From a virus, in IMG/VR virus record IMGVR_UViG_3300042887_000976, positions 1-64,000 of that record: DNA of 64,000 bases; one strand, written 5' to 3'. The position numbers and the translations under genes were made by a program. Positions 1 to 64,000 of the stretch are shown here, piece by piece. The number at the start of each line of letters is the position of its first letter. The stretch's first letter is position 1. A model generated the notes under the pieces. That model did no database searches, was not told the origin of the DNA, and saw only the letters and a list, made by a program, of their open reading frames with translations.

Positions 1-2
1 TG

Positions 3-179
3 CTGGGCGTGAAGGCAGATGGCACTCGCACGATTGACGACCGCTTGTGGGGCTTGCTGGAGGGCAAGTTCCGTGAAGCCAAGGCAGTCATGGATGGCGA
101 GATGGTGGACACCATGGTGGGCGAGTCAGAAGAGTCGCTGGCGATGGCAATCCTGCGCTCCTACCTCGCAGACCTCTAA
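3..179 (+). CDS. C-terminal end of an unknown protein (5' end outside window)
   Basis: An open frame runs from the left edge to a TAA at 177-179, giving 58 residues that include LWGLLEGKFREAK and end in LRSYLADL. I do not recognise the family. It is probably real because a strong + strand terminator follows within 20 bp and the composition is ordinary coding sequence. It is the only + strand gene before 11.2 kb, so the left edge belongs to a rightward transcription unit that ends here. Confidence 0.6.
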   Translation: MGVKADGTRTIDDRLWGLLEGKFREAKAVMDGEMVDTMVGESEESLAMAILRSYLADL

Positions 180-193
180 CCACCCAGCGGTCG

Positions 194-226
194 GAGCCCC
201 TGCCCTTCGGGGTGGGGGCTCTTTCC
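194..226 (+). terminator. Rho-independent terminator of the left-edge gene
   Basis: A near-perfect 12-bp stem (194-205 with 210-221) closes a TTCG tetraloop and is followed by CTTTCCGTTT. It sits 15 bp after the stop codon of the partial + strand gene. Confidence 0.8.
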
Positions 227-235
227 GTTTCCAGA

Positions 236-247
236 GTTTCTGTAATG
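236..247 (-). repeat. CATTACAGAAAC box, - orientation, after the left-edge terminator
   Basis: An exact 12-bp copy of the window-wide box. No promoter with the standard spacing is visible next to it. Confidence 0.6.
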
Positions 248-612
248 TCCTGCGGGCTCAGATTGTTCGGGTCGCATAGCAGGGGATTGTTTGCGAACAC
301 ATAACGGAAACATAATTTTGACATAAGCCCCGTGGGGGCTCGCGAACACGGCTTGACAAAACCCTTGCGCAGTAAGGCTTTGCTGGGGGCTGATGCGGCG
401 CATTCATTCTGAAACCCTTGCCCCACAAGGCTCTGCGGGCGTTCGTTTCTACGGGCACTGGGAGGCTCTACGGGGGCACGCCCCCACTGTGGGCACTGTG
501 ACACCCGACCGACCGTTGTCGCCCCCATACGGGCTCCCAGTGGGCTCTGCGGGAGTCTCCATGTGGGTGCTGGGTTACGGGCTCGGTCAGGTGCTGGCTA
601 GACCAATAGTCT

Positions 613-628
613 GTTAGGTGCGCCTAAC
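613..628. repeat. 16-bp imperfect palindrome, copy 1
   Basis: GTTAGG-TGCG-CCTAAC, repeated exactly at 823-838. The 6-bp arms pair around TGCG. It could be a protein-binding site or a hairpin; it has no U-run and so is not a terminator. Confidence 0.6.
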
Positions 629-822
629 AAAACAGGGGTTTGGAGACACCCCGAAACACCCCAAACCCTGTCAGACGCTACAGGAGCCGTTTTGGGGGCG
701 ATACCCCCCTGTAGGCACCCTTCATACCTTTTCGGGCTCAATCGCCCCCATACGGGCTCTGAATGGGCAATCCTGAAGGCTCCCGTGGCTCGGTGGCTGG
801 CTCGGTCTCGGTCAGGCTCGGT

Positions 823-838
823 GTTAGGTGCGCCTAAC
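823..838. repeat. 16-bp imperfect palindrome, copy 2
   Basis: Identical to 613-628 (GTTAGG-TGCG-CCTAAC), 210 bp away, in the same gene-free region. Confidence 0.6.
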
Positions 839-940
839 GGGGCGAGTCGGGGCTCGGCTCGGTCTCGGTCTCATGGCAGGTCAGTGACGGTCTCGGTCAG
901 GGCGAGCCTGCGAGATTCTGTACGAACGCTCACGGGCAGG

Positions 941-1036
941 CGTGCGTGCGCAGGTGCGTGCGTGCGCAGGTGCGTGCGTGCGTGCGCACACGGGCGTGGG
1001 CGCAGGCGTGTGTGGGCGTGTGTGTATGCGTGTGTT
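941..1036. repeat. Alternating purine-pyrimidine low-complexity tract (GTGC/GTGT-rich)
   Basis: Dense runs of CGTGCGTGCG, GTGCGTGCGTGCGTGCGCAC and TGTGTGTATGCGTGTG lie in non-coding DNA. Such tracts can adopt left-handed DNA under negative supercoiling; whether this one does is inference. Confidence 0.6.
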
Positions 1037-1251
1037 TTTGTTTTGTGTTTCACGGATTCAAATGTGTTGGGCGAACTCGTAAACAATCAAACAAACTTTC
1101 ACGAACCCACAACGAACCCGACAACAATCAAACAATCCCTCACGGAATCACAACAACAGCGAACAACGAAACAATCCCTCACGGACAGCGTGAATGAAGC
1201 AACACCACCGAGCGCAGACATCACAGCACACGGGCTGACACGCCGTGGGGA

Positions 1252-1263
1252 CATTACAGAAAC
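1252..1263 (+). repeat. CATTACAGAAAC box, + orientation (1)
   Basis: An exact 12-bp copy on the + strand, opposite to almost all other copies. A second + copy lies at 1363-1374. Confidence 0.7.
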
Positions 1264-1362
1264 TCTTGCAGGCATTGGGAAAGGCTCAAAAAAACGAGGT
1301 CGGTTTTTCAGTGACATCGGTTTTTTGGAGACATCAAAAAACACCATCGGTTTTGCTGGAGA

Positions 1363-1374
1363 CATTACAGAAAC
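1363..1374 (+). repeat. CATTACAGAAAC box, + orientation (2)
   Basis: An exact 12-bp copy immediately 5' of the terminator hairpin at 1377-1406. Confidence 0.7.
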
Positions 1375-1376
1375 TG

Positions 1377-1406
1377 AAAAGCCCCCGCCCCGAAGGGCGA
1401 GGGCTC
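1377..1406 (-). terminator. Rho-independent terminator of the DUF932-like gene
   Basis: On the - strand a GC-rich stem (GAGCCCTCGCCC pairing with GGGGCGGGGGC) around TTC is followed by TTTTC. It begins 22 bp after the stop codon of the gene at 1429-2454. Near-identical hairpins close the next two genes. Confidence 0.85.
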
Positions 1407-1428
1407 ACAGTGGAGGGTCGCTGTGCTG

Positions 1429-2454
1429 TTAGGCGTTGGCGAGGACGAGGTCAATCGCTTGCAAGACCTGAAGGTCAGCGTCATCGGTCTTGCCCATGAC
1501 TGCGTTGCTCAGGTTGCGCTGGGCACGATTCTTGTCGGTGCCACTGATGTGGTGGGCATAGGTGTTGAAAGCCTGAATGACTCCCAACTTGGTGCCCTTC
1601 CATGGAGCGACCATTGGGTTCTTGCTGTACAGGTCAAAGATTGCGTCCTGCTTGTTGCCCAACTTGGTGCGTGCGCTGTTGGTGGTTTCACCCATCTCAG
1701 CGATTGGCACAAGGCGGTTCACGATGTCAAAGAACTGCTTGTCGGTCACCGAGACAGAAGCCAAAGCCTCAATCTCAGCCATGATGTTGTCGGTCATGGT
1801 GTGAACCACGCCGATGGCATCACGCACTGACTGAACCTTGAAGCCTGAGTGCTTTGAGTGACGGGTGCGGTGAGCAGACTTGCCATCGTTGAGACCCATG
1901 GACAGCGTGTTGTCGCAGACGACCACGGTGTTGGTCATCTTGTGGGTCGTGGCAAGCGAGCCGTTGTGGCTGGTCGTTGCGAGCAACTGCGGGCGAACGG
2001 TGAAGCCCGATGGGGTTTCAATGTTCTCAGGCAACTCAATGCTGACCCATGCAACTGCGCCACCCTTGAGAAGCCCAGCCTGACCGATGGCAAGGTTGCT
2101 GTCGTCCACGATGTTGGCGACTGCGTCAATGAGCCATTCGCCATACTGGTGGATTTGGTAGCCATCCTTGAAGATGCCAAGCACGCTCTGGTCATCGGAG
2201 CGAACGATGAACTTGCGGTCATTTTGCAAGACATAGTTGAAGCCCTCAGCGGTCGGGATACCAACGAATGCTGGTGCCTCTACTGCCTGCCAGTTGAGCA
2301 AACGGCGATACACATCGGCAACGGGGATTGCGCCAATGTAGTGATTGCTTTCCGAGCCCTGCTCAGATGCTTTGTAGTGCCATGCGTTTCCACGGCGTTC
2401 AGTGAATCCAATCAGAGTGTTCTGATTGAGCCATTCCAGTGTTTCCTGTGACAT
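1429..2454 (-). CDS. DUF932 / phage-plasmid-like protein (TIGR03299 type)
   Basis: 341 residues. The N-terminus (MSQETLEWLNQNTLIGF), a central segment with GLLKGGAVAWVSIELPE and VVCDNTLSMGL, and a helical C-terminal half match the DUF932 family, found on phages and plasmids with unproven biochemistry. The start is the ATG preceded by AGGAGGACATCAA; the frame stays open further upstream but that part has no ribosome site. The gene stands alone, with its own promoter (2500-2529), an upstream CATTACAGAAAC box (2546-2557) and its own terminator. Family recognition is from memory of sequence patterns. Confidence 0.8.
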   Translation of the reverse strand: MSQETLEWLNQNTLIGFTERRGNAWHYKASEQGSESNHYIGAIPVADVYRRLLNWQAVEAPAFVGIPTAEGFNYVLQNDRKFIVRSDDQSVLGIFKDGYQIHQYGEWLIDAVANIVDDSNLAIGQAGLLKGGAVAWVSIELPENIETPSGFTVRPQLLATTSHNGSLATTHKMTNTVVVCDNTLSMGLNDGKSAHRTRHSKHSGFKVQSVRDAIGVVHTMTDNIMAEIEALASVSVTDKQFFDIVNRLVPIAEMGETTNSARTKLGNKQDAIFDLYSKNPMVAPWKGTKLGVIQAFNTYAHHISGTDKNRAQRNLSNAVMGKTDDADLQVLQAIDLVLANA

Positions 2455-2499
2455 TTGATGTCCTCCTGTATCGGAAGGGGCGGTATTGCCCCACGACCG

Positions 2500-2557
2500 A
2501 TTGTAGGGGCGGTCATGTGAGTAAAGCAACAATCGCTCGGTGAAAGTTTCTGTAATG
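2500..2557 (-). promoter_or_regulatory. Promoter with upstream CATTACAGAAAC box, DUF932-like gene
   Basis: -10 TACAAT (2500-2505), 18-bp spacer, -35 TTGCTT (2524-2529). The box (2546-2557) lies 16 bp upstream of the -35, about one helical turn further than at the other promoters of this set. The predicted start site leaves a leader of about 40 nt. Confidence 0.6.
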
Positions 2558-2570
2558 GTCTGAGAACGAC

Positions 2571-2600
2571 AAAAGCCCCCGCCCGTAAGGGCGAGGGCTC
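2571..2600 (-). terminator. Rho-independent terminator of the gene at 2624-3262
   Basis: The stem GAGCCCTCGCCC / GGGCGGGGGC with loop TTAC is followed on the - strand by TTTTGTCG. It lies 24 bp after the stop codon and nearly copies the hairpins at 1377 and 3366. Confidence 0.85.
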
Positions 2601-2623
2601 CTGCTGGGGGAGTTGTTGGGGGG

Positions 2624-3262
2624 CTAGAAGGGCTCGGTGAAGCCATCAATCTCGTCTGCTGGTTCGGGCAATTCGTCAGGCTCGCCGCCGAACAACTCGG
2701 TCTCGTCCGAGTAAGACACGAACTTGTAAGTGCCATCAGGAAGGGTGGCAGTGCCACCCTTCTCGCCCCAGTGAGCCAACTTTGCGCCGTACCTGAAGAA
2801 CCCGAATGTGGGGTCGTCAGACGACTTGGTGATGTTTGCCAAGAACGCAAGTGTGTCACCCTCGTTGAGAACCACACGCATCTTGGTGAAGTCAACCACG
2901 GGAATGGTGCCCCACAACTTGGTGCCATCTTCACGCTCAAGGATGACCTTGGCAATCGGGGTGTTGTTGTTGCGCCCATCGGTGTCAAACTTGAGAGACA
3001 CAATTTTGCCAATGACGCTCTTGTTGCGACCGCCTACGACAACTTGCTTGTTGGCAATCATTTCAGCCTTCTTCTCAGCCTTGACCTTGTCGGTCTCAAA
3101 GTTGCGCTCAACGCAAGCCATCTGACCTTCAGAGAGAACGAAGCGCATGGACTTGTTCAAGATGTCGGTGTAGAAAGAGTTGCCATTGGCATAGGTCATC
3201 AAGTGCATGATGACTTTTTGCTCACGCTCAGATGGCGCAGGTCGTGGTTTGTATGTTGTCAT
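2624..3262 (-). CDS. Hypothetical protein, acidic C-terminus
   Basis: 212 residues. I do not recognise a family. The N-terminal half is charged and helical; the middle has beta-rich stretches (IGKIVSLKFDTDGR, KLWGTIPVVDF) reminiscent of small nucleic-acid-binding folds; the C-terminus is acidic and proline-rich (GGEPDELPEPADEIDGF). The start ATG follows AGGAGGAATCAAAA. It is a single-gene unit with promoter, box and terminator, so it is probably expressed on its own in the same programme as its neighbours. Confidence 0.75.
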   Translation of the reverse strand: MTTYKPRPAPSEREQKVIMHLMTYANGNSFYTDILNKSMRFVLSEGQMACVERNFETDKVKAEKKAEMIANKQVVVGGRNKSVIGKIVSLKFDTDGRNNNTPIAKVILEREDGTKLWGTIPVVDFTKMRVVLNEGDTLAFLANITKSSDDPTFGFFRYGAKLAHWGEKGGTATLPDGTYKFVSYSDETELFGGEPDELPEPADEIDGFTEPF

Positions 3263-3306
3263 TTTTGATTCCTCCTGTGGAAACGGGACGGGATGCCCCA
3301 CCACCA

Positions 3307-3354
3307 AAGATAGAGCAATCGCCCACAAGACACAACACCAAAGTTTGTGTAATG
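3307..3354 (-). promoter_or_regulatory. Promoter with CATTACACAAAC box, gene at 2624-3262
   Basis: -10 TATCTT (3307-3312), 17-bp spacer, -35 TTGTGT (3330-3335), 7 bp, box CATTACACAAAC (3343-3354). The leader resembles that of the next promoter (ATTGC.CTATCTTTGG and ATCCCGTCC are shared), so the two promoters look like duplicates. Confidence 0.7.
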
Positions 3355-3365
3355 TCCTGACAACG

Positions 3366-3397
3366 AAAAAAGCCCCCGCACCGAAGTGCGAGGGCTC
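3366..3397 (-). terminator. Rho-independent terminator of the gene at 3415-3768
   Basis: The stem GAGCCCTCGCAC / GTGCGGGGGC around TTCG is followed by TTTTTTCG on the - strand. Confidence 0.85.
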
Positions 3398-3414
3398 GTT
3401 CCGTGGGGGGCTGA

Positions 3415-3768
3415 TTAGCAGAAGATTGCGTACAGTTGCTCGCACTGCTCAAGTGAATATGTGCCAGCCGAATACTTGCCAACGAGGTGGTTGACGAATG
3501 GCTTCAATGTGCCGAGCCACATCTGCATTGCAGGCTCGCCAAAGTTTGTGGTCACGAACTCTTGCGTCCACAGCACATCTGCGAACTCGTGGTGATTCTT
3601 CATGCGAACTTTGTGACCTGTGTCTGCGCTGTGACGATGACCCCAGTTCTTGGCACCACGCTCGTTGCCACGATGATAGAACTGCTCCCATTCGCACTCT
3701 GTGCAAACTGTGTATGGGTAAGCACCAAACACTGCTGTCCCTGTTGGGTTAGGTGAGATAGTTGACAT
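3415..3768 (-). CDS. Small putative zinc-binding protein
   Basis: 117 residues, family not recognised. Near the N-terminus CTECEW is followed by GHRHSADTGHKVRM, a CxxC...HxxxxxxH pattern like a single zinc finger common in actinobacteriophage proteins. The rest is helical and ends in a cysteine. The ATG follows AGGAGGAATCAA. It is a single-gene unit with its own promoter, box and terminator. DNA binding is possible but unproven. Confidence 0.75.
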   Translation of the reverse strand: MSTISPNPTGTAVFGAYPYTVCTECEWEQFYHRGNERGAKNWGHRHSADTGHKVRMKNHHEFADVLWTQEFVTTNFGEPAMQMWLGTLKPFVNHLVGKYSAGTYSLEQCEQLYAIFC

Positions 3769-3809
3769 TTGATTCCTCCTGTGGAATTGGACGGGATTGC
3801 CCACTGCCA

Positions 3810-3857
3810 AAGATAGGGCAATCTCTTGCGAAGAGCAACATGAAAGTTTCTGTAATG
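3810..3857 (-). promoter_or_regulatory. Promoter with CATTACAGAAAC box, gene at 3415-3768
   Basis: -10 TATCTT (3810-3815), 17-bp spacer, -35 TTGCTC (3833-3838), 7 bp, box (3846-3857). Confidence 0.7.
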
Positions 3858-3864
3858 TGATTCA

Positions 3865-4239
3865 TCAGACAATCCGTTCTCGCAACTCGTCATAACTGAT
3901 GTTGACCCACCCTGTCAGGGAGTCATTTGGAACTCGTGGTGAGTTATCTTCCGTGGTAGAAAATGAATGCGCACAGCAGGGCTTGTCTTCCCAACAGGGG
4001 TGGCACCCTGCGCCAAACTTGAGTCGCAAGATTGGAAACAATTCCACAAGGCGAATTACACAGTCATGGCAAATGTCAAGTCGGCTAAGGAAATGTAAAG
4101 GTTTCTGAAAGTTGTCGGTGAAGCCTGCGTATGAACCAGTGATGTCAAATGACAACCCACGGTCAGGTGGTTCTTCAGGCAACCACCGTGTGACTGGCGC
4201 ACCACACCCGTCACAGGTGTTGGGAAGAGTTTCTGTCAT
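3865..4239 (-). CDS. Cysteine-rich hypothetical protein
   Basis: 124 residues with CDGCG near the N-terminus, CHDC in the middle, then C-P-C and CC pairs, consistent with zinc binding. I do not recognise the family. The start region (ATGACAGAAAC) is itself a one-mismatch copy of the window-wide box, encoding MTET; AAGGAC lies just upstream as a weak ribosome site. A CATTACACAAAC box lies 40 bp upstream (4279-4290), but I see no well-spaced -35/-10 pair there. Confidence 0.65.
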   Translation of the reverse strand: MTETLPNTCDGCGAPVTRWLPEEPPDRGLSFDITGSYAGFTDNFQKPLHFLSRLDICHDCVIRLVELFPILRLKFGAGCHPCWEDKPCCAHSFSTTEDNSPRVPNDSLTGWVNISYDELRERIV

Positions 4240-4278
4240 GTCCTTGTCTTTCGTTTAGTTGGGAGTGAGTCCGTGAGA

Positions 4279-4290
4279 GTTTGTGTAATG
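4279..4290 (-). repeat. CATTACACAAAC box upstream of the gene at 3865-4239
   Basis: An exact copy of the C-variant of the box, 6 bp past the stop of the preceding gene. No convincing promoter follows at the usual distance. Confidence 0.6.
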
Positions 4291-4295
4291 TTCCA

Positions 4296-4619
4296 TTACA
4301 GGTCGTCCTCATCACGATGCTCAAAACTCCAGCAGACCTCACCAGTGACAACACCAGCAATGAAGGCATCAGCCTGCAAACGGTCGTAGCACGATGGTGA
4401 GTCAAGAACGAGTACAAACTCATAGCCCAAGAGGCATCCGTGTACGAATGCGTTGCGCAGGTCAAGGTTTACACAATCGTTGGTGTCAGGGTATGTCATT
4501 TGTGCAATCTCGCCCCACTTCTCAAGATGTGCTTTTGTATAAGTTCTTGGTTGCTTGTGGTAACGCAAAGCGTTGCGTGTGTCACGCACTGCTTGCGAGT
4601 AATCCGTTATTACTGTCAT
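4296..4619 (-). CDS. Hypothetical protein
   Basis: 107 residues. I do not recognise the family. It has a helical N-terminal half and a more hydrophobic C-terminal half (FVHGCLLGYEFVLVLDS) ending in an acidic EHRDEDDL tail. The start is the ATG 6 nt after AGGAGG; an ATG two codons upstream lies directly on the Shine-Dalgarno sequence and is unlikely. It has its own promoter-box unit. Confidence 0.65.
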   Translation of the reverse strand: MTVITDYSQAVRDTRNALRYHKQPRTYTKAHLEKWGEIAQMTYPDTNDCVNLDLRNAFVHGCLLGYEFVLVLDSPSCYDRLQADAFIAGVVTGEVCWSFEHRDEDDL

Positions 4620-4648
4620 GTCCATCCTCCTGTGGTTGGGTTGACTTC

Positions 4649-4695
4649 ATCGTAGGGAATAAAACGGTCGGTTGCAACAGAGAGTTTCTGTAATG
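4649..4695 (-). promoter_or_regulatory. Promoter with CATTACAGAAAC box, gene at 4296-4619
   Basis: -10 TACGAT (4649-4654), 17-bp spacer, -35 TTGCAA (4672-4677), 6 bp, box (4684-4695). The box continues as ACAGAAACTCTCTGT, so ACAGA/TCTGT arms form a short dyad. Confidence 0.7.
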
Positions 4696-4713
4696 TTGGT
4701 TTTTTAGTGACAT

Positions 4714-4735
4714 CGGTTTTTCAGTGACATCGGTT
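4714..4735. repeat. 22-bp repeat also found at 1301-1322
   Basis: The sequence from 'cggtttttcag' to 'gacatcggtt' is identical at both places. Both copies sit in intergenic DNA next to CATTACAGAAAC boxes, suggesting a shared intergenic module. The core 'agtgacatcggtt' is also tandemly duplicated at 4706-4735. Confidence 0.65.
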
Positions 4736-4764
4736 CGTCAGATTCTGTATTAGTTTCTGTAATG
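4735..4764 (-). repeat. 30-bp repeat containing the box (copy 1, intergenic)
   Basis: Matches 5931-5960 at 29 of 30 positions. On the - strand it reads CATTACAGAAACT, then TACAGAATCTGACGA. Copy 1 is intergenic; copy 2 is inside a coding sequence. Confidence 0.75.
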
Positions 4765-4770
4765 GGGTGC

Positions 4771-4800
4771 AAGAAAAAGGGACGGTTTGCACCGTCCCTT
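4771..4800 (-). terminator. Rho-independent terminator of the 5.8-4.8 kb operon
   Basis: The stem AAGGGACGGT / ACCGTCCCTT around a 4-nt loop is followed on the - strand by TTTCTTGC. It lies 29 bp after the stop codon of the gene at 4829-5146. Confidence 0.8.
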
Positions 4801-4828
4801 CTCCCTCACTGGGGGCGTGAGATGTTAC

Positions 4829-5146
4829 TTAGTTCTCTTCTTCGTCTTCTGCTTCGTTCCAGCAATCTTCGCACATTGCATCTGCATAGATGTCAGAGTC
4901 CATTCCACAGATACCACAGTATGTTACTGTTTCTTCGCTCATACCAATGTCACAGGTGACCCACGCCATCGTGGTGCGGAGCAAGTGACCGTAGTCGGCT
5001 GATGTGGCTTCCTCGTGGTACGCAGTTACTTCATCGCTGGGCACGCCTGCTTTGCGCAATGCCTTCATCGTGCGAGCAAGGATTGAGAACGCATTACCGT
5101 CCTCACCTACTAGTTGCACTTGTGCTTCGGGGTATTTGGTTGTCAT
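4829..5146 (-). CDS. Conserved phage hypothetical protein with C-terminal zinc motif
   Basis: 105 residues. The N-terminal part (VQLVGEDGNAFSILARTMKALRKAG, then AYHEEATSADYGHLL) follows a pattern I know from many phage hypothetical proteins of unknown role. The C-terminus has CGIC and CEDC knuckles and ends in AEDEEEN. The ATG follows AGGAGGAATC and overlaps the preceding stop (ATGA). A promoter-box unit inside the preceding gene (5177-5224) can drive it separately. Confidence 0.75.
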   Translation of the reverse strand: MTTKYPEAQVQLVGEDGNAFSILARTMKALRKAGVPSDEVTAYHEEATSADYGHLLRTTMAWVTCDIGMSEETVTYCGICGMDSDIYADAMCEDCWNEAEDEEEN

Positions 5147-5391
5147 GATTCCTCCTGTGGAACTTGGTTGTTGATAAATGTATCGGTCTTGGTCAGGACT
5201 TGCAACTTAGGAGTTTGTGTAATGTCTGCCAAGTTGGATTGTGCGTCTTGCTCAAGTTTTTTGATGAGTGTTTCCATGCGTGCATACAATTCTTCAAACG
5301 CTTCATCACTAAGTTCGTTGTAGAAAGAAAGAATGCCATCAAAGGTTTTACGCAGTTCCTTTACCGTCTTGAGTAACTCTTGTGGTGCCAT
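5143..5391 (-). CDS. Small helical protein
   Basis: 82 residues, mostly amphipathic helix (LLKTVKELRKTFDGILSF, MKTLIKKLEQ-like stretch), plausibly coiled coil; family unknown. The ATG overlaps the stop of the upstream gene (ATGA), which decides the start; the frame stays open upstream into an arginine-rich stretch that is the shadow of the neighbour's acidic tail. Its 3' third carries the promoter of the next gene. Confidence 0.65.
   Translation of the reverse strand: MAPQELLKTVKELRKTFDGILSFYNELSDEAFEELYARMETLIKKLEQDAQSNLADITQTPKLQVLTKTDTFINNQVPQEES
5177..5224 (-). promoter_or_regulatory. Internal promoter with CATTACACAAAC box, gene at 4829-5146
   Basis: -10 TACATT (5177-5182), 17-bp spacer, -35 TTGCAA (5200-5205), 7 bp, box (5213-5224). 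It lies wholly inside the coding sequence at 5143-5391, where the box encodes DITQT. Confidence 0.65.
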
Positions 5392-5816
5392 CACTCGTCC
5401 TCGTCCTCGTCTTCTTCGGCGCACCAGTCGCATGAAGTTTCTGTCATGTCAGAGCCACAGTCAGGGCACTCCTCAACGGGGTCACCATTCTTGGTCAACC
5501 TTGCACCGTCAAGCATTATACGAAACTCCATTGCTGTGCCATTCTCGTAACGCACATACACAGGGAACACACCGTCCCCACCAGCAGTGGATGTTGCTAC
5601 GCCGAGACTCTTTCCTAACTGACCTGCTGTGTGACGAATTGTTGTAACGCACGCACCGTCATACGAGAAATCATTCTTGTCTTCATCAGTGCTGGATGTG
5701 AACTCATTGCTATCCCAATGTGACTTGATGTAACACGGGTCGCAGACCATGAGTTGACCTGAGTCAACTGCACATTCTCCTACGAGTGTCCATCCATTTT
5801 TTGTACTGTTTTCCAT
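5391..5816 (-). CDS. Hypothetical protein, DUF4241-like pattern, zinc-knuckle C-terminus
   Basis: 141 residues. The N-terminal segment GECAVDSGQLMVCDPCYI resembles a motif I associate loosely with DUF4241-type and phage hypothetical proteins. The C-terminus has CPDCGSDMTETSCDWC, a four-cysteine knuckle, then an all-acidic EEDEDEDE tail. The linker inside the knuckle is encoded by a one-mismatch copy of the window-wide box. The stop overlaps the next ATG. Confidence 0.65.
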   Translation of the reverse strand: MENSTKNGWTLVGECAVDSGQLMVCDPCYIKSHWDSNEFTSSTDEDKNDFSYDGACVTTIRHTAGQLGKSLGVATSTAGGDGVFPVYVRYENGTAMEFRIMLDGARLTKNGDPVEECPDCGSDMTETSCDWCAEEDEDEDE

Positions 5817-5848
5817 TTTCTCTACTTCCTGTAATGTTGAGATGTTGT

Positions 5849-6190
5849 TTATTTGTTGAGAATGTTATTCACGACTAAACCGATTGGTGAAGCGTTGAAC
5901 TTTTCTGCAAGGGTCTTGAGTTCTGTGGACTCGTCAGATTCTGTATCAGTTTCTGTAATGTCATCGTCTTCGGTAATGGCATTGAAGTTGTCAACTAAGT
6001 TGGCAACTTGCTCTTCAAGCAATGCAATAATTTCTTGTGGTGTCATTGGAAGAAAGATGTTTATTGCGTTGTAATCATTCAAAACAACCTTAAAAGTTGT
6101 CGTGCCAAACTGAGGCATATGGTGTAAGTCAAATGACATTTCTTTTGAGTGTGGATGGATATTTGTTGATGTGCTCATGTCTCGTGACAT
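5849..6190 (-). CDS. Hypothetical protein containing the box-encoded ITET segment
   Basis: 113 residues. An N-terminal domain (TTTFKVVLNDYNAINIFLPMTPQEII) precedes an acidic linker (EDDDITETDTESDESTE) encoded by the 30-bp repeat, then a short helical tail. I do not recognise the family. The ATG follows GGAGGGACA. The repeat falls in a low-complexity linker, as if the protein tolerates it there. It is driven by the promoter at 6225-6271. Confidence 0.65.
   Translation of the reverse strand: MSRDMSTSTNIHPHSKEMSFDLHHMPQFGTTTFKVVLNDYNAINIFLPMTPQEIIALLEEQVANLVDNFNAITEDDDITETDTESDESTELKTLAEKFNASPIGLVVNNILNK
5931..5960 (-). repeat. 30-bp repeat containing the box (copy 2, intragenic)
   Basis: Differs from 4735-4764 at one position. 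It encodes ITETDTESDE in the gene at 5849-6190. Confidence 0.75.
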
Positions 6191-6224
6191 TGTCCCTCCT
6201 CGGAACTAGTTGTTGGTAGTTGTA

Positions 6225-6271
6225 AATATAACGGTCGGTTTATGGAAACACAACACAAAGTTTGTGTAATG
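6225..6271 (-). promoter_or_regulatory. Promoter with CATTACACAAAC box, gene at 5849-6190
   Basis: -10 TATATT (6225-6230), 17-bp spacer, -35 TTGTGT (6248-6253), 6 bp, box (6260-6271). The box and following bases form ACACAAA-C-TTTGTGT, a perfect inverted repeat touching the -35. Confidence 0.75.
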
Positions 6272-6514
6272 TCAGATGTAGGTGATTGTCTGAATTGATG
6301 TGATTGGTGCCATGACTTGGTATGAAGGTTCGTCAACTGAAGAGCCAACAGTGAACCACAGAACTCCATCGCTGTAATCGGTGACTTCTACATAACCCCA
6401 TGAATGACCATCACGGAGTTGTATGCGAACAAACAAATCCTTGAGTGCGTGAAGAACTGTACAGTCTTCAATTTCTTTATTGGATTCTTCAAGATAGATG
6501 ATTGGGTAAGACAT
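6272..6514 (-). CDS. Hypothetical protein
   Basis: 80 residues with alternating beta-like segments (LFVRIQLRDGHSWGYVEVTDY, VLWFTVGSS); family not recognised. The start ATG follows GAGGAATAAACA, whose GAGGAA lies at the end of the preceding gene. It belongs to a right-to-left run with the two upstream genes (6518-7132). Confidence 0.65.
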   Translation of the reverse strand: MSYPIIYLEESNKEIEDCTVLHALKDLFVRIQLRDGHSWGYVEVTDYSDGVLWFTVGSSVDEPSYQVMAPITSIQTITYI

Positions 6515-6517
6515 TGT

Positions 6518-6826
6518 TTATTCCTCAGTTTCTGTAATGGTGTTCATGAGGGCAAGGTACCAGTCATGAGTTGCGGCAGTACCTGCCAACGATGCGATTC
6601 GGGCATCATAATCGCTGGCATCACACCCGTCATAGACAATAGTTGTGTAGTGACCTTGAAGAATGACTGCTTGTGCCCAATGGGTTTCGCTATCATGAAT
6701 CCTGTTGTCAACTTTGTCAATGTGCAAGATTGCTTCAGAGACAATGTCATTTGCTTCACTTTCTGATTCGGCAAAAACAAAATAAGTTCCTGTCATGGTT
6801 ACGGTGTATGGCTTTTTGTTAGACAT
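6518..6826 (-). CDS. Hypothetical protein ending in the box-encoded ITETEE
   Basis: 102 residues: a beta-type N-terminus (YTVTMTGTYFVFAESESEANDIV) like small proteins with a fold in which an aromatic-rich strand is followed by an EAN helix, then a middle segment, ending NTITETEE. The last codons are an exact CATTACAGAAAC box, which also provides GAGGAA as ribosome site for the next gene. A similar N-terminal pattern occurs at 10755-10928 and 10931-11113. Confidence 0.65.
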   Translation of the reverse strand: MSNKKPYTVTMTGTYFVFAESESEANDIVSEAILHIDKVDNRIHDSETHWAQAVILQGHYTTIVYDGCDASDYDARIASLAGTAATHDWYLALMNTITETEE

Positions 6827-6829
6827 TAT

Positions 6830-7132
6830 TTATTCCTCGGTTTCTTCGTGGTCTTCGCTGATGCCATGCTTCTCAGAGTCATAGCATTCTTCGTGGTAGT
6901 TTCCGTAATGGTAGTTACCTTCTTCATCTGTGAACTCCACACGAATCTCACAGTCAAGATAAATCTGTTGGTTGCACTCGTCACATTCAAATCCTGAACA
7001 CTCGGCACAGCCCCAACCATCGTCAACTGGGATACGGTTAACGAATAAACCAAATCCCGCACCAAACGCTGTTGAGCGTTTGCAATATACACATGGGTCA
7101 ACTGTCCCCAGTGCTTGTTCTGCTACATTCAT
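6830..7132 (-). CDS. Cysteine-rich zinc-binding hypothetical protein
   Basis: 100 residues with CVYC, CAEC, CDEC and a late HEEC motif, an arrangement suggesting two zinc knuckles (rubredoxin- or LIM-like spacing). The acidic tail (EDHEETEE) resembles its neighbours' tails. Family unknown. It is the first gene after the promoter at 7240-7286. Confidence 0.65.
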   Translation of the reverse strand: MNVAEQALGTVDPCVYCKRSTAFGAGFGLFVNRIPVDDGWGCAECSGFECDECNQQIYLDCEIRVEFTDEEGNYHYGNYHEECYDSEKHGISEDHEETEE

Positions 7133-7286
7133 AATTCCCTCCTCAGAAAATTAGTTTGTTTTATGTGAAAGGTTCCCTGTCATTCTCGTGTAAGAAATTA
7201 ATCTCGTGTAAGAAATCGGGGAACCCCCACACACTTATTACCTTACAGGAGAGGTAATAAGAAAACAACACAAAGTTTGTGTAATG
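7133..7286 (-). promoter_or_regulatory. Promoter region with CATTACACAAAC box and inverted/direct repeats
   Basis: -10 TAAGGT (7240-7245), 17-bp spacer, -35 TTGTTT (7263-7268), 6 bp, box (7275-7286), with the inverted repeat ACACAAA-C-TTTGTGT as at 6260. A hairpin TTATTACC...GGTAATAA (about 7235-7260) overlaps the promoter. The leader carries a direct repeat 'tctcgtgtaagaaat' (7182-7216) between GGTTCCC and GGGGAACC arms. The leader may fold; a regulatory role is inference. Confidence 0.65.
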
Positions 7287-7472
7287 TCACCACTCATTTG
7301 TGCGAACTGAAGAAGCAATCATTGCTCCAACTCCTGCAAAAATGATTCCCCATACTCCGTAAGCAATAGAACCATTTTCCATACCAAATGAAAGAAAGAT
7401 TCCGACAAGAAGTAAACTGACGCTCAAGCGTTTCTTGAAGCGTGTCCATTTATGCCAATCTGCTACTTTCAT
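7287..7472 (-). CDS. Small membrane protein, two transmembrane segments
   Basis: 61 residues: a basic N-terminus (WHKWTRFKKRL), hydrophobic segments LSVSLLLVGIFLSF and AYGVWGIIFAGVGAMIAS, and a short polar tail. It looks like a small inner-membrane protein of unknown role; holin-like size, but nothing else supports that. Its ATG overlaps the stop of the upstream gene (4 nt). Confidence 0.6.
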   Translation of the reverse strand: MKVADWHKWTRFKKRLSVSLLLVGIFLSFGMENGSIAYGVWGIIFAGVGAMIASSVRTNEW

Positions 7473-7948
7473 GACTCATCACTTTCTGTATTGTTGTATT
7501 CGGCGTACATCCAATCCAATGCTGTGACAACGGCTGTGCGCCAATGAATCCATAGTTCATCATCTTGTAAAATGTAACTGGACAGCAAATCAAATTGGTT
7601 TTTGTTTAGATGTGCGCCCCACTCAAGAATCTTTTTAATCTCTTGGGCACCTTCAATGTGGTCAACATCACCAATCATTGCAGGAATCTCTTCAAACTCT
7701 TGTTGCAGTGTGATTGGTGTCAACGCAAGACAGTTTCCGTAATGTAAATCACCGTAACCACATCCTTCTAAGATGTCAGACAATTTTGTACCGTGACGAT
7801 TGGACACAGAGAGTGCGTCAGATTCTGTACCAAAGTTCAACAGTGTTTGGTCTGCTTCGCTCAACTCGTTCTCATCAAAGATTGCACAACGATTGACATC
7901 AAGAATGATGCCATCATCGGTACCTACAATAATCATTTTCTTTTTCAT
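7469..7948 (-). CDS. Hypothetical protein
   Basis: 159 residues. N-terminus KKKMIIVGTDDGIILDVNRCAIFDENEL resembles that of the protein at 8076-8429 (WILDIQSGTLVDAENCVIVDDS), so the two may be distant paralogues. The rest is helical. Family unknown. It starts at an ATG overlapping the stop of the 43-residue gene upstream. Confidence 0.65.
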   Translation of the reverse strand: MKKKMIIVGTDDGIILDVNRCAIFDENELSEADQTLLNFGTESDALSVSNRHGTKLSDILEGCGYGDLHYGNCLALTPITLQQEFEEIPAMIGDVDHIEGAQEIKKILEWGAHLNKNQFDLLSSYILQDDELWIHWRTAVVTALDWMYAEYNNTESDES

Positions 7949-8076
7949 TTCTTTCCTTTTGTTGCGTTACGAGCAGACTCGCAAAGTTCTTTGATATCTT
8001 TTTCTTCTTCGTGAAGACCAATGAGTGTCAGGATGCCCCACAAAGCACCAATGCCAATGATTACATAAGTCAACAT
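7945..8076 (-). CDS. 43-residue single-pass membrane peptide
   Basis: MLTYVIIGIGALWGILTLIGL forms one transmembrane segment, followed by a charged cytoplasmic tail (HEEEKDIKELCESARN). It overlaps both neighbours by 4 nt (ATGA), which supports it as a translated gene despite its size. Function unknown. Confidence 0.6.
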   Translation of the reverse strand: MLTYVIIGIGALWGILTLIGLHEEEKDIKELCESARNATKGKK

Positions 8077-8429
8077 CAGAATGGTGCCTTAATAATTGTA
8101 ATTTCGTATCCTTCGGATTCAAGAGCCGTTTCTAAAATCTCCCAGCCGTATTGCGTGGAGACTTCTCGTAGGGGCTTTGAAACTTTCTGTAATGCCTCAA
8201 GAGCCTCTTCGTATGTCAAATGCATTGACAATGTTTGTACATCTTCTGCATCCCAAGAGATGTGAACTTGGTCGGGGTTACGGTACTCAAGAACTGGTAT
8301 ACCTACTGATTCGGCATAATCCATAAAGGCTTCCTCTTCGTCAAAGTCAGTATTGGAATCGTCAACGATTACACAGTTCTCTGCGTCTACTAATGTGCCT
8401 GATTGGATGTCTAAAATCCACTTACTCAT
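8076..8429 (-). CDS. Hypothetical protein
   Basis: 117 residues. N-terminal WILDIQSGTLVDAENCVIVDDSN is similar in layout to the start of the gene at 7469-7948. An acidic stretch (DFDEEEAFMDY) and a helical half follow. The start is the ATG after AGGAGGACAAAG, overlapping the preceding gene by 8 nt. Function unknown. Confidence 0.65.
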   Translation of the reverse strand: MSKWILDIQSGTLVDAENCVIVDDSNTDFDEEEAFMDYAESVGIPVLEYRNPDQVHISWDAEDVQTLSMHLTYEEALEALQKVSKPLREVSTQYGWEILETALESEGYEITIIKAPF

Positions 8430-8727
8430 CTTTGTCCTCCTGTTGGTCAAGATATTGAGATACTACAGTTGTGAGATGTTCAATCACAACCTGTGAAGCC
8501 GACATAAGAATGTCATGCAAATCAATGGTGTCACGAATTGTTTCAAGTTCAGTTTCTGTAATGGGGTGCCCTGCAACTTCATGGAATACTGCGCTGATGT
8601 CTAAATCACCAAACACCAATCCTTGCCAGTTGAACTGCTCACAGAGTTTGTCAAAAACATTGAAGCCAACAAACTCGTCATCGTCAAGGTTTGTAATAAA
8701 TCGTGCAATCTGCTGTGATGTTGTCAT
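8422..8727 (-). CDS. Hypothetical acidic helical protein
   Basis: 101 residues, acidic and helical (FITNLDDDEFVGFNVFD, VVIEHLTTVVSQYLDQQEDKDE). A CATTACAGAAAC box in the middle (8552-8563) encodes PITETEL. Family unknown. It shares a 1-nt stop/start overlap with the upstream gene. Confidence 0.65.
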   Translation of the reverse strand: MTTSQQIARFITNLDDDEFVGFNVFDKLCEQFNWQGLVFGDLDISAVFHEVAGHPITETELETIRDTIDLHDILMSASQVVIEHLTTVVSQYLDQQEDKDE

Positions 8728-9032
8728 TACTTGCTCAAATCAATCTTTACATAAGTTTCTGTAATGATATTTTCACCATCGTAAAGGTAAGCAGTTACAT
8801 ACATGGTTGGCTTTTGGTCACTTGGGTAATCCATTTGATTACCGTCTGTATAGTAATTGAGGTCGGTGACTACATCAAATGAATCCCACTGGTCAACTTC
8901 AGGGAACCAACTTTTGTTTTCTTTGTCCCACACTTCGGGGTCTTTGCGCATCTTCCACACAGCCTTTAAACATTTACTGCGAATCTCTGTGTAATTTTGT
9001 GCAATGTGTTCGTAGAACTCTTGTGCTTGCAT
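8727..9032 (-). CDS. Hypothetical protein
   Basis: 101 residues: a helical N-terminus (FYEHIAQNYTEIRSKCLKAVW) and a beta-rich C-terminus (PTMYVTAYLYDGENIITETY) whose ITET is encoded by a box copy (8755-8766) near the end. Family not recognised. Confidence 0.65.
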   Translation of the reverse strand: MQAQEFYEHIAQNYTEIRSKCLKAVWKMRKDPEVWDKENKSWFPEVDQWDSFDVVTDLNYYTDGNQMDYPSDQKPTMYVTAYLYDGENIITETYVKIDLSK

Positions 9033-9034
9033 GA

Positions 9035-9322
9035 CTAATTACCTGCCTTGAAATTGGTTGCCCATTCTGTTCCATTGATTTCTGTCAGAAGGCGCATAAA
9101 GTTATACAGATGCACACCTCGTGCGTCTTCAATCATCTCTACGACATCTTCTCGTGGTGCGTACTCGTACTGTTCCCAAATCAAGGGTGCGTTAGAGCCA
9201 GCCTCTACGAGTGCGAGGATGTCACTGAGGATAAAACCATTATCCATCAGTTCTTCTACATTGCAAAGATGGTGTTCTAAAGAACAGAACAGTGCGTAAT
9301 CCTGTAATTGCTGATAATTCAT
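9035..9322 (-). CDS. Hypothetical helical protein
   Basis: 95 residues, helical, with MEELMDNGFILSDIL-like and DVVEMIEDARGVHLYNFMRLL segments. Family unknown. It starts at an ATG 2 nt from the end of an upstream leader holding AGGAGGCAAC, and is the first gene after a 28-bp gap. It has no box of its own. Confidence 0.65.
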   Translation of the reverse strand: MNYQQLQDYALFCSLEHHLCNVEELMDNGFILSDILALVEAGSNAPLIWEQYEYAPREDVVEMIEDARGVHLYNFMRLLTEINGTEWATNFKAGN

Positions 9323-9350
9323 TGTTTGTTGCCTCCTGTTGGCGTTGTTG

Positions 9351-9761
9351 TCAGACTACCCACACATATGGCAAATCACTCACCACATTGGGATAAAAGT
9401 TTCTGTAATGTTCGGGGAACTTTGCAACGAGGTTAGAACGATGTGATTCAATGATGTCAGTGCGTCCCCACCAGTCGGGAAGGTCATTCGCATCGGGTCG
9501 TATTAACTCTTGCATTTTATAAGCACAAGTATCTTTGTAACCTTTGGCAGTCCATGCGTCACACATTGCGAGACCATAAGCGCAGAGACCTGCTTCGTGA
9601 CCTGCCCACATCTTTGATGCTGGATGGTTGACCCATCCTTTGGTGAGCCCAAGGTTGGCACGCAAGATTTGTAATACTTCTACACGCTGTTTACCAAGAC
9701 GCTTGTAGTCAAGAACTAAAGCAATGTCTGCAAAAGTGCGTTCGGGTACAAAAGTTTGCAT
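9351..9761 (-). CDS. Pyrimidine-dimer DNA glycosylase-like (Pyr_excise / MSMEG_6728 type) protein
   Basis: 136 residues. It starts MQTFVPERTFADIALVLDYK, continues RLGKQRVEVLQILRA and has GWVNHPASKMWAGHE, the pattern of actinobacterial proteins related to endonuclease V of phage T4, which removes UV dimers. The basic R/K and H-P residues typical of the family are present; the catalytic assignment is from memory and not certain. Near the C-terminus the box encodes EHYRNFY, in a frame different from the usual ITET. Confidence 0.7.
   Translation of the reverse strand: MQTFVPERTFADIALVLDYKRLGKQRVEVLQILRANLGLTKGWVNHPASKMWAGHEAGLCAYGLAMCDAWTAKGYKDTCAYKMQELIRPDANDLPDWWGRTDIIESHRSNLVAKFPEHYRNFYPNVVSDLPYVWVV
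9399..9410 (-). repeat. CATTACAGAAAC box inside the glycosylase-like gene, HYRN frame
   Basis: An exact copy read as His-Tyr-Arg-Asn rather than Ile-Thr-Glu-Thr, so DNA rather than peptide sequence is conserved. Confidence 0.75.
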
Positions 9762-10108
9762 CAGTCCACCATCTCATCTTTGGTGACTGCCATGTGGACG
9801 ATGTTGTCCTCATACGCAAGTTCGTAAATAAACTCGTATGGTTCTGAGAGGTCAATAAACCACTCTTCACCAATGTCAAAAGCATTGACATAGTTTTTTT
9901 CTATCGCTTTATGTAATGACTCTTGTTGAGCATCATCTAAATAAAAGAAGATGTTGTCATCACGGACTCCGTAGATGTCCTCTTCGGCTGGTTGTCCTTC
10001 GTGGTTCAACAACTCTTCACTAAATGAGAAGTAAAAGTAATCTTGGCTATCAGGGCTGTCCTTCCAACAGACAGTCCCTTCAAATCCAATCGGTTTGTGT
10101 GTCAACAT
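9761..10108 (-). CDS. Hypothetical acidic protein
   Basis: 115 residues, acidic and rich in aromatics (DYFYFSFSEELL, NIFFYLDDAQQESLHKAI, EPYEFIYELAYEDNIV). Family unknown. I take the ATG, not the TTG one codon upstream; AAGGAA lies about 10 nt before it. The stop overlaps the next gene by 1 nt. Confidence 0.65.
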   Translation of the reverse strand: MLTHKPIGFEGTVCWKDSPDSQDYFYFSFSEELLNHEGQPAEEDIYGVRDDNIFFYLDDAQQESLHKAIEKNYVNAFDIGEEWFIDLSEPYEFIYELAYEDNIVHMAVTKDEMVD

Positions 10109-10125
10109 CAAAATGGTTCCTTTTC

Positions 10126-10752
10126 TTAATTAGAGTTTGTGTAATGTTTGTTTGCCATAAACAACACATACTCGGCATGAATCGTATCGCTGTTTTTTAC
10201 TTTCCACTCTTCGTACTTGTCCATAGATTCACAATCGTCCCAATCAATCGGATGTGGGTAATTGCAAGGCTCGTACATGGATTCAAAGATGATGTTGCCG
10301 TTATGAAATACATGAAGACCTGAGAAGAATCCAGCCTCTTCGTCATAGTCAAAAGTAAAATACAAAGATGGAAACATTTGAGAGACTTTGAGAAAGCCTG
10401 TGTCAGCACAAGACCAAGCAGTTTGGTATTGAATGATGACTTCCCACACACCAAAAGAGTCTTCAGAAACTGGTTGGATGTCTGTATCACAGTCACCCCA
10501 TTTGCTACCCCAGTTATCATAAGCCCAGTCGTACCAATCTTTGTGACCATACTTGGCAATGTTGGACTCTTTTTGCTTACGGTGTTCTTCTGCCTTGTCT
10601 TCGGGGACAGAGCCTGCAACAGTGTTTTGAAGTTCTTCAGGACATGGCACATAAGATTGAAGAATCTTTGAGTCAGTTATCCCATCAATGAAACGATGTA
10701 CTTCTTCTTTGGAGCCTTTGACGCTCAGTGTGGTTGATACCCAGTTTGGCAT
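10126..10752 (-). CDS. Api92-like / DUF1281-type ferredoxin-fold protein
   Basis: 208 residues. The opening MPNWVSTTLSVKGSKEEV and the central WYDWAYDNWGSKWGDCD are hallmarks of a widespread family in phages and mobile elements (Api92-like ferredoxin-like domain). Its role is unknown. The last codons form a CATTACACAAAC box, encoding HYTNSN. Confidence 0.8.
   Translation of the reverse strand: MPNWVSTTLSVKGSKEEVHRFIDGITDSKILQSYVPCPEELQNTVAGSVPEDKAEEHRKQKESNIAKYGHKDWYDWAYDNWGSKWGDCDTDIQPVSEDSFGVWEVIIQYQTAWSCADTGFLKVSQMFPSLYFTFDYDEEAGFFSGLHVFHNGNIIFESMYEPCNYPHPIDWDDCESMDKYEEWKVKNSDTIHAEYVLFMANKHYTNSN
10135..10146 (-). repeat. CATTACACAAAC box at the 3' end of the Api92-like gene
   Basis: Overlaps the final sense codons, 27 bp before the start of the next gene. 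No promoter of the standard geometry follows. Confidence 0.6.
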
Positions 10753-10754
10753 TT

Positions 10755-10928
10755 TTATCCCTCTTCTTCTTCGTCAGATTCTGTAATGTCTTCTACATCA
10801 ATGGAGTAGACCTCGCTGTATTGGATGTATTCTTCCCAATTCCAACCTTGGTTGGTTGCGTCTTCCTCGTTGTCGCATTCCACTTCGTATTCCAAGTCAA
10901 CACGAACATATACTTTGTAAGTTGCCAT
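10755..10928 (-). CDS. Small acidic protein
   Basis: 57 residues: TYKVYVRVDLEYEVECDNEEDA, a strand followed by an E/D-rich helix, ending DITESDEEEEG. The 3' end carries a truncated box fused to TACAGAATCTGACGA. The start is the ATG after AGGAGGACTAATC. Similar in size and layout to its upstream neighbour (10931-11113) and to 6518-6826; a small family of paralogues is possible. Confidence 0.6.
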   Translation of the reverse strand: MATYKVYVRVDLEYEVECDNEEDATNQGWNWEEYIQYSEVYSIDVEDITESDEEEEG

Positions 10929-10930
10929 GA

Positions 10931-11113
10931 TTAGTCCTCCTCGTACAAGGTAATTTCCCATGGGCTGTCCCAGCCCACAGAACCATCTGAATCTTCTGTG
11001 ATGAGTTGGTCATCATCATAAGAGTAATAAACTGCCTCGGCTTCTTCGGCTGAGTTTGCTTCAACCACATACATATGGTTAACAGTTTCAGTTACATAAA
11101 TTGCATATTTCAT
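10931..11113 (-). CDS. Small acidic protein, paralogue-like
   Basis: 60 residues: KYAIYVTETVNHMYVVEANSAEEAEA, strands then an EAEA helix, then acidic. Resembles the proteins at 10755-10928 and 6518-6826. The start ATG follows AAAGGAACCCAAC. It is transcribed from the promoter at 11140-11168, divergent from WhiB. Confidence 0.6.
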   Translation of the reverse strand: MKYAIYVTETVNHMYVVEANSAEEAEAVYYSYDDDQLITEDSDGSVGWDSPWEITLYEED

Positions 11114-11139
11114 GTTGGGTTCCTTTCTTCCCTGCCGAT

Positions 11140-11168
11140 AGAGTACAACCACCACAAACAAAAAGCAA
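11140..11168 (-). promoter_or_regulatory. Promoter of the 10.9-11.1 kb genes, divergent to whiB
   Basis: -10 TACTCT (11140-11145), 17-bp spacer, -35 TTGCTT (11163-11168). No CATTACAGAAAC box precedes it, unlike the others. The whiB start lies only 19 bp past the -35, so the two transcripts may interfere or be co-regulated. Confidence 0.6.
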
Positions 11169-11186
11169 CAATTATTTTGGAGGAAT

Positions 11187-11495
11187 ATGACCGTAGAGCA
11201 AATTGAATACAATATGTTGAAATCACCTGACAATGGTGCATGGCGTGACCATGCATTGTGTGCTGGTATGGGCAACACTCACTTTTTTGAGTTTGGTGCT
11301 GGGCGCACTGTCAAAACAGTGGCGTTAAGTATTGCCAAGGCAGTTGACACTTGTGCTGAATGCCCCGTGACAGTTGAGTGTTTGCGCTTTGCAGTAGACA
11401 ATGACATCAAGCATGGTATTTGGGGTGGGTTGATGCCTAAAGAGCGTAAGGGTCTTCTAAAGAGTTTCTGTAATGTTTCAGAGCAAAGCGTTTAG
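11187..11495 (+). CDS. whiB: WhiB-family [4Fe-4S] transcription regulator (1)
   Basis: 102 residues. Four cysteines in the WhiB arrangement (HALCAG, then TCAECPVTVEC) are followed by GIWGGLMPKER, the family's G[IVL]WGG turn. These proteins bind a redox-sensitive cluster and usually act on the host sigma factor. It is on the + strand, preceded by GGAGG, and overlaps convergently the 3' end of the glycosyltransferase by 18 bp. The family is essentially confined to actinobacteria and their phages. A box copy lies at its 3' end (11464-11475). Confidence 0.9.
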   Translation: MTVEQIEYNMLKSPDNGAWRDHALCAGMGNTHFFEFGAGRTVKTVALSIAKAVDTCAECPVTVECLRFAVDNDIKHGIWGGLMPKERKGLLKSFCNVSEQSV

Positions 11496-12563
11496 GTAAG
11501 AGTTAAAGGTATCAGCACCTACGAGGATGTCTCTTGACCAAGAGGCTTCTCGTAGTGCTTGCCCTTCTTCTGCACGAACCTTTGGGTCACATAATGCTGT
11601 GATGTGCTTCTGCCATTCTTTTGCTTTGTTCTTTTTGGCAACTCTGCCAACTCCCCAAAGTTTCTGTAATGTCTCATAAGCAGGTAACCCCGATGCAACC
11701 CACGGAATACCTGAAGCAGAGTATTCAAGAATCTTGATGTCAGACTTAGCATGATTGAATGGGGTGTCCCGTAGAGGTGCAATACCAATATCCATTGTGA
11801 GTAAGTTTGGATAATCTTCAGGGTCAGTTGCTGGGAGCGAAGTTACAGAAGTTTCTGTAATGTTCCATTTGGATGCAAGCGAAGGTGCATTGGGGTGCGC
11901 ACCACTATGCTGGAGAGAGATTAAACCAAGTTTCTGTAATGGTGGGATAGTGCCAGCAACAGTTTCAAGGTCACCACTTCTGTGGTTGGTTGAGCCCACC
12001 CATCCAACAATTGGTTTAGTTTCTGTAATGTGTTCGTGGATATTGAATCGCTTTACATCAACAGTATTCAGTAACACATCTATGGGTGGACAATTACTAA
12101 ACATTTTTAGTAGTCGGTCTCTTAGGTACGGTGTGGATACGGTTATTCTGTCGCTTGTAGCAAGTACCTTTTTGTAATGATTGGTGTTTTCGTTTGGGCT
12201 GGTTTTTGGGTGACTTGCAGCAAAAGCAAGGTTGGTTGTGTCCAGTCCCCAGTACCAGTCATCAAGGTCATTGATAATAATCTGACCCGCTTTCTGTGCC
12301 AACTTCATGTGTTCAGGAAGGGTGTCATGCATTAGTCGTTGCATGATAATGATGTCAACATCATGGAGCGTAGAATCTCCATCGGTTTGTATAGAGAAGT
12401 GCGTTCTGTTCCATACAAGAGTCCCAATAAAAGTATCGGTTTCTAGCAAGGGTTCGTACTGTCCTAGTCGTACCCAACCTGCACCACCCCAATGGCTTTT
12501 GTTATCAGGTGACCTCTGTGGTGGGACTCTGTCCCCGCTGGCTATTCCCAGTTTCAACTTCAA
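11478..12563 (-). CDS. Glycosyltransferase (GT-B, family 1/4-like)
   Basis: 361 residues. The C-terminal half has KSDIKILEYSASGIPWVASGLPAYETL, the acceptor/nucleotide-sugar signature of GT-B glycosyltransferases, and earlier PIVGWVGSTNHRSGDLETV. The N-terminus includes WVRLGQYEPLL and IIINDLDDWYWGLD. The start is TTG, 7 nt after CGAGGAAA. The gene carries four CATTACAGAAAC boxes (11660, 11851, 11930, 12019) in two reading frames (ITET and TLQKL/PLQKL). With the dehydratase downstream it may modify phage or host surface glycans or DNA; that is inference. Confidence 0.8.
   Translation of the reverse strand: MKLKLGIASGDRVPPQRSPDNKSHWGGAGWVRLGQYEPLLETDTFIGTLVWNRTHFSIQTDGDSTLHDVDIIIMQRLMHDTLPEHMKLAQKAGQIIINDLDDWYWGLDTTNLAFAASHPKTSPNENTNHYKKVLATSDRITVSTPYLRDRLLKMFSNCPPIDVLLNTVDVKRFNIHEHITETKPIVGWVGSTNHRSGDLETVAGTIPPLQKLGLISLQHSGAHPNAPSLASKWNITETSVTSLPATDPEDYPNLLTMDIGIAPLRDTPFNHAKSDIKILEYSASGIPWVASGLPAYETLQKLWGVGRVAKKNKAKEWQKHITALCDPKVRAEEGQALREASWSRDILVGADTFNSYLNALL
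11660..12030 (-). repeat. Cluster of four CATTACAGAAAC boxes inside the glycosyltransferase gene
   Basis: Exact copies at 11660-11671, 11851-11862, 11930-11941 and 12019-12030. Two encode ITET, two encode (T/P)LQKL, so the bases rather than the residues are shared. At 11851 the box extends to the dyad ACAGAA-AC-TTCTGT. Confidence 0.8.
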
Positions 12564-12721
12564 TTAATTTCCTCGTTTTATTAGCGTGCTTTGAGCAAGG
12601 GTGTGTAGGATTTTCTGTAACGGGTACGAATACTGTCAGTGTGACATTACATGAGTCGCATTTATATGTCTTCCTATACATAAGTACTAGTCTAGATTAT
12701 TTAGTCGGTTTCTGTCAACAG
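12564..12721 (-). other. Intergenic region upstream of the glycosyltransferase
   Basis: 158 bp, AT-rich, with a degenerate box (GTTACAGAAAA, about 12611) and TTGCTC/TAATAA stretches. I could not place a convincing promoter and see no gene. Confidence 0.4.
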
Positions 12722-13279
12722 TTACTTATCTGTTTCTGTGTACTTGTCCCTGAGTGGTTTGCGTGTCTTCCAATTAACACAATTCTTTCCCCACTTTGTC
12801 ATGTTCCTCCAACCTTGGGCTGGACGGAAAAAAGGCTCATTGTTTAATTTGTCGTCCAATGTAATGTACTCATTTGTTGTTTGGTACCCAAAAAAAGCAA
12901 TACGGTTACCAACAATAATTTGTTCTTCTTTGGTGGCTTTCTTTGCTGTCTTTGCAAACTCCCATCCACCGTAACCCTTCCAAGTAGATTGGGCAATCCC
13001 AAGACCACCTGCGTAATAACCACCGTCTTTCCAATCATGGTTGGTTTCACACCAAGAGACTGCTTCCCAAAACTTTATTGAGCCAGCCTTCCGTGTCTGT
13101 AATTGTGCAAAAAGTTCAGGGTGGATTATTTTGACACTTGCAGTGTGTACGAGAATTGCAGGAATAGTGGTTACAACAGTTGTTGTACTCGCCTCTGGCG
13201 CATCACCTCCTGTTGTTGTTAGGGCACCAAAAGTGGTGGTAACTGAAAGGGTGAGTGCGGTAAGAAGGCGATAAACCAT
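12722..13279 (-). CDS. Exported Rpf-like transglycosylase
   Basis: 185 residues. An N-terminal signal or anchor (MVYRLLTALTLSVTTTFGAL) precedes a Thr/Val-rich stretch and a catalytic domain: FWEAVSWCETNHDW, GGYYAGGLGIAQSTW, GGWEF, ATKEEQIIVGNRI, then QGW...W...C. This is the resuscitation-promoting-factor/lysozyme-like fold; the E of CETN is the expected catalytic acid. It cleaves peptidoglycan glycan strands. The start is the ATG after TTGGAGAAAA. It may be the lysis enzyme or an exported cell-wall enzyme; no separate amidase-type endolysin is seen. Confidence 0.85.
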   Translation of the reverse strand: MVYRLLTALTLSVTTTFGALTTTGGDAPEASTTTVVTTIPAILVHTASVKIIHPELFAQLQTRKAGSIKFWEAVSWCETNHDWKDGGYYAGGLGIAQSTWKGYGGWEFAKTAKKATKEEQIIVGNRIAFFGYQTTNEYITLDDKLNNEPFFRPAQGWRNMTKWGKNCVNWKTRKPLRDKYTETDK

Positions 13280-13300
13280 TTTTCTCCAATGTCCATACAA

Positions 13301-13365
13301 TAAAAAAGACCCCGTACCAATTGAGTACTGGAGGTACTCGGAGGTGAATCCTTGGTATGGGGTCT
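13301..13365 (-). terminator. Long-stem terminator after the second whiB gene
   Basis: A 14-bp stem (AGACCCCATACCAA with TTGGTACGGGGTCT, 1 mismatch) carries an inner hairpin (GAGTAC/GTACTC) and is followed on the - strand by TTTTTTATT. It lies 18 bp after the whiB-2 stop. Confidence 0.8.
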
Positions 13366-13382
13366 GTCTACAGGTTACAGGG

Positions 13383-13793
13383 TTATTGGTTGAAAAGCAA
13401 GAACCTCAGGATATCTAAATCACCCAATTCTTCGGTCATAAGTGGCACCGAATTAATATTCAAAGTTTCATGCTTGGTTTCTGCAACAGCATTGCAATCT
13501 GTGCATCGGCAACCTTGTCGGTAACGCACCCAAGTACCGTGTGACCTTATGGCACTTGGTTTTGGTGTCTTATTGGTAATGACTGTCCGTTCTAGGGGGG
13601 TCAGTCCACCCCACATTCCCCAAGTTTCTGTAGTGCCTGCGTCTAAGCATTCTTTCCATACAGGGCATCTACGACACACTTCTCGTGCAACTCCATAGTA
13701 TTTGTCAGGGTTGTCGGTATCTAATGGGGGGTACCAAATATCAATATGTCGGTTTTTACAAAGACTCTTAGAAATCCATTGTGGTGTGTCCAC
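13383..13793 (-). CDS. whiB: WhiB-family regulator (2) with C-terminal zinc-like extension
   Basis: 136 residues. The WhiB core has CKNRHIDIWYP, VCRRCPVWKEC and MWGGLTPLER. After it, SHGTWVRYRQGCRCTDC is an extension with a CxCxxC motif seen in actinophage WhiB relatives. Start GTG, sharing a TAGTG junction with the upstream gene. It ends in its own terminator. Two WhiB proteins in one phage suggest layered control of host or phage transcription. Confidence 0.85.
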   Translation of the reverse strand: MDTPQWISKSLCKNRHIDIWYPPLDTDNPDKYYGVAREVCRRCPVWKECLDAGTTETWGMWGGLTPLERTVITNKTPKPSAIRSHGTWVRYRQGCRCTDCNAVAETKHETLNINSVPLMTEELGDLDILRFLLFNQ

Positions 13794-14104
13794 TACTCAT
13801 CTTGCCTAACTACACAGTCCCATCCAAGACCTGTGTATCCCCCAAGGTCAGCCCAATGGTCTCTTTTTTCAGGAGACCACGAGATTCGTGCAATCTTTAA
13901 CAAGTCCATCATGACTGCTATGTCATGTGGCTTTATGTCAAAACCACCACGTGCCTCTATGGTGCGTTCAAGGTACGTCTGCCAAAATGTAGCGGTCGTT
14001 TGAAAATCATATATTGGGTCACCGTAAGCATCGTTACGGTCACCATTAATGAGATTAATTGACTCTTTAAGTATGTCTGTACGGTGATTATCTATAGTTG
14101 TCAT
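13793..14104 (-). CDS. DUF6378-type phage protein
   Basis: 103 residues with NGDRNDAYGDPIYDFQTTATFW, then PHDIAVMMDLLKIARI and PEKRDHWADLGGYTGLGWD, the pattern of a phage family (DUF6378) of unknown function. The ATG overlaps the preceding gene by 17 nt. Confidence 0.8.
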   Translation of the reverse strand: MTTIDNHRTDILKESINLINGDRNDAYGDPIYDFQTTATFWQTYLERTIEARGGFDIKPHDIAVMMDLLKIARISWSPEKRDHWADLGGYTGLGWDCVVRQDE

Positions 14105-14807
14105 TAGGCCATGTCCACTTGCTTGATTTCTTTGCGTGAGGGTTTGTGTCTTTGTAAATCTGTGTGTAGGTGCTTGTTGGGTTTTTATTGGGTTCCCAAA
14201 TAATGTGTGACTTTGATTTTGGTGCTACGGGTAACTCAATAAGTACCTTTTGGGCTTCATTGATTGTTACAACTTTTTTAGCAAAATCTAAAAGGTCGGT
14301 TACTCTGCGTGCGTACACTTGTTCGTTCCATGGCTGTGTACGAAGGAATGAAATAACTCCTGCACGGTCATATTGGGTGTAATACAAAGGATAGTCGTCT
14401 ATTGCGGCACATTCGTCTGTCGCAAATGCTTTTAAAATACCTTTGTTTGTACCAAAATGTAGGCTGTCAGGATAAAACCCAAAGCGTTCTAGCCAGTGAA
14501 TAGTTTGTTCATAAGAAACAGAACCTCTGTGGGTCAGCAAATGAATTTTTATGTTGTTTTCCTTCAGAAGGTTCCAACCTTCAACAGTGTTGTCCATAGG
14601 AGCATCACAATTAAACAATTGTGCTTTCTGCACACCTTCTACAAGCCATTCATCAAACTGTTGGTCTGTCAAACCCCACTCTTTATAAAAATCCCATGTA
14701 GTAGGTAAGGGCAGTTCTTTGCCCATCTTAGTTTGAGCGTATGCATGAAACACTTTGGCAAAGTCGTATATGACTCCGTCCATATCAATTCCAACATCAG
14801 TAATCAC
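14088..14807 (-). CDS. HAD-superfamily phosphatase (5'-nucleotidase-like)
   Basis: 239 residues. Motif I is VGIDMDGVIYDF (D-x-D-G) at the N-terminus; motif II LLTHRGS follows; DDYPLYY late in the protein fits the acidic motif IV region. A nucleotide or sugar phosphatase is likely. I chose the GTG after AGAGGTGGCTCA over the ATG 21 bp upstream, which has no ribosome site; it overlaps the dehydratase gene by 11 nt. Confidence 0.75.
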   Translation of the reverse strand: MITDVGIDMDGVIYDFAKVFHAYAQTKMGKELPLPTTWDFYKEWGLTDQQFDEWLVEGVQKAQLFNCDAPMDNTVEGWNLLKENNIKIHLLTHRGSVSYEQTIHWLERFGFYPDSLHFGTNKGILKAFATDECAAIDDYPLYYTQYDRAGVISFLRTQPWNEQVYARRVTDLLDFAKKVVTINEAQKVLIELPVAPKSKSHIIWEPNKNPTSTYTQIYKDTNPHAKKSSKWTWPNDNYR

Positions 14808-15837
14808 TGAGCCACCTCTTATTCTCATCACGGGTTACCCACGCTACGGTTTTTTCTAGAGCAGTTTCAAGATTAAAAGGTGGTTTCCACCCTGCGTTAT
14901 GAATCTTGGAAGAATCCAAAGCGTAACGATGGTCATGACCTGGGCGTGTTGAATGGTAATCCACCCAGTCAATCTCACAGGCAGTATTAAGGATGTCCGA
15001 GATAATCTCAGTCATCTCAAGTACAGACTTTTCTTCACCAGCGACATTCCAACGGTTTGGTTTCTGAGTTTCTACAGAGTTTTTGTAACGTACTGCTGGT
15101 GCTTGTGTAAGAACCCACAATAAAGCATCGGCGTGGTTACGGGCATGAAGCCAATGGCGCTCGGATGCTTGCCAGTTTGGAAACCCATCTGTAAGACCAT
15201 GATAAATACCATGAAGTTCTACAGAGGTTCCATTTGCAATAGAACGAATAGTTTTTGGAAGGAACTTCTCAGGATGTTGGCGTTCTCCAAACAGGTTCAT
15301 TGTGTTGGTAATGGTCAATGGAAGACCATAAGTGCGCCAGTATGAAATACCAATTGCTTCTTGACCAACCTTGCTGGCTGCATAAGGGTTGGAAGGGAGC
15401 ATGGGGTCAAGCCATTCTTGGTGGGCGTGCCCTGCTGGTGCGGCTCCATAAACTTCATCTGTTGAAATCTGAACAAAGTGCTCTAAGTTGTCATGAGTGC
15501 GTGCCCATTCATACATGTTGAGTGACCCAATAACGTTGTTATGGATGAAAGGTGCTGGGTCAGTAATACTGCGGTCAACATGGGATTCAGACGCAAGGTG
15601 TAAAACATGCGTAATATCCTTCAGTTTTTCAGAAACAGGTTGTAAAGGTGCCCTTAGGTCGTGCCACATAATTTTTACTCGGTTTGAGTCGTAATTATGG
15701 ATATCCAGAACTCTGTCTACTTTACCCGCATAGGTCAGCGAATCAAGTACCAAAATTTCACTATCGGTATTGGTAAGGAGGTGTTCAATAAGGTGATGCC
15801 CAGCAAAGCCGCATCCCCCAGTTACTAGGATTTTCAT
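14797..15837 (-). CDS. rmlB: dTDP-glucose 4,6-dehydratase-like NAD-dependent sugar epimerase/dehydratase
   Basis: 346 residues, an extended SDR. The N-terminal ILVTGGCGFAGHHLIEHLL has the GxxGxxG NAD-binding loop; ISTDEVYG supplies the Thr-Asp-Glu of the RmlB active site; NPYAASKVGQEA has the YxxxK pair; NTMNLFGERQHPEKFLPK matches the RmlB substrate region. RmlB makes dTDP-4-keto-6-deoxyglucose. With the glycosyltransferase and HAD phosphatase this suggests a small sugar-modification module; the exact nucleotide sugar is not proven. Confidence 0.8.
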   Translation of the reverse strand: MKILVTGGCGFAGHHLIEHLLTNTDSEILVLDSLTYAGKVDRVLDIHNYDSNRVKIMWHDLRAPLQPVSEKLKDITHVLHLASESHVDRSITDPAPFIHNNVIGSLNMYEWARTHDNLEHFVQISTDEVYGAAPAGHAHQEWLDPMLPSNPYAASKVGQEAIGISYWRTYGLPLTITNTMNLFGERQHPEKFLPKTIRSIANGTSVELHGIYHGLTDGFPNWQASERHWLHARNHADALLWVLTQAPAVRYKNSVETQKPNRWNVAGEEKSVLEMTEIISDILNTACEIDWVDYHSTRPGHDHRYALDSSKIHNAGWKPPFNLETALEKTVAWVTRDENKRWLSDY

Positions 15838-15990
15838 TTAATATTCCTCTTCAGGGTCTTGTGATTCTATGTATTCAGCAAAGATGTCCCAAAGGTCATC
15901 ATTTGTAGGGTTTAGAGACATGTATCTAAGGGTACTGAGAATCTTCCAAAGAAGATAAGTGTTAAATACTAATAAACCAATTATTATCAT
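15838..15990 (-). CDS. 50-residue membrane-anchored peptide
   Basis: MIIIGLLVFNTYLLWKIL gives one hydrophobic segment, followed by a polar, acidic tail ending DPEEEY. The ATG follows GGAGCATAAA and the TAA abuts the start of the dehydratase gene. Function unknown. Confidence 0.6.
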   Translation of the reverse strand: MIIIGLLVFNTYLLWKILSTLRYMSLNPTNDDLWDIFAEYIESQDPEEEY

Positions 15991-16036
15991 TTTATGCTCC
16001 AAACTCAGTTGATTTTAGGTGGTACTTATGGTTATG

Positions 16037-17476
16037 TCAAGAGTCTTCATCAGAAAAGTCAATGACATCTGCATACAGGGCATCGGTGGCTTCTTCGCTT
16101 AATCCACCATTAGGAAGCATCTTGCTGGTCTCCCCAACTTTTTGTCCAAACAGTCTTGAAAGAACGCCACTAGACCCACGAGTCTCAACTTCAATACGAA
16201 GCATTTCTCGGTTGTCACTGATGCGAGCCATTTTCTCCACAAGGTTAAATACTCGGTCAATTTCTGTAGAAAGGCTGGAATCAAGACCTTGTCCTTCTAG
16301 TTCTTCAGCGAACCTAGCGAACATTACACGACCTACTTGCATCTCCAATAAAGCCTTCATAGCAGCCTGAAGTTGGTCTTTGGACTTAATCTCTAAAGGC
16401 AAAGAAAACGCACATGTCGCATTTTCGTTAAATTGAGGGCATCGGGGAGCCAAATAGCAATTATTGCACTCCCTTAGTGGGTCAGCATTATATTTTAGAA
16501 GGTTAACCTTCTCAGGCTCAATTTCTAGTTCTTCTCCATCATTTCCAACGGTTCTATGGCCTAAAGACACCACAGATTCAATGCCCATTACGGGTAGTAA
16601 TGACCGCCCTCTTTCGTGCCGCTCATTTGATGGGGCTGTAGTAATACTTGACCCCCCTGGAGCCACTTTTTGAAAAGGAGGGGTAACACCCCCAATAGTA
16701 ATTATTGGGGGGTCAGAAGGGGGTCCAAACTCGTCTTCGTCATCAGCCACAGAAGGGTCATAGGCCCCAAAAGTATGGGTCTCCCATTGTTGCCAAGAAC
16801 GGATAGCAAGAGTGCCAACAGTGGCAACATCATCCTCCATTACAGAATCTATGTCCACATCAAGTCGTATAATATCTGCTCGGTGCTTCTTTCTGGCAGA
16901 CTCTTTTTGCTGGGCTGGATAACGGCGCAAACCATGACCATCCCAAACCTGAGTTTCCCCGTAGCGGATGACAGAAGTCCAAGAATTGACAATAACAGCA
17001 TCCCAAGGAAGGTGCTCAATGAGGTCAGGCTTAGAAGTAATGCCAATAAGTTTGGCTCCCCAACGGGCTGCCAATTGGCGAATTCTGACCATGTTACGAG
17101 GGTTTACAGCCTTGTCTGAGATGGCTACACGACCATACTTTTGACAAAGCCACGCAAGGCGTTCTAAGTCAGTTTCATCATTCCATACAGGAACATACTT
17201 ATCCCCAAGCCATGCTCCATCATAATCAGGGCGACCAATAACAATGGAAATGTCATCTGCGTAATTACGTACAAAATCATCAAAACGAGTCAAATCTTCA
17301 TCATTTTCAGAAGTATAGATAATGATTTCGTTACCTTGAAAAATGTCTGACAATACAAATTCCTTCTTTTTAGGAATTGGTAAATGTGTGAGATTTAGAG
17401 CAAAATGCTTGACGTTGTTGTCAAGCAACATACGCCGATATGAACCTTTTTCTGACCCTCCGAAAAAGACTTTCAC
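16037..17476 (-). CDS. Large conserved phage protein with cysteine cluster, function unknown
   Basis: 479 residues. The N-terminal half has Rossmann-like beta-alpha repeats (EIIIYTSENDEDLT, DISIVIGRPDYDGAW, AKLIGITSKPDLI). A proline-rich linker (PPSDPPIITIGGVTPP) follows, then CNNCYLAPRCPQFNENATC, a four-cysteine cluster, and a helical C-terminus. I think similar proteins occur near packaging genes in actinophages, but I cannot confirm this. Start GTG overlaps the upstream stop (GTGA). Confidence 0.65.
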   Translation of the reverse strand: MKVFFGGSEKGSYRRMLLDNNVKHFALNLTHLPIPKKKEFVLSDIFQGNEIIIYTSENDEDLTRFDDFVRNYADDISIVIGRPDYDGAWLGDKYVPVWNDETDLERLAWLCQKYGRVAISDKAVNPRNMVRIRQLAARWGAKLIGITSKPDLIEHLPWDAVIVNSWTSVIRYGETQVWDGHGLRRYPAQQKESARKKHRADIIRLDVDIDSVMEDDVATVGTLAIRSWQQWETHTFGAYDPSVADDEDEFGPPSDPPIITIGGVTPPFQKVAPGGSSITTAPSNERHERGRSLLPVMGIESVVSLGHRTVGNDGEELEIEPEKVNLLKYNADPLRECNNCYLAPRCPQFNENATCAFSLPLEIKSKDQLQAAMKALLEMQVGRVMFARFAEELEGQGLDSSLSTEIDRVFNLVEKMARISDNREMLRIEVETRGSSGVLSRLFGQKVGETSKMLPNGGLSEEATDALYADVIDFSDEDS

Positions 17477-17766
17477 TCCCAACCTGGCCTGCGCCAGATT
17501 GATGGAGAATGGGCAGATTCCACGAGTAGACGCTCTGCAACATCGTGGTAGGGGCGAATCATGTGGATGCAGGGGTCAAGCCCTTGTTCAAACTCTTCGT
17601 ATTCTCCCTCGGTCATTGGTTCTCCATCATGGGTGATGCATACAGGGGGTCCACAAAAACTGTTTTCCAACCCGTAAGCCATCCATTCATCAAAATTCAT
17701 TATGAGTGGTTTTGGTGGACCGTATGGTTCTGAACCAACGCCCCCATGTTCATTAATCTGACTCAC
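17473..17766 (-). CDS. Hypothetical protein with INExGGVG core motif
   Basis: 97 residues. The N-terminus QINEHGGVGSEPYGPPKP matches the C-terminal region of the proline-rich protein at 18956-20485 (INEQGGVGAKKYGPAKP) almost residue for residue. The rest is acidic and aromatic. Its function is unknown; the shared motif suggests a common partner. Confidence 0.6.
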   Translation of the reverse strand: MSQINEHGGVGSEPYGPPKPLIMNFDEWMAYGLENSFCGPPVCITHDGEPMTEGEYEEFEQGLDPCIHMIRPYHDVAERLLVESAHSPSIWRRPGWE

Positions 17767-18229
17767 GCCATGTCCTTTCTGCCTTCGCTAATGCTTGGCT
17801 TTCAATTTCCTCAACAAGTACATCCCAACTTTTTAGAACTCTTTCTTCGTTCCATTCAAGTCGGATGGTGTCGGGTACCGTCAATAGTAGCGTGGGTATA
17901 CCCATATGCGCAACCTTCGCAACAGCAATTGGGTCAATATCTATGTACCAATTAATTTTGCCGTAAACAGCATTAAAAGAAGCAACACGGTCAATCTTTA
18001 CATCCACACTGTCTTCTAAAACAATGTCTACGGTAGTGGCTTTGTAGCCTTCACGCTTTAACCATTCAAGAAGAATGGGAGTATTTGTAATGCCTGTAGC
18101 CATGATGGCTAACTTGTTGTTGTACCCAGCATTTAGGGCTCCCCATAGTCGGCGCATTTCTTTTCGTGGAATACGAGCACCAATTTCATCACCAGGGGAA
18201 GCAATGGCATCAAAATTAATTAGAATCAC
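17753..18229 (-). CDS. HAD-like protein (tentative)
   Basis: 158 residues. INFDAIASPGDE at the N-terminus, IMATGITNTPILLEWLKREG in the middle and WYIDIDPIAVAKVAHMGIPTLLL near the C-terminus follow the order of HAD phosphatase motifs I, II and IV, but the second Asp of motif I is absent, so activity is doubtful. Start GTG, overlapping the upstream stop (GTGA). Confidence 0.55.
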   Translation of the reverse strand: MILINFDAIASPGDEIGARIPRKEMRRLWGALNAGYNNKLAIMATGITNTPILLEWLKREGYKATTVDIVLEDSVDVKIDRVASFNAVYGKINWYIDIDPIAVAKVAHMGIPTLLLTVPDTIRLEWNEERVLKSWDVLVEEIESQALAKAERTWRESD

Positions 18230-18693
18230 TTGTCGTAAAGACCCATTTCAGTGCGTTGGCGATGCGTATAGTATTCGGCGGCAGGGCAGTACATACACAC
18301 ATATTGTCGTTTTTCTTTAGGAATACCAGTTTTACGTCCAATAGTCTTATCGTCATTGCACCAATCAATGCAACCCTGACTTGGTCGGTTGTGACGACTA
18401 AAACATTTGAGTGCATCAACTTTTAACTCATCTCGGAAGTCACGGATGTAAACATCTTGGTCTTGCAACTCTCTTTTAAGTGCTGTTTCTACATCTAACT
18501 TAGATGCAGTTTCTGGGTCTGTGCGATAGATTAATGCTCTACAGTTCTGAGGGTCGGGTACCTGTGCGTTATGTCGGTCACATAGTTCACGCAACTCTTG
18601 GTCATATTCAGGTGGTCCATCATACGGACGCATCTTCCACATAACCCCATGGGTTTTGCATACAAGTAGACGGTCAAAGTCTTTATCAGCCAT
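18226..18693 (-). CDS. Cysteine/histidine-rich hypothetical protein
   Basis: 155 residues with LVCKTHG, CDRHN, a CFSRH...GCIDWC segment and VCMYC, so metal binding is likely. ATG after TAGGAGCACAAA. It is the first gene of the 18.7-16.0 kb run. The family is unknown. Confidence 0.6.
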   Translation of the reverse strand: MADKDFDRLLVCKTHGVMWKMRPYDGPPEYDQELRELCDRHNAQVPDPQNCRALIYRTDPETASKLDVETALKRELQDQDVYIRDFRDELKVDALKCFSRHNRPSQGCIDWCNDDKTIGRKTGIPKEKRQYVCMYCPAAEYYTHRQRTEMGLYDK

Positions 18694-18754
18694 TTTGTGC
18701 TCCTAGTAGTTTCTGTAAGGTATCTTACATGATACCTAGTGGTGTTGTCTACTG

Positions 18755-18952
18755 TTACTGAAGGTGCGATTCAAAATTTGGGAAGTTTGGTGCTTCTTGA
18801 ATATTATATTGAATTTGAAGCATGTTTTTGCGAATAGCGGCTGCTGTTGGGTCAACATTGCCACCACGGTTTGGGGTAAGTGATTTAAACTTGCCATCGC
18901 CTGCACCTAGAGTGAGGTCACGATTGCATGAGCGGGATTCATTAACTGCCAT
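18755..18952 (-). CDS. Small hypothetical protein
   Basis: 65 residues: MAVNESRSCNRDLTLG, then LTPNRGGNVDPTAAAIRKNM and a polar tail. LTPNRGGNV faintly recalls the INExGGVG motif of its neighbours. It lies 3 bp after the proline-rich gene; ribosome site AAAGGAAAGAAG. Confidence 0.55.
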   Translation of the reverse strand: MAVNESRSCNRDLTLGAGDGKFKSLTPNRGGNVDPTAAAIRKNMLQIQYNIQEAPNFPNFESHLQ

Positions 18953-18955
18953 AAT

Positions 18956-20485
18956 TTACTTCTTTCCTTTGGGTTTTGCGGCTGCTTTTTTAGCAGGTGC
19001 TTTAGAGGCAACTGACTTTGGGCCTTCAACTGTTTGTGGAATTAAAGTAGTTAAAGGTTTCATTGATGCTTTATCATTTAAAGGATTTTTACCCATGACT
19101 GGTTTATAGTCTGGGTCACCAATTTTTGGTTTTGGTTTTGCTGGACCATATTTTTTAGCGCCAACTCCACCTTGCTCGTTAATCTTACGACCCTGAGTCT
19201 TGGGAGCACCAATGTTACCTGTAGCAGCAGCAGTTGCTTCTTGAGCAGTAGCATACCCAGACTTAGGACCTTGAACAGGTTGTGACATTGGTCCTGCTGC
19301 TGGCGCTTGTGGACCTGCTGTTTCGGAAAGCCAAGGTCCATTAACACCTTTTTCATTTAATTTTTGACGGGCTGTGGCAGCCTCAGGACCACCCTTTTCG
19401 TCATTAGCATGAGCGTAAAGACCATCTGGCACTTTAGTACGGTTACTTTCGTCAAGTTGACCCATAGGTTGTGGACCTGATTCAATAGCACCAGCAGGTT
19501 GTGGTCCTGCACCAATTGCAGGAGTACCTGGACGCTGTGGACCCGCAACAGGTGTTTGTGGACCTACTGGTGGAGCACTAGTTTGCTGTCCAACTGGAAT
19601 TTGTGGGCGACCAGGACCTACTGGAGGAGCACCAATTTGTGGAGGAGTTCCAGGAGGCTGCATCTTTATTGGTGGCGGTGCTGGTGGAAAAGGAGGTGGC
19701 GGTGGTGGGCCATAAATTGGCGGAGTAGGACCTACTGGCGGAGTTGGAGGCGGAGTAGGACCGACTGGAGGAGTCGGCGGTGGCGGCGGTGGAGTCGGCG
19801 TTGTGGGACCAACTGGAGGAGTTGGACTACCACCACCGAATGTACTGTTGTTTCCGCTGAAGGCTGTCTGTCGTCCTCCACTATTTTTGGATTGAAAGGA
19901 GTTATCGTAATCGCCGTTTCCAACATTAGCGCCTCCCATATTACCGTAGACAGTTCCGTAGTTGTCGTTACCTTGAACCATGGTAATGCCATGTGATGCT
20001 AACGCACCACTAAAATCTCCACGCCGACCACGGCGCATACCACGACTATTAGCAGGGGAAGTAATAGATGCATTTTGGCTTCGTCCACCACCTGCAACTG
20101 GAGGACCCATTAAACCATCGTCTGCCATATCGGAACCATTTCTTGAAGAGGCGGTTGAGCCTGAATTGTCTTTATCCATTTTACCATCACGTGAGTCTTT
20201 GTATTTTTTAGCGGCCCAGCCACCTACGCCACCAACAGTCTTTTCAATGGTATCGTTCAAGCCTGTAAACATGTTGTAATGGTTTACACCAGTATCATAA
20301 TTGGGTCCACCGCCACCGCCACGGACACCCCGAAAGGTAGAAGGTGAACCTGGAGGTGCTTGGTACGTCCCAGGTTGTCCTGTCTTACGCCACATTTCCC
20401 AGTCCATGTGGCTTTGTGGAGCACGCCCTTGCTGTTGCAAGTAGCGGTTAATATCTTTATTTGTATTGAAGTCTGAATCTGTCAT
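18956..20485 (-). CDS. Proline-rich low-complexity protein with basic tail
   Basis: 509 residues. An N-terminal Gly/Asn-rich part is followed at about residues 220-330 by PPVGP/TPP repeats with runs of six to eight prolines, then a GPQ-rich section with two motif copies (LNEKGVNGPW and INEQGGVGAKKYGP), and ends in KAPAKKAAAKPKGKK. It is likely unstructured. Polyproline runs normally need EF-P for translation. A virion or nucleoid-associated role fits the basic tail but is inference. Confidence 0.7.
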   Translation of the reverse strand: MTDSDFNTNKDINRYLQQQGRAPQSHMDWEMWRKTGQPGTYQAPPGSPSTFRGVRGGGGGPNYDTGVNHYNMFTGLNDTIEKTVGGVGGWAAKKYKDSRDGKMDKDNSGSTASSRNGSDMADDGLMGPPVAGGGRSQNASITSPANSRGMRRGRRGDFSGALASHGITMVQGNDNYGTVYGNMGGANVGNGDYDNSFQSKNSGGRQTAFSGNNSTFGGGSPTPPVGPTTPTPPPPPPTPPVGPTPPPTPPVGPTPPIYGPPPPPPFPPAPPPIKMQPPGTPPQIGAPPVGPGRPQIPVGQQTSAPPVGPQTPVAGPQRPGTPAIGAGPQPAGAIESGPQPMGQLDESNRTKVPDGLYAHANDEKGGPEAATARQKLNEKGVNGPWLSETAGPQAPAAGPMSQPVQGPKSGYATAQEATAAATGNIGAPKTQGRKINEQGGVGAKKYGPAKPKPKIGDPDYKPVMGKNPLNDKASMKPLTTLIPQTVEGPKSVASKAPAKKAAAKPKGKK

Positions 20486-20487
20486 TA

Positions 20488-20715
20488 CTATTGACCTGCT
20501 TGTGCAGACTTTTCAATTTGGTTAGCAAGAATACTTTGCAAAGTAGATGTGGTGCCATGTTGCTTCAAAAGGTCAGAGGCGCTTCCCCATGCTTCAGTTT
20601 CTGACATACCATGGTTGCGCTGGATATGTTGCGCAAGAATGGCTGTAAGAACATGAGGAGAATGGGTCTCCATCAATTTACGAGCCTCTTCATGGTAGTT
20701 TGTTTCATTTTCCAT
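20488..20715 (-). CDS. Small helical protein
   Basis: 75 residues, helical (VLTAILAQHIQRNHGMSETEAWGSASDLL), family unknown. Start ATG fused to the upstream stop (TAATG). First of the tightly packed series of tiny genes up to 23.95 kb. Confidence 0.6.
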   Translation of the reverse strand: MENETNYHEEARKLMETHSPHVLTAILAQHIQRNHGMSETEAWGSASDLLKQHGTTSTLQSILANQIEKSAQAGQ

Positions 20716-21020
20716 TATGCCCACAATCCTTGCATTGAGTAGCGACTAGAACCTTCAAAGTTGTCTTCCATAAAACCATTACGGAACATAACTGGAGCAC
20801 CTGAAACCCAACGGCTATAAGTTGGCATAGTTCTTGGAGTATCAAGTACATCCATTATAGTCATTTCTTGACGGTTAAACCCACGGGTTTGTGGAAACAA
20901 CTGTTGTGGTACAAGCGGACGAATTGCTCTAATTTGTTCTGGGGGTAGCAAATAAGATTGTAAAGCCTGGTCTACCAGCATCTCTGTATGAGACTGATTG
21001 GGCTTGTACGGAACTTGCAT
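20715..21020 (-). CDS. Hypothetical protein of the tiny-gene array
   Basis: 101 residues (MQVPYKPNQSHTEMLVDQAL, later IRAIRPLVPQQLFP). It lacks the RGxD N-terminus of its upstream neighbours but shares their TAATG junctions. Function unknown. Confidence 0.6.
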   Translation of the reverse strand: MQVPYKPNQSHTEMLVDQALQSYLLPPEQIRAIRPLVPQQLFPQTRGFNRQEMTIMDVLDTPRTMPTYSRWVSGAPVMFRNGFMEDNFEGSSRYSMQGLWA

Positions 21021-21274
21021 TATTGGATGTCAGCAACAACTTGTGGTGATTGTGAAAGAGATGCAATAATGTCACGGCGGGTACCCTGCATACGGCTCAT
21101 TGCACGCATGTCATGGTTAGTTTCTGCAATGCCACCTGGGTCATGGCTATTTGGAATGTTATTTGCATTTAAAGCATTGTAAGCGCCCAAAGCAGCAGCA
21201 AGAACTTGTGGTTCTGCTGCCATCATGTGTGCAATTCTTGCGGGGTTATCCCGCTCGTCAATTCCTCTAGTCAT
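21020..21274 (-). CDS. Tiny-gene array protein, RGxDxRxxPxR N-terminus (1)
   Basis: 84 residues beginning MTRGIDERDNPARI. The body is alanine-rich helix followed by a polar C-terminus. Shares its N-terminal motif with four other array genes. The start overlaps the upstream stop by 4 nt. Confidence 0.65.
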   Translation of the reverse strand: MTRGIDERDNPARIAHMMAAEPQVLAAALGAYNALNANNIPNSHDPGGIAETNHDMRAMSRMQGTRRDIIASLSQSPQVVADIQ

Positions 21275-21471
21275 TGGGGTTCCTTAGGTGTATTAGATGG
21301 GTGGGCGGCACGAGAACTTTGTTGTTTTTGTTCCATAATATATTCTGTAACTGCATCGTGCGGTTCAGACGGATTAGCAAAGTTAACCCAAAGAACATTA
21401 GGAGTATTAACATTCCGCACAACTACTGGGTTGCGCTTAGGATTATTTCGTTCATCACGCCCTCGTGACAT
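21271..21471 (-). CDS. Tiny-gene array protein, RGxDxRxxPxR N-terminus (2)
   Basis: 66 residues beginning MSRGRDERNNPKRN, then a short beta-like segment (VLWVNFANPSEPHD) and a polar tail. TAATG junction with the upstream gene. Confidence 0.65.
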   Translation of the reverse strand: MSRGRDERNNPKRNPVVVRNVNTPNVLWVNFANPSEPHDAVTEYIMEQKQQSSRAAHPSNTPKEPQ

Positions 21472-21758
21472 TACTGCTCCTCGTTGTCTTTTTGCGCTTC
21501 TAAGTGTTTACGCAAATTTGTAAGACGCTCTTTTTCACGTGGGTGAGGAGCGCCATAATCTAAAGTTTGGTTAATTTCCGCAAAAGTACCTTCACTGATT
21601 TCACCTTTTGATGCAAAACGTCCTAAAGCAGTATCATTACCCTGTGACCAGTCACGGGCTACTTGCTGTGGTCCATCATTAAGTTCAAATTGAGGGGTCG
21701 GTTTTGGACGACCTACTTGGCGCTTTGGGTGGTCACGAGTATCTTTTCCACGAGGCAT
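21471..21758 (-). CDS. Tiny-gene array protein, RGxDxRxxPxR N-terminus (3)
   Basis: 95 residues beginning MPRGKDTRDHPKRQVGRPKP, followed by a helical, charged body ending LEAQKDNEEQ. The start is set by the TAATG junction; upstream in-frame codons are shadow. Confidence 0.65.
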   Translation of the reverse strand: MPRGKDTRDHPKRQVGRPKPTPQFELNDGPQQVARDWSQGNDTALGRFASKGEISEGTFAEINQTLDYGAPHPREKERLTNLRKHLEAQKDNEEQ

Positions 21759-21994
21759 TATTTTGCTCCACATCCAACACAAGGAACACGCTTACTAGGG
21801 TGGATAGATTCCCTGTCGTGCCACTCCAATGCTTCTCCCATGTCGTCAGTGCAATTGCTACAAAGTGGTCCGTCTTCGTCTTGACCAGCATTGGCACGAT
21901 TTTGGTAGTATTCCATATCTGCACCCGTCATCATGAATGATTGACGGTCAACACCACGATTAGGGTGTTTACTAGTATCTTCTCCACGAGGCAT
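21758..21994 (-). CDS. Tiny-gene array protein, RGxDxRxxPxR N-terminus (4), zinc knuckle
   Basis: 78 residues beginning MPRGEDTSKHPNRG; the C-terminal half has CSNC and CVGC, a four-cysteine zinc knuckle. TAATG junctions on both sides. Confidence 0.65.
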   Translation of the reverse strand: MPRGEDTSKHPNRGVDRQSFMMTGADMEYYQNRANAGQDEDGPLCSNCTDDMGEALEWHDRESIHPSKRVPCVGCGAK

Positions 21995-22185
21995 TAGTAA
22001 TCCTCGTTTTCTTCACGGTTGTCAAAATACTGATTAGTAGCATGCGCTGCTACGCCACCTACAATAGCACCTATTGGACCATATCCAGCAGCACCAATAG
22101 CAGCACCACCTGCTACTCGCAACATGTTATGTAGTTTGTGATGGTCCATTCCATGTCCATCATCAAAAGACTTTCTGCGTGCCAT
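21994..22185 (-). CDS. Small glycine-rich protein with hydrophobic centre
   Basis: 63 residues. A basic/His-rich start (ARRKSFDDGHGMDHHKLHN) precedes VAGGAAIGAAGYGPIGAIVGGVAA, a glycine-zipper-like membrane-active segment, and an acidic tail. Could sit in a membrane; role unknown. Confidence 0.6.
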   Translation of the reverse strand: MARRKSFDDGHGMDHHKLHNMLRVAGGAAIGAAGYGPIGAIVGGVAAHATNQYFDNREENEDY

Positions 22186-22481
22186 TATTGATTATTCCAT
22201 CCTAGTTTGCCACCCTCTACCATGCCACCTTGCGTGATGGCTCCACGAATAGCCAAATGGCGAGCATTTTGAGGTGACTCACCATAACCTCGGTAAGTGC
22301 GGTATGATGCACGAGCATTCGCAGCACCTTCGGGATTTAACATAGTTGTTGGTCCTGTGGGATGGGAGTATCCCTGTGCTCTATAGCCTGCCAAAGTGTC
22401 CTTAGACATTCCACGGAACTCACTACGTGGTGTTGAGCGGTGGTTACCACCAACTGAATTTCCTCTATGGTCAGTAGTCAT
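22185..22481 (-). CDS. Tiny-gene array protein, DHRGN N-terminus (1)
   Basis: 98 residues beginning MTTDHRGNSVGGNHRSTPR, like the next gene's MPPTDHRGNPVG...HRPTPR. It ends with ITQGGMVEGGKLGWNN, a version of the ITQ/INE-GG motif. Confidence 0.6.
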   Translation of the reverse strand: MTTDHRGNSVGGNHRSTPRSEFRGMSKDTLAGYRAQGYSHPTGPTTMLNPEGAANARASYRTYRGYGESPQNARHLAIRGAITQGGMVEGGKLGWNNQ

Positions 22482-22876
22482 TAGTAAAAAATACCTTCAG
22501 CAGGGTCTTTTGACTCTTTGTATTTTACCGTGGGTGGGTACTCGTAGGGAGAACTGTAGCCCATTGAGTTTTTACCTGAACGAGCGTCTACTGCTTCAGA
22601 AATAGCCGTAGGAATGTGGTCAATACGGTTACCAACATTGTCATCGTCTGGAACGGGTTTGTCAGGGTGGTAAGGGGTTGAGTAATCAACACCATAATGT
22701 GCATCGTCTAGGTAATCGTTTCCTTTGCGGTGCTCATCAATAACTTCCTGTGCGGTGTCTGAATCAATTTTATAGTAACGTTGAAGCGCTTGGATAACAC
22801 GGGGGGTAGGGCGGTGCCCACCATGTGATGTATCAGGGTTTCCTACTGGATTTCCTCTATGGTCAGTTGGCGGCAT
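22481..22876 (-). CDS. Tiny-gene array protein, DHRGN N-terminus (2)
   Basis: 131 residues beginning MPPTDHRGNPVGNPDTS, then HRPTPRVIQALQRYYKIDS and an acidic, tyrosine-rich C-terminus. Its N-terminus is paralogous to the preceding entry. TAATG junctions. Confidence 0.6.
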   Translation of the reverse strand: MPPTDHRGNPVGNPDTSHGGHRPTPRVIQALQRYYKIDSDTAQEVIDEHRKGNDYLDDAHYGVDYSTPYHPDKPVPDDDNVGNRIDHIPTAISEAVDARSGKNSMGYSSPYEYPPTVKYKESKDPAEGIFY

Positions 22877-23136
22877 TAGTAGTGTCCTTTCTTCAGACGC
22901 TCTTCTCTAAGGTTATACTCTTCTTCAACATCTTCAGGGTCCCAGGGGTCAAGTACTTCATCTAAGTTAGGGCGAGGGATACCATGTGGAGGTGCGTCAT
23001 CTTCATGGCGGATGTTAGACGTATCAGGGCGAGGGATACCATGTGGAGGTGCATCATCATTATCTTGGGTATTCGTGATACGTGGGTCAACTGGGCGGCG
23101 ACCTGGATGGTCTCGTGAATCTTTACCTCTTGGCAT
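22876..23136 (-). CDS. Tiny-gene array protein, RGxDxRxxPxR N-terminus (5), internal repeat
   Basis: 86 residues beginning MPRGKDSRDHPGRR. The segment DDAPPHGIPRP occurs twice, 18 residues apart, encoded by a direct DNA repeat (about 22975-22999 and 23029-23053). The C-terminus is acidic (DPWDPEDVEEEYN). Confidence 0.65.
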   Translation of the reverse strand: MPRGKDSRDHPGRRPVDPRITNTQDNDDAPPHGIPRPDTSNIRHEDDAPPHGIPRPNLDEVLDPWDPEDVEEEYNLREERLKKGHY

Positions 23137-23150
23137 AACTCTATTTTACC

Positions 23151-23642
23151 TTATTTCCACGGCGGTGCTAATGATTTAAGAAGAGCACGCCGTTCAGCAC
23201 TAATCTCTTGAACCTGTTCTTCTCCTTGGCGAGAAGGGATGCCACGAGGACCTACTTTTCCATCATTGGTAAGACGAACAGGTTCTGCTCCAGGGGGAGC
23301 AAATTTAAGACCTTGAGATTCTAATTGAATTCCTGTCCAAAGGTTAAACTCTTCGGGCCAAACGTAGTCACCAGGGTTGATGCGCTCACCTTTATGGACA
23401 CCACGGCTGTACTGCCGAGCATTCATACGACTTAATGTTCCAAGAATCTTGTCTTGGCGGCGGTTAGAAGACATGGTGCCAAGGTATCCGTCTGGATACT
23501 GTTCTTCTACACCTGTGCGGTACCCCGATAGCAACTGGTCTTTAGAGTTGCGCCAAACTGGAGAAGGCCCCATGCTGGCAGCAGTTCCCATACCAGGAGG
23601 TTCATTAGCGCTACCCCACTGAGTAAATGTATTAGCAGCCAT
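23151..23642 (-). CDS. Hypothetical protein of the array
   Basis: 163 residues; polar, with PVRLTNDGKVGPRGIPSRQ resembling the motif of the neighbours and PHGIPRP of the preceding gene. Function unknown. TAATG junction with the upstream gene. Confidence 0.6.
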   Translation of the reverse strand: MAANTFTQWGSANEPPGMGTAASMGPSPVWRNSKDQLLSGYRTGVEEQYPDGYLGTMSSNRRQDKILGTLSRMNARQYSRGVHKGERINPGDYVWPEEFNLWTGIQLESQGLKFAPPGAEPVRLTNDGKVGPRGIPSRQGEEQVQEISAERRALLKSLAPPWK

Positions 23643-23782
23643 TACTGTAACCCACCTGCGCTAGGACCACCTACAAGACCCCCTTGACCACCACCTACTG
23701 TGGAAACGGGACGAGGGGGGCGTGACATAAACTTTTGGTATTTGCCACTAGCGGGTTGACGGTTACGCTTACGAGAAGGCAT
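23642..23782 (-). CDS. 46-residue basic peptide
   Basis: MPSRKRNRQPASGKYQKFMS, then a proline/glycine-rich half (GGGQGGLVGGPSAGGLQ). The start is set by TAATG with the preceding gene; upstream in-frame sequence is shadow of that gene. Strongly basic N-terminus; nucleic-acid binding possible. Confidence 0.55.
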   Translation of the reverse strand: MPSRKRNRQPASGKYQKFMSRPPRPVSTVGGGQGGLVGGPSAGGLQ

Positions 23783-23952
23783 TAATATGAAGTCTTCGGT
23801 GGTTCGTGGGACGGGTCTTTCTCCATCTTCCGATATTGTTCGTCTTCCCAAGCGGTCTGTTGTTCTTCTGGATTCAACTTTGCGTATACTTTCCCGTACT
23901 CGCCATCCATGCCACCACGTTGCGTAATACGTTTTCCGTTATGTGTTGTCAT
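23782..23952 (-). CDS. 56-residue protein with ITQRGGMDGEYGK motif
   Basis: MTTHNGKRITQRGGMDGEYG, then a helical, charged stretch (LNPEEQQTAWEDEQYRK). The RITQRGGMDGEYG core parallels RKINEQGGVG...YG and QINEHGGVG...YG in two nearby proteins. Fused to the next start by TAATG. First gene of the array. Confidence 0.6.
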   Translation of the reverse strand: MTTHNGKRITQRGGMDGEYGKVYAKLNPEEQQTAWEDEQYRKMEKDPSHEPPKTSY

Positions 23953-23961
23953 AATCAGTCC

Positions 23962-24252
23962 TTACTTAATAATTGGTTTAAAAGAAATTGCAGAAATTGT
24001 TTCTCCGTCATTGCCTGGGATGTCATCAAACCCAATAACAAAAGATAAATCAATTCCACGTGGGGCAACAAAGCCACGGGCGATAGCGCAGGCTTTGGCT
24101 GCTTGGTTTACTGCTGATGCGCCAATAGCACGCATTTTAGGCATTTGCCCAGCATTAATAGCACGAGCCATGATGGAACCTACGGATTGCGGGTTACTAG
24201 AACCCGATACCTTCAGAATATCGTCAATGGTGGTGTTCAGTTCTTGTGACAT
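23962..24252 (-). CDS. spoVS: SpoVS-family protein
   Basis: 96 residues. ILKVSGSSNPQSVGSIMARAI, MRAIGASAVNQAAKACAIARGFVAPRGIDL and ISFKPIIK match stage V sporulation protein S along its whole length; residues of the nucleic-acid-binding-like fold are intact. In Bacillus SpoVS affects sporulation and septation; the family (Alba-like fold) probably binds nucleic acid. ATG after TAGGAGTCTTTT. Finding it in a phage is unusual. Confidence 0.85.
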   Translation of the reverse strand: MSQELNTTIDDILKVSGSSNPQSVGSIMARAINAGQMPKMRAIGASAVNQAAKACAIARGFVAPRGIDLSFVIGFDDIPGNDGETISAISFKPIIK

Positions 24253-24286
24253 AAAAGACTCCTAGTAGAATAGTTATACCTTTATT

Positions 24287-24652
24287 TTACTGATAACCAG
24301 CCTCATCTAAGAGCCCTGTGAGGTCTTCTAGACGCATCACAACGTATGAATCACCCAATGCTTTTTCCCCCTTACCAGGGCGTTTAACAACCAACACAGG
24401 AACTGCACCACCAAGGCGTTCAGCCTGTTCTACAGTGTCATTAAGCCATTGGCTCAGTTGGAATGCTTTTTGGTTTTTGCATTGAACCGCCACTTTTCTA
24501 AGAGGGCTCTTGCGAGCAATCCCATTGATATCCCCAGTGTCATTGCCACCAGATAATGCAGGACGGTGAGCATTGATAAACCCCTTGTTGATTAAGTAGT
24601 CCCTTACAGAAACTTCAAACGATGTGCCTTTGGCTTTAGCCTTATTTGACAC
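24287..24652 (-). CDS. Holliday-junction-resolvase/restriction-like nuclease
   Basis: 121 residues from the GTG start (VSNKAKAKGTSFEVSVRDYL). NAHRPALSGGNDTGDINGI and VAVQCKNQKAF give the (D)...D...(E/Q)xK pattern of PD-(D/E)XK resolvase-like nucleases; the usual E is Q here (QCK), so activity is uncertain. A role in resolving replication intermediates is likely. The frame is open upstream but overlaps the membrane peptide gene. Confidence 0.65.
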   Translation of the reverse strand: MSNKAKAKGTSFEVSVRDYLINKGFINAHRPALSGGNDTGDINGIARKSPLRKVAVQCKNQKAFQLSQWLNDTVEQAERLGGAVPVLVVKRPGKGEKALGDSYVVMRLEDLTGLLDEAGYQ

Positions 24653-24725
24653 GGTAATTTTCCCGTTGCCAAAGAATAATGACAAGCATTGCGCCAATAA
24701 AAAAACCTGCAATAAAACTACTCAT
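24642..24725 (-). CDS. 27-residue transmembrane peptide
   Basis: MSSFIAGFFIGAMLVIILWQ, then RENYRVK: one hydrophobic segment with a short polar end. It overlaps its neighbours by 8 and 11 nt, which supports translation. Role unknown; perhaps a membrane toxin or holin helper. Confidence 0.45.
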   Translation of the reverse strand: MSSFIAGFFIGAMLVIILWQRENYRVK

Positions 24726-24999
24726 TATGGACTACTTCTTTTGTCAGGTTTTTATGAATGTCTAGTATGTGGGACCACTCTGAGTACCAACGCTTTGCGT
24801 TGGCTTCCTCCCTTTTGGCTTCAGTACGCCAAATACCTACTTCTCTACGAGTCACATCTAGTTCAGACCTAATCAGTTCTATTTCTGAGATTAAAGACTC
24901 AATGTGCTTTTTGTGCTCATCTCGCTCTGAGAGGGCTTGCACTAACTTTTCATTTAAAGATGATGCGGCGCATTCATCTACACATACTAAATTAACCAT
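24718..24999 (-). CDS. Coiled-coil protein
   Basis: 93 residues, with heptad-like charged helix (ALSERDEHKKHIESLISEI, ELDVTRREVGIWRTEAKREE). Family unknown. Overlaps the next gene by 8 nt. Confidence 0.6.
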   Translation of the reverse strand: MVNLVCVDECAASSLNEKLVQALSERDEHKKHIESLISEIELIRSELDVTRREVGIWRTEAKREEANAKRWYSEWSHILDIHKNLTKEVVHNE

Positions 25000-25004
25000 T
25001 GTTT

Positions 25005-25091
25005 TTATTTGTCCTTAAACATTTGTCCAGTAAATGCACCACAGCAAAAGACTGCGGTTACCATAATTATGAGTGTAAAAAAATCAGCCAT
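25005..25091 (-). CDS. 28-residue transmembrane peptide
   Basis: MADFFTLIIMVTAVFCCGAF followed by TGQMFKDK; one hydrophobic segment. It overlaps the upstream gene by 8 nt. Role unknown; a second tiny membrane peptide in the same stretch. Confidence 0.45.
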   Translation of the reverse strand: MADFFTLIIMVTAVFCCGAFTGQMFKDK

Positions 25092-25248
25092 AGGATAGCC
25101 TTTCTAGTCGTGCAATTTCTGCTTCAAGTTCTCGTACTCTACTGCGTAGATTTACAATTTCCTCAGCAGCACGATGAACTATTTCGTTAGCAAAAAGGTC
25201 GCTGTAACCAAAACGGTCAAGAAGTTCGTCTACAAGGTCGTAAGTCAT
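25084..25248 (-). CDS. 54-residue coiled-coil protein
   Basis: MTYDLVDELLDRFGYSDLFA, then a long heptad helix (IVNLRSRVRELEAEIARLER). The start overlaps the upstream stop (ATGA). Possibly a dimeric accessory factor; family unknown. Confidence 0.55.
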   Translation of the reverse strand: MTYDLVDELLDRFGYSDLFANEIVHRAAEEIVNLRSRVRELEAEIARLERLSYG

Positions 25249-25436
25249 ACACGCTCCGTAACTTGCACAGAAACAATGTGCTTTTTAAATTCACCACACC
25301 AGCCATTTATAGGAGATGTTGGAAATCCAGAATTGGTAGTAGTGGAACCAACAGGTGGATACCTACGACACTCCACCCAATCAGAACCATTAATTGGCAT
25401 TGCAAATTCGCAAATAATACATGACTTATTGCCCAT
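25245..25436 (-). CDS. Small cysteine protein
   Basis: 63 residues with CIIC, C (ECRRYPPVG) and C (NGWCGEF): four cysteines in a zinc-binding arrangement. The ECRRYPP...WCGEF pattern is common in phage hypothetical proteins. Stop and start overlap neighbours. Confidence 0.6.
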   Translation of the reverse strand: MGNKSCIICEFAMPINGSDWVECRRYPPVGSTTTNSGFPTSPINGWCGEFKKHIVSVQVTERV

Positions 25437-25569
25437 AAAATGACCTTACTTTTTCTTTTAGTTTTTCGTTTTCTTCTTCTAATTTTTTACAACGTTCAAC
25501 CCAAAACTTAATAACCCTGCGTTGTTCTGTCAGTTGGTCACTAATCGGTAAATCAGGCATGTGGGTCAT
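25426..25569 (-). CDS. 47-residue helical protein
   Basis: MTHMPDLPISDQLTEQRRVI, then a charged coiled-coil helix (ERCKKLEEENEKLKEKV). The ATG overlaps the upstream stop (ATGA). Unknown. Confidence 0.55.
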   Translation of the reverse strand: MTHMPDLPISDQLTEQRRVIKFWVERCKKLEEENEKLKEKVRSFYGQ

Positions 25570-25829
25570 TTAAACTCACCTAAATAAAGTTTAGAGATGT
25601 TTGTAAGGTGGTCAATACCACGATTGGTGATTACCCAACCTTTTTTAGTTTCTGTAAGGAGGCCATGTCGGGTTAAAGTATTAAAAGATTCTTTAACTCT
25701 GCTGGGTTTACTAAACTTGTGGGGGAACAATGCCAGAGTCTGTTCAACACTAATTGGGCGTGTACGGTTCATACGAGCGTAGCGAAGTGCAACATGGGTG
25801 CCCCCACCATAAGTAAATTTGTCTCTCAT
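25566..25829 (-). CDS. Winged-helix-like small protein
   Basis: 87 residues. SVEQTLALFPHKFSKPSRVKESFNTLTRHGLLTE then GWVITNRGIDHL fits a winged helix, with a two-stranded wing at the end. Possibly DNA binding. Confidence 0.55.
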   Translation of the reverse strand: MRDKFTYGGGTHVALRYARMNRTRPISVEQTLALFPHKFSKPSRVKESFNTLTRHGLLTETKKGWVITNRGIDHLTNISKLYLGEFK

Positions 25830-26284
25830 GCTGAGTACCGTGCCTGCCTGCGCTCTTGAGGAGCAAGGCTAATGCGCCTGCTTAACTCACGACTAATTAC
25901 CTGAGCACCACGTTCACAACGTTCAAAAACAGACTCAACTAGTTTACGGTAAGCACGCTTTTCTGAGTACAATTGCTGGGCTTCAATAACCTCAGGTTTT
26001 GTGTCTCTACGTGCTTTAGCGAGTGTGACAGTGTCACCTTTTTCTTTGTCACTCCATTGACCGATAAGAGTTTCTGCTTCAATGACCTTTAAATCATTTG
26101 CAGCACGCTCTTCATCAATCTCAGCCAAAACCATATCGGCTTTAGCAAATGAAACCCAGGCCATAAAAAGAGTATAAAACTCCATAAGTTGGTTGTCTGG
26201 AAGTTCATCTAGGTACAATGGAATATCAGGAACGCTACCTTCAGGGCGGTCAGGTAACGAAAACTTCTTAAGGAAGTCTCCCAT
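25826..26284 (-). CDS. Helical hypothetical protein
   Basis: 152 residues, almost wholly helical (ADMVLAEIDEERAANDLKV; TKPEVIEAQQLYSEKRAYRK). It sits between the Cas4/RecB-like nuclease and the winged-helix gene, so it may assist recombination. Start chosen at MGDFLKKF; the ORF upstream is shadow of the nuclease gene. Confidence 0.6.
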   Translation of the reverse strand: MGDFLKKFSLPDRPEGSVPDIPLYLDELPDNQLMEFYTLFMAWVSFAKADMVLAEIDEERAANDLKVIEAETLIGQWSDKEKGDTVTLAKARRDTKPEVIEAQQLYSEKRAYRKLVESVFERCERGAQVISRELSRRISLAPQERRQARYSA

Positions 26285-26294
26285 GATGGAATGC

Positions 26295-27089
26295 TTAGGA
26301 GTCAGCGGATTGTTCAATGTAGTCTTCCTTCCAACAAACTTTTGAATAAGGGCAATATTTGCAAATGCGACTTGATGAATCTTCTGCAAGAGTCGGTCGC
26401 ATTGGTGGTATCCCAGAATCTAGCGCCCTAATAACACTTTGACAACCTGCCAAGATGTCTTCAATCAACTCTGCTTGATACTTAACTGAAAACTCTTTTA
26501 CGTCCTGATTGGCTTTCCATTCATAAAGGAACACACCTTCATGGATACCAAGACAGTACATATACAAGTTAAGTTGACGCAGGTGTGTTGGAAAGGGTTG
26601 GCGCACCCTCTTCCACATGTCATTCTCAGATGTAGCAGATTTGAATGACTCGTAGTCTTCCATGCGGATAGTGCCAGCGCCTACGCTCTTAATCTCAAGG
26701 ATGGCACGACCTTTCTTGTCATTGATGATGCCATCAGCGTGCCCCATAAGGCGATATTCCTCATTAAGGATGGGTACTTCAACTTGTTCAAGTACACCTG
26801 CGTCTGTGAGCCACTTCTGCCACTTAGCGTGGATGGCATGGCCTTCAGCAAAGATGTTGAGTTTCTGAAATGTAAAGGTCTCACCTTGCTTTTCGTAACC
26901 CTTGATGGTGTACCAAGAAGAACGAGGGCACCAATCCTTTTTACAAATCTCCGAAGGGTGAAGATGCAAAGTATCACGAGTGCTATTGAGTTGTTCTTTA
27001 ATAAGTTCTTTTTCAACTACGGGAACAAGACGACCTTTAGAAGTAATCAAATTCTTATAGTTTTTGAGATGCCATGGTGTGTCTGTCAT
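26295..27089 (-). CDS. Cas4/RecB-like PD-(D/E)XK exonuclease with Fe-S cysteines
   Basis: 264 residues. GHADGI supplies the Asp, ILEIKSV the E-x-K, HLRQLNLYMY the QxxxY helix; CKKDWC near the N-terminus and CKYCPYSKVC at the C-terminus are the cysteines that bind a 4Fe-4S cluster in AddB/Cas4 relatives. A 5'-3' or end-processing nuclease for recombination is likely, acting with the RecA-like protein downstream. Confidence 0.85.
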   Translation of the reverse strand: MTDTPWHLKNYKNLITSKGRLVPVVEKELIKEQLNSTRDTLHLHPSEICKKDWCPRSSWYTIKGYEKQGETFTFQKLNIFAEGHAIHAKWQKWLTDAGVLEQVEVPILNEEYRLMGHADGIINDKKGRAILEIKSVGAGTIRMEDYESFKSATSENDMWKRVRQPFPTHLRQLNLYMYCLGIHEGVFLYEWKANQDVKEFSVKYQAELIEDILAGCQSVIRALDSGIPPMRPTLAEDSSSRICKYCPYSKVCWKEDYIEQSADS

Positions 27090-27454
27090 TTTAGTTCCTT
27101 GTATAAACGTTCCGCTAAGTCTAAAGAGTGTGTATTGCCTGTTGTTACGTAATCATGGTAGAGGTCAAGACATCGTTTTTTGTCATCAATTTTTTTATGT
27201 TTAAAAACAATGTCCATAGGTTTGTAGTTGTGTGCAAACTTATGATGGAAGTAAACAATTAGGCCTTTACGTTTTTGCCCAACAACATTAAAAATTTGTT
27301 GTTCCTCATGAAGGTTACTCAAAGGACCTGTTATACGACCTGTTGACTTAATGTTTTCTCCATGACTACGCAGAAACTCAACAAGTTCATCAGCAGTCAT
27401 ACCGTCAGGACAACCAGACAAGATATTTAAAAGATGGTCAACCCTTTTAGTCAC
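27086..27454 (-). CDS. Winged-helix-like hypothetical protein
   Basis: 122 residues from the GTG overlapping the upstream stop. VDHLLNILSGCPDGMTADELVEFL and RITGPLSNLHEEQQIFNVVGQ look like a winged helix; the rest is basic and aromatic. A DNA-binding role is plausible. Confidence 0.55.
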   Translation of the reverse strand: MTKRVDHLLNILSGCPDGMTADELVEFLRSHGENIKSTGRITGPLSNLHEEQQIFNVVGQKRKGLIVYFHHKFAHNYKPMDIVFKHKKIDDKKRCLDLYHDYVTTGNTHSLDLAERLYKELK

Positions 27455-27782
27455 TCTGTTCTTCAATCATCGCTAAAAAATCGTCCTCAACAAGAACCAC
27501 ATAACCACGGTTATTGAGGTCAAATTGAAGAATAGGTATGCGGTCTTCAATAATCGCACGTTGTCTTAACTCCCTTAAATCTAGTTCTTTGATTGTAATG
27601 CTTTTGGTGCCCGTTGTAAACTTGTTCTCAATAAGAAGTGTTTCAGAACGAACATCATTTTTGCGAAGCCAACCTGAGCCACTACCAGCGTTACGACTTC
27701 CTTTGTAGGCTCCCGCTGAACGCTTCTCTTGTTTTACAGACTTTTTAAGGATGGCTTTGCGGTCTTCTTTATCAAGAGCCAC
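27447..27782 (-). CDS. Small PD-(D/E)XK-like nuclease
   Basis: 111 residues from a GTG fused to the recA stop (TAGTG). SGWLRKNDVRSETLLIENKF gives D...E.K, followed by IPILQFDLNNRGYVVLVEDD, typical of phage resolvase/endonuclease-like folds. It lies directly behind the RecA homologue, consistent with recombination. Confidence 0.6.
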   Translation of the reverse strand: MALDKEDRKAILKKSVKQEKRSAGAYKGSRNAGSGSGWLRKNDVRSETLLIENKFTTGTKSITIKELDLRELRQRAIIEDRIPILQFDLNNRGYVVLVEDDFLAMIEEQSD

Positions 27783-28807
27783 TAAGCGTCCAATCCAAAC
27801 TTTTCCCAAACCTCTGCTTTGATAGCAGCCTGTAGGTCAAGGTCTTCACGAATACCTGCAATGAGTGCTTCTTTACCTTGCCACTTTTGGTCATGGTACG
27901 AATAGAAAGCGCCAGCACGAGTAATGATGTCTTCAGATGCTGCAATGTTTACAATGTCTTTAATAACATCAAAGTCACCAAAGTTAAAACCTTTGCTCTG
28001 TGTAAAATAAAAATCAATAACGGCTACTTGTTGTGGCTTGTAGGTTTTGTTCTTCATAGTACGAGCCTTAATGGTTTGACCAACAGTCTCGTCTTTCTCT
28101 TTGAGCCATTCATCACGCTTAACTTCTACACGGCAGAAGTAATGAAAGTTCTTTGCTTTTCCACCTGGTGTAGTGCGATTATCGCCCCACATGACACCAA
28201 TCTTTTCACGCCACTGATTAATGATAATCCCTGTACAACCTCGGTCCTCATGGACAAGAGAACGCTTCTGTGATTTGGATGACTTACGAAAAAACTTACC
28301 AGTAAGGCGTGCTCCGAGCCCCATGGTGAATTCCTCCATTGTCTTCTCAGCCTCATCTGTTGGAACAAGTGCAGGAAGCGAGTCAATAACAATCAAGTCA
28401 ATTGCACGGTTGTCCATAACTTTCAATACGAAGTCATACACATTTTCCATGATGTTGGATTCAACTACCCACAAGCGGTCAAGGTCTACACCAATAGCCT
28501 TTGCGTATTCAGGTACATACTCTTCAGCAGCAATCCATAGGGCACAAAAATCAGGGTCTGCCGCTTGGTTAGCCGCAATGGTTTTGTATGCCAATGCAGT
28601 CTTACCTGATGATTCTTCACCAATAATTTCACTCCATTGATTGACAGGCCAACCTCCGCCAAGCATGAGGTCGTATGCCAGCACGCCTGTGGTAATACGA
28701 GGAAGTTCTTCTTGAATGCGGGAACCTTGTACAACCACCTCTTCTCCATACTTTTTATTCATAGATGAAATTAGTGCTTGTAATGTTTCGTGTGTTGCTG
28801 TTGACAT
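27782..28807 (-). CDS. recA: RecA/UvsX-like recombinase
   Basis: 341 residues. Walker A GEESSGKTALA at about 63, Walker B IDLIVIDSLPAL at about 137-148, and RGCTGIIINQWREKIGVMWGDN in the L1/L2 region with TPGG. It would load on ssDNA and pair homologues. Organised with a Cas4-like nuclease, PD-(D/E)XK nucleases and polymerase. ATG after GACTCCTTAT... (weak RBS AAGGAG at 9 nt). Confidence 0.9.
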   Translation of the reverse strand: MSTATHETLQALISSMNKKYGEEVVVQGSRIQEELPRITTGVLAYDLMLGGGWPVNQWSEIIGEESSGKTALAYKTIAANQAADPDFCALWIAAEEYVPEYAKAIGVDLDRLWVVESNIMENVYDFVLKVMDNRAIDLIVIDSLPALVPTDEAEKTMEEFTMGLGARLTGKFFRKSSKSQKRSLVHEDRGCTGIIINQWREKIGVMWGDNRTTPGGKAKNFHYFCRVEVKRDEWLKEKDETVGQTIKARTMKNKTYKPQQVAVIDFYFTQSKGFNFGDFDVIKDIVNIAASEDIITRAGAFYSYHDQKWQGKEALIAGIREDLDLQAAIKAEVWEKFGLDA

Positions 28808-28816
28808 ATTGACTCC

Positions 28817-29191
28817 TTATGACCAGTTTGCTTCGTCACCTTGGTGGTAGATGCCATTCCAACCACATGTATAACAACGTGGAGCAGGTGCATTACCACC
28901 TACGGTGGTTCCCCCAGTTGACTTAGTACGACTAAAAACATAACCGCCACCGCAAGCAGGGCATGTCATCGTATCACGGCGAGTAGCCTCTCCGCCATTC
29001 GTAATGCCCATTCTTAGTGCTTCACTAAAAGATTCTGGTTGAGCAGTTGGTTGCTGTGAAGGACTTTGTGTAATGGGTGTTTGTGTTACAGGCTGTATGT
29101 GTGTAGGAACAGATGTAACAGGATGCGTAAATTGTTGTCGTGGTGCAGTTGGTTTTTCACCTGCAAGTTTTTTTGACCACCAGTCAGTCAT
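28817..29191 (-). CDS. Zinc-ribbon protein
   Basis: 124 residues: an N-terminal helix (TDWWSKKLAGEKP), a Thr/Pro/Gln-rich linker and a C-terminal zinc ribbon (CPACGGGYVFSR...CYTCGW). The start is the ATG overlapping the preceding gene by 8 nt, with AAGGAGAAGAAGATT upstream. The partner is unknown. Confidence 0.6.
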   Translation of the reverse strand: MTDWWSKKLAGEKPTAPRQQFTHPVTSVPTHIQPVTQTPITQSPSQQPTAQPESFSEALRMGITNGGEATRRDTMTCPACGGGYVFSRTKSTGGTTVGGNAPAPRCYTCGWNGIYHQGDEANWS

Positions 29192-29537
29192 AATCTTCTT
29201 CTCCATAAGGTACTACGAACGCCAGTTTTTCAGCATCCATAATTTTGTTGAGCATCGCTACTCCATAAATAGTGAGAAGGCTTTGAAAGTCTTCGCTATT
29301 TGTTTCTGGAGAAACTTTTTCAGTTTTCTTTAAAAATTGAGTAAACCACTTAGATGATTGTTCAATTTCTTTAAGAAGACCATAATGCATGAAAACTGCC
29401 CACCTTGTCAAGACATCTTTATGCTCTTCTTCTTCTACATCTGCTGAGGGGTATGCAAACCCCATATCGGCTGCAAATGTTTGACCTTCTACAGTTGACA
29501 TTCTTAGATAAAAGTTGCGTTTATCTAGACTTGTCAC
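29184..29537 (-). CDS. Hypothetical protein behind DNA polymerase
   Basis: 117 residues, helical, acidic C-terminus (VPYGEEDYD). GTG start overlapping the polymerase stop (GTGA). Family unknown. Confidence 0.55.
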   Translation of the reverse strand: MTSLDKRNFYLRMSTVEGQTFAADMGFAYPSADVEEEEHKDVLTRWAVFMHYGLLKEIEQSSKWFTQFLKKTEKVSPETNSEDFQSLLTIYGVAMLNKIMDAEKLAFVVPYGEEDYD

Positions 29538-31603
29538 CCTTTTGCCTCCGCCCAGGTACTTGCCATGTCACAGGACACACGAAGAGGAACACCTTGGATA
29601 ATAGTATTATGCCCCATTGCCTTCATAAACAATTCTTTCATTTCTACTGCCTCTTCTATTGGAGCAACTGCTATTAGTTCGTCATGAACCTGAACAAGGA
29701 CTTTTAAGTTAGTCCCCTTAAAGGCTCGGTCAATGTCAATCATAGCCTGCTTGCAAAGGTCTGCTGCTGAACCCTGAACCACCGCATTAACGGCTTGGCG
29801 CTCTGCACGGGACCTAAACTCTGAGTTGACGGAAAGGAGGTCAGGAAGCCTTCTACGCCTTCCTGTGATGGTTTCAACATAACCAAGCCTGCGTCCTTGT
29901 GCAACTACCTTCTGCTTCCATTCAGTGAGACCTGAGAATTGGCGGTAATACTCCTGAATCATATGTTGGGCTTGCTCAAAGGAGATACCAGTGGTGCGTG
30001 CCAACTTACCAGCGCCACCTCCATAAGCCGTTAGAAAGTTAACTCCCTTACCAATCTGGCGTTCCTCACTTGTTACGTCTTCTATTGACTTGCCAAAGAG
30101 TAGGGCAGCCGCACCAGTGTGAATGTCAATGTTGTTGTTAAAAACTTTAAGTAATTCTTTGTCTTGGGAAAACATTGCCATTACCCGTAGTTCAATCTGG
30201 TCATAGTCGGCAACCAACATAGTTTGACCTTCAGGAGCAACAAACAGACTGCGAATACTTGATTCACGAGGGATGTTTTGAAGGTTGGGTCCAGAAGATG
30301 ACAAGCGACCAGTGGCTGTTCGGTGAAGGTGAAATGATGGGTGTAGGCGACCCTGGTTCAACTGAGGGATAAGACCATCAACATAAGTTGATTTAAGTTT
30401 TTTAGTTTCAGCCCAACCTAAAAGCATTGTAAGAGCAGGGTGCTTGTGCTCTAAAAACTTGAGACTCTCTTCGTCTACAGATGGTTGCCCTGTAGCCGTG
30501 GTCTTGTGTGGTTTAAGGGCTAAACCACCCTCACGCTTCTTATTAAACAAAAACTGTTGTTTATGTTTTGTAGAGTCAGGATTAAAGCCAATAGGAGTGT
30601 AATCAGACAAATCTAATAAAATAGTTTGTAACTTGGTATCTAACTCTTTTCCAAGATTTACTAACTGCCTTTCATTTACAGGAATGCCGTTGTTCTCCAT
30701 ATGCATAAGAACTTCCAACACTTGTGAGTCTTGGTAAAAACAACGAAGTAACCCTTCGTGGGTACAAATCTTGGGCCATAAACGCTGGTGCAAAAGCCAT
30801 GTCCAACGAACGTCCAAGTGCACATACCTAATGGCCTTGTCGTAGGGAACAAAGTCAATGACTTTACCTAACTTGCCATCACGAGCGTAAGCATCATGCT
30901 TACCGTAATTTTTCATAATGATGTTCTCAAGAGAGTAAGACATTAAATTCTCGTCTACAAGGTGTTGCATCAACATGGTGTCGGCGTAGGGGCCAACAGG
31001 GATGTCTCCTCCGTAGTACTTGCTGATAGAACGAGCGTCAAACTTAACGTTCTGCCCAATCTTTACAAGAGAATCGTCAAAGAACAATTCTTTTAAAGCA
31101 CGAAAAACATCAGCCTTATTTAGTTGTTCAGGTGCTTCATCGTAAGTTGCAGGGATTACATACTTGGCTTTAGCCATAGACTCTTGCCCATTTTTGAGCA
31201 ACTTTCTGTAACCCTCAGGTGGGGTGGTTGTACCATCCCCTACCTGTTCTGGTGTCAAAGTGATACCACGCTTGTGACCCATGGGAATAGCCCATGATTT
31301 ACCAGCAGTGGCTAAACCAATCCAAAACACTTCATTGCGTAGAGGGTCAAGAGCCAAAGACTTTCTGTACTGTGCTTCAAAGTTTTCACGAGCACGATTA
31401 GCAATCTCAGGACTTGGATTCTTAAGAGTGGAAAGATGTTTCTTCCAATCTTGAATCATTACTTCTTCTACGTCAGGGTGGCGCTCTAAAACTCCACGGG
31501 TTTCAACGTCAAAAGCAAACATGCCAACGTTGCGAATCTCTTCAACAACGTTGGCAAGTTCGGCAAGACTTGAAATAACGTGGGGTGTTGACCCCACCGT
31601 CAT
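29534..31603 (-). CDS. Family A DNA polymerase with 3'-5' exonuclease
   Basis: 689 residues. Exonuclease motifs: MFAFDVETRG (Exo I), KIGQNVKFDARSI (Exo II) and YVHLDVRW (Exo III). Polymerase motifs: DYDQIELRVMA (A), RQIGKGVNFLTAYGGG (B, with the F that discriminates against dideoxynucleotides) and QVHDELIAV (C). There is no 5'-3' exonuclease domain, as in phage T7-type enzymes. It replicates the phage genome and sits with the SSB-like, helicase and primase genes. Confidence 0.95.
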   Translation of the reverse strand: MTVGSTPHVISSLAELANVVEEIRNVGMFAFDVETRGVLERHPDVEEVMIQDWKKHLSTLKNPSPEIANRARENFEAQYRKSLALDPLRNEVFWIGLATAGKSWAIPMGHKRGITLTPEQVGDGTTTPPEGYRKLLKNGQESMAKAKYVIPATYDEAPEQLNKADVFRALKELFFDDSLVKIGQNVKFDARSISKYYGGDIPVGPYADTMLMQHLVDENLMSYSLENIIMKNYGKHDAYARDGKLGKVIDFVPYDKAIRYVHLDVRWTWLLHQRLWPKICTHEGLLRCFYQDSQVLEVLMHMENNGIPVNERQLVNLGKELDTKLQTILLDLSDYTPIGFNPDSTKHKQQFLFNKKREGGLALKPHKTTATGQPSVDEESLKFLEHKHPALTMLLGWAETKKLKSTYVDGLIPQLNQGRLHPSFHLHRTATGRLSSSGPNLQNIPRESSIRSLFVAPEGQTMLVADYDQIELRVMAMFSQDKELLKVFNNNIDIHTGAAALLFGKSIEDVTSEERQIGKGVNFLTAYGGGAGKLARTTGISFEQAQHMIQEYYRQFSGLTEWKQKVVAQGRRLGYVETITGRRRRLPDLLSVNSEFRSRAERQAVNAVVQGSAADLCKQAMIDIDRAFKGTNLKVLVQVHDELIAVAPIEEAVEMKELFMKAMGHNTIIQGVPLRVSCDMASTWAEAKG

Positions 31604-32250
31604 TAGACTTCTTCCGCTGCTATTGAAAGGAGGTCCGAACGATTCGGAATCTGAATGATGTCAGCGGTGTACGCCTTCTCCGACCAGAGTGCATGGTCTG
31701 CATCTGTGAAAGAACTGATGCCCCACTCTTCAAGGTCACGGTCACGTACCAACTGGTGAGCGGTTGCACTAGTGGCACCCTTACCAGTCTTGCTGACTGC
31801 CCAGAAATGCTTAGACAAAGGTCCAGTGCGTGGGTCGTTGTGGAAGTTCTTCAACTGGTCAATGACACGAGGTCCAACTTCGTATGAACGTAGTGCGTGG
31901 TTGCCATCGCTGGCAAGAAGTACAACGTTAAAAGCAATACGAATAGATGGACGGTTGCCTGCGTCACAAAGTGGGCACTCATCAAACTCACCGATGCAAA
32001 CGAATGATTTCTGACCTTGGCGCTCAACCCAGTGCTGTCGCCATGATGCGTATGGCTCATCGCTGAGAAACTTAATGATGATGGGCTCGTCCTCAATGCG
32101 GAGGCGAGTTGCGTAAGGGGAGTCTGCATCTTTTACAGCAGAGACACCTTCCCATCCCGAACGGATAATGCGGCGAGCAGCAGGTGCTGCGGCTGCGGGT
32201 GTTGGTGCAGAAGTTGGTACTTCTGCTTCTTCGTCAAAGTCGTGGGACAT
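31603..32250 (-). CDS. Putative ssDNA-binding protein with zinc knuckle
   Basis: 215 residues. An Ala/Pro-rich N-terminus precedes a domain with IIIKFLSDEPYASWRQHWVE and CIGEFDECPLCDAG, like zinc-containing phage ssDNA-binding proteins (T4 gp32 type). It directly precedes DNA polymerase with a 1-nt overlap. Function by analogy; the family match is not certain. Confidence 0.65.
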   Translation of the reverse strand: MSHDFDEEAEVPTSAPTPAAAAPAARRIIRSGWEGVSAVKDADSPYATRLRIEDEPIIIKFLSDEPYASWRQHWVERQGQKSFVCIGEFDECPLCDAGNRPSIRIAFNVVLLASDGNHALRSYEVGPRVIDQLKNFHNDPRTGPLSKHFWAVSKTGKGATSATAHQLVRDRDLEEWGISSFTDADHALWSEKAYTADIIQIPNRSDLLSIAAEEV

Positions 32251-32263
32251 TTCTTTACTTTCG

Positions 32264-32698
32264 TTATCTAGGCCAGTTTTGTTTTATGTGTTGTTTGGCA
32301 GACTCCCATTGACAATGCAGTGGGTCATCCAATTGGAATCTTTCCACAGTATCAATGATAAAGTCAAGTTGCCTCAGACTATAAAGTCTGTGTCCTTTAG
32401 GTTCCGTACCTGGCAGTTGGGAACCTTCGGGAGGTGGTGTGCGGAAGTTAGCCTTTGGCAAGATGCCTCGGTACTCCCACATACGGATGGTATTGGCTTT
32501 GCGACCTAACGCTTTACCAAATTCTCCAACCGTAAAAAACTGTTGGGCTTCACCGTTAATGATGAAGACCTTAGATTTTGCCCCATTGTATCGGTCAAAG
32601 CCGTGGGTCGCAACCTTCTTTTCAACAAGTTTATTTTTAGGTGGTGTCTTTCCAGGAAAATCAGGAAGGTCACCAAATAAATCAAGAGGGTCTCTCAT
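32264..32698 (-). CDS. MerR-like helix-turn-helix protein
   Basis: 144 residues. FTVGEFGKALGRKANTIRMWEYRGILPKA followed by HRLYSLRQLDFIIDTV is the MerR/excisionase-type winged helix. Basic N-terminus. The ATG overlaps the upstream stop. It may regulate the replication genes or help replication directly. Confidence 0.7.
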   Translation of the reverse strand: MRDPLDLFGDLPDFPGKTPPKNKLVEKKVATHGFDRYNGAKSKVFIINGEAQQFFTVGEFGKALGRKANTIRMWEYRGILPKANFRTPPPEGSQLPGTEPKGHRLYSLRQLDFIIDTVERFQLDDPLHCQWESAKQHIKQNWPR

Positions 32699-33084
32699 GC
32701 TTTGAAAGCCCAAGTTTCTTTCTCAATGTAAAACGCTTGGATAGTTTCTGCAACGTCATCGTTTTCCCAAGCAAGAGCAAGTAGTTTATCTTCGTCAAGC
32801 AGTTCTACGACACGCTTAAGGTCATCCCAGCGCCCTGTTTCGTGAGCCCAGTTATCTGCGGCACCTTCATCAAAAGAACGGCTTACACGGCGTTCGTACT
32901 TCAATTCAAGTGAGCCAACCTTGAGCCACTTGTGACCTTTGTCGTCTTCAAAACCTTGGTCTTTGATTGCTTCAATAAGTTCAGCCTTCATGTCGTTCTG
33001 ACGCTTTGTCAGCATGTCAAGGGCTTCTTTGGATTTCTTAAATTCTTGTGCAAGTCGTTCGTAATAGTCAATTGTTTTTTCCAT
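32695..33084 (-). CDS. Helical hypothetical phage protein
   Basis: 129 residues: an N-terminal coiled coil (YYERLAQEFKKSKEALDML) then a beta segment (HKWLKVGSLELKYERRVSR). Resembles phage proteins associated with replication or nuclease inhibition, but I cannot name it. Confidence 0.55.
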   Translation of the reverse strand: MEKTIDYYERLAQEFKKSKEALDMLTKRQNDMKAELIEAIKDQGFEDDKGHKWLKVGSLELKYERRVSRSFDEGAADNWAHETGRWDDLKRVVELLDEDKLLALAWENDDVAETIQAFYIEKETWAFKA

Positions 33085-33085
33085 G

Positions 33086-34630
33086 TTACACCTCTGAGTT
33101 AGCCATAAACTCTGTTAATGAGCCTACGTTTAGTTCAAACTTACCATGGCTGTCGTACCCTTTGTCAATAAACGCACCATTAATTCCACGTTTTTGTTGA
33201 AGCATTTCGTACTGCCTTTCTTCAATAGAGCCTTTCATTACGAATGAAGTAATTGTAACGTGGGGGTGTATTGAAGATAAACGGATAATACGGGCATCCC
33301 GTTGGTCTAGTTTTCCAGCAGACCATGGGAGGTCGTAGGAAATGAGGTAGTTGGCGTTCGGTAAGTCCACGCCATACCCACCTGCGTCTGACGATAAAAA
33401 AAGACGGACATTTGGGTCAGTTGCAAACTTCTGTTTAGCAATGTCCCGTTCTTCAGCAGACATTCCTCCCATGAATAAAACGCTTTCAGAAACTTTCTGC
33501 GTTGCTTCCTGGATAATCCGTAAGTTCTTTTTAAAGAATGAGAATAAAACAACCTTATTATTCGGGTCTTCATCTAATACATCCTTAATGTATTCAAGTA
33601 CTGCGTCTAGTTTAGGACTAGTTGCTGATTTAGTCAACCAACCGTGTGCAACCACATGGCTGGCGTACTCACTACCATCAGATGTATTGGGGTCAAGGTA
33701 CTTTTCTGCGGATTCAAAAACAAGTTGTGGGTTGTCACAAAGCATACGAAGAACTGTAAGTCGGGACATAATCTGACCTTGGGCTTCTCCTCCTGCGCCA
33801 GTGTTGTAGTGAGCCCACAAGTCAAAACCTTTACCGTATTGGTTAACCGCCGATTGAAGTTCCTGGAGAAGGTCAGCCGCAATCATGCGGTATGCCTTAC
33901 CACCTGAGTTATCAAATTGAACTGGAATAACTTGGTTAATAACCTTAGGAAGTTGGTCTTGGATGTCTTCACGGGTACGGCGAACCATTACGTCACCAAT
34001 CGTTTTGTTTAGTTGTTGTAAGTTTCTGTAACGCACGGGTTTGCCGTAACTGTCACGCACAATAAAGGTGTTATCAAAGATGTCAAACCGACCAAGAACA
34101 TTAGGGTTTACAAACTGCATGATAGAAAACAGTTCTTCAGGACGATTTTCAATAGGCTGGCCTGTCAATGCAAAACGATAATGGCAAGTCTTACCAAGCC
34201 GTTTAAGTAACTTAGAACGTTTAGCACTAAACGATTTAATGATAGTGGCTTCATCAATAACCATTGCATCAAAGGCTGCTTTTTTAAACAATGGTTCATC
34301 GTGGATAAGCATCTCAGGATTAATGATTGTGTATTGAGCAGAACGAGATAAACGCCAAAGGGCTTCACGTTCTTTGGGGGTGCCATCAATAACTACTGCA
34401 CGAGATGTGGTGAACTTTTTGATTTCACGGAGCCATTGGTATTTTAAAGAAGAGGGAACAACGACAATGACACGGTCAATATCTCCAACATCTAAAAGAT
34501 GCTCAACAGCCGATAGGGTGGTTGGCGTTTTGCCTGCACCCATAACCATTGCAAGAAGGATTTGACCACGGTCAACCATCTTTTCTTGTGCTTCTTGTTG
34601 AAAAGGATAGAGAGTTCCTGTAAATGTCAT
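33086..34630 (-). CDS. SNF2/DEAD-type helicase
   Basis: 514 residues. Walker A MVMGAGKTPTTLS, DEAx box VIDEATIIKS, FALTGQPIENRPEEL motif III, and C-terminal SSDAGGYGVDLPNANYLI with WSAGKLDQRDARIIRL (motifs V-VI). This is SF2/SNF2-like ATP-dependent DNA translocase, used for recombination, replication restart or repair. ATG; its start overlaps the primase gene by 4 nt. Confidence 0.85.
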   Translation of the reverse strand: MTFTGTLYPFQQEAQEKMVDRGQILLAMVMGAGKTPTTLSAVEHLLDVGDIDRVIVVVPSSLKYQWLREIKKFTTSRAVVIDGTPKEREALWRLSRSAQYTIINPEMLIHDEPLFKKAAFDAMVIDEATIIKSFSAKRSKLLKRLGKTCHYRFALTGQPIENRPEELFSIMQFVNPNVLGRFDIFDNTFIVRDSYGKPVRYRNLQQLNKTIGDVMVRRTREDIQDQLPKVINQVIPVQFDNSGGKAYRMIAADLLQELQSAVNQYGKGFDLWAHYNTGAGGEAQGQIMSRLTVLRMLCDNPQLVFESAEKYLDPNTSDGSEYASHVVAHGWLTKSATSPKLDAVLEYIKDVLDEDPNNKVVLFSFFKKNLRIIQEATQKVSESVLFMGGMSAEERDIAKQKFATDPNVRLFLSSDAGGYGVDLPNANYLISYDLPWSAGKLDQRDARIIRLSSIHPHVTITSFVMKGSIEERQYEMLQQKRGINGAFIDKGYDSHGKFELNVGSLTEFMANSEV

Positions 34631-35547
34631 TTAAACCACTTTGGAATAGCAGAGGCTGAGGAAACGGCTTCTACGATTTTATCGTCAGTCATATCCCCAA
34701 TATCTTTTGCGTTAGTACCATCATAGTTTAGCCAAAGAACGCCCTTGCGAAAACGTGGCAAGGTATCAAATAACTTTTTAGAAGCGGTAATACCTGCTTC
34801 ATCATTGTCCATGGCAACAATCAAACGGTCAGCATATTGTTCTAGCAAGTTAATCTGAGTCGTGCTGATAGCAGCCCCAAAACTAGCGAGACCCTGAATT
34901 TCTGAATGAATGCTTGTAAGGCGAACAACATCTAAGGGTGACTCAAGCAAAATTGCAGTCCCTCCTTTAAAGCGTTCAAGACCAAATAAAGTTTCAGACT
35001 TCTTAACACCTACAGGGTAGTTACGAACCCACCCACTCTTTTTAGATTGCCACCCCAAAAGTTCTCGTTCACGAGTAAACAAAGGAAGAACCCAACACTC
35101 ATTCTTTGTATCCCAACGCACAGAGTGCAACCTACAGGCTTCTTCTGTAAGGTTTTTTGTTTGTAATACATCTTGAGGAATATCGGCAAACTTGGAGTAC
35201 TGCACAATGTCCGCTTCTTGTCTATGCACAACAGTTGGCATAGTAAGACGTTCTAGTCCCATAGTTGCAATAGTTGCGTAGTAGTCATATGCAGGTTGGT
35301 CAGAACCTGTTAAGTCTTGTACAAGTCCCATTAGTGAACCACGAGCACCACAAGAAAAACAAATCCATGCTCCTGTTGAAGCATTCATAGACCATGAAGG
35401 AGACCCATCTGCTTTGCCAGTTCTTGTTATGTGTACAGGACAGCGACCACTAATCTCACGTTCACCAACATTAGTGACTTCAACACCAATGGAGGTAAGC
35501 ACATCTACAAGACTAGTAGTACCAGTTTCCATGACTGTCATCTTCAT
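34627..35547 (-). CDS. DnaG-type DNA primase
   Basis: 306 residues. The N-terminal zinc-binding domain has CPVH (about 36) and WICFSCG (about 61); the Toprim part has LLESPLDVVRL and AMDNDEAG. It would make RNA primers for the polymerase. Start ATG with GGAGGTAG upstream; it overlaps the helicase gene by 35 nt, so exact start is uncertain (three ATGs in the first six codons). Confidence 0.85.
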   Translation of the reverse strand: MKMTVMETGTTSLVDVLTSIGVEVTNVGEREISGRCPVHITRTGKADGSPSWSMNASTGAWICFSCGARGSLMGLVQDLTGSDQPAYDYYATIATMGLERLTMPTVVHRQEADIVQYSKFADIPQDVLQTKNLTEEACRLHSVRWDTKNECWVLPLFTRERELLGWQSKKSGWVRNYPVGVKKSETLFGLERFKGGTAILLESPLDVVRLTSIHSEIQGLASFGAAISTTQINLLEQYADRLIVAMDNDEAGITASKKLFDTLPRFRKGVLWLNYDGTNAKDIGDMTDDKIVEAVSSASAIPKWFK

Positions 35548-36763
35548 CTACCTCCGTAAAGTCCATGTTGTCCCAATCCCATTTAATGCGCACTTCACCT
35601 TTAGGAGCAGTACGAGCAAGAAGGACTCGGATGATTGCTTGGTTATCAATGTCAGGGTCTGATTCAACACCCAACACTAAGTCAGAGTCTTGAGCAAACG
35701 AAGAGGTGTATCCAATTGCATCAGCAGTTACTTGACGAGTTTTCTTGTTCCCCAACTTCCATGACAACACCTGGGTTGTAATAACGATAGGGATATCAAA
35801 ACGCTGTGCAAGACGCTTCAGAGAGCGTGTGATGTTAGTAAGCGCTTGTGGGCTACCTTTGGGTTCACCTTGCTCGTCATCCATCAAGTACACACCGTCA
35901 ACAAACAGAACGCTTGGGCGATACTGCTGTACTTTTCCAGTCAGTGCTGAAACAGTTGTAAGAGAAGAAGTGTCTTCAGTCATTACGAAAGGGTGCATGT
36001 TCTTTTGAAGACGCAAAGCCTTTGACAACTTCTCCATGTCTTTTTGAGACATGTCTCCACGCAAGATGCGGGTATGCGAAACACCCGATAGCAGTGCGTC
36101 ATAACGAGCAGTCTGCTCTTCAATACTCATTTCAAAAGAAACATACATTGGTGATGTTCCGTGCATGTGAGCAGCACTTGCCATGATGAGTGTCATTAAT
36201 GACTTACCCTTTTTGGCTTCACCAACAAAAGTAATTAACTGTTGTGGACGTAACCCTGCGGTAATGCGGTCAAGACCTGTAAAACCAGTTGGTATACCAC
36301 GCAATGAGTTTGGTGTGTTACGCATCTCTTCATAACGAGCAAGGCGTTCCTCCCAGTTACTAATGATGTCCACATCCCGAAGGCGAGCAGTTTCTGTACT
36401 GGCACGTTGTAGACCTGCGGAAAGTTCTTTATAGGCTTCTTCAATGTGGTTGTTGTTCAACGCAGGCATCGCAGCCGCAATTGATTGAATCAAATGTTCA
36501 CGTTTGAACGCTTCATAAATTTCATCTACAAGAGCAGAGAAAGGTTCAGCAGATGCATCCAGCAATAAAGTATCTGCGTACTCTTGCTTAAACGCACGAG
36601 CAGATGGAACTGCACTGTGTTCACGCCAATATGAAAGAATCCAAATCCATACTTCAGAAAAGTTAGGGCTGAAGTGCGAAGGCTTGATACCTGCGTTTAC
36701 AACTTCTGTAACCGATGATTCTTGGATGACTTTGCTAATTAAGAGATGTTCGGCGCTTGCCAT
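35513..36763 (-). CDS. dnaB: DnaB-type replicative helicase
   Basis: 416 residues. N-terminal helical domain, then GIPTGFTGLDRITAGLRP, Walker A GEAKKGKSLMT, and VLFVDGVYLM (Walker B), ending in a RecA-like core with GNWYY. Unwinds the fork and works with the primase next door. The start is the ATG of a TAATG junction with the upstream gene, four codons inside the longer frame. Confidence 0.85.
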   Translation of the reverse strand: MASAEHLLISKVIQESSVTEVVNAGIKPSHFSPNFSEVWIWILSYWREHSAVPSARAFKQEYADTLLLDASAEPFSALVDEIYEAFKREHLIQSIAAAMPALNNNHIEEAYKELSAGLQRASTETARLRDVDIISNWEERLARYEEMRNTPNSLRGIPTGFTGLDRITAGLRPQQLITFVGEAKKGKSLMTLIMASAAHMHGTSPMYVSFEMSIEEQTARYDALLSGVSHTRILRGDMSQKDMEKLSKALRLQKNMHPFVMTEDTSSLTTVSALTGKVQQYRPSVLFVDGVYLMDDEQGEPKGSPQALTNITRSLKRLAQRFDIPIVITTQVLSWKLGNKKTRQVTADAIGYTSSFAQDSDLVLGVESDPDIDNQAIIRVLLARTAPKGEVRIKWDWDNMDFTEVDEDDSHGNWYY

Positions 36764-37188
36764 TACAGCATCCATGCTTTCTGTGGGTCAACTACTGTTG
36801 CACGGATACCAATGATAGCGGCCTGTTCTTGAGTAGGAACAAGTATCCTACGGATAGAATGCTTAAAACGCAAGTCGTATGCCAACTCTTCAATATTTGA
36901 GTAAGCAAGCACTGGCAGTGATACACCTTTGCGAAAGAACCAACTTTCAATTTCTTCAGGGTACGGCAAGAAAGTATAAATTTCTGTGCTAACGCCTAAA
37001 CGGTCTGAGGTGTCAATCAATGCTTTCAAAGGTAGGTCATTAGGTTTCCAATGACGAATCTCTTTCTCAGCAGTTTCTGTACTGCGCTTAAAGATGTTGT
37101 ACTTTTTATCAGGAGGAGTTGCAAGCAGTCCTTCAAAGATAACGCCCTGACCAGCGTCTACGCCAAGACTAATATCGTTACCCTGCAC
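36763..37188 (-). CDS. Hypothetical protein of the replication operon
   Basis: 141 residues from a GTG (VQGNDISLGVDAGQ) that overlaps the loader gene's stop by 11 nt and has TATAGGA upstream. The frame continues upstream with an ATG (37239), so the start is uncertain. RRILVPTQEQAAIIG and TVVDPQKAWML end it. Role unknown. Confidence 0.5.
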   Translation of the reverse strand: MQGNDISLGVDAGQGVIFEGLLATPPDKKYNIFKRSTETAEKEIRHWKPNDLPLKALIDTSDRLGVSTEIYTFLPYPEEIESWFFRKGVSLPVLAYSNIEELAYDLRFKHSIRRILVPTQEQAAIIGIRATVVDPQKAWML

Positions 37189-37819
37189 GGCGTGTCCTAT
37201 AGTCCAGTCCTGCTGTTTCAATAATGAAACTGCTCTCATGGATGACTGATGCAAGGTGTTGCCCGTAGCGGTGTGCAATTGTGTCTGGTGTCAAAATAGA
37301 AGTGATAAGAGTTGTTTTCTTTTCTTCATAGCGATTGTCAATTAATGCTGCCAACGCACTGCGTGCGAAGTCAGTTGTTGTGCGTTCTGAGCCAAGACTG
37401 TCCAAAACAAGGATGTCAAAAGTACGGCGCATGTACATAAGCAAGTTTGGGTCTGAGTAGCCATCCGACAACTCACCGTGGTTGCGAGTCTCGTCATAAA
37501 CCATATCCAAGTAACGGTCAGCAGTAATAAAGATTCCTGAAAGCAAATTGTTTTGCAGGGCTTCTTTCAAGGCTGCTTGAACCAAGTGGGTCTTACCTGT
37601 ACCTGTTGGCCCAAATAGAAAAATACCCATTCCATTTTGAACATGCTTTTCAGCAGAGCCAGACCACTTCTGTACACCTGCAAAAGAAGCAGGGTCTCCT
37701 TTATCCTGGTCATAAGTTGTAAAACTCTTATCTGCATAACGAGCAGGTACACGAGCATTTTTTAAACGTTCATCTACTGGTCGGTTTCTCCAGTAGCGGT
37801 CGCTACGCCATTCAGCCAT
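37178..37819 (-). CDS. DnaC/DnaI-type AAA+ helicase loader
   Basis: 213 residues. FLFGPTGTGKTHLVQAAL is Walker A, FDILVLDSLGSERTT Walker B, and the arrangement matches helicase-loader ATPases. In phage lambda the equivalent of this role is gpP, encoded next to O. Here it follows the initiator-like and 37.8-kb genes and precedes DnaB, as expected for a loader. Confidence 0.85.
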   Translation of the reverse strand: MAEWRSDRYWRNRPVDERLKNARVPARYADKSFTTYDQDKGDPASFAGVQKWSGSAEKHVQNGMGIFLFGPTGTGKTHLVQAALKEALQNNLLSGIFITADRYLDMVYDETRNHGELSDGYSDPNLLMYMRRTFDILVLDSLGSERTTTDFARSALAALIDNRYEEKKTTLITSILTPDTIAHRYGQHLASVIHESSFIIETAGLDYRTRRAG

Positions 37820-38235
37820 TAATCCTCCATCAATCTAGCGTCAAGTCCCCACTTGCCGTATTCTTCATTAGGGTTGCTGGTACGGAAACTTTGAGCAAGT
37901 GCGTCAAGGTCTCCCAAGAATACACGCCAAGCCAAAAGTTCTGGCTTTAAAGGTTTCGTCCGCAACTTACTAGCGAAGGTGTCAATCATGCCACGAATAT
38001 CTGCGTGTGTAAAGCCCGCTTCAACAAGTTTTTTAAAACCTTTAATTAGGGCGGGACCATTGACGGGGGCACCTATGCGAGCCATGGTTTCTATTGGCAT
38101 TGCATTACTAAAATAATAAACTAATCCTGTTAGGCTATCCTGACGGGGTTTCTTCTTGGGGACTGCAACTTCTTTTGGGCTGTCGGGGTCACTCCCAATG
38201 GCGTTGCCCCAGTCATCATGATGTCGTGATGTCAT
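37819..38235 (-). CDS. Hypothetical protein between initiator and loader
   Basis: 138 residues, helical (LTGLVYYFSNAMPI; ALIKGFKKLVEAGF), start ATG overlapping the initiator stop by 4 nt. Its position suggests a replication accessory role. Family unknown. Confidence 0.6.
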   Translation of the reverse strand: MTSRHHDDWGNAIGSDPDSPKEVAVPKKKPRQDSLTGLVYYFSNAMPIETMARIGAPVNGPALIKGFKKLVEAGFTHADIRGMIDTFASKLRTKPLKPELLAWRVFLGDLDALAQSFRTSNPNEEYGKWGLDARLMED

Positions 38236-38723
38236 GACATCAACCTAGAGTCAATCCTCTCAAATCCTTTCTTCTTCTTTTCTTCTTGTTCTTTACTCTT
38301 GTTAGGGGTGTCAGGGGTGACACTACCTATGGTGTCAGGGGTGACACTACCTGGTGTCAGGGGTGACACTAGGGGGGTGGTATCACCAGTGACACCATCA
38401 GGCAGTTTAAAAGTGTTTGGATTGTTAAAGTTCATGGAGTAAATGTTGGGTGCATTGCGCCCACCTTTAGAGCGTTTTGTCTTTATAAGCACACCCATTT
38501 CACAGAGTTTCTGTATTGCCCTAATGACCGTGCTACGGCTCAAACCTGAGTTCTTTGCCAAGGTGTTGTAACTAGCCCAGACGTTCTGGTCGGCATCTAG
38601 ATAACAACACAAATGCATCAGAACTAACGCCGTAGTTCCATCGTCATTCAGGTACTGGAGTACCCACCGTGGAATAGCCAGAAAGGGCCCTGAGAAGCGA
38701 TTTAAAGGGCGTTTAGTAGACAT
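38232..38723 (-). CDS. Lambda-O-like replication initiator carrying iterons
   Basis: 163 residues. Residues about 1-95 form a winged helix: PRWVLQYLNDDGTTALVLMH, then YNTLAKNSGLSRSTVIRAIQ with the recognition helix, GVLIKTK. The middle (about 110-150) is low complexity (PGSVTPDT repeats) encoded by four 16-bp palindromes. The C-terminus is lysine-rich (KEQEEKKKKGFE). Its order initiator - loader - DnaB matches lambda O/P/host. The start ATG follows CGGAGGTACCAC. The iterons lie inside the coding sequence, as in lambda. Confidence 0.75.
   Translation of the reverse strand: MSTKRPLNRFSGPFLAIPRWVLQYLNDDGTTALVLMHLCCYLDADQNVWASYNTLAKNSGLSRSTVIRAIQKLCEMGVLIKTKRSKGGRNAPNIYSMNFNNPNTFKLPDGVTGDTTPLVSPLTPGSVTPDTIGSVTPDTPNKSKEQEEKKKKGFERIDSRLMS
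38308..38323. repeat. Iteron 1, 16-bp palindrome
   Basis: GTGTCA-GGGG-TGACAC. The four copies are spaced 22-26 bp centre to centre inside the initiator-like gene. Confidence 0.85.
38332..38347. repeat. Iteron 2, 16-bp palindrome
   Basis: Identical to iteron 1, GTGTCA-GGGG-TGACAC. Confidence 0.85.
38354..38369. repeat. Iteron 3, 16-bp palindrome
   Basis: Identical to iterons 1 and 2, but offset in the reading frame: here it is read as VSPLTP, the others as SVTPDT. Confidence 0.85.
38380..38395. repeat. Iteron 4, degenerate
   Basis: GTATCA-CCAG-TGACAC: one mismatch in the left arm, and a different loop. Confidence 0.65.
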
Positions 38724-38746
38724 GTGGTACCTCCGTAGGGGTTGTA

Positions 38747-38775
38747 AGTGTACACCCACCTGAGGGCGTATGCAA
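38747..38775 (-). promoter_or_regulatory. Promoter of the replication operon (initiator-like gene)
   Basis: -10 TACACT (38747-38752), 17-bp spacer, -35 TTGCAT (38770-38775). Lies in the gap between the divergent genes; a leader of about 17-20 nt with GGAGG. Confidence 0.65.
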
Positions 38776-38778
38776 CGC

Positions 38779-38784
38779 TATACT
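38779..38784 (+). promoter_or_regulatory. Leaderless -10 box for the + strand cassette
   Basis: TATACT lies 6 bp before the ATG at 38791, so transcription would start at or very near the ATG, and no Shine-Dalgarno sequence is present. This geometry is typical of leaderless actinobacterial mRNAs. It overlaps the divergent initiator promoter. Confidence 0.6.
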
Positions 38785-38790
38785 GGTTAA

Positions 38791-39039
38791 ATGACTCAAG
38801 AGCCAGAATCTATTGATGTTACCCAAGATGGTGATGTTCACCACCTTGAAGATACGGGTGTAACCAAAGGGATTAACTTCCTTAACTACCACGTTTTTAA
38901 CAGTGGTGGCAAGCACCTTATGACTGGTACCGCTTTAGGTAAACGTAACCTTGAATTCCGCCGAGCAGAAGCCACATCGGGTGGCTGGCACTTTAAAGAG
39001 TGCACAGGCGATAACTGCAATCATGAAAGTCCTGAATAA
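38791..39039 (+). CDS. Hypothetical protein, first gene of + cassette
   Basis: 82 residues, with VHHLEDTGVTKGINFLNY and a C-terminal ECTGDNCNH. Family unknown. Probably translated from a leaderless transcript (see the -10 at 38779). Ends in TAATG with the next gene. Confidence 0.6.
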   Translation: MTQEPESIDVTQDGDVHHLEDTGVTKGINFLNYHVFNSGGKHLMTGTALGKRNLEFRRAEATSGGWHFKECTGDNCNHESPE

Positions 39040-39206
39040 TGGCTAGTAAAAAAGAAGTATGGGATAAACCAGACCCATCTAAAAAAGATAAGAAGTTGAC
39101 TCCTGAGCAGAAGTCCGAGGCTAAAGCCCGTGCCAAAGCAGCAGGTCGTCCTTACCCCAATCTCGTAGACAACATGGCTGTGTCTAAGAAAGATAAAAAG
39201 AAGTAA
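39039..39206 (+). CDS. Small lysine-rich protein
   Basis: 55 residues: MASKKEVWDKPDPSKKDKKL, then AKARAKAAGRPYPNL and KKDKKK at the end. Highly basic; possibly DNA binding. TAATG junctions. Confidence 0.55.
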   Translation: MASKKEVWDKPDPSKKDKKLTPEQKSEAKARAKAAGRPYPNLVDNMAVSKKDKKK

Positions 39207-39475
39207 TGGCTGCAAAGAAGCGAGACCCACGCTTGGAGCGTGCAGGTGTATCAGGTTTCAACAAACCAAAAGCAACACCTGACCATCCAACCAAATCACA
39301 TATTGTTGTGGCTAAACAAGGCGACCAGATTAAGACCATCCGTTTTGGTCAGCAAGGTGTAGAAGGTTCACCTGATGGTTCTGCACGCAACAAAGCATTT
39401 AAAGACCGACATGCCAAGAACATTGCCAAAGGCAAGATGAGCGCTGCTTATTGGGCAAATAAGGAGAAATGGTGA
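39206..39475 (+). CDS. DUF6321-type basic protein
   Basis: 89 residues. Begins MAAKKRDPRLERAGVSGFNK and ends with RFGQQGVEG...AKNIAKGKMSAAYWANK, the core of a family (DUF6321) common in phages. Role unknown; basic. It overlaps the dps start by 7 nt. Confidence 0.7.
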   Translation: MAAKKRDPRLERAGVSGFNKPKATPDHPTKSHIVVAKQGDQIKTIRFGQQGVEGSPDGSARNKAFKDRHAKNIAKGKMSAAYWANKEKW

Positions 39476-39906
39476 GCACATTAACTAACGACCTAAAGAC
39501 ACTGTTATCTGATTCGGTAACAATGTACTTTGTTGCCCATGGTTACCATTGGAACGTAGAAGGTTCCGATTTCAGTCAATACCATTCTTTGTTTGCGGAC
39601 ATTTATGAAGATGTGTATTCCAGCATTGACCCCATTGCTGAAAACCTTCGTAAACTGGATGAGTATGCACCGTTCACTCTAAGCAAGTTCATTGACCTCA
39701 GAACGGTTGAAAGTGTTGAAGTGGCACCTAACCCCAAAGCAATGGCAAAAGCCCTGCTAAAAGTTAACGAGGGTGTTCTCGTAACAATTGGCAAGGCGTT
39801 TGCTTCGGCTACTAAAGCCAATGAACAGGGTATTGCTAATTTCTTGGCAGAGCGTGAAGACATGCACAAGAAATGGCAGTGGCAGTTGACTGCCTCCACT
39901 AAGTAA
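39469..39906 (+). CDS. dps: Dps/ferritin-like protein
   Basis: 145 residues. FVAHGYHWNVEGSDFSQYHSLFADIYEDVYSSIDPIAENLR has the Dps ferroxidase layout (H, D, E of the di-iron site at the dimer interface) followed by the helices of a four-helix bundle. Dps proteins store iron and protect DNA from oxidation. ATG overlaps the upstream stop. An unusual phage gene; ends convergent with the 39.9-40.7 kb gene. Confidence 0.8.
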   Translation: MVSTLTNDLKTLLSDSVTMYFVAHGYHWNVEGSDFSQYHSLFADIYEDVYSSIDPIAENLRKLDEYAPFTLSKFIDLRTVESVEVAPNPKAMAKALLKVNEGVLVTIGKAFASATKANEQGIANFLAEREDMHKKWQWQLTASTK

Positions 39907-40659
39907 CTAAGCGGTTTTTAACTCTTCAATAAACCACTTAACCAAGATTGGTGGAAGTGGGTGAGTATGTACTTCACCATTTTGAAGCCATGTAAAGAAA
40001 CCATTTCCAATCTCTTGGGACTCATGTACATCAGCAACCACAATGGGTTCATCTTCTACTAAGACATCTACTAACTCTTGTTTAGACATCCCACTTGCGT
40101 CAGCAATTCCTTGTGCAAAAGCAGCCTTCTTCAAAAGACCAATAGTCATGTCGCCCAATTCATCACGAGTAAGTGGTTCTAATTCCACCTCTGCTTTTGG
40201 TGTCGGTGTTTCTGTAATGGTCGGTTCTTCAACTGTAGCCTCAACCACAAATGGAGTAAGACCATTACTAAGTTCCAAAACGTTAACTCCCAAATCAGTC
40301 GCAGCAACTACTAACCGATTCATGCGCCGTTCGTCTACATCATCCCAAAGGATAAGAAGAGTGCCAGCATTAGCGGCAAGTTCTTTGATGATAGTAACGT
40401 CTGCGGAGTCTCCACCGTCCACAATGTAATCGGCTGTTTCAACAAGCACCTTTGGTGCTGAACCATTTTGAGATACTGCCAAGAATGGGATGTTATTATC
40501 CAGCACGTATGTGTACACACGCTTCTCAGATTCTGAAGCGCCCTTACGGCAGTTCAAATACAGAATGTGGTCGGCATCATTGCTGTAAATGTCTTTTAAG
40601 CAATCTTCAATAATGTTTTCTGGGTGTTCGCCACCGCCTACAATTCCATAATGTGTCAT
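39907..40659 (-). CDS. Hypothetical protein with SAP-like C-terminal domain
   Basis: 250 residues. An N-terminal Rossmann-like part (YGIVGGGEHPENIIEDCL) is followed by an acidic linker with a box-encoded TITET, then IGLLKKAAFAQGIADASGMSKQELVDVL, like a SAP or Rho-N domain, and an exposed C-terminus. Convergent and directly adjoining the dps stop. Confidence 0.6.
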   Translation of the reverse strand: MTHYGIVGGGEHPENIIEDCLKDIYSNDADHILYLNCRKGASESEKRVYTYVLDNNIPFLAVSQNGSAPKVLVETADYIVDGGDSADVTIIKELAANAGTLLILWDDVDERRMNRLVVAATDLGVNVLELSNGLTPFVVEATVEEPTITETPTPKAEVELEPLTRDELGDMTIGLLKKAAFAQGIADASGMSKQELVDVLVEDEPIVVADVHESQEIGNGFFTWLQNGEVHTHPLPPILVKWFIEELKTA

Positions 40660-40662
40660 TTT

Positions 40663-40917
40663 TTACCTCAATACTTTTCGTTGTGTCATGTCCCCCACAA
40701 GCACTAGCAAGCGGAGGAACGCATGCACTGTACCAGCAAGGGTAGCAATTGCACAACCTGCAACAAAGATATTAGGTAGACCTAACACAAGTGCAAGTAT
40801 AAAACTGACCAAAAGGGAGAAAATTACCTTTACCCAAGGCATGGCTTCTTTAGGTGTGAGCGTGTCCAACACATGTGTAATTTTGTAAACTGCTAGTGCT
40901 CCAAGTATATAATCCAT
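40663..40917 (-). CDS. Small membrane protein, possible holin
   Basis: 84 residues with three hydrophobic stretches (YILGALAVYKITHVL; VKVIFSLLVSFILALVLGL; VAGCAIATLAGTVHAFLRLLVLV) and a basic C-terminus (TQRKVLR). Size and layout fit a phage holin, but it sits apart from the lytic enzyme. Tentative. Confidence 0.55.
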   Translation of the reverse strand: MDYILGALAVYKITHVLDTLTPKEAMPWVKVIFSLLVSFILALVLGLPNIFVAGCAIATLAGTVHAFLRLLVLVGDMTQRKVLR

Positions 40918-40920
40918 TTT

Positions 40921-42594
40921 TTACTTTCCGTAGTAGTAGTTCCATACTATGTCTATTTGGTCTTTAATGGTTACAGGCGCAATATAATTTATAATGATGT
41001 CTCTGGTAACCGTGTTGATTTTTTGGTAATCAAGCATGTAATACGAAAAAGAGTTTTTTGCTGTACCGTGCCAACGATAGTCTGAAATACCTGTACCGAT
41101 TCCAGAAGCGGCTGGAAGCAAACCACCTTCACGGGTATTACCATCAAAGTATGAGCCAACAGAGAAGGGTTCTACTAGCCAGTTTGTTAATGTCACAATG
41201 GCATTAGCAGCAAGAGTAAAATACAACACAGGTACAAGGTTAACAGTTGTTTCGCTTGTACTGTTATACGGAATTTCGTAACGTTCTTCAAGAGGGTTAA
41301 ACGTGTCTACAGGAAGTTTTTGTTGTGTGGTATTCCAAGTGTCATAAAGGATGTTTGATGGCACAGACCCTCCAGAAACATTAGATTCCCATGATGACAT
41401 TTTGTCAGTTGTAGCAAGATGAAAATTATTAAAAGAAGCGCCAGCCGTTTGAGTGCTTGTAAAGTTAGTGTAAAGGTCACCCGCTGGGTAATAAGGAAAG
41501 GCTGTACGTTGGTACACCAAAACATCTATAGTTCCAGTTCCCACATTCTTTACGGTAAGTGTAGAACCATTGGTAGTTACAGATGCCCCAGTTGTACTGG
41601 TTGTACCATACGAGTAAACACCCCAAGTAGCAGAACGTGTTAAAGAGGTTTTGAAAATAGCGCCCGTACCAGTTGTGGTTGCTACCACAGCCTGATTGAA
41701 CGTTGGGTCAGCAGCAAAGTTAACTCTTTGAGAATGTACTTTAAAAGTATAAGAAGCGCCAGCGCCTGTCCCTGTTGTTTCATAACTAATAGCACAACCA
41801 GTTAACGCTGAAAGGTAATAAGAAATACTTTCAATAGTTCCTTTTCGGCGGCGAATATAACCAATGTTATTAAGAAGGTTACGAACTCTTGTAGTGCCAA
41901 CAATATCAATGCTTGTTTCTAATCCTAGTTGTGTTGCAAGTTCGTGTAATGCTGGGGTTACAGCAAGTTCAGGGTCAATAGACAGGGGTATTGTTTCAAT
42001 AAGCGTTCGTGTTTTATCTATTTCCCACCCAAACAACTCTAAAAAATTGTAAAGAGGATTACCTTCTTGGTTAGCGTCTAAAATTCTGTAATACTCAGGA
42101 ATACGTGCCCAAAGGTTGTCTATAGAATTATAAGCAATAGGTATTTGAATGTAAAGTTTTGCTACTCGTTCATACCAAGTTGTTCCTGCAAAATCTGAAT
42201 ATTGAATAAACAACGAATAGTAAACCCACCTACCTGGTGAAACTCTAATTGTGTCATATATTGAAAGTACATCATTACGACTATCTTTATAAATCTGTGC
42301 GCCATCTTTAATGGTAAGTGGTTCACCTGTAGTAGAGGCTACTATTGCCATAGATATAGGTGCCGCTGATTCACCTGCTGGTAAAGAAGTTTGAAATGTA
42401 AAAGAAAAATCCCAAGAAAGCGTTAATTTGTCAGTATCAATAATATTGGCAGTAAACAAGTTAGCATCTGCATCGCCTACATTTGCTAACGAAACGTATG
42501 CGTCTGACCGCAGGGCCGTGTCTTCACCCGTACCTTGAAGGAACGAACCATAACCTGCACTAAGTTTTCTAAGAGTAAAGGAAGTAGTTGTCAT
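40921..42594 (-). CDS. Baseplate/tail protein, P2 gpI-like
   Basis: 557 residues. The middle has LYNFLELFGWEIDKTRTLIETIP and ATQLGLETSIDIVGTTRVRNLL, like the gpI tail protein family; then a domain of strands. It would join baseplate wedge to tail fibre. It overlaps the J-like gene by 1 nt. Other possibilities: another wedge protein. Confidence 0.7.
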   Translation of the reverse strand: MTTTSFTLRKLSAGYGSFLQGTGEDTALRSDAYVSLANVGDADANLFTANIIDTDKLTLSWDFSFTFQTSLPAGESAAPISMAIVASTTGEPLTIKDGAQIYKDSRNDVLSIYDTIRVSPGRWVYYSLFIQYSDFAGTTWYERVAKLYIQIPIAYNSIDNLWARIPEYYRILDANQEGNPLYNFLELFGWEIDKTRTLIETIPLSIDPELAVTPALHELATQLGLETSIDIVGTTRVRNLLNNIGYIRRRKGTIESISYYLSALTGCAISYETTGTGAGASYTFKVHSQRVNFAADPTFNQAVVATTTGTGAIFKTSLTRSATWGVYSYGTTSTTGASVTTNGSTLTVKNVGTGTIDVLVYQRTAFPYYPAGDLYTNFTSTQTAGASFNNFHLATTDKMSSWESNVSGGSVPSNILYDTWNTTQQKLPVDTFNPLEERYEIPYNSTSETTVNLVPVLYFTLAANAIVTLTNWLVEPFSVGSYFDGNTREGGLLPAASGIGTGISDYRWHGTAKNSFSYYMLDYQKINTVTRDIIINYIAPVTIKDQIDIVWNYYYGK

Positions 42595-44117
42595 TATGCG
42601 CCAACCACACCACCTGTAATGCCACTTAAATCGTAGTCAACGGCTTTCTTTAAAAGACTTGTAGGTGCAGCAGTTATTTTGTTTCCTGAAGCAATAGCAA
42701 CTCCTGATGAAGTGTTAAACCTTGAAATGCTTACGTAATCTACACCTTCTACATTCATAATTAATTTATAGATTTCTCCAAGAGATAAAACTTGTCCAAA
42801 ATACACTGCATCAAATTCAAAAATAGTATCAAGAGCAGCAGTTACTGCATCTCTAACTGAACGTTGTACATAACCGTCTTTAACTACTACATTTGCAGTA
42901 ATGTAAACAGAAGTTAAATCCACAGAACTTGCTGCTGTAGCACTCGCACCAAGCATTATTTTTGGTTCAAAATACGTAATTGCATTTGTTTGTATGTTTG
43001 CTGGAATACTAATTGTTGAACCAAATGAAGGAAGTAAATAGTCAGTTTGAAAAGGCACTGCATAAAGTGTGACTGTACTGCCAGCATTTGAAGCAGTTGC
43101 CTTAGAAACACCAGGAATGCGCAATGACAAATCTTTAAAATCTTGTAATGAAACTGCTCTGTCTTGTGTTCTAAGTAACGCAGGTATATTTGCTTTCATA
43201 GAAAGTACGGACTCTGCGTCATAACCACCAACAGCAGCCGTTGAAGAATCTACCTTTACACCTATAGGGGTGTTACTCGCAAAAGCAGTAATTTTGTTTG
43301 CTTTTATGTTGCCATAACTACCAGACGACCTGATATACGAAACTTTAATTTCTGCACCACTTTGTGGAATTTTACCATTAATACCATTACCAAAAACAAT
43401 TTGACTGATATTGTCAGCAGATGTTGCTAATGAAAAAACACGTTCATAAGAAGCCACATCAATCAAACGGTCAACATACCGATAAGAAACTGCTGTAGGT
43501 AAACCATTTACATCTAAAGCACCTTCATATACTAGAACACTTATACTACTTGCTAAAACATTACTGTATCTAAGATTAAATTTTTGATTAGATGTACCAT
43601 TACTAAAGTTTGCACTAATACTAGTTGTATTAGTAGGCGATTCGTTTATAACAGCAATTCCTTCTGTAAGGGGGATGGTTACAGCAGTAGACGATGAAGC
43701 CATAGATGCAGAGGTAGTTGATACAAAATAAACAGTTGTTTCATTATCATTTTGTGCTGGGGCTACAAACGAAGTGTAGGCAGGTATTTCTACAAGTCCT
43801 GTCCAAGCCGCCGTAGAAACTAAAGTAACAGTGGCTTTTGCTGCGTTCATTTTAATAGGTTCGTAATCTACAAGATTTGAAAAAGCAAGTAACGATTCAC
43901 GTTGCGTAGCAGTGCTTACAAAAGTTTCAGCAGCAGCACGGTCTACATAAAAATGAAGAACGTCACCCATGTATGCCCAAAGGTCTACAAGCATTACACC
44001 AAAATCTGAGGTGGAACGAGTATTCCAAGAAGCCCCAATAGGGAGTTCAGCGGCACGTGACAATAAGTCTTCTTTAATAGAATAATAATCACGGCTTGTA
44101 TAATCAAAAATTGGCAT
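42594..44117 (-). CDS. Baseplate J-like protein
   Basis: 507 residues. DYYSIKEDLLSRAAELPIGASW, LVDLWAYMGDVLHFYVDRAAAETFVSTATQRESLLAFSNLVDYEP and GGYDAESVLSMKANIPALLRT match the gp6/J baseplate wedge family. Together with the gp25-like gene it forms the wedge. Confidence 0.85.
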   Translation of the reverse strand: MPIFDYTSRDYYSIKEDLLSRAAELPIGASWNTRSTSDFGVMLVDLWAYMGDVLHFYVDRAAAETFVSTATQRESLLAFSNLVDYEPIKMNAAKATVTLVSTAAWTGLVEIPAYTSFVAPAQNDNETTVYFVSTTSASMASSSTAVTIPLTEGIAVINESPTNTTSISANFSNGTSNQKFNLRYSNVLASSISVLVYEGALDVNGLPTAVSYRYVDRLIDVASYERVFSLATSADNISQIVFGNGINGKIPQSGAEIKVSYIRSSGSYGNIKANKITAFASNTPIGVKVDSSTAAVGGYDAESVLSMKANIPALLRTQDRAVSLQDFKDLSLRIPGVSKATASNAGSTVTLYAVPFQTDYLLPSFGSTISIPANIQTNAITYFEPKIMLGASATAASSVDLTSVYITANVVVKDGYVQRSVRDAVTAALDTIFEFDAVYFGQVLSLGEIYKLIMNVEGVDYVSISRFNTSSGVAIASGNKITAAPTSLLKKAVDYDLSGITGGVVGA

Positions 44118-44129
44118 ATCTATATCCTA

Positions 44130-44519
44130 CTAAAAATCGGAACTTACATTAAAAGTAAAAGTTGTAATTGAATTTGTGGTAGGTAAAGAATACACCACAG
44201 TTATAGCAATTGTACTGTCTTCTACAAAGGCTGTTTGAATAAGGTCTTCTTGAGCAATTGATATGTCTAACACGCTACCAGTATCAAGAACTTCATTAAT
44301 TTTTACAAGTGCTTCTGATTTAAAATCATCAAAAAGTAGGCTGTCTATGGACTCATACAAAAGCGACTGTATACCTACCCCATAACTAGTATTAATAGCC
44401 CTTTCGGCACTATTTGTGATTAACACATCTACAATTTTATTTTGGGTAATAATAGCAATATCTGAGGATTCACTGACTCCCCCATTACTAAATGAAAATG
44501 GAATATTAATTGATTTCAT
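44130..44519 (-). CDS. gp25-like baseplate wedge protein
   Basis: 129 residues. INIPFSFSNGGVSESSDIAI, VLITNSAERAINTSYGVGIQ and helical middle match the gp25/IraD family that completes the wedge. Located immediately upstream of J, as in myoviruses. Confidence 0.8.
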   Translation of the reverse strand: MKSINIPFSFSNGGVSESSDIAIITQNKIVDVLITNSAERAINTSYGVGIQSLLYESIDSLLFDDFKSEALVKINEVLDTGSVLDISIAQEDLIQTAFVEDSTIAITVVYSLPTTNSITTFTFNVSSDF

Positions 44520-44528
44520 AATAACTCG

Positions 44529-45701
44529 CTAACTGTATATAACCGCAGAATGCGTAGAGGAAACCCAAACATCAGAAACCAATGAAGAGGTAGGAGGTTC
44601 TACAAATGTTTCTACAGTATTAGATACAGGAGTTGTTGTAGTTGTACCATCTGTAGCAATCATCAATGTAGTAAATAATTCTGATTTAGTAAGTTCATGT
44701 TTAGCAGACTTTACATACCAAAAACCATCTAATTTAGAATTATATTTGTCTACTTTAACAATGCTTCCAGGGCGTAGTTCAGGGCTACTTGTAACTACAA
44801 CTTTTGCAGTATTTGAAAACTTTCTACGAAGAGCACCTTCTACTATACGTTTTCCCATTTCATAGTTGTCAACATTAATATTTAACGTGTCAGTAAATAA
44901 AGATTCTAAAGAATTACTTAACCCAGAAGTATCATCAGTTATAGAACTGGATAGGCTCATTAGTAATCCATCTTTATCTAGAATATGCAAAGTATCAGAA
45001 GTTCTTGTTGCAGAAGTAGTAACAGCACCAATACGTCCTTCAAAACTAATTATTTGTCCGTAAGTTGGTACAACATTTCCATATGAACCTGTAATGCTTT
45101 TTAAAACAGCATAAGAAATGTTTCTACCAAATAATTTATAAGGGTCCCAAATATGAAGATTAGTTCCTGTAATGGTTATTGAGTATCCAAGTTTTTTGCA
45201 TGCGTCAACAAGAAACGACCAATCAGATTGGTTAGTTTGGACTAACCTAGTAAACCTGTATGAATCTTTAGGAACTGCAACAGATAACTTGTAGGTGTCT
45301 GCAATACTTACAGCAATGTCTGAAATAGTTACATTTTCCCAAGATTTAGATTTTTTAGATTTCATGATGTAACTAGAACTCATGCAATACATGCGGGTAA
45401 TTTGAAATGAACTGTGGTTTACAAGACCGTCATGAGTAACAGATGTAGGTTCTAAAAAAACAATGTACCCAACAAAATTAATACCTGTTACACCATCAAA
45501 ATCAATTTTAATGCTTATAGGTTTATCAATGTAATCAGAAACTGTTTCTGGGTTTATACCACTAATATCAATAGTTACTAATGTATGTTTGTTTTCTTCT
45601 TCTTCAATAGTAACACGTTGCATTTGGGTATAGTCCGTAGGGACTTTGTCAATGCTTATATCAACAGTAGGAGATAAAGGAGATGCAGACTTAAAAATCA
45701 T
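44529..45701 (-). CDS. Tail hub protein (phage late control D / gp27-like)
   Basis: 390 residues. PTDYTQMQRVTIEEEENKHTL, then SYRFTRLVQTNQSDWSFLVDACKKLGY, AVVVTS..RPGSIVKVDKY and WYVKSAKHEL follow the gpD/gp27 pattern (hub beta-barrels). It would bridge tail tube and spike. Confidence 0.8.
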   Translation of the reverse strand: MIFKSASPLSPTVDISIDKVPTDYTQMQRVTIEEEENKHTLVTIDISGINPETVSDYIDKPISIKIDFDGVTGINFVGYIVFLEPTSVTHDGLVNHSSFQITRMYCMSSSYIMKSKKSKSWENVTISDIAVSIADTYKLSVAVPKDSYRFTRLVQTNQSDWSFLVDACKKLGYSITITGTNLHIWDPYKLFGRNISYAVLKSITGSYGNVVPTYGQIISFEGRIGAVTTSATRTSDTLHILDKDGLLMSLSSSITDDTSGLSNSLESLFTDTLNINVDNYEMGKRIVEGALRRKFSNTAKVVVTSSPELRPGSIVKVDKYNSKLDGFWYVKSAKHELTKSELFTTLMIATDGTTTTTPVSNTVETFVEPPTSSLVSDVWVSSTHSAVIYS

Positions 45702-45958
45702 GGCAATGGAATCACAAGCACTGTCCCAATAGGGATTTGGTCAGGAAATCTAACATACGGGTTTAATCCTGCAATTTTCCAATATTGTGTAGAATCATTT
45801 AAAACACGTGCTGCAATAATATCAAAGGTGTCTCCATATGTAGACACAATAGTGGTAGTACGTTGTGCAGTGTACCTAGCACCTTTTACAGCAATAGGCA
45901 CGGAAACATTATCTTTTGTAGCAACTGATGCTACATAACGGGAATTTGAAAAAATCAT
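45698..45958 (-). CDS. Tail protein X / LysM-type baseplate protein
   Basis: 86 residues. TYGDTFDIIAARVLNDSTQYWKIAGLNPYV and PIGTVLVIPLP is a LysM/gpX-like fold that secures tail hub. Start overlaps the large tail gene by 4 nt. Confidence 0.75.
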   Translation of the reverse strand: MIFSNSRYVASVATKDNVSVPIAVKGARYTAQRTTTIVSTYGDTFDIIAARVLNDSTQYWKIAGLNPYVRFPDQIPIGTVLVIPLP

Positions 45959-47838
45959 CGTCTACCAAATGTTGGGTCGTTAACTGCATTAATACCCTGA
46001 GTATTGGGATTTATTATGTGCCCACTTGCTTTGGTAACACGGTTTTTTACATTATCACCAACTGCTGCTTTTGATTCTGCTGTTATTACAAGAACAAAAA
46101 CAACATAAACTGAGGTGCCAAAATAGGCGCTAGGGGTTTTTAAACGTTCTTCGTCAAGACCTGCTTCGTTTAAAGAAGTACCAAAGTAGTCGTGGTTAAA
46201 CTTCCCAAATGTTTTTTCTTGTTCCCATTTGTCACTGTCTAGTTCTGACCACTCTCGTAACTGTGGGTTTTTCTTAGTATTAATATATCTAAATTCAGAA
46301 GTAGCAATAGGTCGTAAATCTCCTATTACGCCATCAAAATTACCTTTTTCTGCTACTTGAACAATATCATTGGGGTTGTTATATTTTGCTTTGTTAGCGT
46401 CCGCAGCACTATAAATATACATAGTATAAGATTCAATACCAAGATTCATTGCAGTGTCTTGTTCCTGCCGAAATGTTGAACCCGCAGTTAAAATTAGTTT
46501 GTTCCTGAAGGCGGTCTGGAGTACCTCCCCTGGTTGGTAACCAAACTCTAAGTTAGGTATTTGTGAATAGTTATTGTCAATTTTATTTTGATACCGTCTA
46601 TAAAACCAACCATTTAAAGTTTCGTTGTCTTGCCAATTAAGGTCAACTGTAGCCTCTTCGTATTGGGCAAATGTTGGGTATGCATAGTCTACGCCTTCTT
46701 GGATACAAATTACCTGTTCTTTTACAAGTTGTATGCAATCTGCAATATTTTTACTTGTTTCTGCGTCATTTGCAGCATCAGTTTGAAGTGCTTCAGTAAG
46801 TTGTGTGCTAACGTAAGAATCTTTTTTAGCAAAGCCAATGTACATTGCTTGAACACTTAGGGTCACTTGACAAACTGTTGGAACCATGTTTCTACTGAAT
46901 TTATGAAAAGCCACGTTAGAAGCAGTTACAAAACCTTCAACCATAAACAAAGATGAAAAAACAATACGAATAGGCATTGGGTTAAGGAACGCAGAGTTAC
47001 CCAATACTTTGTTAAGACTGTCTGCATATTTAGTGTCTGTACCTGTACCTAAAAAATCTGTGTCTCCATATGGTTGTACAGGCTTTCCATCTTTATCAAG
47101 TTCATCTGAAGGGCGCAATTTTTTGGTTGCCTCCCAGTAAGCCTGAATGCTTCTAATAGAGTCAAATGTGATTGATTGACCAATAATAGAATCAAGTACA
47201 TACAAATCTACAAGTACACCAAGGTCACCTAATTGGTTTTGTTTATAAGCAAGACCACCTGCCTTGAGGTCTGCTCCATAATTAGCAAGGTTTGCTGAAA
47301 GGGCAGATGTTTTTTCAAGTTTTCCATTAGCATTAATGTATTCTTGCGCTGATACTTCGTGTTCACGATTAAACAACAATTGAAATTCAAAACTTGCTTG
47401 ACCTGGAATAGGTTGAAGTAACTGAGTAGGGTCTTGAAGTAGCGGGTTAAGCGTGGTAGTGCTGGCTTGCACTGAACGTAAAATAAGGCTTGGATTAAAC
47501 TGAAAAAAACAACGCCGAGTAGGTGGTGTAATACCTGTATATTTAGTAGTTAGTTGTTTATTTGTTTTAGGGTCTTTTGCTGCATTAATCTGGGTAAGTA
47601 CTTCAGGAAAAATGCCTCTAATAAAACCACGTTGGATATTAGTGTTGGTTTTAGGAGCCCCAGGAACATCATAAACATTTGGTGGAGTTTTACCTGGAAA
47701 ATAAAACTCTGGGTTGTCTTCAGCCGTTCGTGATACTCCACGAGTTTCAGCGCCACTAGTAACTAAATTTAAAAACTGGTCTGAGGAATAGCCAGTTGTG
47801 TTAACATTTGCATTTGTGTTTGGGTTATATGTTGTCAT
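45955..47838 (-). CDS. Tail hub-associated structural protein
   Basis: 627 residues. RRCFFQFNPSLILRSVQAS and GQASFEFQLLFNREHEV are features of phage baseplate hub proteins that combine with LysM-like X; the rest is beta-rich. Role by position between tape measure and X. Confidence 0.65.
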   Translation of the reverse strand: MTTYNPNTNANVNTTGYSSDQFLNLVTSGAETRGVSRTAEDNPEFYFPGKTPPNVYDVPGAPKTNTNIQRGFIRGIFPEVLTQINAAKDPKTNKQLTTKYTGITPPTRRCFFQFNPSLILRSVQASTTTLNPLLQDPTQLLQPIPGQASFEFQLLFNREHEVSAQEYINANGKLEKTSALSANLANYGADLKAGGLAYKQNQLGDLGVLVDLYVLDSIIGQSITFDSIRSIQAYWEATKKLRPSDELDKDGKPVQPYGDTDFLGTGTDTKYADSLNKVLGNSAFLNPMPIRIVFSSLFMVEGFVTASNVAFHKFSRNMVPTVCQVTLSVQAMYIGFAKKDSYVSTQLTEALQTDAANDAETSKNIADCIQLVKEQVICIQEGVDYAYPTFAQYEEATVDLNWQDNETLNGWFYRRYQNKIDNNYSQIPNLEFGYQPGEVLQTAFRNKLILTAGSTFRQEQDTAMNLGIESYTMYIYSAADANKAKYNNPNDIVQVAEKGNFDGVIGDLRPIATSEFRYINTKKNPQLREWSELDSDKWEQEKTFGKFNHDYFGTSLNEAGLDEERLKTPSAYFGTSVYVVFVLVITAESKAAVGDNVKNRVTKASGHIINPNTQGINAVNDPTFGRR

Positions 47839-50633
47839 TATGAGTTCCTTAACAAAGCCATACGAACTTCACGGTCTAGAAGATGCGCAACATCTTTTGC
47901 CATACGTTCTACGTCACCGCTGTAATTATTGCCACCATTTAAATTAATTGTTGGAGCAATACTAACATGAAAAGTGTTGCCACTATCTCCTTGGACGACT
48001 ACAGACCCACCACGGGTGGGAGCAGACATTGCCATACCCATGCCTGATACAGGGTCACCCTGTTTGGGGTGTCCTGAGGTGGCATAACCCGCTTCTTTAA
48101 CGTACTTAGTGGCTTGTGGGATATTGGTGTTTCCTAATGGGTTACCTGTGTCGTCTTTCCAATGCTCCCAGTTATTACCGTGCCCAGACAATTTCCAAGC
48201 AACTCGTGCATTTGTAGCAGGGTTAAACAGTTCTTCATTCTTTTTAAGGTTATAGTAACCTCTACGAGCAGGGCCCATAGAACCTTTCATATTAATTTGC
48301 ATCAAACCATATGAAAGGTCATCGTCATCATCAGCGAATGATTTAGGGTTAAACCTAGATTCTCGGTGCGCAATGGCTACTGCCTCTACTAACCGTTTTC
48401 CTCTAAAGCCTGCTTTGTACATAATGGCTGCTACTTGACGACCCGTTAGGGGACCTTTGCCACTGTAACTTCCAACACTAGATGACCCACTAGATGACCC
48501 ACTACCTGGACTTCCACCACCCAAAGATGCGGCGCTAAGGCTTCCTCCCCCTCCTGCTCCTTGTAAGTCAAGACCCATTGCTTCAATAGCCGCACCCATG
48601 CTAAGTCCTGCGTATCCTTGGATTTTAATGTCTACTCCCTGTTTACCAGAAGAGCCACCCATGCTACTAACACCACCATGCATCATTGTTTCTAGCCCTT
48701 TAATAGCCGCATTGGTATCTGTGGGTTCTGCAACTACACCGTTGTGTCCCCAAGGGGCACCCATCTTTTCGTACTGAGAGCGAGAGCCAGGAAGTTCAGC
48801 AGGTTGTACGTGCCAAGGTTCGTTATTGACATCATGAAATGAACGAAGTCCAAAGTCTTTGGCGTGTTCCTTTACCCAATCAAATTCTGTTGATGGTGCA
48901 AAGTCAACTGCCAAACCAATTTCGTGCATGGACATACCTGGAGGGGCTGCGGCTGCACCACGAACACGTTTCCAATATTGTCCTTTCCAGAAAACATCTG
49001 TTTTTTCTGGAGTTGGCTCATAACGTGATTCAAACAGTTGTTTCTGTTGTTCAGTAGAGCGCACACCACCACCAATGTAAAGGCGTGGGTTAGCCTTCAT
49101 CATTGCTTCTACTTTTTCACGCATTTTTGGGTGAAGTTTTGAAAGTTGACCACTGCTTTTAGCAACGTTTCCGCCAGTACCACCCTTTTTAGCACCTGGT
49201 TCTTTTTCACCTGTAGCGTCACCCAGGAATGCACCCGCAACACCTGCGGCAATACCTAAGGCTGGTCCAACTCCAGGAATAAAAGATAATGGAAGTGCAG
49301 CCCCCTTAAGAGCAGCACCCGCTATCCCAGCGGCTCCACGATTACGTGCTTTAAAGCCCATAGCACTAGAGAAAGTGTCATCTAGTTTTTGTAATGCACG
49401 TGTAAGGGATTGCATTCCCTTTTCCATAGCAGCGTAGTTATCCGCTTGCTTGTCATACATATTTTCTTCACGACTTGCTTTTACACGCTCGGTCTCTTCA
49501 TTTTGGTTAGCATAAGTATCTTCAACGCCAGCAATTTTGCGGTCATACTTATTGGCTGCGTCATACATACCTCTACCACCCTTCTTCTTAAACGCAATGT
49601 TTTCTTTTGCGTATTGAAGGGTAATATCTTGCATTTCTTCGGGGACACCTGATTGACGCAGACGTTCACGAGTCATTGAACCTTGTGTCATAGCACCTTG
49701 AAGAGAACTTTCGGTAGTTAACCCAAGGCGCTGAACAGTCCGTTGCACAACTTCCTTAGCACTGCGCTGTTGACCACCAACGCCGTACATACCAGTTCCC
49801 ATAGTCATAAACATACGGTTGGCTGATTCAGGACCAGCCATAGTTTTTGTCATTTGGTTTACTTGGTCAGTTGAATAACCATAACCAGAAGCAGCACGTA
49901 AAAACTCAACGCTGTTACCTTGTTTGTTAGCGTCAATACCTGTAGAGGCTTCTAAACTTAAAACACTATTAATTCCACCAGCACCTAGTTTGTATTGGGT
50001 AAGTGGTTTGCGCTTATTATCTCGTACTTCTTGACCACTCATGCCTGTGGTTTGTTGAAGAAGCATGTCCATGCGGTTGGCTGATAATGAATAAGCAGCG
50101 TTATTATTAATACGGTTGTTCAGTGCAGCACCAATAGCCCCTGCAATTTGCTTGGCAATGTCTGCACCAGTAGCAGCAGCACCTCCGCCGCCTCCTCTAC
50201 CGCCTCCTCCGCCCATCATTGTTAAGTTTTGACTACGGTCAGTAGTGATATGGTATGTATTGAACATACCTCCACCGCCACCGCCACCAAGGAGGCTATC
50301 GGTAAGGGTGCCCGCAGGAGCCCCGTTAGGGCTTGCAGGTCCACTAGGGCTTGTAGGTCCGCCTTTACCACCGCCCATACCATTCATGGCATTGGCAACC
50401 TTCTGCATTTTGGCAGCCCATTGCTCAGTTAAAGTAATAACTTTAGGAAGGTCTGTTTTAAACTTGTTAATGTTTGTATGCAACTTGGTAAGAGCCGCAT
50501 CAAGTTCTTGTAATGGTTTTAAGTCTGCGGAAAAACGATTGTTGCCACTAGCAGCAGGGTTACCCATACGCTCGCCAGGACGAACACCACTATCAAGGGT
50601 GTCTCTGCTATCTGCTATAGGATTTTCTGCCAT
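47838..50633 (-). CDS. Tape measure protein with two peptidoglycan-hydrolase domains
   Basis: 931 residues. N-terminal helical and glycine-rich part, then hydrophobic AGAALKGAALPLSFIPGVG; a VanY-type D,D-carboxypeptidase domain (NPRLYIGGGVRSTEQQ; SMHEIGLAVDFAP; EPWHVQP), and a C-terminal SLT lysozyme domain (IAHRESRFNPKSF; SYGLMQIN). So the tail carries two cell-wall-digesting activities. Many poly-Gly/Ser linkers. Determines tail length; 931 residues suggests a long tail. Confidence 0.8.
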   Translation of the reverse strand: MAENPIADSRDTLDSGVRPGERMGNPAASGNNRFSADLKPLQELDAALTKLHTNINKFKTDLPKVITLTEQWAAKMQKVANAMNGMGGGKGGPTSPSGPASPNGAPAGTLTDSLLGGGGGGGMFNTYHITTDRSQNLTMMGGGGGRGGGGGAAATGADIAKQIAGAIGAALNNRINNNAAYSLSANRMDMLLQQTTGMSGQEVRDNKRKPLTQYKLGAGGINSVLSLEASTGIDANKQGNSVEFLRAASGYGYSTDQVNQMTKTMAGPESANRMFMTMGTGMYGVGGQQRSAKEVVQRTVQRLGLTTESSLQGAMTQGSMTRERLRQSGVPEEMQDITLQYAKENIAFKKKGGRGMYDAANKYDRKIAGVEDTYANQNEETERVKASREENMYDKQADNYAAMEKGMQSLTRALQKLDDTFSSAMGFKARNRGAAGIAGAALKGAALPLSFIPGVGPALGIAAGVAGAFLGDATGEKEPGAKKGGTGGNVAKSSGQLSKLHPKMREKVEAMMKANPRLYIGGGVRSTEQQKQLFESRYEPTPEKTDVFWKGQYWKRVRGAAAAPPGMSMHEIGLAVDFAPSTEFDWVKEHAKDFGLRSFHDVNNEPWHVQPAELPGSRSQYEKMGAPWGHNGVVAEPTDTNAAIKGLETMMHGGVSSMGGSSGKQGVDIKIQGYAGLSMGAAIEAMGLDLQGAGGGGSLSAASLGGGSPGSGSSSGSSSVGSYSGKGPLTGRQVAAIMYKAGFRGKRLVEAVAIAHRESRFNPKSFADDDDDLSYGLMQINMKGSMGPARRGYYNLKKNEELFNPATNARVAWKLSGHGNNWEHWKDDTGNPLGNTNIPQATKYVKEAGYATSGHPKQGDPVSGMGMAMSAPTRGGSVVVQGDSGNTFHVSIAPTINLNGGNNYSGDVERMAKDVAHLLDREVRMALLRNS

Positions 50634-50641
50634 AGTTAACC

Positions 50642-50827
50642 TTAGGATTGATTACGCCAACGAGCCATTGATTTCCAATAATCTCGCTGACGTACTGTCA
50701 TATGTTTTAGGTCGTCCAGACCAAACCCTGTATAAACAGAAGCAATCGTTTCGTATTCCCAATAAGTAAGCGTGAGGTTAACTGAATAAAAGTGAGACCC
50801 AGTCCATGATGATGAGGAGTTCTTCAC
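50642..50827 (-). CDS. Tail assembly chaperone, downstream (+1) reading frame
   Basis: 61 residues from a GTG (50827) with no ribosome site; the frame opens inside the preceding gene, one nucleotide ahead (+1) of it. NLTLTYWEYETIASVYTGFG and YWKSMARWRNQS. In tailed phages the two chaperone frames between tape measure and tube are joined by programmed frameshifting; here the geometry matches a +1 (or -2) shift. The slip site is not identified. Confidence 0.55.
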   Translation of the reverse strand: MKNSSSSWTGSHFYSVNLTLTYWEYETIASVYTGFGLDDLKHMTVRQRDYWKSMARWRNQS

Positions 50828-51572
50828 TGCACTTAGCGCACTGAGTCTTCACCTCCTCCATCTTTGGCCCAGGAGGGTTGTTGGTGAGCGCTCGTACCAA
50901 CTTGCTGCGGTCACTTACACCAAGGTGTTTTGCCCATTGTTCCGTATTTGTAGGTTGGTTATCGTCCCATTCGGAACAACGAGCCAACATCATTGTGTTC
51001 TGTTCAGCAGTTGTCTTAGCCTTTTTTGCTACATGTGAACTATCTGCGCCAGTTGGGTAACGTAGTTTAACGATAGAACCATCACGCAATTCAACTTCTA
51101 TTGGAAGTGTGAAATCTTTTTCTGGAAACTCAAATGAAAAATCTTCATCAAGGTTTAGTGTTACAAAGTTAGTTTCTCCGCAGTTTCCACAAGACACTTC
51201 CATTTCACGGAAACGACCGTAGGTTGCTTTCATAGCACCAATAAACAAAAGGTCTCGGTCACCAATCATCAGTTGGTCAATTAGTCCTTGATTTTTTGCA
51301 ATGGGTACATCCCCAATAGTTACAACTGCTCGTTTAAGTAAAGCACTCATATAATCACTATAAACCATGTCGGATTTTGTAGTTAAAGAAACAATGGCTT
51401 CTTCATCTTCTCCGTTTAACTCACGAATAATTGCATTTTGCAACCACTCGTCTTCATGTTTTATTCCACGCATTAGTTTTACAGACGCTGGAGGCGCTGA
51501 ACCCATACGTGGGGCTGAATCTTTAATTGCTTCGTTAGCGGCTGATACCACTGATTCTGAAATATTTGACAT
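50778..51572 (-). CDS. Tail assembly chaperone / gp26-like protein with zinc knuckles
   Basis: 264 residues. CGNCGETNF in the middle and CAKCSEELL at the end form two zinc-type pairs; helical N-terminus with IKHEDEWLQNAIIREL. Its position between tube and tape measure fits the first chaperone frame, and resembles zinc-containing phage baseplate hub assembly proteins. Stop TAA at 50778-50780. Function by position. Confidence 0.65.
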   Translation of the reverse strand: MSNISESVVSAANEAIKDSAPRMGSAPPASVKLMRGIKHEDEWLQNAIIRELNGEDEEAIVSLTTKSDMVYSDYMSALLKRAVVTIGDVPIAKNQGLIDQLMIGDRDLLFIGAMKATYGRFREMEVSCGNCGETNFVTLNLDEDFSFEFPEKDFTLPIEVELRDGSIVKLRYPTGADSSHVAKKAKTTAEQNTMMLARCSEWDDNQPTNTEQWAKHLGVSDRSKLVRALTNNPPGPKMEEVKTQCAKCSEELLIIMDWVSLLFS

Positions 51573-51596
51573 TTTATTCTCCTATTTGTTAATTTT

Positions 51597-52256
51597 TTAG
51601 ACTTGTGCGTCTAGTGCTGCAATTTCTGCATCTGTCCACGCAAGCATAAAACCTTCGTGAACCAAACTTAGTTCATGCACCATAATCTCGCTACCACTTG
51701 CATTAAGACCACTCATTGTGAATGATGCAGGCCATGCATTGAAAATTTTGATACCAAGTTTTTTCTTGCCATTTTGTGTTGTAGTACTATTACCAACATT
51801 GTCAGTGTATGAAGCATTAGAGTGTGGGTGGTCGTATACCCATACAACAACGTCACAACGATAATCAGAACCACCTGTAGAACCAGGAGCACCTGACTGC
51901 CAGTTGTGGATAAAGCGTTGCCATTTCCACAATTGGTCTTGTTTTTCAATAACACCACGTTGGAATGAAATAGGTGCAAAGTCAGTCTGACCAACCATCT
52001 TGTGTGGGTGGGTGTTCATTCCACCTTCACGGTATTGAATAACTTCGTTAGTTACAGCCAAACCACTCATAGCGGCAAAGCCAAGGTTTTCTAAACCAAC
52101 AGCAAATTTTGCAAGACTGTTGTCAGCAGAACCAGGAGCACCTGGGGCGACTGTTCCAGGTGTGTTTGGTGAATCACTTGATGCTGTGGTTGTTGGTACT
52201 AGAAATTGTACTTCAAACTTAAATGAGCGGATTGGGTCTGTGCGTGTAGTAGGCAT
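51597..52256 (-). CDS. Tail tube protein
   Basis: 219 residues. DPIRSFKFEVQFLV, MSGLAVTNEVIQYREGG, ISFQRGVIEKQDQLWKWQRF and WPASFTMSGLNASGSEIMVHELSLVHEG match T4 gp19-type tube proteins. Immediately follows the sheath gene. Confidence 0.9.
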   Translation of the reverse strand: MPTTRTDPIRSFKFEVQFLVPTTTASSDSPNTPGTVAPGAPGSADNSLAKFAVGLENLGFAAMSGLAVTNEVIQYREGGMNTHPHKMVGQTDFAPISFQRGVIEKQDQLWKWQRFIHNWQSGAPGSTGGSDYRCDVVVWVYDHPHSNASYTDNVGNSTTTQNGKKKLGIKIFNAWPASFTMSGLNASGSEIMVHELSLVHEGFMLAWTDAEIAALDAQV

Positions 52257-52265
52257 AATTACTCC

Positions 52266-53801
52266 TTAGAGTGTCTCGGTAACGGTGCTTCCACCGCTGA
52301 ATTGGCTTACGTTAATAACAATAAATTCAGCAGGAGTTTGCAAAGCAACACCCACTTCAACATTTACTTCTCCTGAATCAATTGTAATGCTTGTGTTGTT
52401 TGTTTCATTACAGGTAACATAAAATGCTTCAGAAGCATTATTACCTTTAAGAGCACCAGAAGAATATAAACCACTCAACATTTTAGCAATGTTTCCAGAG
52501 ATGCTAGTCCACAAGCGAGGACCATTTGGTTGGAACAATGCTGGCTTTGTAAGTTCTTCAACTTGGGCTTTAACGTAGTTAAGAGTACGGCGGCTAGGGA
52601 TGTACTTTGTATTGTCTGTTTTAATAAGGGTACGGGCACCATTAACAATAACTCCTGCACCAGGAACGTTCTTAAGCGTGTTTACATGGTTGTTATATAA
52701 AGTACCAATAGTACTCTCATTGAAGTTAACTGTAGTGCCAAAAGTATTTGCTAACGAGTAAGCGTAACCAGCAGGTGCACGACCAACCCCACGTTCTGCG
52801 TCAACACGTTGGTACAAACCAAGAATTGCGCCACCTGGGTAGGTGTCACGAAGTGCGGCTGCTCCACGAACAGCAGGGTTACTCATAGAAAGTGTTGGGT
52901 AATACACAGCAGCGTAAGAGGTACCTGAACCATAACCTTGGATACGGGTGTTAATGTCTGCGGCTGTTGTGAGTGTCTTGTCTGGGTCAATGACTAAGAA
53001 AGAATTCTTACGGGAACCTTCAACGGCTCCATCAACATAACTAATAGCGTTAGTAATAATAGATGTAGAACTTTGTCCTACAAGGTTAATTGTTAATTGA
53101 CCTTCAACATTATCCAACAAGCGCAAAGTACGTGCCCAGTCAGCATCTGTAATAACACTTCCATCTGCTCCTGCTGTAAAAGCCTGGTTAGAAGCGTTGC
53201 TAACTGTGTAGGCTGTCCCCGCTGCAAAAGCGGCTGAGGCAGCAGCATTGTACATAACATCATACGCTTGGACATAAGAAGAGTAATTGTTTAAAACTGC
53301 TGCAATATAACGAGAGTTATCAGGGTTAAGACTTAACTCTGACCAACTTTCTACTTCAGACCCACCGTAACTAATAACCAAATTAAAAGTAGGAGTAGTT
53401 CCTGTAATGTTTCCTGCGCTTACTGTTGCAGTGATTGCATTACCCCAAATTCCTGGGTTAGGAGCCCTAAGTTTAAATACTGTTTGAGCACTACTATTTG
53501 CAGTACCAGTAAAAGTACTTGAGGAAACAGCAGTTGTGCTTGCACCAGAAGTAACACGAGTTACATAAGCACTACGTCCACCATTTGAAAAGAAATGATA
53601 AAGGGCATAACCCATTTCGTAGTTTGCTGTTAAATCACCAAATTGGTTTTTGTATGAAGCCCATGATTGTACAAGTGCTGGTGTAGAAGGACCACGTTCA
53701 GCGGTTCCTACAAAAGCAGCAGCAACCGTAGCGGGGCTACTGGTTACATTAGTTGTAAATGGTCCTTCGGTAACGTAAATACCTGGGCGTGAATATGTCA
53801 T
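52266..53801 (-). CDS. Tail sheath protein
   Basis: 511 residues. RPGIYVTEGPF and VAAAFVGTAERGPSTPALV at the N-terminus, a central DKT.T..DINTRI-type segment, GAGVIVNGARTLIKTDNTKY and PALFQPNGPRLWTSI at the C-terminus are sheath signatures. Proves a contractile tail. Confidence 0.95.
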   Translation of the reverse strand: MTYSRPGIYVTEGPFTTNVTSSPATVAAAFVGTAERGPSTPALVQSWASYKNQFGDLTANYEMGYALYHFFSNGGRSAYVTRVTSGASTTAVSSSTFTGTANSSAQTVFKLRAPNPGIWGNAITATVSAGNITGTTPTFNLVISYGGSEVESWSELSLNPDNSRYIAAVLNNYSSYVQAYDVMYNAAASAAFAAGTAYTVSNASNQAFTAGADGSVITDADWARTLRLLDNVEGQLTINLVGQSSTSIITNAISYVDGAVEGSRKNSFLVIDPDKTLTTAADINTRIQGYGSGTSYAAVYYPTLSMSNPAVRGAAALRDTYPGGAILGLYQRVDAERGVGRAPAGYAYSLANTFGTTVNFNESTIGTLYNNHVNTLKNVPGAGVIVNGARTLIKTDNTKYIPSRRTLNYVKAQVEELTKPALFQPNGPRLWTSISGNIAKMLSGLYSSGALKGNNASEAFYVTCNETNNTSITIDSGEVNVEVGVALQTPAEFIVINVSQFSGGSTVTETL

Positions 53802-53840
53802 TTCTTCTCCTAGATGGGGTAGATGGTATGAAGTCTTTTA

Positions 53841-54518
53841 TTAATTCGTATAGTCAATATTAGCGACTATCTCGGTGGTCTGCTGGGTGCCATATATATC
53901 AGTTGAAGGCAGTTCTGCCGACATCTGCAACGTATAAACCTTGCGGAAAATGCGCTTACGGTAACCCGCTTCGGGGTCCAATAAGTCAGCAGTTGACCAG
54001 TCAAGGAGTTCTAATCTGCGGTCAGTGTTGTCCGCATCAATGTGAATGGAACCCCTTCGGAAGGGGAAAACCTTAGTAAGCATGTTTGCTGACAACTGAC
54101 GGTCATGAAGGGCGCTACGGGTAAAAGTAGACACTTGATACAGAAGGTCAACAGGAACAAATTCATTACTTACAAGAACTTGAAAATCATTTTTATTATC
54201 TAAATAACCAAAATCAGGGGAGTTGCTAGGCCAGTAATTCATGGCATTTGGCATAACCGAAGCACCTGTTGGGGCAGATGCTCCCCCAGCGGTGTTGTAA
54301 TAGTAGATAGGAAGTTCTGAATGCTGGCGGTTTTTAGCATGGACAATGTCAAGCATTTCAATAGTGACAAAAGGGTATTCACGTTCAGTTTCAGCATCAG
54401 GGTATCTAAAGAACACCTGTACTGGGCGAGTGTTATTACGGTCATCTGTAACAGTAAGACCCGTTAAACGCTTTTTAATAGCCTCATCTTCGGCAAGTAG
54501 AAACCCTGTACGTGTCAT
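53841..54518 (-). CDS. Tail terminator-like protein
   Basis: 225 residues. FFRYPDAETEREYPFVTIEMLDIVHAKNRQHS, DFQVLVSNEFVPVDLLYQV and RRLELLDWSTADLLD resemble the neck/tail terminator proteins of myoviruses. Role by position between sheath and neck. Confidence 0.6.
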   Translation of the reverse strand: MTRTGFLLAEDEAIKKRLTGLTVTDDRNNTRPVQVFFRYPDAETEREYPFVTIEMLDIVHAKNRQHSELPIYYYNTAGGASAPTGASVMPNAMNYWPSNSPDFGYLDNKNDFQVLVSNEFVPVDLLYQVSTFTRSALHDRQLSANMLTKVFPFRRGSIHIDADNTDRRLELLDWSTADLLDPEAGYRKRIFRKVYTLQMSAELPSTDIYGTQQTTEIVANIDYTN

Positions 54519-54940
54519 TAGTAACCACCACTTAGGAGTTCATAAGCCTTATCAGTGACTTGTGAGCCAAAGTTCTCTTTGCTTGCATGGGCAGATGAGC
54601 GTAGTAAAGGTGCTGGTGGTCTGTCTCCGTCACCAAACTCCAAAGATAACGCTTTATTGTTTTCTTTTACGTCCTCAGTAGCAACAGAATACTTAAGCAT
54701 ACGCTCTTCAGGAGAGTATTGAACTTGAATTTTGTCTGCCAAAGGAGCCCAACCTGTGTCTGATTGGCGGGCTTTATCCCTAATCATGGCTTGTTCAGCG
54801 GTAGATACATGGTCAATAGCGGTGCTTATAGCGGCATGATAGTTATTAATAACTTGCTCAAAGTGGCCTACAAATGCAAACATGCCCGACAAAAGGGGTG
54901 CAGAACTGTCGTTAAGTTGTGTTGAAGAAGAGCCTGTCAT
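54518..54940 (-). CDS. Neck/tail-completion protein (tentative)
   Basis: 140 residues. MFAFVGHFEQVINNYHAAI then DTGWAPLADKIQVQYSPEERML; looks like HK97 gp10-type or tail completion proteins. TAATG junction with the tail terminator-like gene. Confidence 0.5.
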   Translation of the reverse strand: MTGSSSTQLNDSSAPLLSGMFAFVGHFEQVINNYHAAISTAIDHVSTAEQAMIRDKARQSDTGWAPLADKIQVQYSPEERMLKYSVATEDVKENNKALSLEFGDGDRPPAPLLRSSAHASKENFGSQVTDKAYELLSGGY

Positions 54941-55008
54941 GGCTTGGTCCTTACGCAGTTCTAGGCAAATGTAGCACCTTGACGCTCATCAAGGATAGTA
55001 CAAGTTTA

Positions 55009-55545
55009 TCAGATGGTAGGTAGTTTTGTGGGCCAAGGATAGTTCTTAACCGCATATGCTGTAGGACCTGGGTCAAAGGGCATTTCTTGGTTAAGATACA
55101 CCTCTAGCCCTTCCACAACTACCAAAATGTCATCCCGAAGACGACCACGTACACGATAGGACATTACAGAAAAGTACCTACCATCATACAAAAACATGTC
55201 ATTAAGGTGTTGTTTGTACTCAAAAACAGTTTCAATTCCTGCATCTCGGAAGTCTGAAACAGAAGCCACTAGGTTAACAATTTCTACGGGTTGGCGACCC
55301 TCAGGGATTGCACGCTTAGTATCTTCAGATTCTGTAATCATTAAAATAGGCACTGTAATTCCTGTTTTAAAAGATTTACCACCGCCACCTATTGCTCCCT
55401 CGTCATACACATCATCGTAGTAGGAGCCTGCACTAGCAGCATTTGCTAAAGGAGAGTGTTCGTACCAAACGACACTTTCACCAGCATAGGATTGGTAACT
55501 GCGGTACTGCTTGCGAATGTTGTTCGCTTCTGAACGTAGGTCCAT
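55009..55545 (-). CDS. Head closure / neck protein (tentative)
   Basis: 178 residues. FKTGITVPILMITESEDTKRAI, VFEYKQHLNDMFLYDGRYF and RDDILVVVEGLEVYLNQE. Position between connector and completion proteins fits a head-closure (stopper) protein. TAATG with the connector. Confidence 0.5.
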   Translation of the reverse strand: MDLRSEANNIRKQYRSYQSYAGESVVWYEHSPLANAASAGSYYDDVYDEGAIGGGGKSFKTGITVPILMITESEDTKRAIPEGRQPVEIVNLVASVSDFRDAGIETVFEYKQHLNDMFLYDGRYFSVMSYRVRGRLRDDILVVVEGLEVYLNQEMPFDPGPTAYAVKNYPWPTKLPTI

Positions 55546-56345
55546 TAGAAGTAGGCGTTGCTCGTATAACTAGCAGGAGGCTCTGTATCAATAAAGACAT
55601 CTTCCCGCAATGGCTCATCCTTTTCAGTAATAAGAATTTGACCCTCTGAGTCTTCAGTAAAGATGCGCTCCATTGGTCCGTACTCCCCAAGTTCTTTGGC
55701 TTTGTAAAGTGGTACAAGACGGTTAGTTGTGCGAGAAACACGGCGAAGGCTGAACTGCTCAATGCGCTCAGGACCAATGTTAAGGTTATTGGCACGCTTA
55801 CGGTACTCAAGTTCCCACTGTTGACAAAGGCTCTGGAGCATGCGGAAACGCTGAGAACCAGGTATATGAATGGACTCAGAAGTCATGACATCAATGTCAC
55901 GAGCATATTCTGTCATAAGAGCCTGTAGGGCTTCTACAAGGGCACCAATGCCAATGACATCCAAGACTGCTGGATTAGCCTGTTCTAAGGGAACATTGAT
56001 AGTTGGTTTATGGTAATTAATTGAATGTTTTGCGTAAAACTCAAGGTCGGCAGGTAACATCCACTCGTAATAATAACCTTCAATAATAATTTTACTGTTG
56101 GCAGCAGGGGTATCAGCCAACCTCACAATACCATTTCGGGCATCTATTGAGTAGTTAGTAGACGTAAGTGGTGTAACACTTGCACCAACAATGTTTGCAA
56201 CCCAAATAGTGTTGGTGTCAATGTTAGGTTGTCCTAACTCAAATGTACGCCCAACAGCGTCAAAGTTAACTTGAAAGAACTTAGGAAAATCACGCAAATA
56301 GTTTCGTGCTACTTCTACAACATATTGAAGGGGTGTCTGCGCCAT
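55545..56345 (-). CDS. Head-tail connector-like protein
   Basis: 266 residues. LQYVVEVARNYLRDFPKFFQVNFD at the N-terminus, an internal helix LVEALQALMTEYAR, QSLCQQWELEYRKRANNL and an acidic end. Resembles adaptor/connector proteins. TAATG with the 49-residue gene. Confidence 0.55.
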   Translation of the reverse strand: MAQTPLQYVVEVARNYLRDFPKFFQVNFDAVGRTFELGQPNIDTNTIWVANIVGASVTPLTSTNYSIDARNGIVRLADTPAANSKIIIEGYYYEWMLPADLEFYAKHSINYHKPTINVPLEQANPAVLDVIGIGALVEALQALMTEYARDIDVMTSESIHIPGSQRFRMLQSLCQQWELEYRKRANNLNIGPERIEQFSLRRVSRTTNRLVPLYKAKELGEYGPMERIFTEDSEGQILITEKDEPLREDVFIDTEPPASYTSNAYF

Positions 56346-56494
56346 TATTGGTCTCCTGAGCCCTTTCCAGGGATAGTGTCACTAGACGGTTCATTCATCT
56401 GTGGTTGTTGTTCACGAAACCTATGAGCGGTAACACTACGAATTTTTGTAATGTCCGCAACCGTTCCCGTGGGGTTTGGGATTGGTCGTTCCAT
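56345..56494 (-). CDS. 49-residue hypothetical protein
   Basis: MERPIPNPTGTVADITKIRS, then HRFREQQPQMNEP and a Ser/Gly-rich end. DITK is encoded by a degenerate box. Joined by TAATG to neighbours on both sides. Confidence 0.55.
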   Translation of the reverse strand: MERPIPNPTGTVADITKIRSVTAHRFREQQPQMNEPSSDTIPGKGSGDQ

Positions 56495-58092
56495 TACTGG
56501 GCCTCTAAGGTATCAATACGTGCGGTTAAACTTGCTATAGCAGTTTCTTGTTGTTTAATAACACCTAGAAGTTCTACAGCAAGCATTGTGTAGTTAATTG
56601 CTTCTGGTTGGTTATTTTTGTCGTAATGAACAAGATGATTTAGACCAGCATCATGCATATCTTCAGCAATTAAGCCAAACTGATTAAAACGAGTATCTTG
56701 TGAATCTTCTTCAATATACTCTGCTTTGTAATCAAAAGTCACTGGATTAATATTTAAAATTCTTTTTGTTAAATCGGTGTAATCAACAATATTTTCTTTA
56801 ACCTTACGGCTAGATGCTGATGTACCTAAAGTTAGGTTAGAACTAACAAGGACAGTACGACCTGAAACTGCCTGACTATAAACATCACTTGAGTTTATAA
56901 CACGGAGGCAATTCAAGCCAAGGTAAGTATAAGAACCACCTGCTCTAAAATGTGAGCCCGATGAAGTATCGGTGGCTAAAAATTGACTAGCCTCAACTCC
57001 CGCAGCACTGCCAGTTCCCCAATAGTTACCAGATTGCATAGACCAATAAAAGTTAGTACCTGAATCGTACAGATAACCAGCGTAATTAGAGTACCCAGCA
57101 GCCGCAGCAGTCTGAGCAGAATTAACATTAAAGTTAGAAGGGTTCCAGACATAATGGTTAGAACCATCATTGCTACCCCAAAGCCATGTAGGTTGACCAC
57201 CTTGACCAGACCAGTTGAAAGTCATGGCAGTACCATTACCTCCACCTTGTGACAAAGTAGACGCTTTAGCGGCTAAAGTAGCGTTTGTAGCCGTAGCAGC
57301 GTTACCAGTAGTGCTTCCTGAACTGCCTGTGACATTTCCTGTGACATTTCCTGTGACATTTCCTGCAAGGTTTGCGGTAATAGTGCCAGCAGAGAAGTTT
57401 CCTGAGGCATCACGTAGCACAAGGTTATTTGCAGTATTGGTACTAGATATTGCAGTGTACTTAGCAAGGTTTTCCCAAGCGCCTGCGACTTTAAGCCATA
57501 CACTAGATTTACCAAATGCAGCATTTGCTGTGGTAATCCAGATGTCACCGTTAGCGGCTTTAGCGCCATCACTGTTAGCAGCAAGGGTAGGTTCATTTGC
57601 ATTAATCCAAGTAGTGTTACTTGAAATAAAGAAACGTTTATCTACAATGTTGGGTGTATCAATGTACCCAGCAGAACCTGAGCCTGAGCGATAAATAGCA
57701 GCAAGAACAATGTCACCATCAACAAGGGAAGGAAATTCTGGGTTAGTGCTACTAGATGTACCTTTACGAAACTTAGGTATTAGTGGAGTTTCTTTAGGAA
57801 TGACTACAAGGTCAAAACGCTTGTTTGCATCACCACCGTCTAATACAAGTGTAAAAATTTCGTGGTTGTGGTAATAGGTACCATCAATGCGCACTTTGTA
57901 CGGAGCAATATTAACAGAGTTACTAGTTGTTGAGGTCTTAGTAACAACACCGTTAGTTGCATAGTTGGTGGGGTCAAATACCACACCATTGGATGAGTTT
58001 CCAAGAATTTGGAAATCTACACTGTCGGGCTCTGCCTGGTCGCCAACCCCAGTAGCAACTGCATTGGTGTAGTTGGGAATGGTAAAGCCCAT
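56494..58092 (-). CDS. Tail fibre/tailspike with C-terminal S74 chaperone
   Basis: 532 residues. N-terminal trimerisation-like part (MGFTIPNYTNAVATGVGDQA), beta-rich fibre with NVTGNVTGNVTG repeats (57330-57370, triple CCTGTGACATTT), and a C-terminal self-cleaving intramolecular chaperone: SSRKVKENIVDY (Ser-Lys), FGLIAEDM, coiled-coil end. Binds the receptor. Placed unusually between capsid and neck genes. Confidence 0.85.
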   Translation of the reverse strand: MGFTIPNYTNAVATGVGDQAEPDSVDFQILGNSSNGVVFDPTNYATNGVVTKTSTTSNSVNIAPYKVRIDGTYYHNHEIFTLVLDGGDANKRFDLVVIPKETPLIPKFRKGTSSSTNPEFPSLVDGDIVLAAIYRSGSGSAGYIDTPNIVDKRFFISSNTTWINANEPTLAANSDGAKAANGDIWITTANAAFGKSSVWLKVAGAWENLAKYTAISSTNTANNLVLRDASGNFSAGTITANLAGNVTGNVTGNVTGSSGSTTGNAATATNATLAAKASTLSQGGGNGTAMTFNWSGQGGQPTWLWGSNDGSNHYVWNPSNFNVNSAQTAAAAGYSNYAGYLYDSGTNFYWSMQSGNYWGTGSAAGVEASQFLATDTSSGSHFRAGGSYTYLGLNCLRVINSSDVYSQAVSGRTVLVSSNLTLGTSASSRKVKENIVDYTDLTKRILNINPVTFDYKAEYIEEDSQDTRFNQFGLIAEDMHDAGLNHLVHYDKNNQPEAINYTMLAVELLGVIKQQETAIASLTARIDTLEAQ

Positions 58093-58100
58093 TAATTACC

Positions 58101-58334
58101 TCAGAGAGTGTCGTAGATGTTTCCGTTGGTCTTGAGGTACTCATAGAGGTCTGCTGGAATATGGAAGGTTTTTCCATCTTCAAAGTTAAACTTTTGATTA
58201 CCCCAATGCATCAGCCATGTGCCTTTAATACGAGCACGGCGAATGTTTGAATCAGTAGCGGGTTTAGAGACAACTGTTTCAGTCTCATCTTCCTCAACTG
58301 GTTCTGCAAATATGTTGGTCTTTTTTGTGGTCAT
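58101..58334 (-). CDS. Small head-associated hypothetical protein
   Basis: 77 residues. TTKKTNIFAEPVEEDETETV and FNFEDGKTFHIPADLYEYLKT. Located between capsid and fibre; possibly a decoration or head-completion protein. The ATG follows TAGGAGTCAAA. Confidence 0.5.
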   Translation of the reverse strand: MTTKKTNIFAEPVEEDETETVVSKPATDSNIRRARIKGTWLMHWGNQKFNFEDGKTFHIPADLYEYLKTNGNIYDTL

Positions 58335-58373
58335 TTTGACTCCTAGTTTATGTAACGTAATTGTTGTGCTGAA

Positions 58374-58397
58374 GGGAGGGTCTTAAGGGACCCTCCC
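58374..58397 (-). terminator. Hairpin after the capsid gene (weak terminator/attenuator)
   Basis: A perfect 9-bp stem (GGGAGGGTC / GACCCTCCC) with a 6-nt loop lies 32 bp after the capsid stop. Little U-run follows on the - strand, so it may attenuate rather than stop or stabilise the mRNA 3' end. Confidence 0.5.
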
Positions 58398-58428
58398 TCC
58401 GACATCTTAGTAGATTGCAGGCTCCTTA

Positions 58429-59508
58429 TTAGGAGATTGCGCCACCCTTTGTGTTGATTACAACACGAGACTCTGCGGTGATGACACCGAAGCCCCAGAT
58501 TGCATACCATGACAAACCGTGCTCACGACCGAAGTCAATGACACCACCGTCACGCAGTTCAACTGGCAATGCGATTGCCTGACCGAATGCGTTGTCACCA
58601 ATCATGATTGCTGAGTACGAGTCAGCATCTGGGTTTTGGTAACCAGCGGTTGCTGGGTTGAGGTCAACGATGCTGGTTCCACCCTTGAGAACTTGGGTGG
58701 TCTCAATGAAGACTACGTCATACAGACGACCAATTTCACCGAGCATGAAGTTACCTGGAGCGGCATACTTTGTTACTTCAATGAATTCAGGCCAGTCACG
58801 AAGCGCACGGCTCTGTGAAGGGTGTACGAAACATACGTAGGTATCGCCAAGGCGAGGGATGTTCTGACCAGCAAGTACTTCAACTGCGTCTTTTACAGCA
58901 GCAGGTGAGAGCCAGCCTGGGTTAGATGCGTTACCAAGGGTACCTGCATCGTATGGCGAGATAGAACCACGAGCCGCAGCAGGTGAACGACCGAAGACTA
59001 CCGAAGGAGCAACGGCTGCGCCGCCACCGAATGGTGTTCCTGGTGCGTACAACGTGTTACGAGCCTGGATGTCCATGGACTGAGCCATGTGACGACCAAG
59101 AAGTCGTGAAGATGATGCCATAACGTCATCAAATGATGCGTTGAGGAGGAGTTCAGTAACTGCAACAGCCTGACCTTGTTCCTTAACGGTGATTTGAATT
59201 TGACTTGCAGAAAGAGCAACTGGCTCCATACGTACACCTTCAGTAAGTTCAGCACCAGTGGCTTCGCTAGTCGTAAGGTTGTTGTAACGCATAAAGTTGA
59301 TTGTCAAACCAGGCATAACTCCGAGTTCCGTCTTCTTGACGGCAAACTGTTCAAAGCGTAGAACTGGCATTGCTTGGAACAAGATTTCCTTGGACCAAAT
59401 TTGCTGAATTGCTGGAGAAAGTGTTGAATCACTTGAGTAGCCTGTGGTTGTAATTGAACCAAGACCTGCTCCTGTAATTGCGCCACCTTGTGGGGCTGGA
59501 AGGGCCAT
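58429..59508 (-). CDS. Major capsid protein, N4-gp56 family
   Basis: 359 residues. IQQIWSKEILFQAMPVLRFEQFAVKK at the N-terminus, AVAVTELLLNASFDDVMASSSRLLGRHMAQSMD, TYVCFVHPSQSRALRDWPEFIEV and FIETTQVL are the core of the N4 gp56-type capsid family. Forms the head with HK97-like fold. ATG with GGAGGATAATTTT. Confidence 0.85.
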   Translation of the reverse strand: MALPAPQGGAITGAGLGSITTTGYSSDSTLSPAIQQIWSKEILFQAMPVLRFEQFAVKKTELGVMPGLTINFMRYNNLTTSEATGAELTEGVRMEPVALSASQIQITVKEQGQAVAVTELLLNASFDDVMASSSRLLGRHMAQSMDIQARNTLYAPGTPFGGGAAVAPSVVFGRSPAAARGSISPYDAGTLGNASNPGWLSPAAVKDAVEVLAGQNIPRLGDTYVCFVHPSQSRALRDWPEFIEVTKYAAPGNFMLGEIGRLYDVVFIETTQVLKGGTSIVDLNPATAGYQNPDADSYSAIMIGDNAFGQAIALPVELRDGGVIDFGREHGLSWYAIWGFGVITAESRVVINTKGGAIS

Positions 59509-59543
59509 AAAATTATCCTCCGTGGATAGTTGTTGTTGTTAGG

Positions 59544-60347
59544 TTAAAACCTGCCCCGTGAGGGGCGGGCGTTGAGGAGCCTGTCTCGCATCTTCATGTA
59601 CTGGTCCATCGGCATGTTGCGGATATCCTCCGCTGTCAATGTTTGGTATTCCGTCTGAGTTTCCATTGGCCCAACAGGGGGAGCCGTTACTGGCGCACCC
59701 CGCAGGCGACCTTGCTGTTGCGCAGTCGCTTGCTGGATTGATTCAATAATAGCATTACTTCTCTCAGTAAGCACTGCAATTGAGTTTTCTATCTCTTCTT
59801 CGGTATTACCAAAGACGAGGTCTTGTAATTCAGGGATAATGCTGTCAGCAGCATCTTGAACACGGCTGTTGCGATAAGCCGTTAATTCTTGGATACGGCG
59901 CTCTTTTTCAAGGAGTGCTTCCTGTGCGGCACGCTGGGTTTCAATGGCATCAATACGTGCTTTGTAGTCTTTTTCTACATTTTCAAAACGCTGAGTCCAC
60001 TCATCTTCCTTTTTAAGAAGCAGTTCTTTAGCACTAAGTTCGTTGTGCTCACGTTGCTTAAGAATTTCTTGTTCTTGCTTTGCACGCTCTTCTGCTTCTT
60101 GGCGGGCTGCTTCACGCTCTGCGGCGATGATAGCCATTTGCTCTTCCATGCTTTTTACACGGGTGTCAGCCTCTTCAAGACGCTTGTACATCTTGTCTTT
60201 TTCCTGTTTACGGATGTTTTCTACTTCATCCTCAGAAAAGAGTTTAGAGTTACTTTTCTTCATTGCGTCTTCAACGAATTGCTCTACTTGGGGAGCATCC
60301 GCAGGGACTGAAATAATGTCCCCTTCGGGACCTGGGTTTCTTGCCAT
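59544..60347 (-). CDS. Scaffolding-like coiled-coil protein
   Basis: 267 residues, mostly charged helix (residues 50-150, KRLEEADTRVKSMEEQ, REAARQEAEERAKQEQ) with a C-terminal tail (MDQYMKMRDRLLNARPSRGRF). Its place between capsid and portal fits a head scaffold, which would be removed by a protease, perhaps the Ntn hydrolase at 62.5-63.1 kb. Confidence 0.7.
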   Translation of the reverse strand: MARNPGPEGDIISVPADAPQVEQFVEDAMKKSNSKLFSEDEVENIRKQEKDKMYKRLEEADTRVKSMEEQMAIIAAEREAARQEAEERAKQEQEILKQREHNELSAKELLLKKEDEWTQRFENVEKDYKARIDAIETQRAAQEALLEKERRIQELTAYRNSRVQDAADSIIPELQDLVFGNTEEEIENSIAVLTERSNAIIESIQQATAQQQGRLRGAPVTAPPVGPMETQTEYQTLTAEDIRNMPMDQYMKMRDRLLNARPSRGRF

Positions 60348-60400
60348 GAGTATTACCTACTTTGTTAGTTTGGCTTATATGAACTTGTTTAGTGCTACGT

Positions 60401-62092
60401 TTAGTTATCTTCGTCAGGGTTACGGCGTTGTGCAAAACGAGCGCCATAAGCCCTGGATACTATTTTATTTACAATTTCCTCTTCCATCGGCATTGCTGCA
60501 CCAAGTCCAGGCATCGGGGAAGCGGGGCTTTCCGATGTGGATACATTACCACCTTCTGAAGGTGCAGGCTGGGCACCTCCGTCAGGCTGTGTAACCATTC
60601 CAGTAGCAAGCATGATGGCTTGCTGAATCTGCGCACGCATCATGTCCAAGGCACCTTGGTCAATAGCGTCATCTTGCAGTTCTTCAAAAATTTCAGACAA
60701 CTTCTCACGTGGGAATTCTTCACCAAGGATGCGCAAAGCGCCTTCTTTTGATTCAAGCCCAAGTTGCATCTTGGCTTGCACTTCATTCAACTTAATAAGA
60801 ACATCAATAGGAAGTGGCTCAGGCCAGTGAATACTTGTTCGGTAAGTTAGAGGGTCAGCAGGGTCTAACTGTGGAAGTTGGTCACGCTCTGGTTCTGAAG
60901 CCTTACTTGGGTCGTAATTTAACAACCATGGTTCAAAAATTGCAGCAGTACGAATAATGATTTCGTTAACACGCTCAAGACCCTTAGTAAAGTGAATCTT
61001 CTTCATGCTGTAGCGGTTCATCATTGGCTGGTATTGAATAGCCAAAGCCACGCCAGAAGTGTTTGAAATGGGTTGCATTTGCCCAAGAGCAGTTTCAGGG
61101 ACACCTGTAATCTCATGCATTGTGCGCTTAATGAAATTGACGTACTCCAAGGCACCAGACATTTCACCACGAGATTCAAGGTTAAAGACGTTGGCATCTT
61201 TAGGAAGACCTGCCCACACCTTCTTAGGTCCACGCTCCAATTGAGAAGCCTTAGCGCCAGTAATAATTGTTACAGGAGCAGCGTGATAGTTAATGATGTC
61301 TGAAACTTCAGTCATCTTCTCGTTTAGTTCACGGTTAAGTGGGATGATATCCCAGATGTCTGACTGACCCCAAGGAGAAGACGAGATAGTTGTATTAGGA
61401 ATGTGTACAACAGGAATTTGACCCAAAGCATTAGGGTATTGGTCAATCAGTTCGTCATTAACAAACTGTTGAACCATATCGTCAGACAAGATTTCAACAA
61501 AAGTGTAAACCTGACGAGTACCTTCAGGGGATGTTCCCCAAAAACGATACTTAAGTTTAAAACGAATTAGACGGTCACGGTCATGCGGGTGGTACTCAGG
61601 GAAACAATGCGCTGGGTTAAGAGGGATAATACGAATACGTCCCTCGTGCTGCAAGCCCACAGAATCCACATAAGGCTCTTCGTAGGCAATCTTTACGAAG
61701 CAATCGCCTGTTACTGACGCTAGTTGTCCCATTTCCCAAAGAACATAATGCTTGTTGTTATCGCCATCCCACACTTTGTGAAGAAGTGGTGGGATTACAG
61801 CAGCATTCTGCTCAGGGACATGAAATTGAATACCTTTACCAAAACAAAAGTTAGTAATGTAGTCCGACATAGTGCGGACGTAGTTCATATAGAACTGTGA
61901 TTCGCCCATCTCACGGCGGTAGGACCAGTGGTGACCAAGATACCAAGCCCATGCGGCTGAGTAGCGGTTTAGGCGTGGGCCATGGACTTCAAACTCTTCG
62001 TCTGCAAGTTCTACTAGCCCTAACGGGCTAATAGCAACTGTTAGGTCGCTTGATGCTGCTCTATATGAGGGTGACCAAAAGTCAACTGCCAT
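60401..62092 (-). CDS. Portal protein
   Basis: 563 residues. YSAAWAWYLGHHWSYRREMGESQFYMNYVRTMSDYI, NYHAAPVTIITGAKA, MHEITGVPETALGQMQPISNTSGVALAIQYQPMMNR match the SPP1-type portal family; C-terminal acidic/Pro-rich tail. Forms the vertex through which DNA enters. The terminase is probably further upstream. Confidence 0.85.
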   Translation of the reverse strand: MAVDFWSPSYRAASSDLTVAISPLGLVELADEEFEVHGPRLNRYSAAWAWYLGHHWSYRREMGESQFYMNYVRTMSDYITNFCFGKGIQFHVPEQNAAVIPPLLHKVWDGDNNKHYVLWEMGQLASVTGDCFVKIAYEEPYVDSVGLQHEGRIRIIPLNPAHCFPEYHPHDRDRLIRFKLKYRFWGTSPEGTRQVYTFVEILSDDMVQQFVNDELIDQYPNALGQIPVVHIPNTTISSSPWGQSDIWDIIPLNRELNEKMTEVSDIINYHAAPVTIITGAKASQLERGPKKVWAGLPKDANVFNLESRGEMSGALEYVNFIKRTMHEITGVPETALGQMQPISNTSGVALAIQYQPMMNRYSMKKIHFTKGLERVNEIIIRTAAIFEPWLLNYDPSKASEPERDQLPQLDPADPLTYRTSIHWPEPLPIDVLIKLNEVQAKMQLGLESKEGALRILGEEFPREKLSEIFEELQDDAIDQGALDMMRAQIQQAIMLATGMVTQPDGGAQPAPSEGGNVSTSESPASPMPGLGAAMPMEEEIVNKIVSRAYGARFAQRRNPDEDN

Positions 62093-62113
62093 GGATTAGA
62101 CCTTACTACAGTT

Positions 62114-62422
62114 TTACTGGGCAGTTTTCTTAGGGGCTGCCTTTTTGGCTGGAGCCTTCTTAGCGGCTTCCTTTTTTTCTTCAACTGCTACAGTTACTTC
62201 TTCTACAAGTTCAGGAAGTTCCTGTGATGCCTTAGTGAGGAAGTTTGCTGTTCCCTTGTCACCTACAAGTGTGCTTGCGTATGCAAGACCTGTAATGACA
62301 AGAGGCATGATTGCGGCTTGTGCGCCAGCATCAATGTTTGCCTTAGCAAGAAAATAAGAAAGTGCGCCAACAACTGCACCCTTTAGAGTTTGGTCTGCGA
62401 CCTGTTGATTCTTCGTAGCCAT
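62114..62422 (-). CDS. Small membrane protein with lysine/alanine tail
   Basis: 102 residues. Two hydrophobic segments (AVVGALSYFLAKA; AAIMPLVITGLAYASTLVG) and a C-terminal KKAPAKKAAPKK tail like those of histone H1-type proteins. ATG after ACAAGGAGCACTC. Holin or virion membrane-associated role is guesswork. Confidence 0.55.
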   Translation of the reverse strand: MATKNQQVADQTLKGAVVGALSYFLAKANIDAGAQAAIMPLVITGLAYASTLVGDKGTANFLTKASQELPELVEEVTVAVEEKKEAAKKAPAKKAAPKKTAQ

Positions 62423-62471
62423 GAGTGCTCCTTGTGATAGGGTATCCTTTAATAATACTGTATCTAGAGAC

Positions 62472-63077
62472 TTACTGCTCTTGAATCTGTGCATAGAATG
62501 GAGCACCCGTATGAGGGTCATAATGAGCCGCAACGGTAAGGGCCTTGAGGGCAAGACTTTTCGCTTGGGGAGCGGTCAACTTCTTCTTGGGAAAAAGAGC
62601 CTTAAGAGCACCCAATGCGTATGGGCCCCCCGTCCCCAAAGCGTAGAGACCATTGTTGTCGGAAGCCCACGAATAGTCGCTATCAATAACATAGATAACA
62701 CCGTTAATAGCCACGAGGATTGATGACCCTTGCTCTGCAACATGGTCTGATTGGTCATTATTAGGGGACGAATAACCCTGTGAATCAAAGCATTCTCGTA
62801 AATCAGGAATAAACTTTGAAGTAAAAAACTTGTCTAAACGTATTCCAAGAAGAGTTGCTGGTGGTGCTGGAGGGTTAAAGACATGGTGCAAAAGGTTAAT
62901 TGCACGCATATCTCCAGCCGCTCCAATGATATATTTGCCGTTTTTGGCAACCTTGCCAGAACCAGGGCGCACTGTAGATATCCGTGATACAAACCCATTT
63001 GAGTCTGTATCCGAAATGCGTGAATCGTTAGCAATTATGGCGTAACCATCACCCTGTATTCCAACAATAGTTGTCAT
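62472..63077 (-). CDS. Proteasome-like Ntn hydrolase
   Basis: 201 residues. The sequence starts MTTIVGIQGDGYAIIANDSRISD: removal of Met would expose Thr2 as nucleophile, with Asp (NDSR) and Lys (SGKVAK) in the expected places; AALGTGGPYALGALKALFP is another family element. It belongs to 20S/HslV-type proteases. Placed next to the portal and scaffold-like genes, so a role as prohead maturation protease is proposed. No other capsid protease is seen in the window. Confidence 0.75.
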   Translation of the reverse strand: MTTIVGIQGDGYAIIANDSRISDTDSNGFVSRISTVRPGSGKVAKNGKYIIGAAGDMRAINLLHHVFNPPAPPATLLGIRLDKFFTSKFIPDLRECFDSQGYSSPNNDQSDHVAEQGSSILVAINGVIYVIDSDYSWASDNNGLYALGTGGPYALGALKALFPKKKLTAPQAKSLALKALTVAAHYDPHTGAPFYAQIQEQ

Positions 63078-64000
63078 TCTCCGAACACTTTTCCTTTGTA
63101 AAACATTGTTCCATCGTGGATTGGAAGCATTTCAGGATGAAACGGACCATCACCTTCTTTGTAGTGTATTACCCCTAAGCCTTGTTGCCAGTCTTCCACA
63201 ATGGTTAGTGGGCGACCATCAAGGTCAATACCACCCTTAGTTGAAGGTACTTCACCTGATACACGAGCAAGGCAACCAAATGAAATAGCAGCAACTGTTT
63301 TTGCACCATCCCAATCTTGGCGTGTGCGTTCTGCCCATTCACGGCGATGGATATGTCCATACACAACAGAAACTTTCTCTGTGCTTAGGTACTTGTGGGC
63401 AGTAGAACCACCTGAAGCAACTTTGTGACCATGAATAATTTTAATTCGGTTGTTTAACCAAAGTTGACTTGCAGGGTATCCAGCAAGGTACTCAACACCA
63501 AAGTCGTCCAAACGGCACAGGAAGGGCACAGAGAGCACAGGAAAACTATCTGGCTTGTTACCCTGCTTTAAACCAAAAGATGCTTTTGCGTTATCTAAAA
63601 TTGAGTTTGTAAGGCGTGCCTCGTGGTTACCTTCAATCCAAACAATACGAGCATACGGTGCAGCATCTCGTAGTTGTGCACAAAGGGTAGTCATGTAGTC
63701 AATGGTTGCTTGTGTAGTCAATGCATACGCAGGGCTTAGACGGTACTTACCAAATTCTGGAAAGTCAGTGTTATCCCCATTTAATGCAATGATGTCAGGC
63801 TTTTCTGCTTTAACAACTGCTACTGCATAAGAAATAGCAAGGGGGTCATGCGTAGGGGTTAGATTTCCATCTCGTCCTCTAAAAAAACCTGCCTGAATAT
63901 CAGGAAGTACAACGCATTTCTTCCAATCAGAAAGAGATGGCTTTACAGTAACTTTTGGAAGTTTAATTGCAGGACCTTGGCGTACTGGGTCCCATGATGG
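63074..64000 (-). CDS. Metallophosphoesterase, partial (5' end beyond window)
   Basis: 308 residues to the right edge. CVVLPDIQAGFFRGRD, IIALNGDNTDF, IVWIEGNHEARL, IKIIHGHKVASGG and YGHIHRREW give the calcineurin-like D-x-(H/Q), GD, GNHE, HG and GHxH metal ligands. Phosphatase or nuclease. The stop overlaps the Ntn hydrolase start. An alternative internal start (63721) is unlikely, since the motifs continue upstream. Confidence 0.85.
   Translation of the reverse strand, partial: PSWDPVRQGPAIKLPKVTVKPSLSDWKKCVVLPDIQAGFFRGRDGNLTPTHDPLAISYAVAVVKAEKPDIIALNGDNTDFPEFGKYRLSPAYALTTQATIDYMTTLCAQLRDAAPYARIVWIEGNHEARLTNSILDNAKASFGLKQGNKPDSFPVLSVPFLCRLDDFGVEYLAGYPASQLWLNNRIKIIHGHKVASGGSTAHKYLSTEKVSVVYGHIHRREWAERTRQDWDGAKTVAAISFGCLARVSGEVPSTKGGIDLDGRPLTIVEDWQQGLGVIHYKEGDGPFHPEMLPIHDGTMFYKGKVFGE

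Follow-up and report, generated by a model that had tools for sequence, protein, structure and literature searches.

An initiator gene of an uncultured phage carries a candidate intragenic iteron replication origin

The window, a 64,000-nucleotide stretch of a 77,672-bp viral record, contained a series of replication genes on the minus strand, in which the initiator gene harbored an array of palindromic iterons. The features of the locus were as follows:

34627–35547, minus strand: DnaG-like primase, assigned by domain and family matches
35513–36775, minus strand: DnaB-like replicative helicase (phrog_19, 2.6e-60)
36763–37278, minus strand: conserved 171-aa gene between the loader and DnaB, with no assigned function
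37178–37819, minus strand: DnaC-like AAA+ helicase loader (phrog_50, 1.6e-40)
37819–38235, minus strand: conserved 138-aa neighbor of the initiator gene, matching no known family, with the tail LDARLMED
38232–38723, minus strand: initiator gene (163 aa), composed of an HTH_36 winged helix, a linker, and a short C-terminal tail
38235–38258, minus strand: C-terminal tail of the initiator, RIDSRLMS, with the conserved motif D-x-[RK]-[LIMFW], identified by motif count
38262–38304, minus strand: A-rich purine tract after the last iteron, a candidate unwinding element, identified by base composition
38308–38323, unstranded: iteron, exact palindrome GTGTCA-GGGG-TGACAC, identified by sequence match
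38332–38347, unstranded: iteron, the same exact palindrome, identified by sequence match
38354–38369, unstranded: iteron, exact palindrome in another reading frame, identified by sequence match
38380–38395, unstranded: degenerate iteron with three mismatches, GTGTCACTGGTGATAC on the minus strand
38433–38669, minus strand: winged-helix DNA-binding domain (approximately residues 19–97), assigned by Pfam HTH_36 and structure prediction
38517–38546, minus strand: recognition helix GLSRSTVIRA, whose variable residues accompany the iteron half-site in relatives

Genes for an SNF2 helicase, an SSB-like protein, and PolA were located further downstream. The likely start of the initiator was the ATG at 38723, preceded by CGGAGG, and its stop was at 38232. 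An earlier sequence-only reading had proposed a lambda-O-like origin at 38262–38775. The place was right, but the span was slightly too wide upstream and ended short of the 3′ end of the gene.

The iteron-carrying gene had been expected to encode a winged helix, and this was confirmed by its best Pfam match, HTH_36 (2e-13). The predicted structure of the initiator was confident over the winged helix only, with low confidence after it. When the predicted winged helix was used as a Foldseek query, the RepA initiator domains 4pql, 4pt7, and 5kbj were found among many generic winged helices, with no match at an E value below 0.001, and a profile search of solved structures with the initiator gave weak CodY matches only. 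The initiator matched PHROG families of replication initiation, including the O-like families phrog_678 (2.5e-17), phrog_8540 (1.7e-16), and phrog_391 (8.5e-15). The matches to the initiators of PHROG 270, 678, and 8540 were significant and extended through the linker, with the models of PHROG 270 and 678 being about twice as long as the window initiator and that of PHROG 8540 being of similar length (196). Phage_rep_O (PF04492) was absent from the Pfam matches of the initiator at E ≤0.01, and RepA_N (PF06970) gave no Pfam match, so that the likeness to RepA_N was at the level of the winged-helix fold only. In lambda O, a C-terminal domain makes the contact with P. The window initiator ended about 60 residues after the winged helix and was devoid of a C-terminal domain; complete related initiators consisted of 149–192 residues. 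The proposed likeness to lambda O thus held for the layout, the presumed mechanism, and the PHROG O-like match, but did not extend to a Phage_rep_O match or a C-terminal domain.

The motif scan reproduced the array as first read. The palindrome GTGTCAGGGGTGACAC was present in three exact copies and one copy with three mismatches between 38308 and 38395, with start-to-start spacings of 24, 22, and 26 bp. The four sites were located in the linker-coding part of the initiator gene, more than 300 bp into the gene. Within the window, the palindrome had four matches with up to three mismatches, compared with a mean of 0.52 in dinucleotide-shuffled sequences, and none of 100 shuffles reached four. 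A search of the whole 77,672-bp record, which had been suggested as a check, gave no further copy with up to two mismatches outside 38308–38395, and the array was therefore unique to the initiator gene at this threshold.

The repeats were conserved as DNA rather than as peptide. Counted along the plus strand, copies 1 and 2 encoded SVTPDT in the minus-strand gene and the third encoded VSPLTP in another frame, in agreement with the initial translation. Across the family, the sites began in two codon phases, giving SVTPDT in some members and VSPLTP in others, and therefore the peptide differed while the DNA did not. In the closest relatives, the arms of the palindrome were largely kept and the four central bases varied. 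When the window gene was recoded synonymously according to the phage's own codon use, four like dyads were obtained in none of 5000 trials and three in six trials. Since the sites fall in the linker, whose peptide is repetitive, the palindromes could be regarded as a by-product of protein-level selection for a VTPDT-rich linker. This explanation is highly improbable, because the array was not recreated by synonymous recoding, the two reading frames gave different peptides from the same DNA, and the half-site varied across the family at a constant linker position. Peptide-level selection was discarded as the cause of the repeats on the basis of the recoding test and the two reading frames. The four-base centers of iterons in one genome agreed at more positions (2.81 of 4) than the centers of corresponding sites in different genomes (1.88 of 4; 0 of 2000 permutations), as would be expected if the copies are homogenized together.

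The A-rich purine tract noticed after the iterons was also present, 31 of its 61 coding-strand nucleotides being A. Of all 60-bp windows of the record, it ranked in the least stable 3.6%, a moderately low stability, and thus a candidate easily melted tract adjoined the repeats. In the relatives, A made up 52% of the 60 nt past the last site, compared with 28% of the remaining gene, and the content past the site was higher in 40 of 40. A switch in GC skew, which had been suggested as a check of the origin, was not found at 38 kb; the cumulative minimum was at 52.1 kb. GC skew gave no support and was discarded as origin evidence. The record is possibly incomplete, and a further origin could be present in it.

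The conservation of the dyads was analyzed in two samples. In the first, loci were collected by homology to the loader and hence blind to the iterons. All 14 family contigs that included the initiator, some of them near-identical, had three to four dyads inside the initiator gene, 13 being detected by the cluster scan and L086 by a relaxed scan. The cluster scan found no dyad arrays in shuffled sequence. In the second sample, collected by homology to the initiator, at least three sites were present in the linker of 40 of 43 distinct initiators. In the remaining three, one or two sites were detected; two of these initiators had short linkers that were apparently truncated or poor in sites. Absence of the palindrome from related initiator genes, named beforehand as evidence against an origin, was therefore not what was observed.

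The loader-linked loci also included unrelated initiator-like genes with dyad arrays of their own, at L083:2816–2930, L117:2590–2672, and L102:1013–1131, whose half-sites were TCGGA, GCATGC, and TTTACC, respectively.

A search by DNA alone, without protein input, found two tandem GTGTCA-N4-TGACAC palindromes in 31 viral stretches, which were not independent because several contigs come from the same family; a reversed-arm control found none. About 25 of the 31 fell in winged-helix initiator genes, and two had no containing ORF. Among these initiator genes, one (L013) encoded a true Phage_rep_O protein and another (L034) had DnaT domains. At L036:7698–7735, the two palindromes were located before, not behind, a possible winged helix, in a gene without a Pfam match. 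Among 85,000 bacterial and archaeal species genomes, 13 tandem matches were found, of which about three were in initiator-like genes. The motif alone was dropped as an origin diagnostic, because most cellular tandem matches fall outside initiator genes.

A palindrome recognized by a winged helix is a classic form of operator. The initiator could accordingly be an autoregulator that blocks transcription within its own gene, with the origin located elsewhere. In several Streptomyces genomes (L205, L208, L211, and L212), paired GTGTCA-N4-TGACAC sequences were found outside initiator genes and resembled operators of an unrelated gene, and sites of the lambda O type could serve both roles. However, the four sites were deep within the gene at helical-turn spacing, the A-rich tract accompanied them in every one of the 40 relatives, the protein matched replication initiators, and the operon consisted of replication genes. 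A purely operator function is accordingly unlikely.

The gene order was largely as first read. The AAA+ loader and DnaB follow the initiator, but the 138-aa gene precedes the loader and the 171-aa gene separates the loader from DnaB. The order initiator, 138-aa gene, loader, 171-aa gene, DnaB, primase, and SNF2 helicase, followed at some distance by SSB and PolA, was kept in many viral contigs, even where the initiators were only 39–48% identical. The nearest DnaB proteins of cultured phages were those of Streptomyces phages, with approximately 34% identity, and an actinobacterial host is therefore a guess. The DnaB family of this locus had a conserved ...WYY end after an acidic stretch.

The 138-aa protein gave no Pfam, PHROG, or fold match, with matches to designed repeat proteins being disregarded in the fold search. 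Its tail had a motif in common with that of the initiator. The motif D-x-[RK]-[LIMFW] was located at the end of 33 of 40 initiators and 29 of 34 neighboring 138-aa proteins, against a background of 2.1% per 22-mer. In the window, it was found at the end of the initiator, the 138-aa gene, and one other ORF only. In one clade, nearly all members of both proteins were without it. The initiator and 138-aa tails of the same genome were alike at 3.33 of 5 positions, compared with 2.96 of 5 in shuffled pairs, a difference from which relatedness was not removed. Given the shared motif, we infer from these sequences that both tails may dock on a common partner, either the loader or the helicase.

A perfect 16-bp palindrome, TGATGTCATGACATCA (38227–38242), covered both the initiator stop and the beginning of the 138-aa gene; in the relatives L006 and L007, it was not conserved.

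Taken with the several spaced repeats in the initiator linker, the arrangement characteristic of an intragenic iteron origin, the conservation of the sites as DNA, the A-rich tract, the PHROG matches, and the gene order make it very probable that the locus is a replication origin of the lambda-O and SPP1-gp38 kind, for which it remains a candidate judged from sequence. In the proposed mechanism, the winged helix of the initiator would bind each GTGTCA-N4-TGACAC palindrome as a dimer, and with all four sites, 22–26 bp apart, occupied, a nucleoprotein complex would assemble midway through the initiator gene. The adjoining A-rich tract would then open, the AAA+ loader would deliver the phage DnaB, and the phage primase and PolA would act thereafter, so that replication would start at this locus. 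The short D-x-R-L tail is presumed to recruit the loader or the helicase, because the initiator has no C-terminal domain.

Three known systems were compared with this arrangement. The origins of lambda and Stx phages lie next to an AT-rich region in the middle of the O gene, and each of their iterons is an inverted repeat (PMC7466680). Four such iterons in the middle of the initiator gene, with an easily melted tract adjoining them, were common to lambda and the window phage, as were a winged-helix-type N-terminal part of the initiator and, in the proposed mechanism, the subsequent action of a loader and a helicase. However, the half-site and center differed from those of lambda, and in the window phage the loader was DnaC-like AAA+ and the helicase was phage-encoded. 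In SPP1, oriL consists of direct repeats inside gene 38, which encodes gp38, followed by the loader gp39 and the DnaB-type helicase gp40 (PMC6316719). SPP1 has a second origin, oriR, whereas the window record had no second array of the iteron motif, and the loader families differed by annotation. In the plasmid pSK41, the N-terminal winged helix of Rep binds four boxes located centrally in rep, and the iteron DNA encodes the linker (PMC5703833). The C-terminal domain of RepA_N proteins, which is essential and binds DnaG, had no counterpart in the window initiator. The candidate origin in the window is therefore a variant, since its initiator has neither a C-terminal domain nor a Pfam match to lambda O or RepA_N.

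The plasmid comparison also bears on whether the array is instead a centromere-like partition site bound by the winged-helix protein. The Foldseek matches of the predicted winged helix included centromere-binding proteins, such as TubR and AspA, as well as initiators. However, no partition ATPase was seen adjoining the gene, the neighbors being the helicase loader, DnaB, and primase, and the chimeric plasmid initiator pPR9 Rep, whose rep region supports replication (PMC5703833), has an HTH_36 domain in common with the window initiator. The fold matches included 4pql and 4pt7. A partition site is thus very unlikely.

The recognition helix varied together with the half-site. In most initiators, the second residue of the helix motif was Ser, Asp, or Gly, and the half-sites were GTGTCA. 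Initiators with asparagine in the helix had GTGACT or GTGTCT half-sites, those of the YHRTT group had GTAGC or GTAGT, and those with SRIT had GTATC. The alternative half-sites kept the same positions and nearly the same spacing. A non-GTC core was found in all seven HRT/SRI initiators, and GTC or GAC in all 33 others. On a tree built without the recognition-helix residues in question, asparagine had three separate origins, and 2.6 of 3 independent pairs showed the same shift of the inner base; three non-asparagine initiators also had the shifted base. Two changes of the core class were found, both coinciding with a change of the helix. The sign tests gave p values of 0.25 and 0.5, as the association cannot reach significance with so few independent changes. 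This sequence association is suggestive of direct recognition of the half-site by the helix.

These observations could tentatively be extended to a minimal initiator family, consisting of a DNA-binding domain, a linker doubling as the origin, and, in place of a C-terminal domain, a short docking peptide shared with the neighboring protein for a possibly common partner, in which the helix and four iterons change in concert. We consider this reading plausible but somewhat short of probable. If it is true, the concerted change would represent a natural specificity code for phage origins. The literature search found nothing on the iteron sequence or a half-site code in phage O-like initiators, which does not prove that no such report exists. 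Intragenic iteron origins as such are familiar from lambda, SPP1, and RepA_N plasmids, and the principle is therefore not novel. The family is useful in that it provides at least 40 distinct initiators of uncultured phages, with the protein and its sites in one 500-bp segment and with specificity changed several times. It would allow a test of how a new origin is acquired when eight half-sites in the protein's own coding sequence must change together. The tail motif common to the initiator and its neighbor offers a testable route of helicase recruitment without a C-terminal domain. For phage contigs, a rule for finding origins would be to seek three to five dyads, each with arms of approximately 5 bp, in the linker region of a winged-helix initiator gene.

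Among 12 cultured or complete phages, 11 carried at least two dyads in the corresponding gene, the arms being approximately 5 bp and the center 5–6 bp long, with the two-copy cases being weak because the dyad search was permissive and had no shuffled control; Salmonella SI8 had no dyads in this gene. The half-sites were GTGTC in the E. coli phage mEp554, whose O carried four copies of GTGTC-N5-GACAC, GTGCA in SfV, TGCCA in RothC, ACCCA in the Gordonia phage Lennon, and GTGAC in the Psychrobacter phage Y8A.
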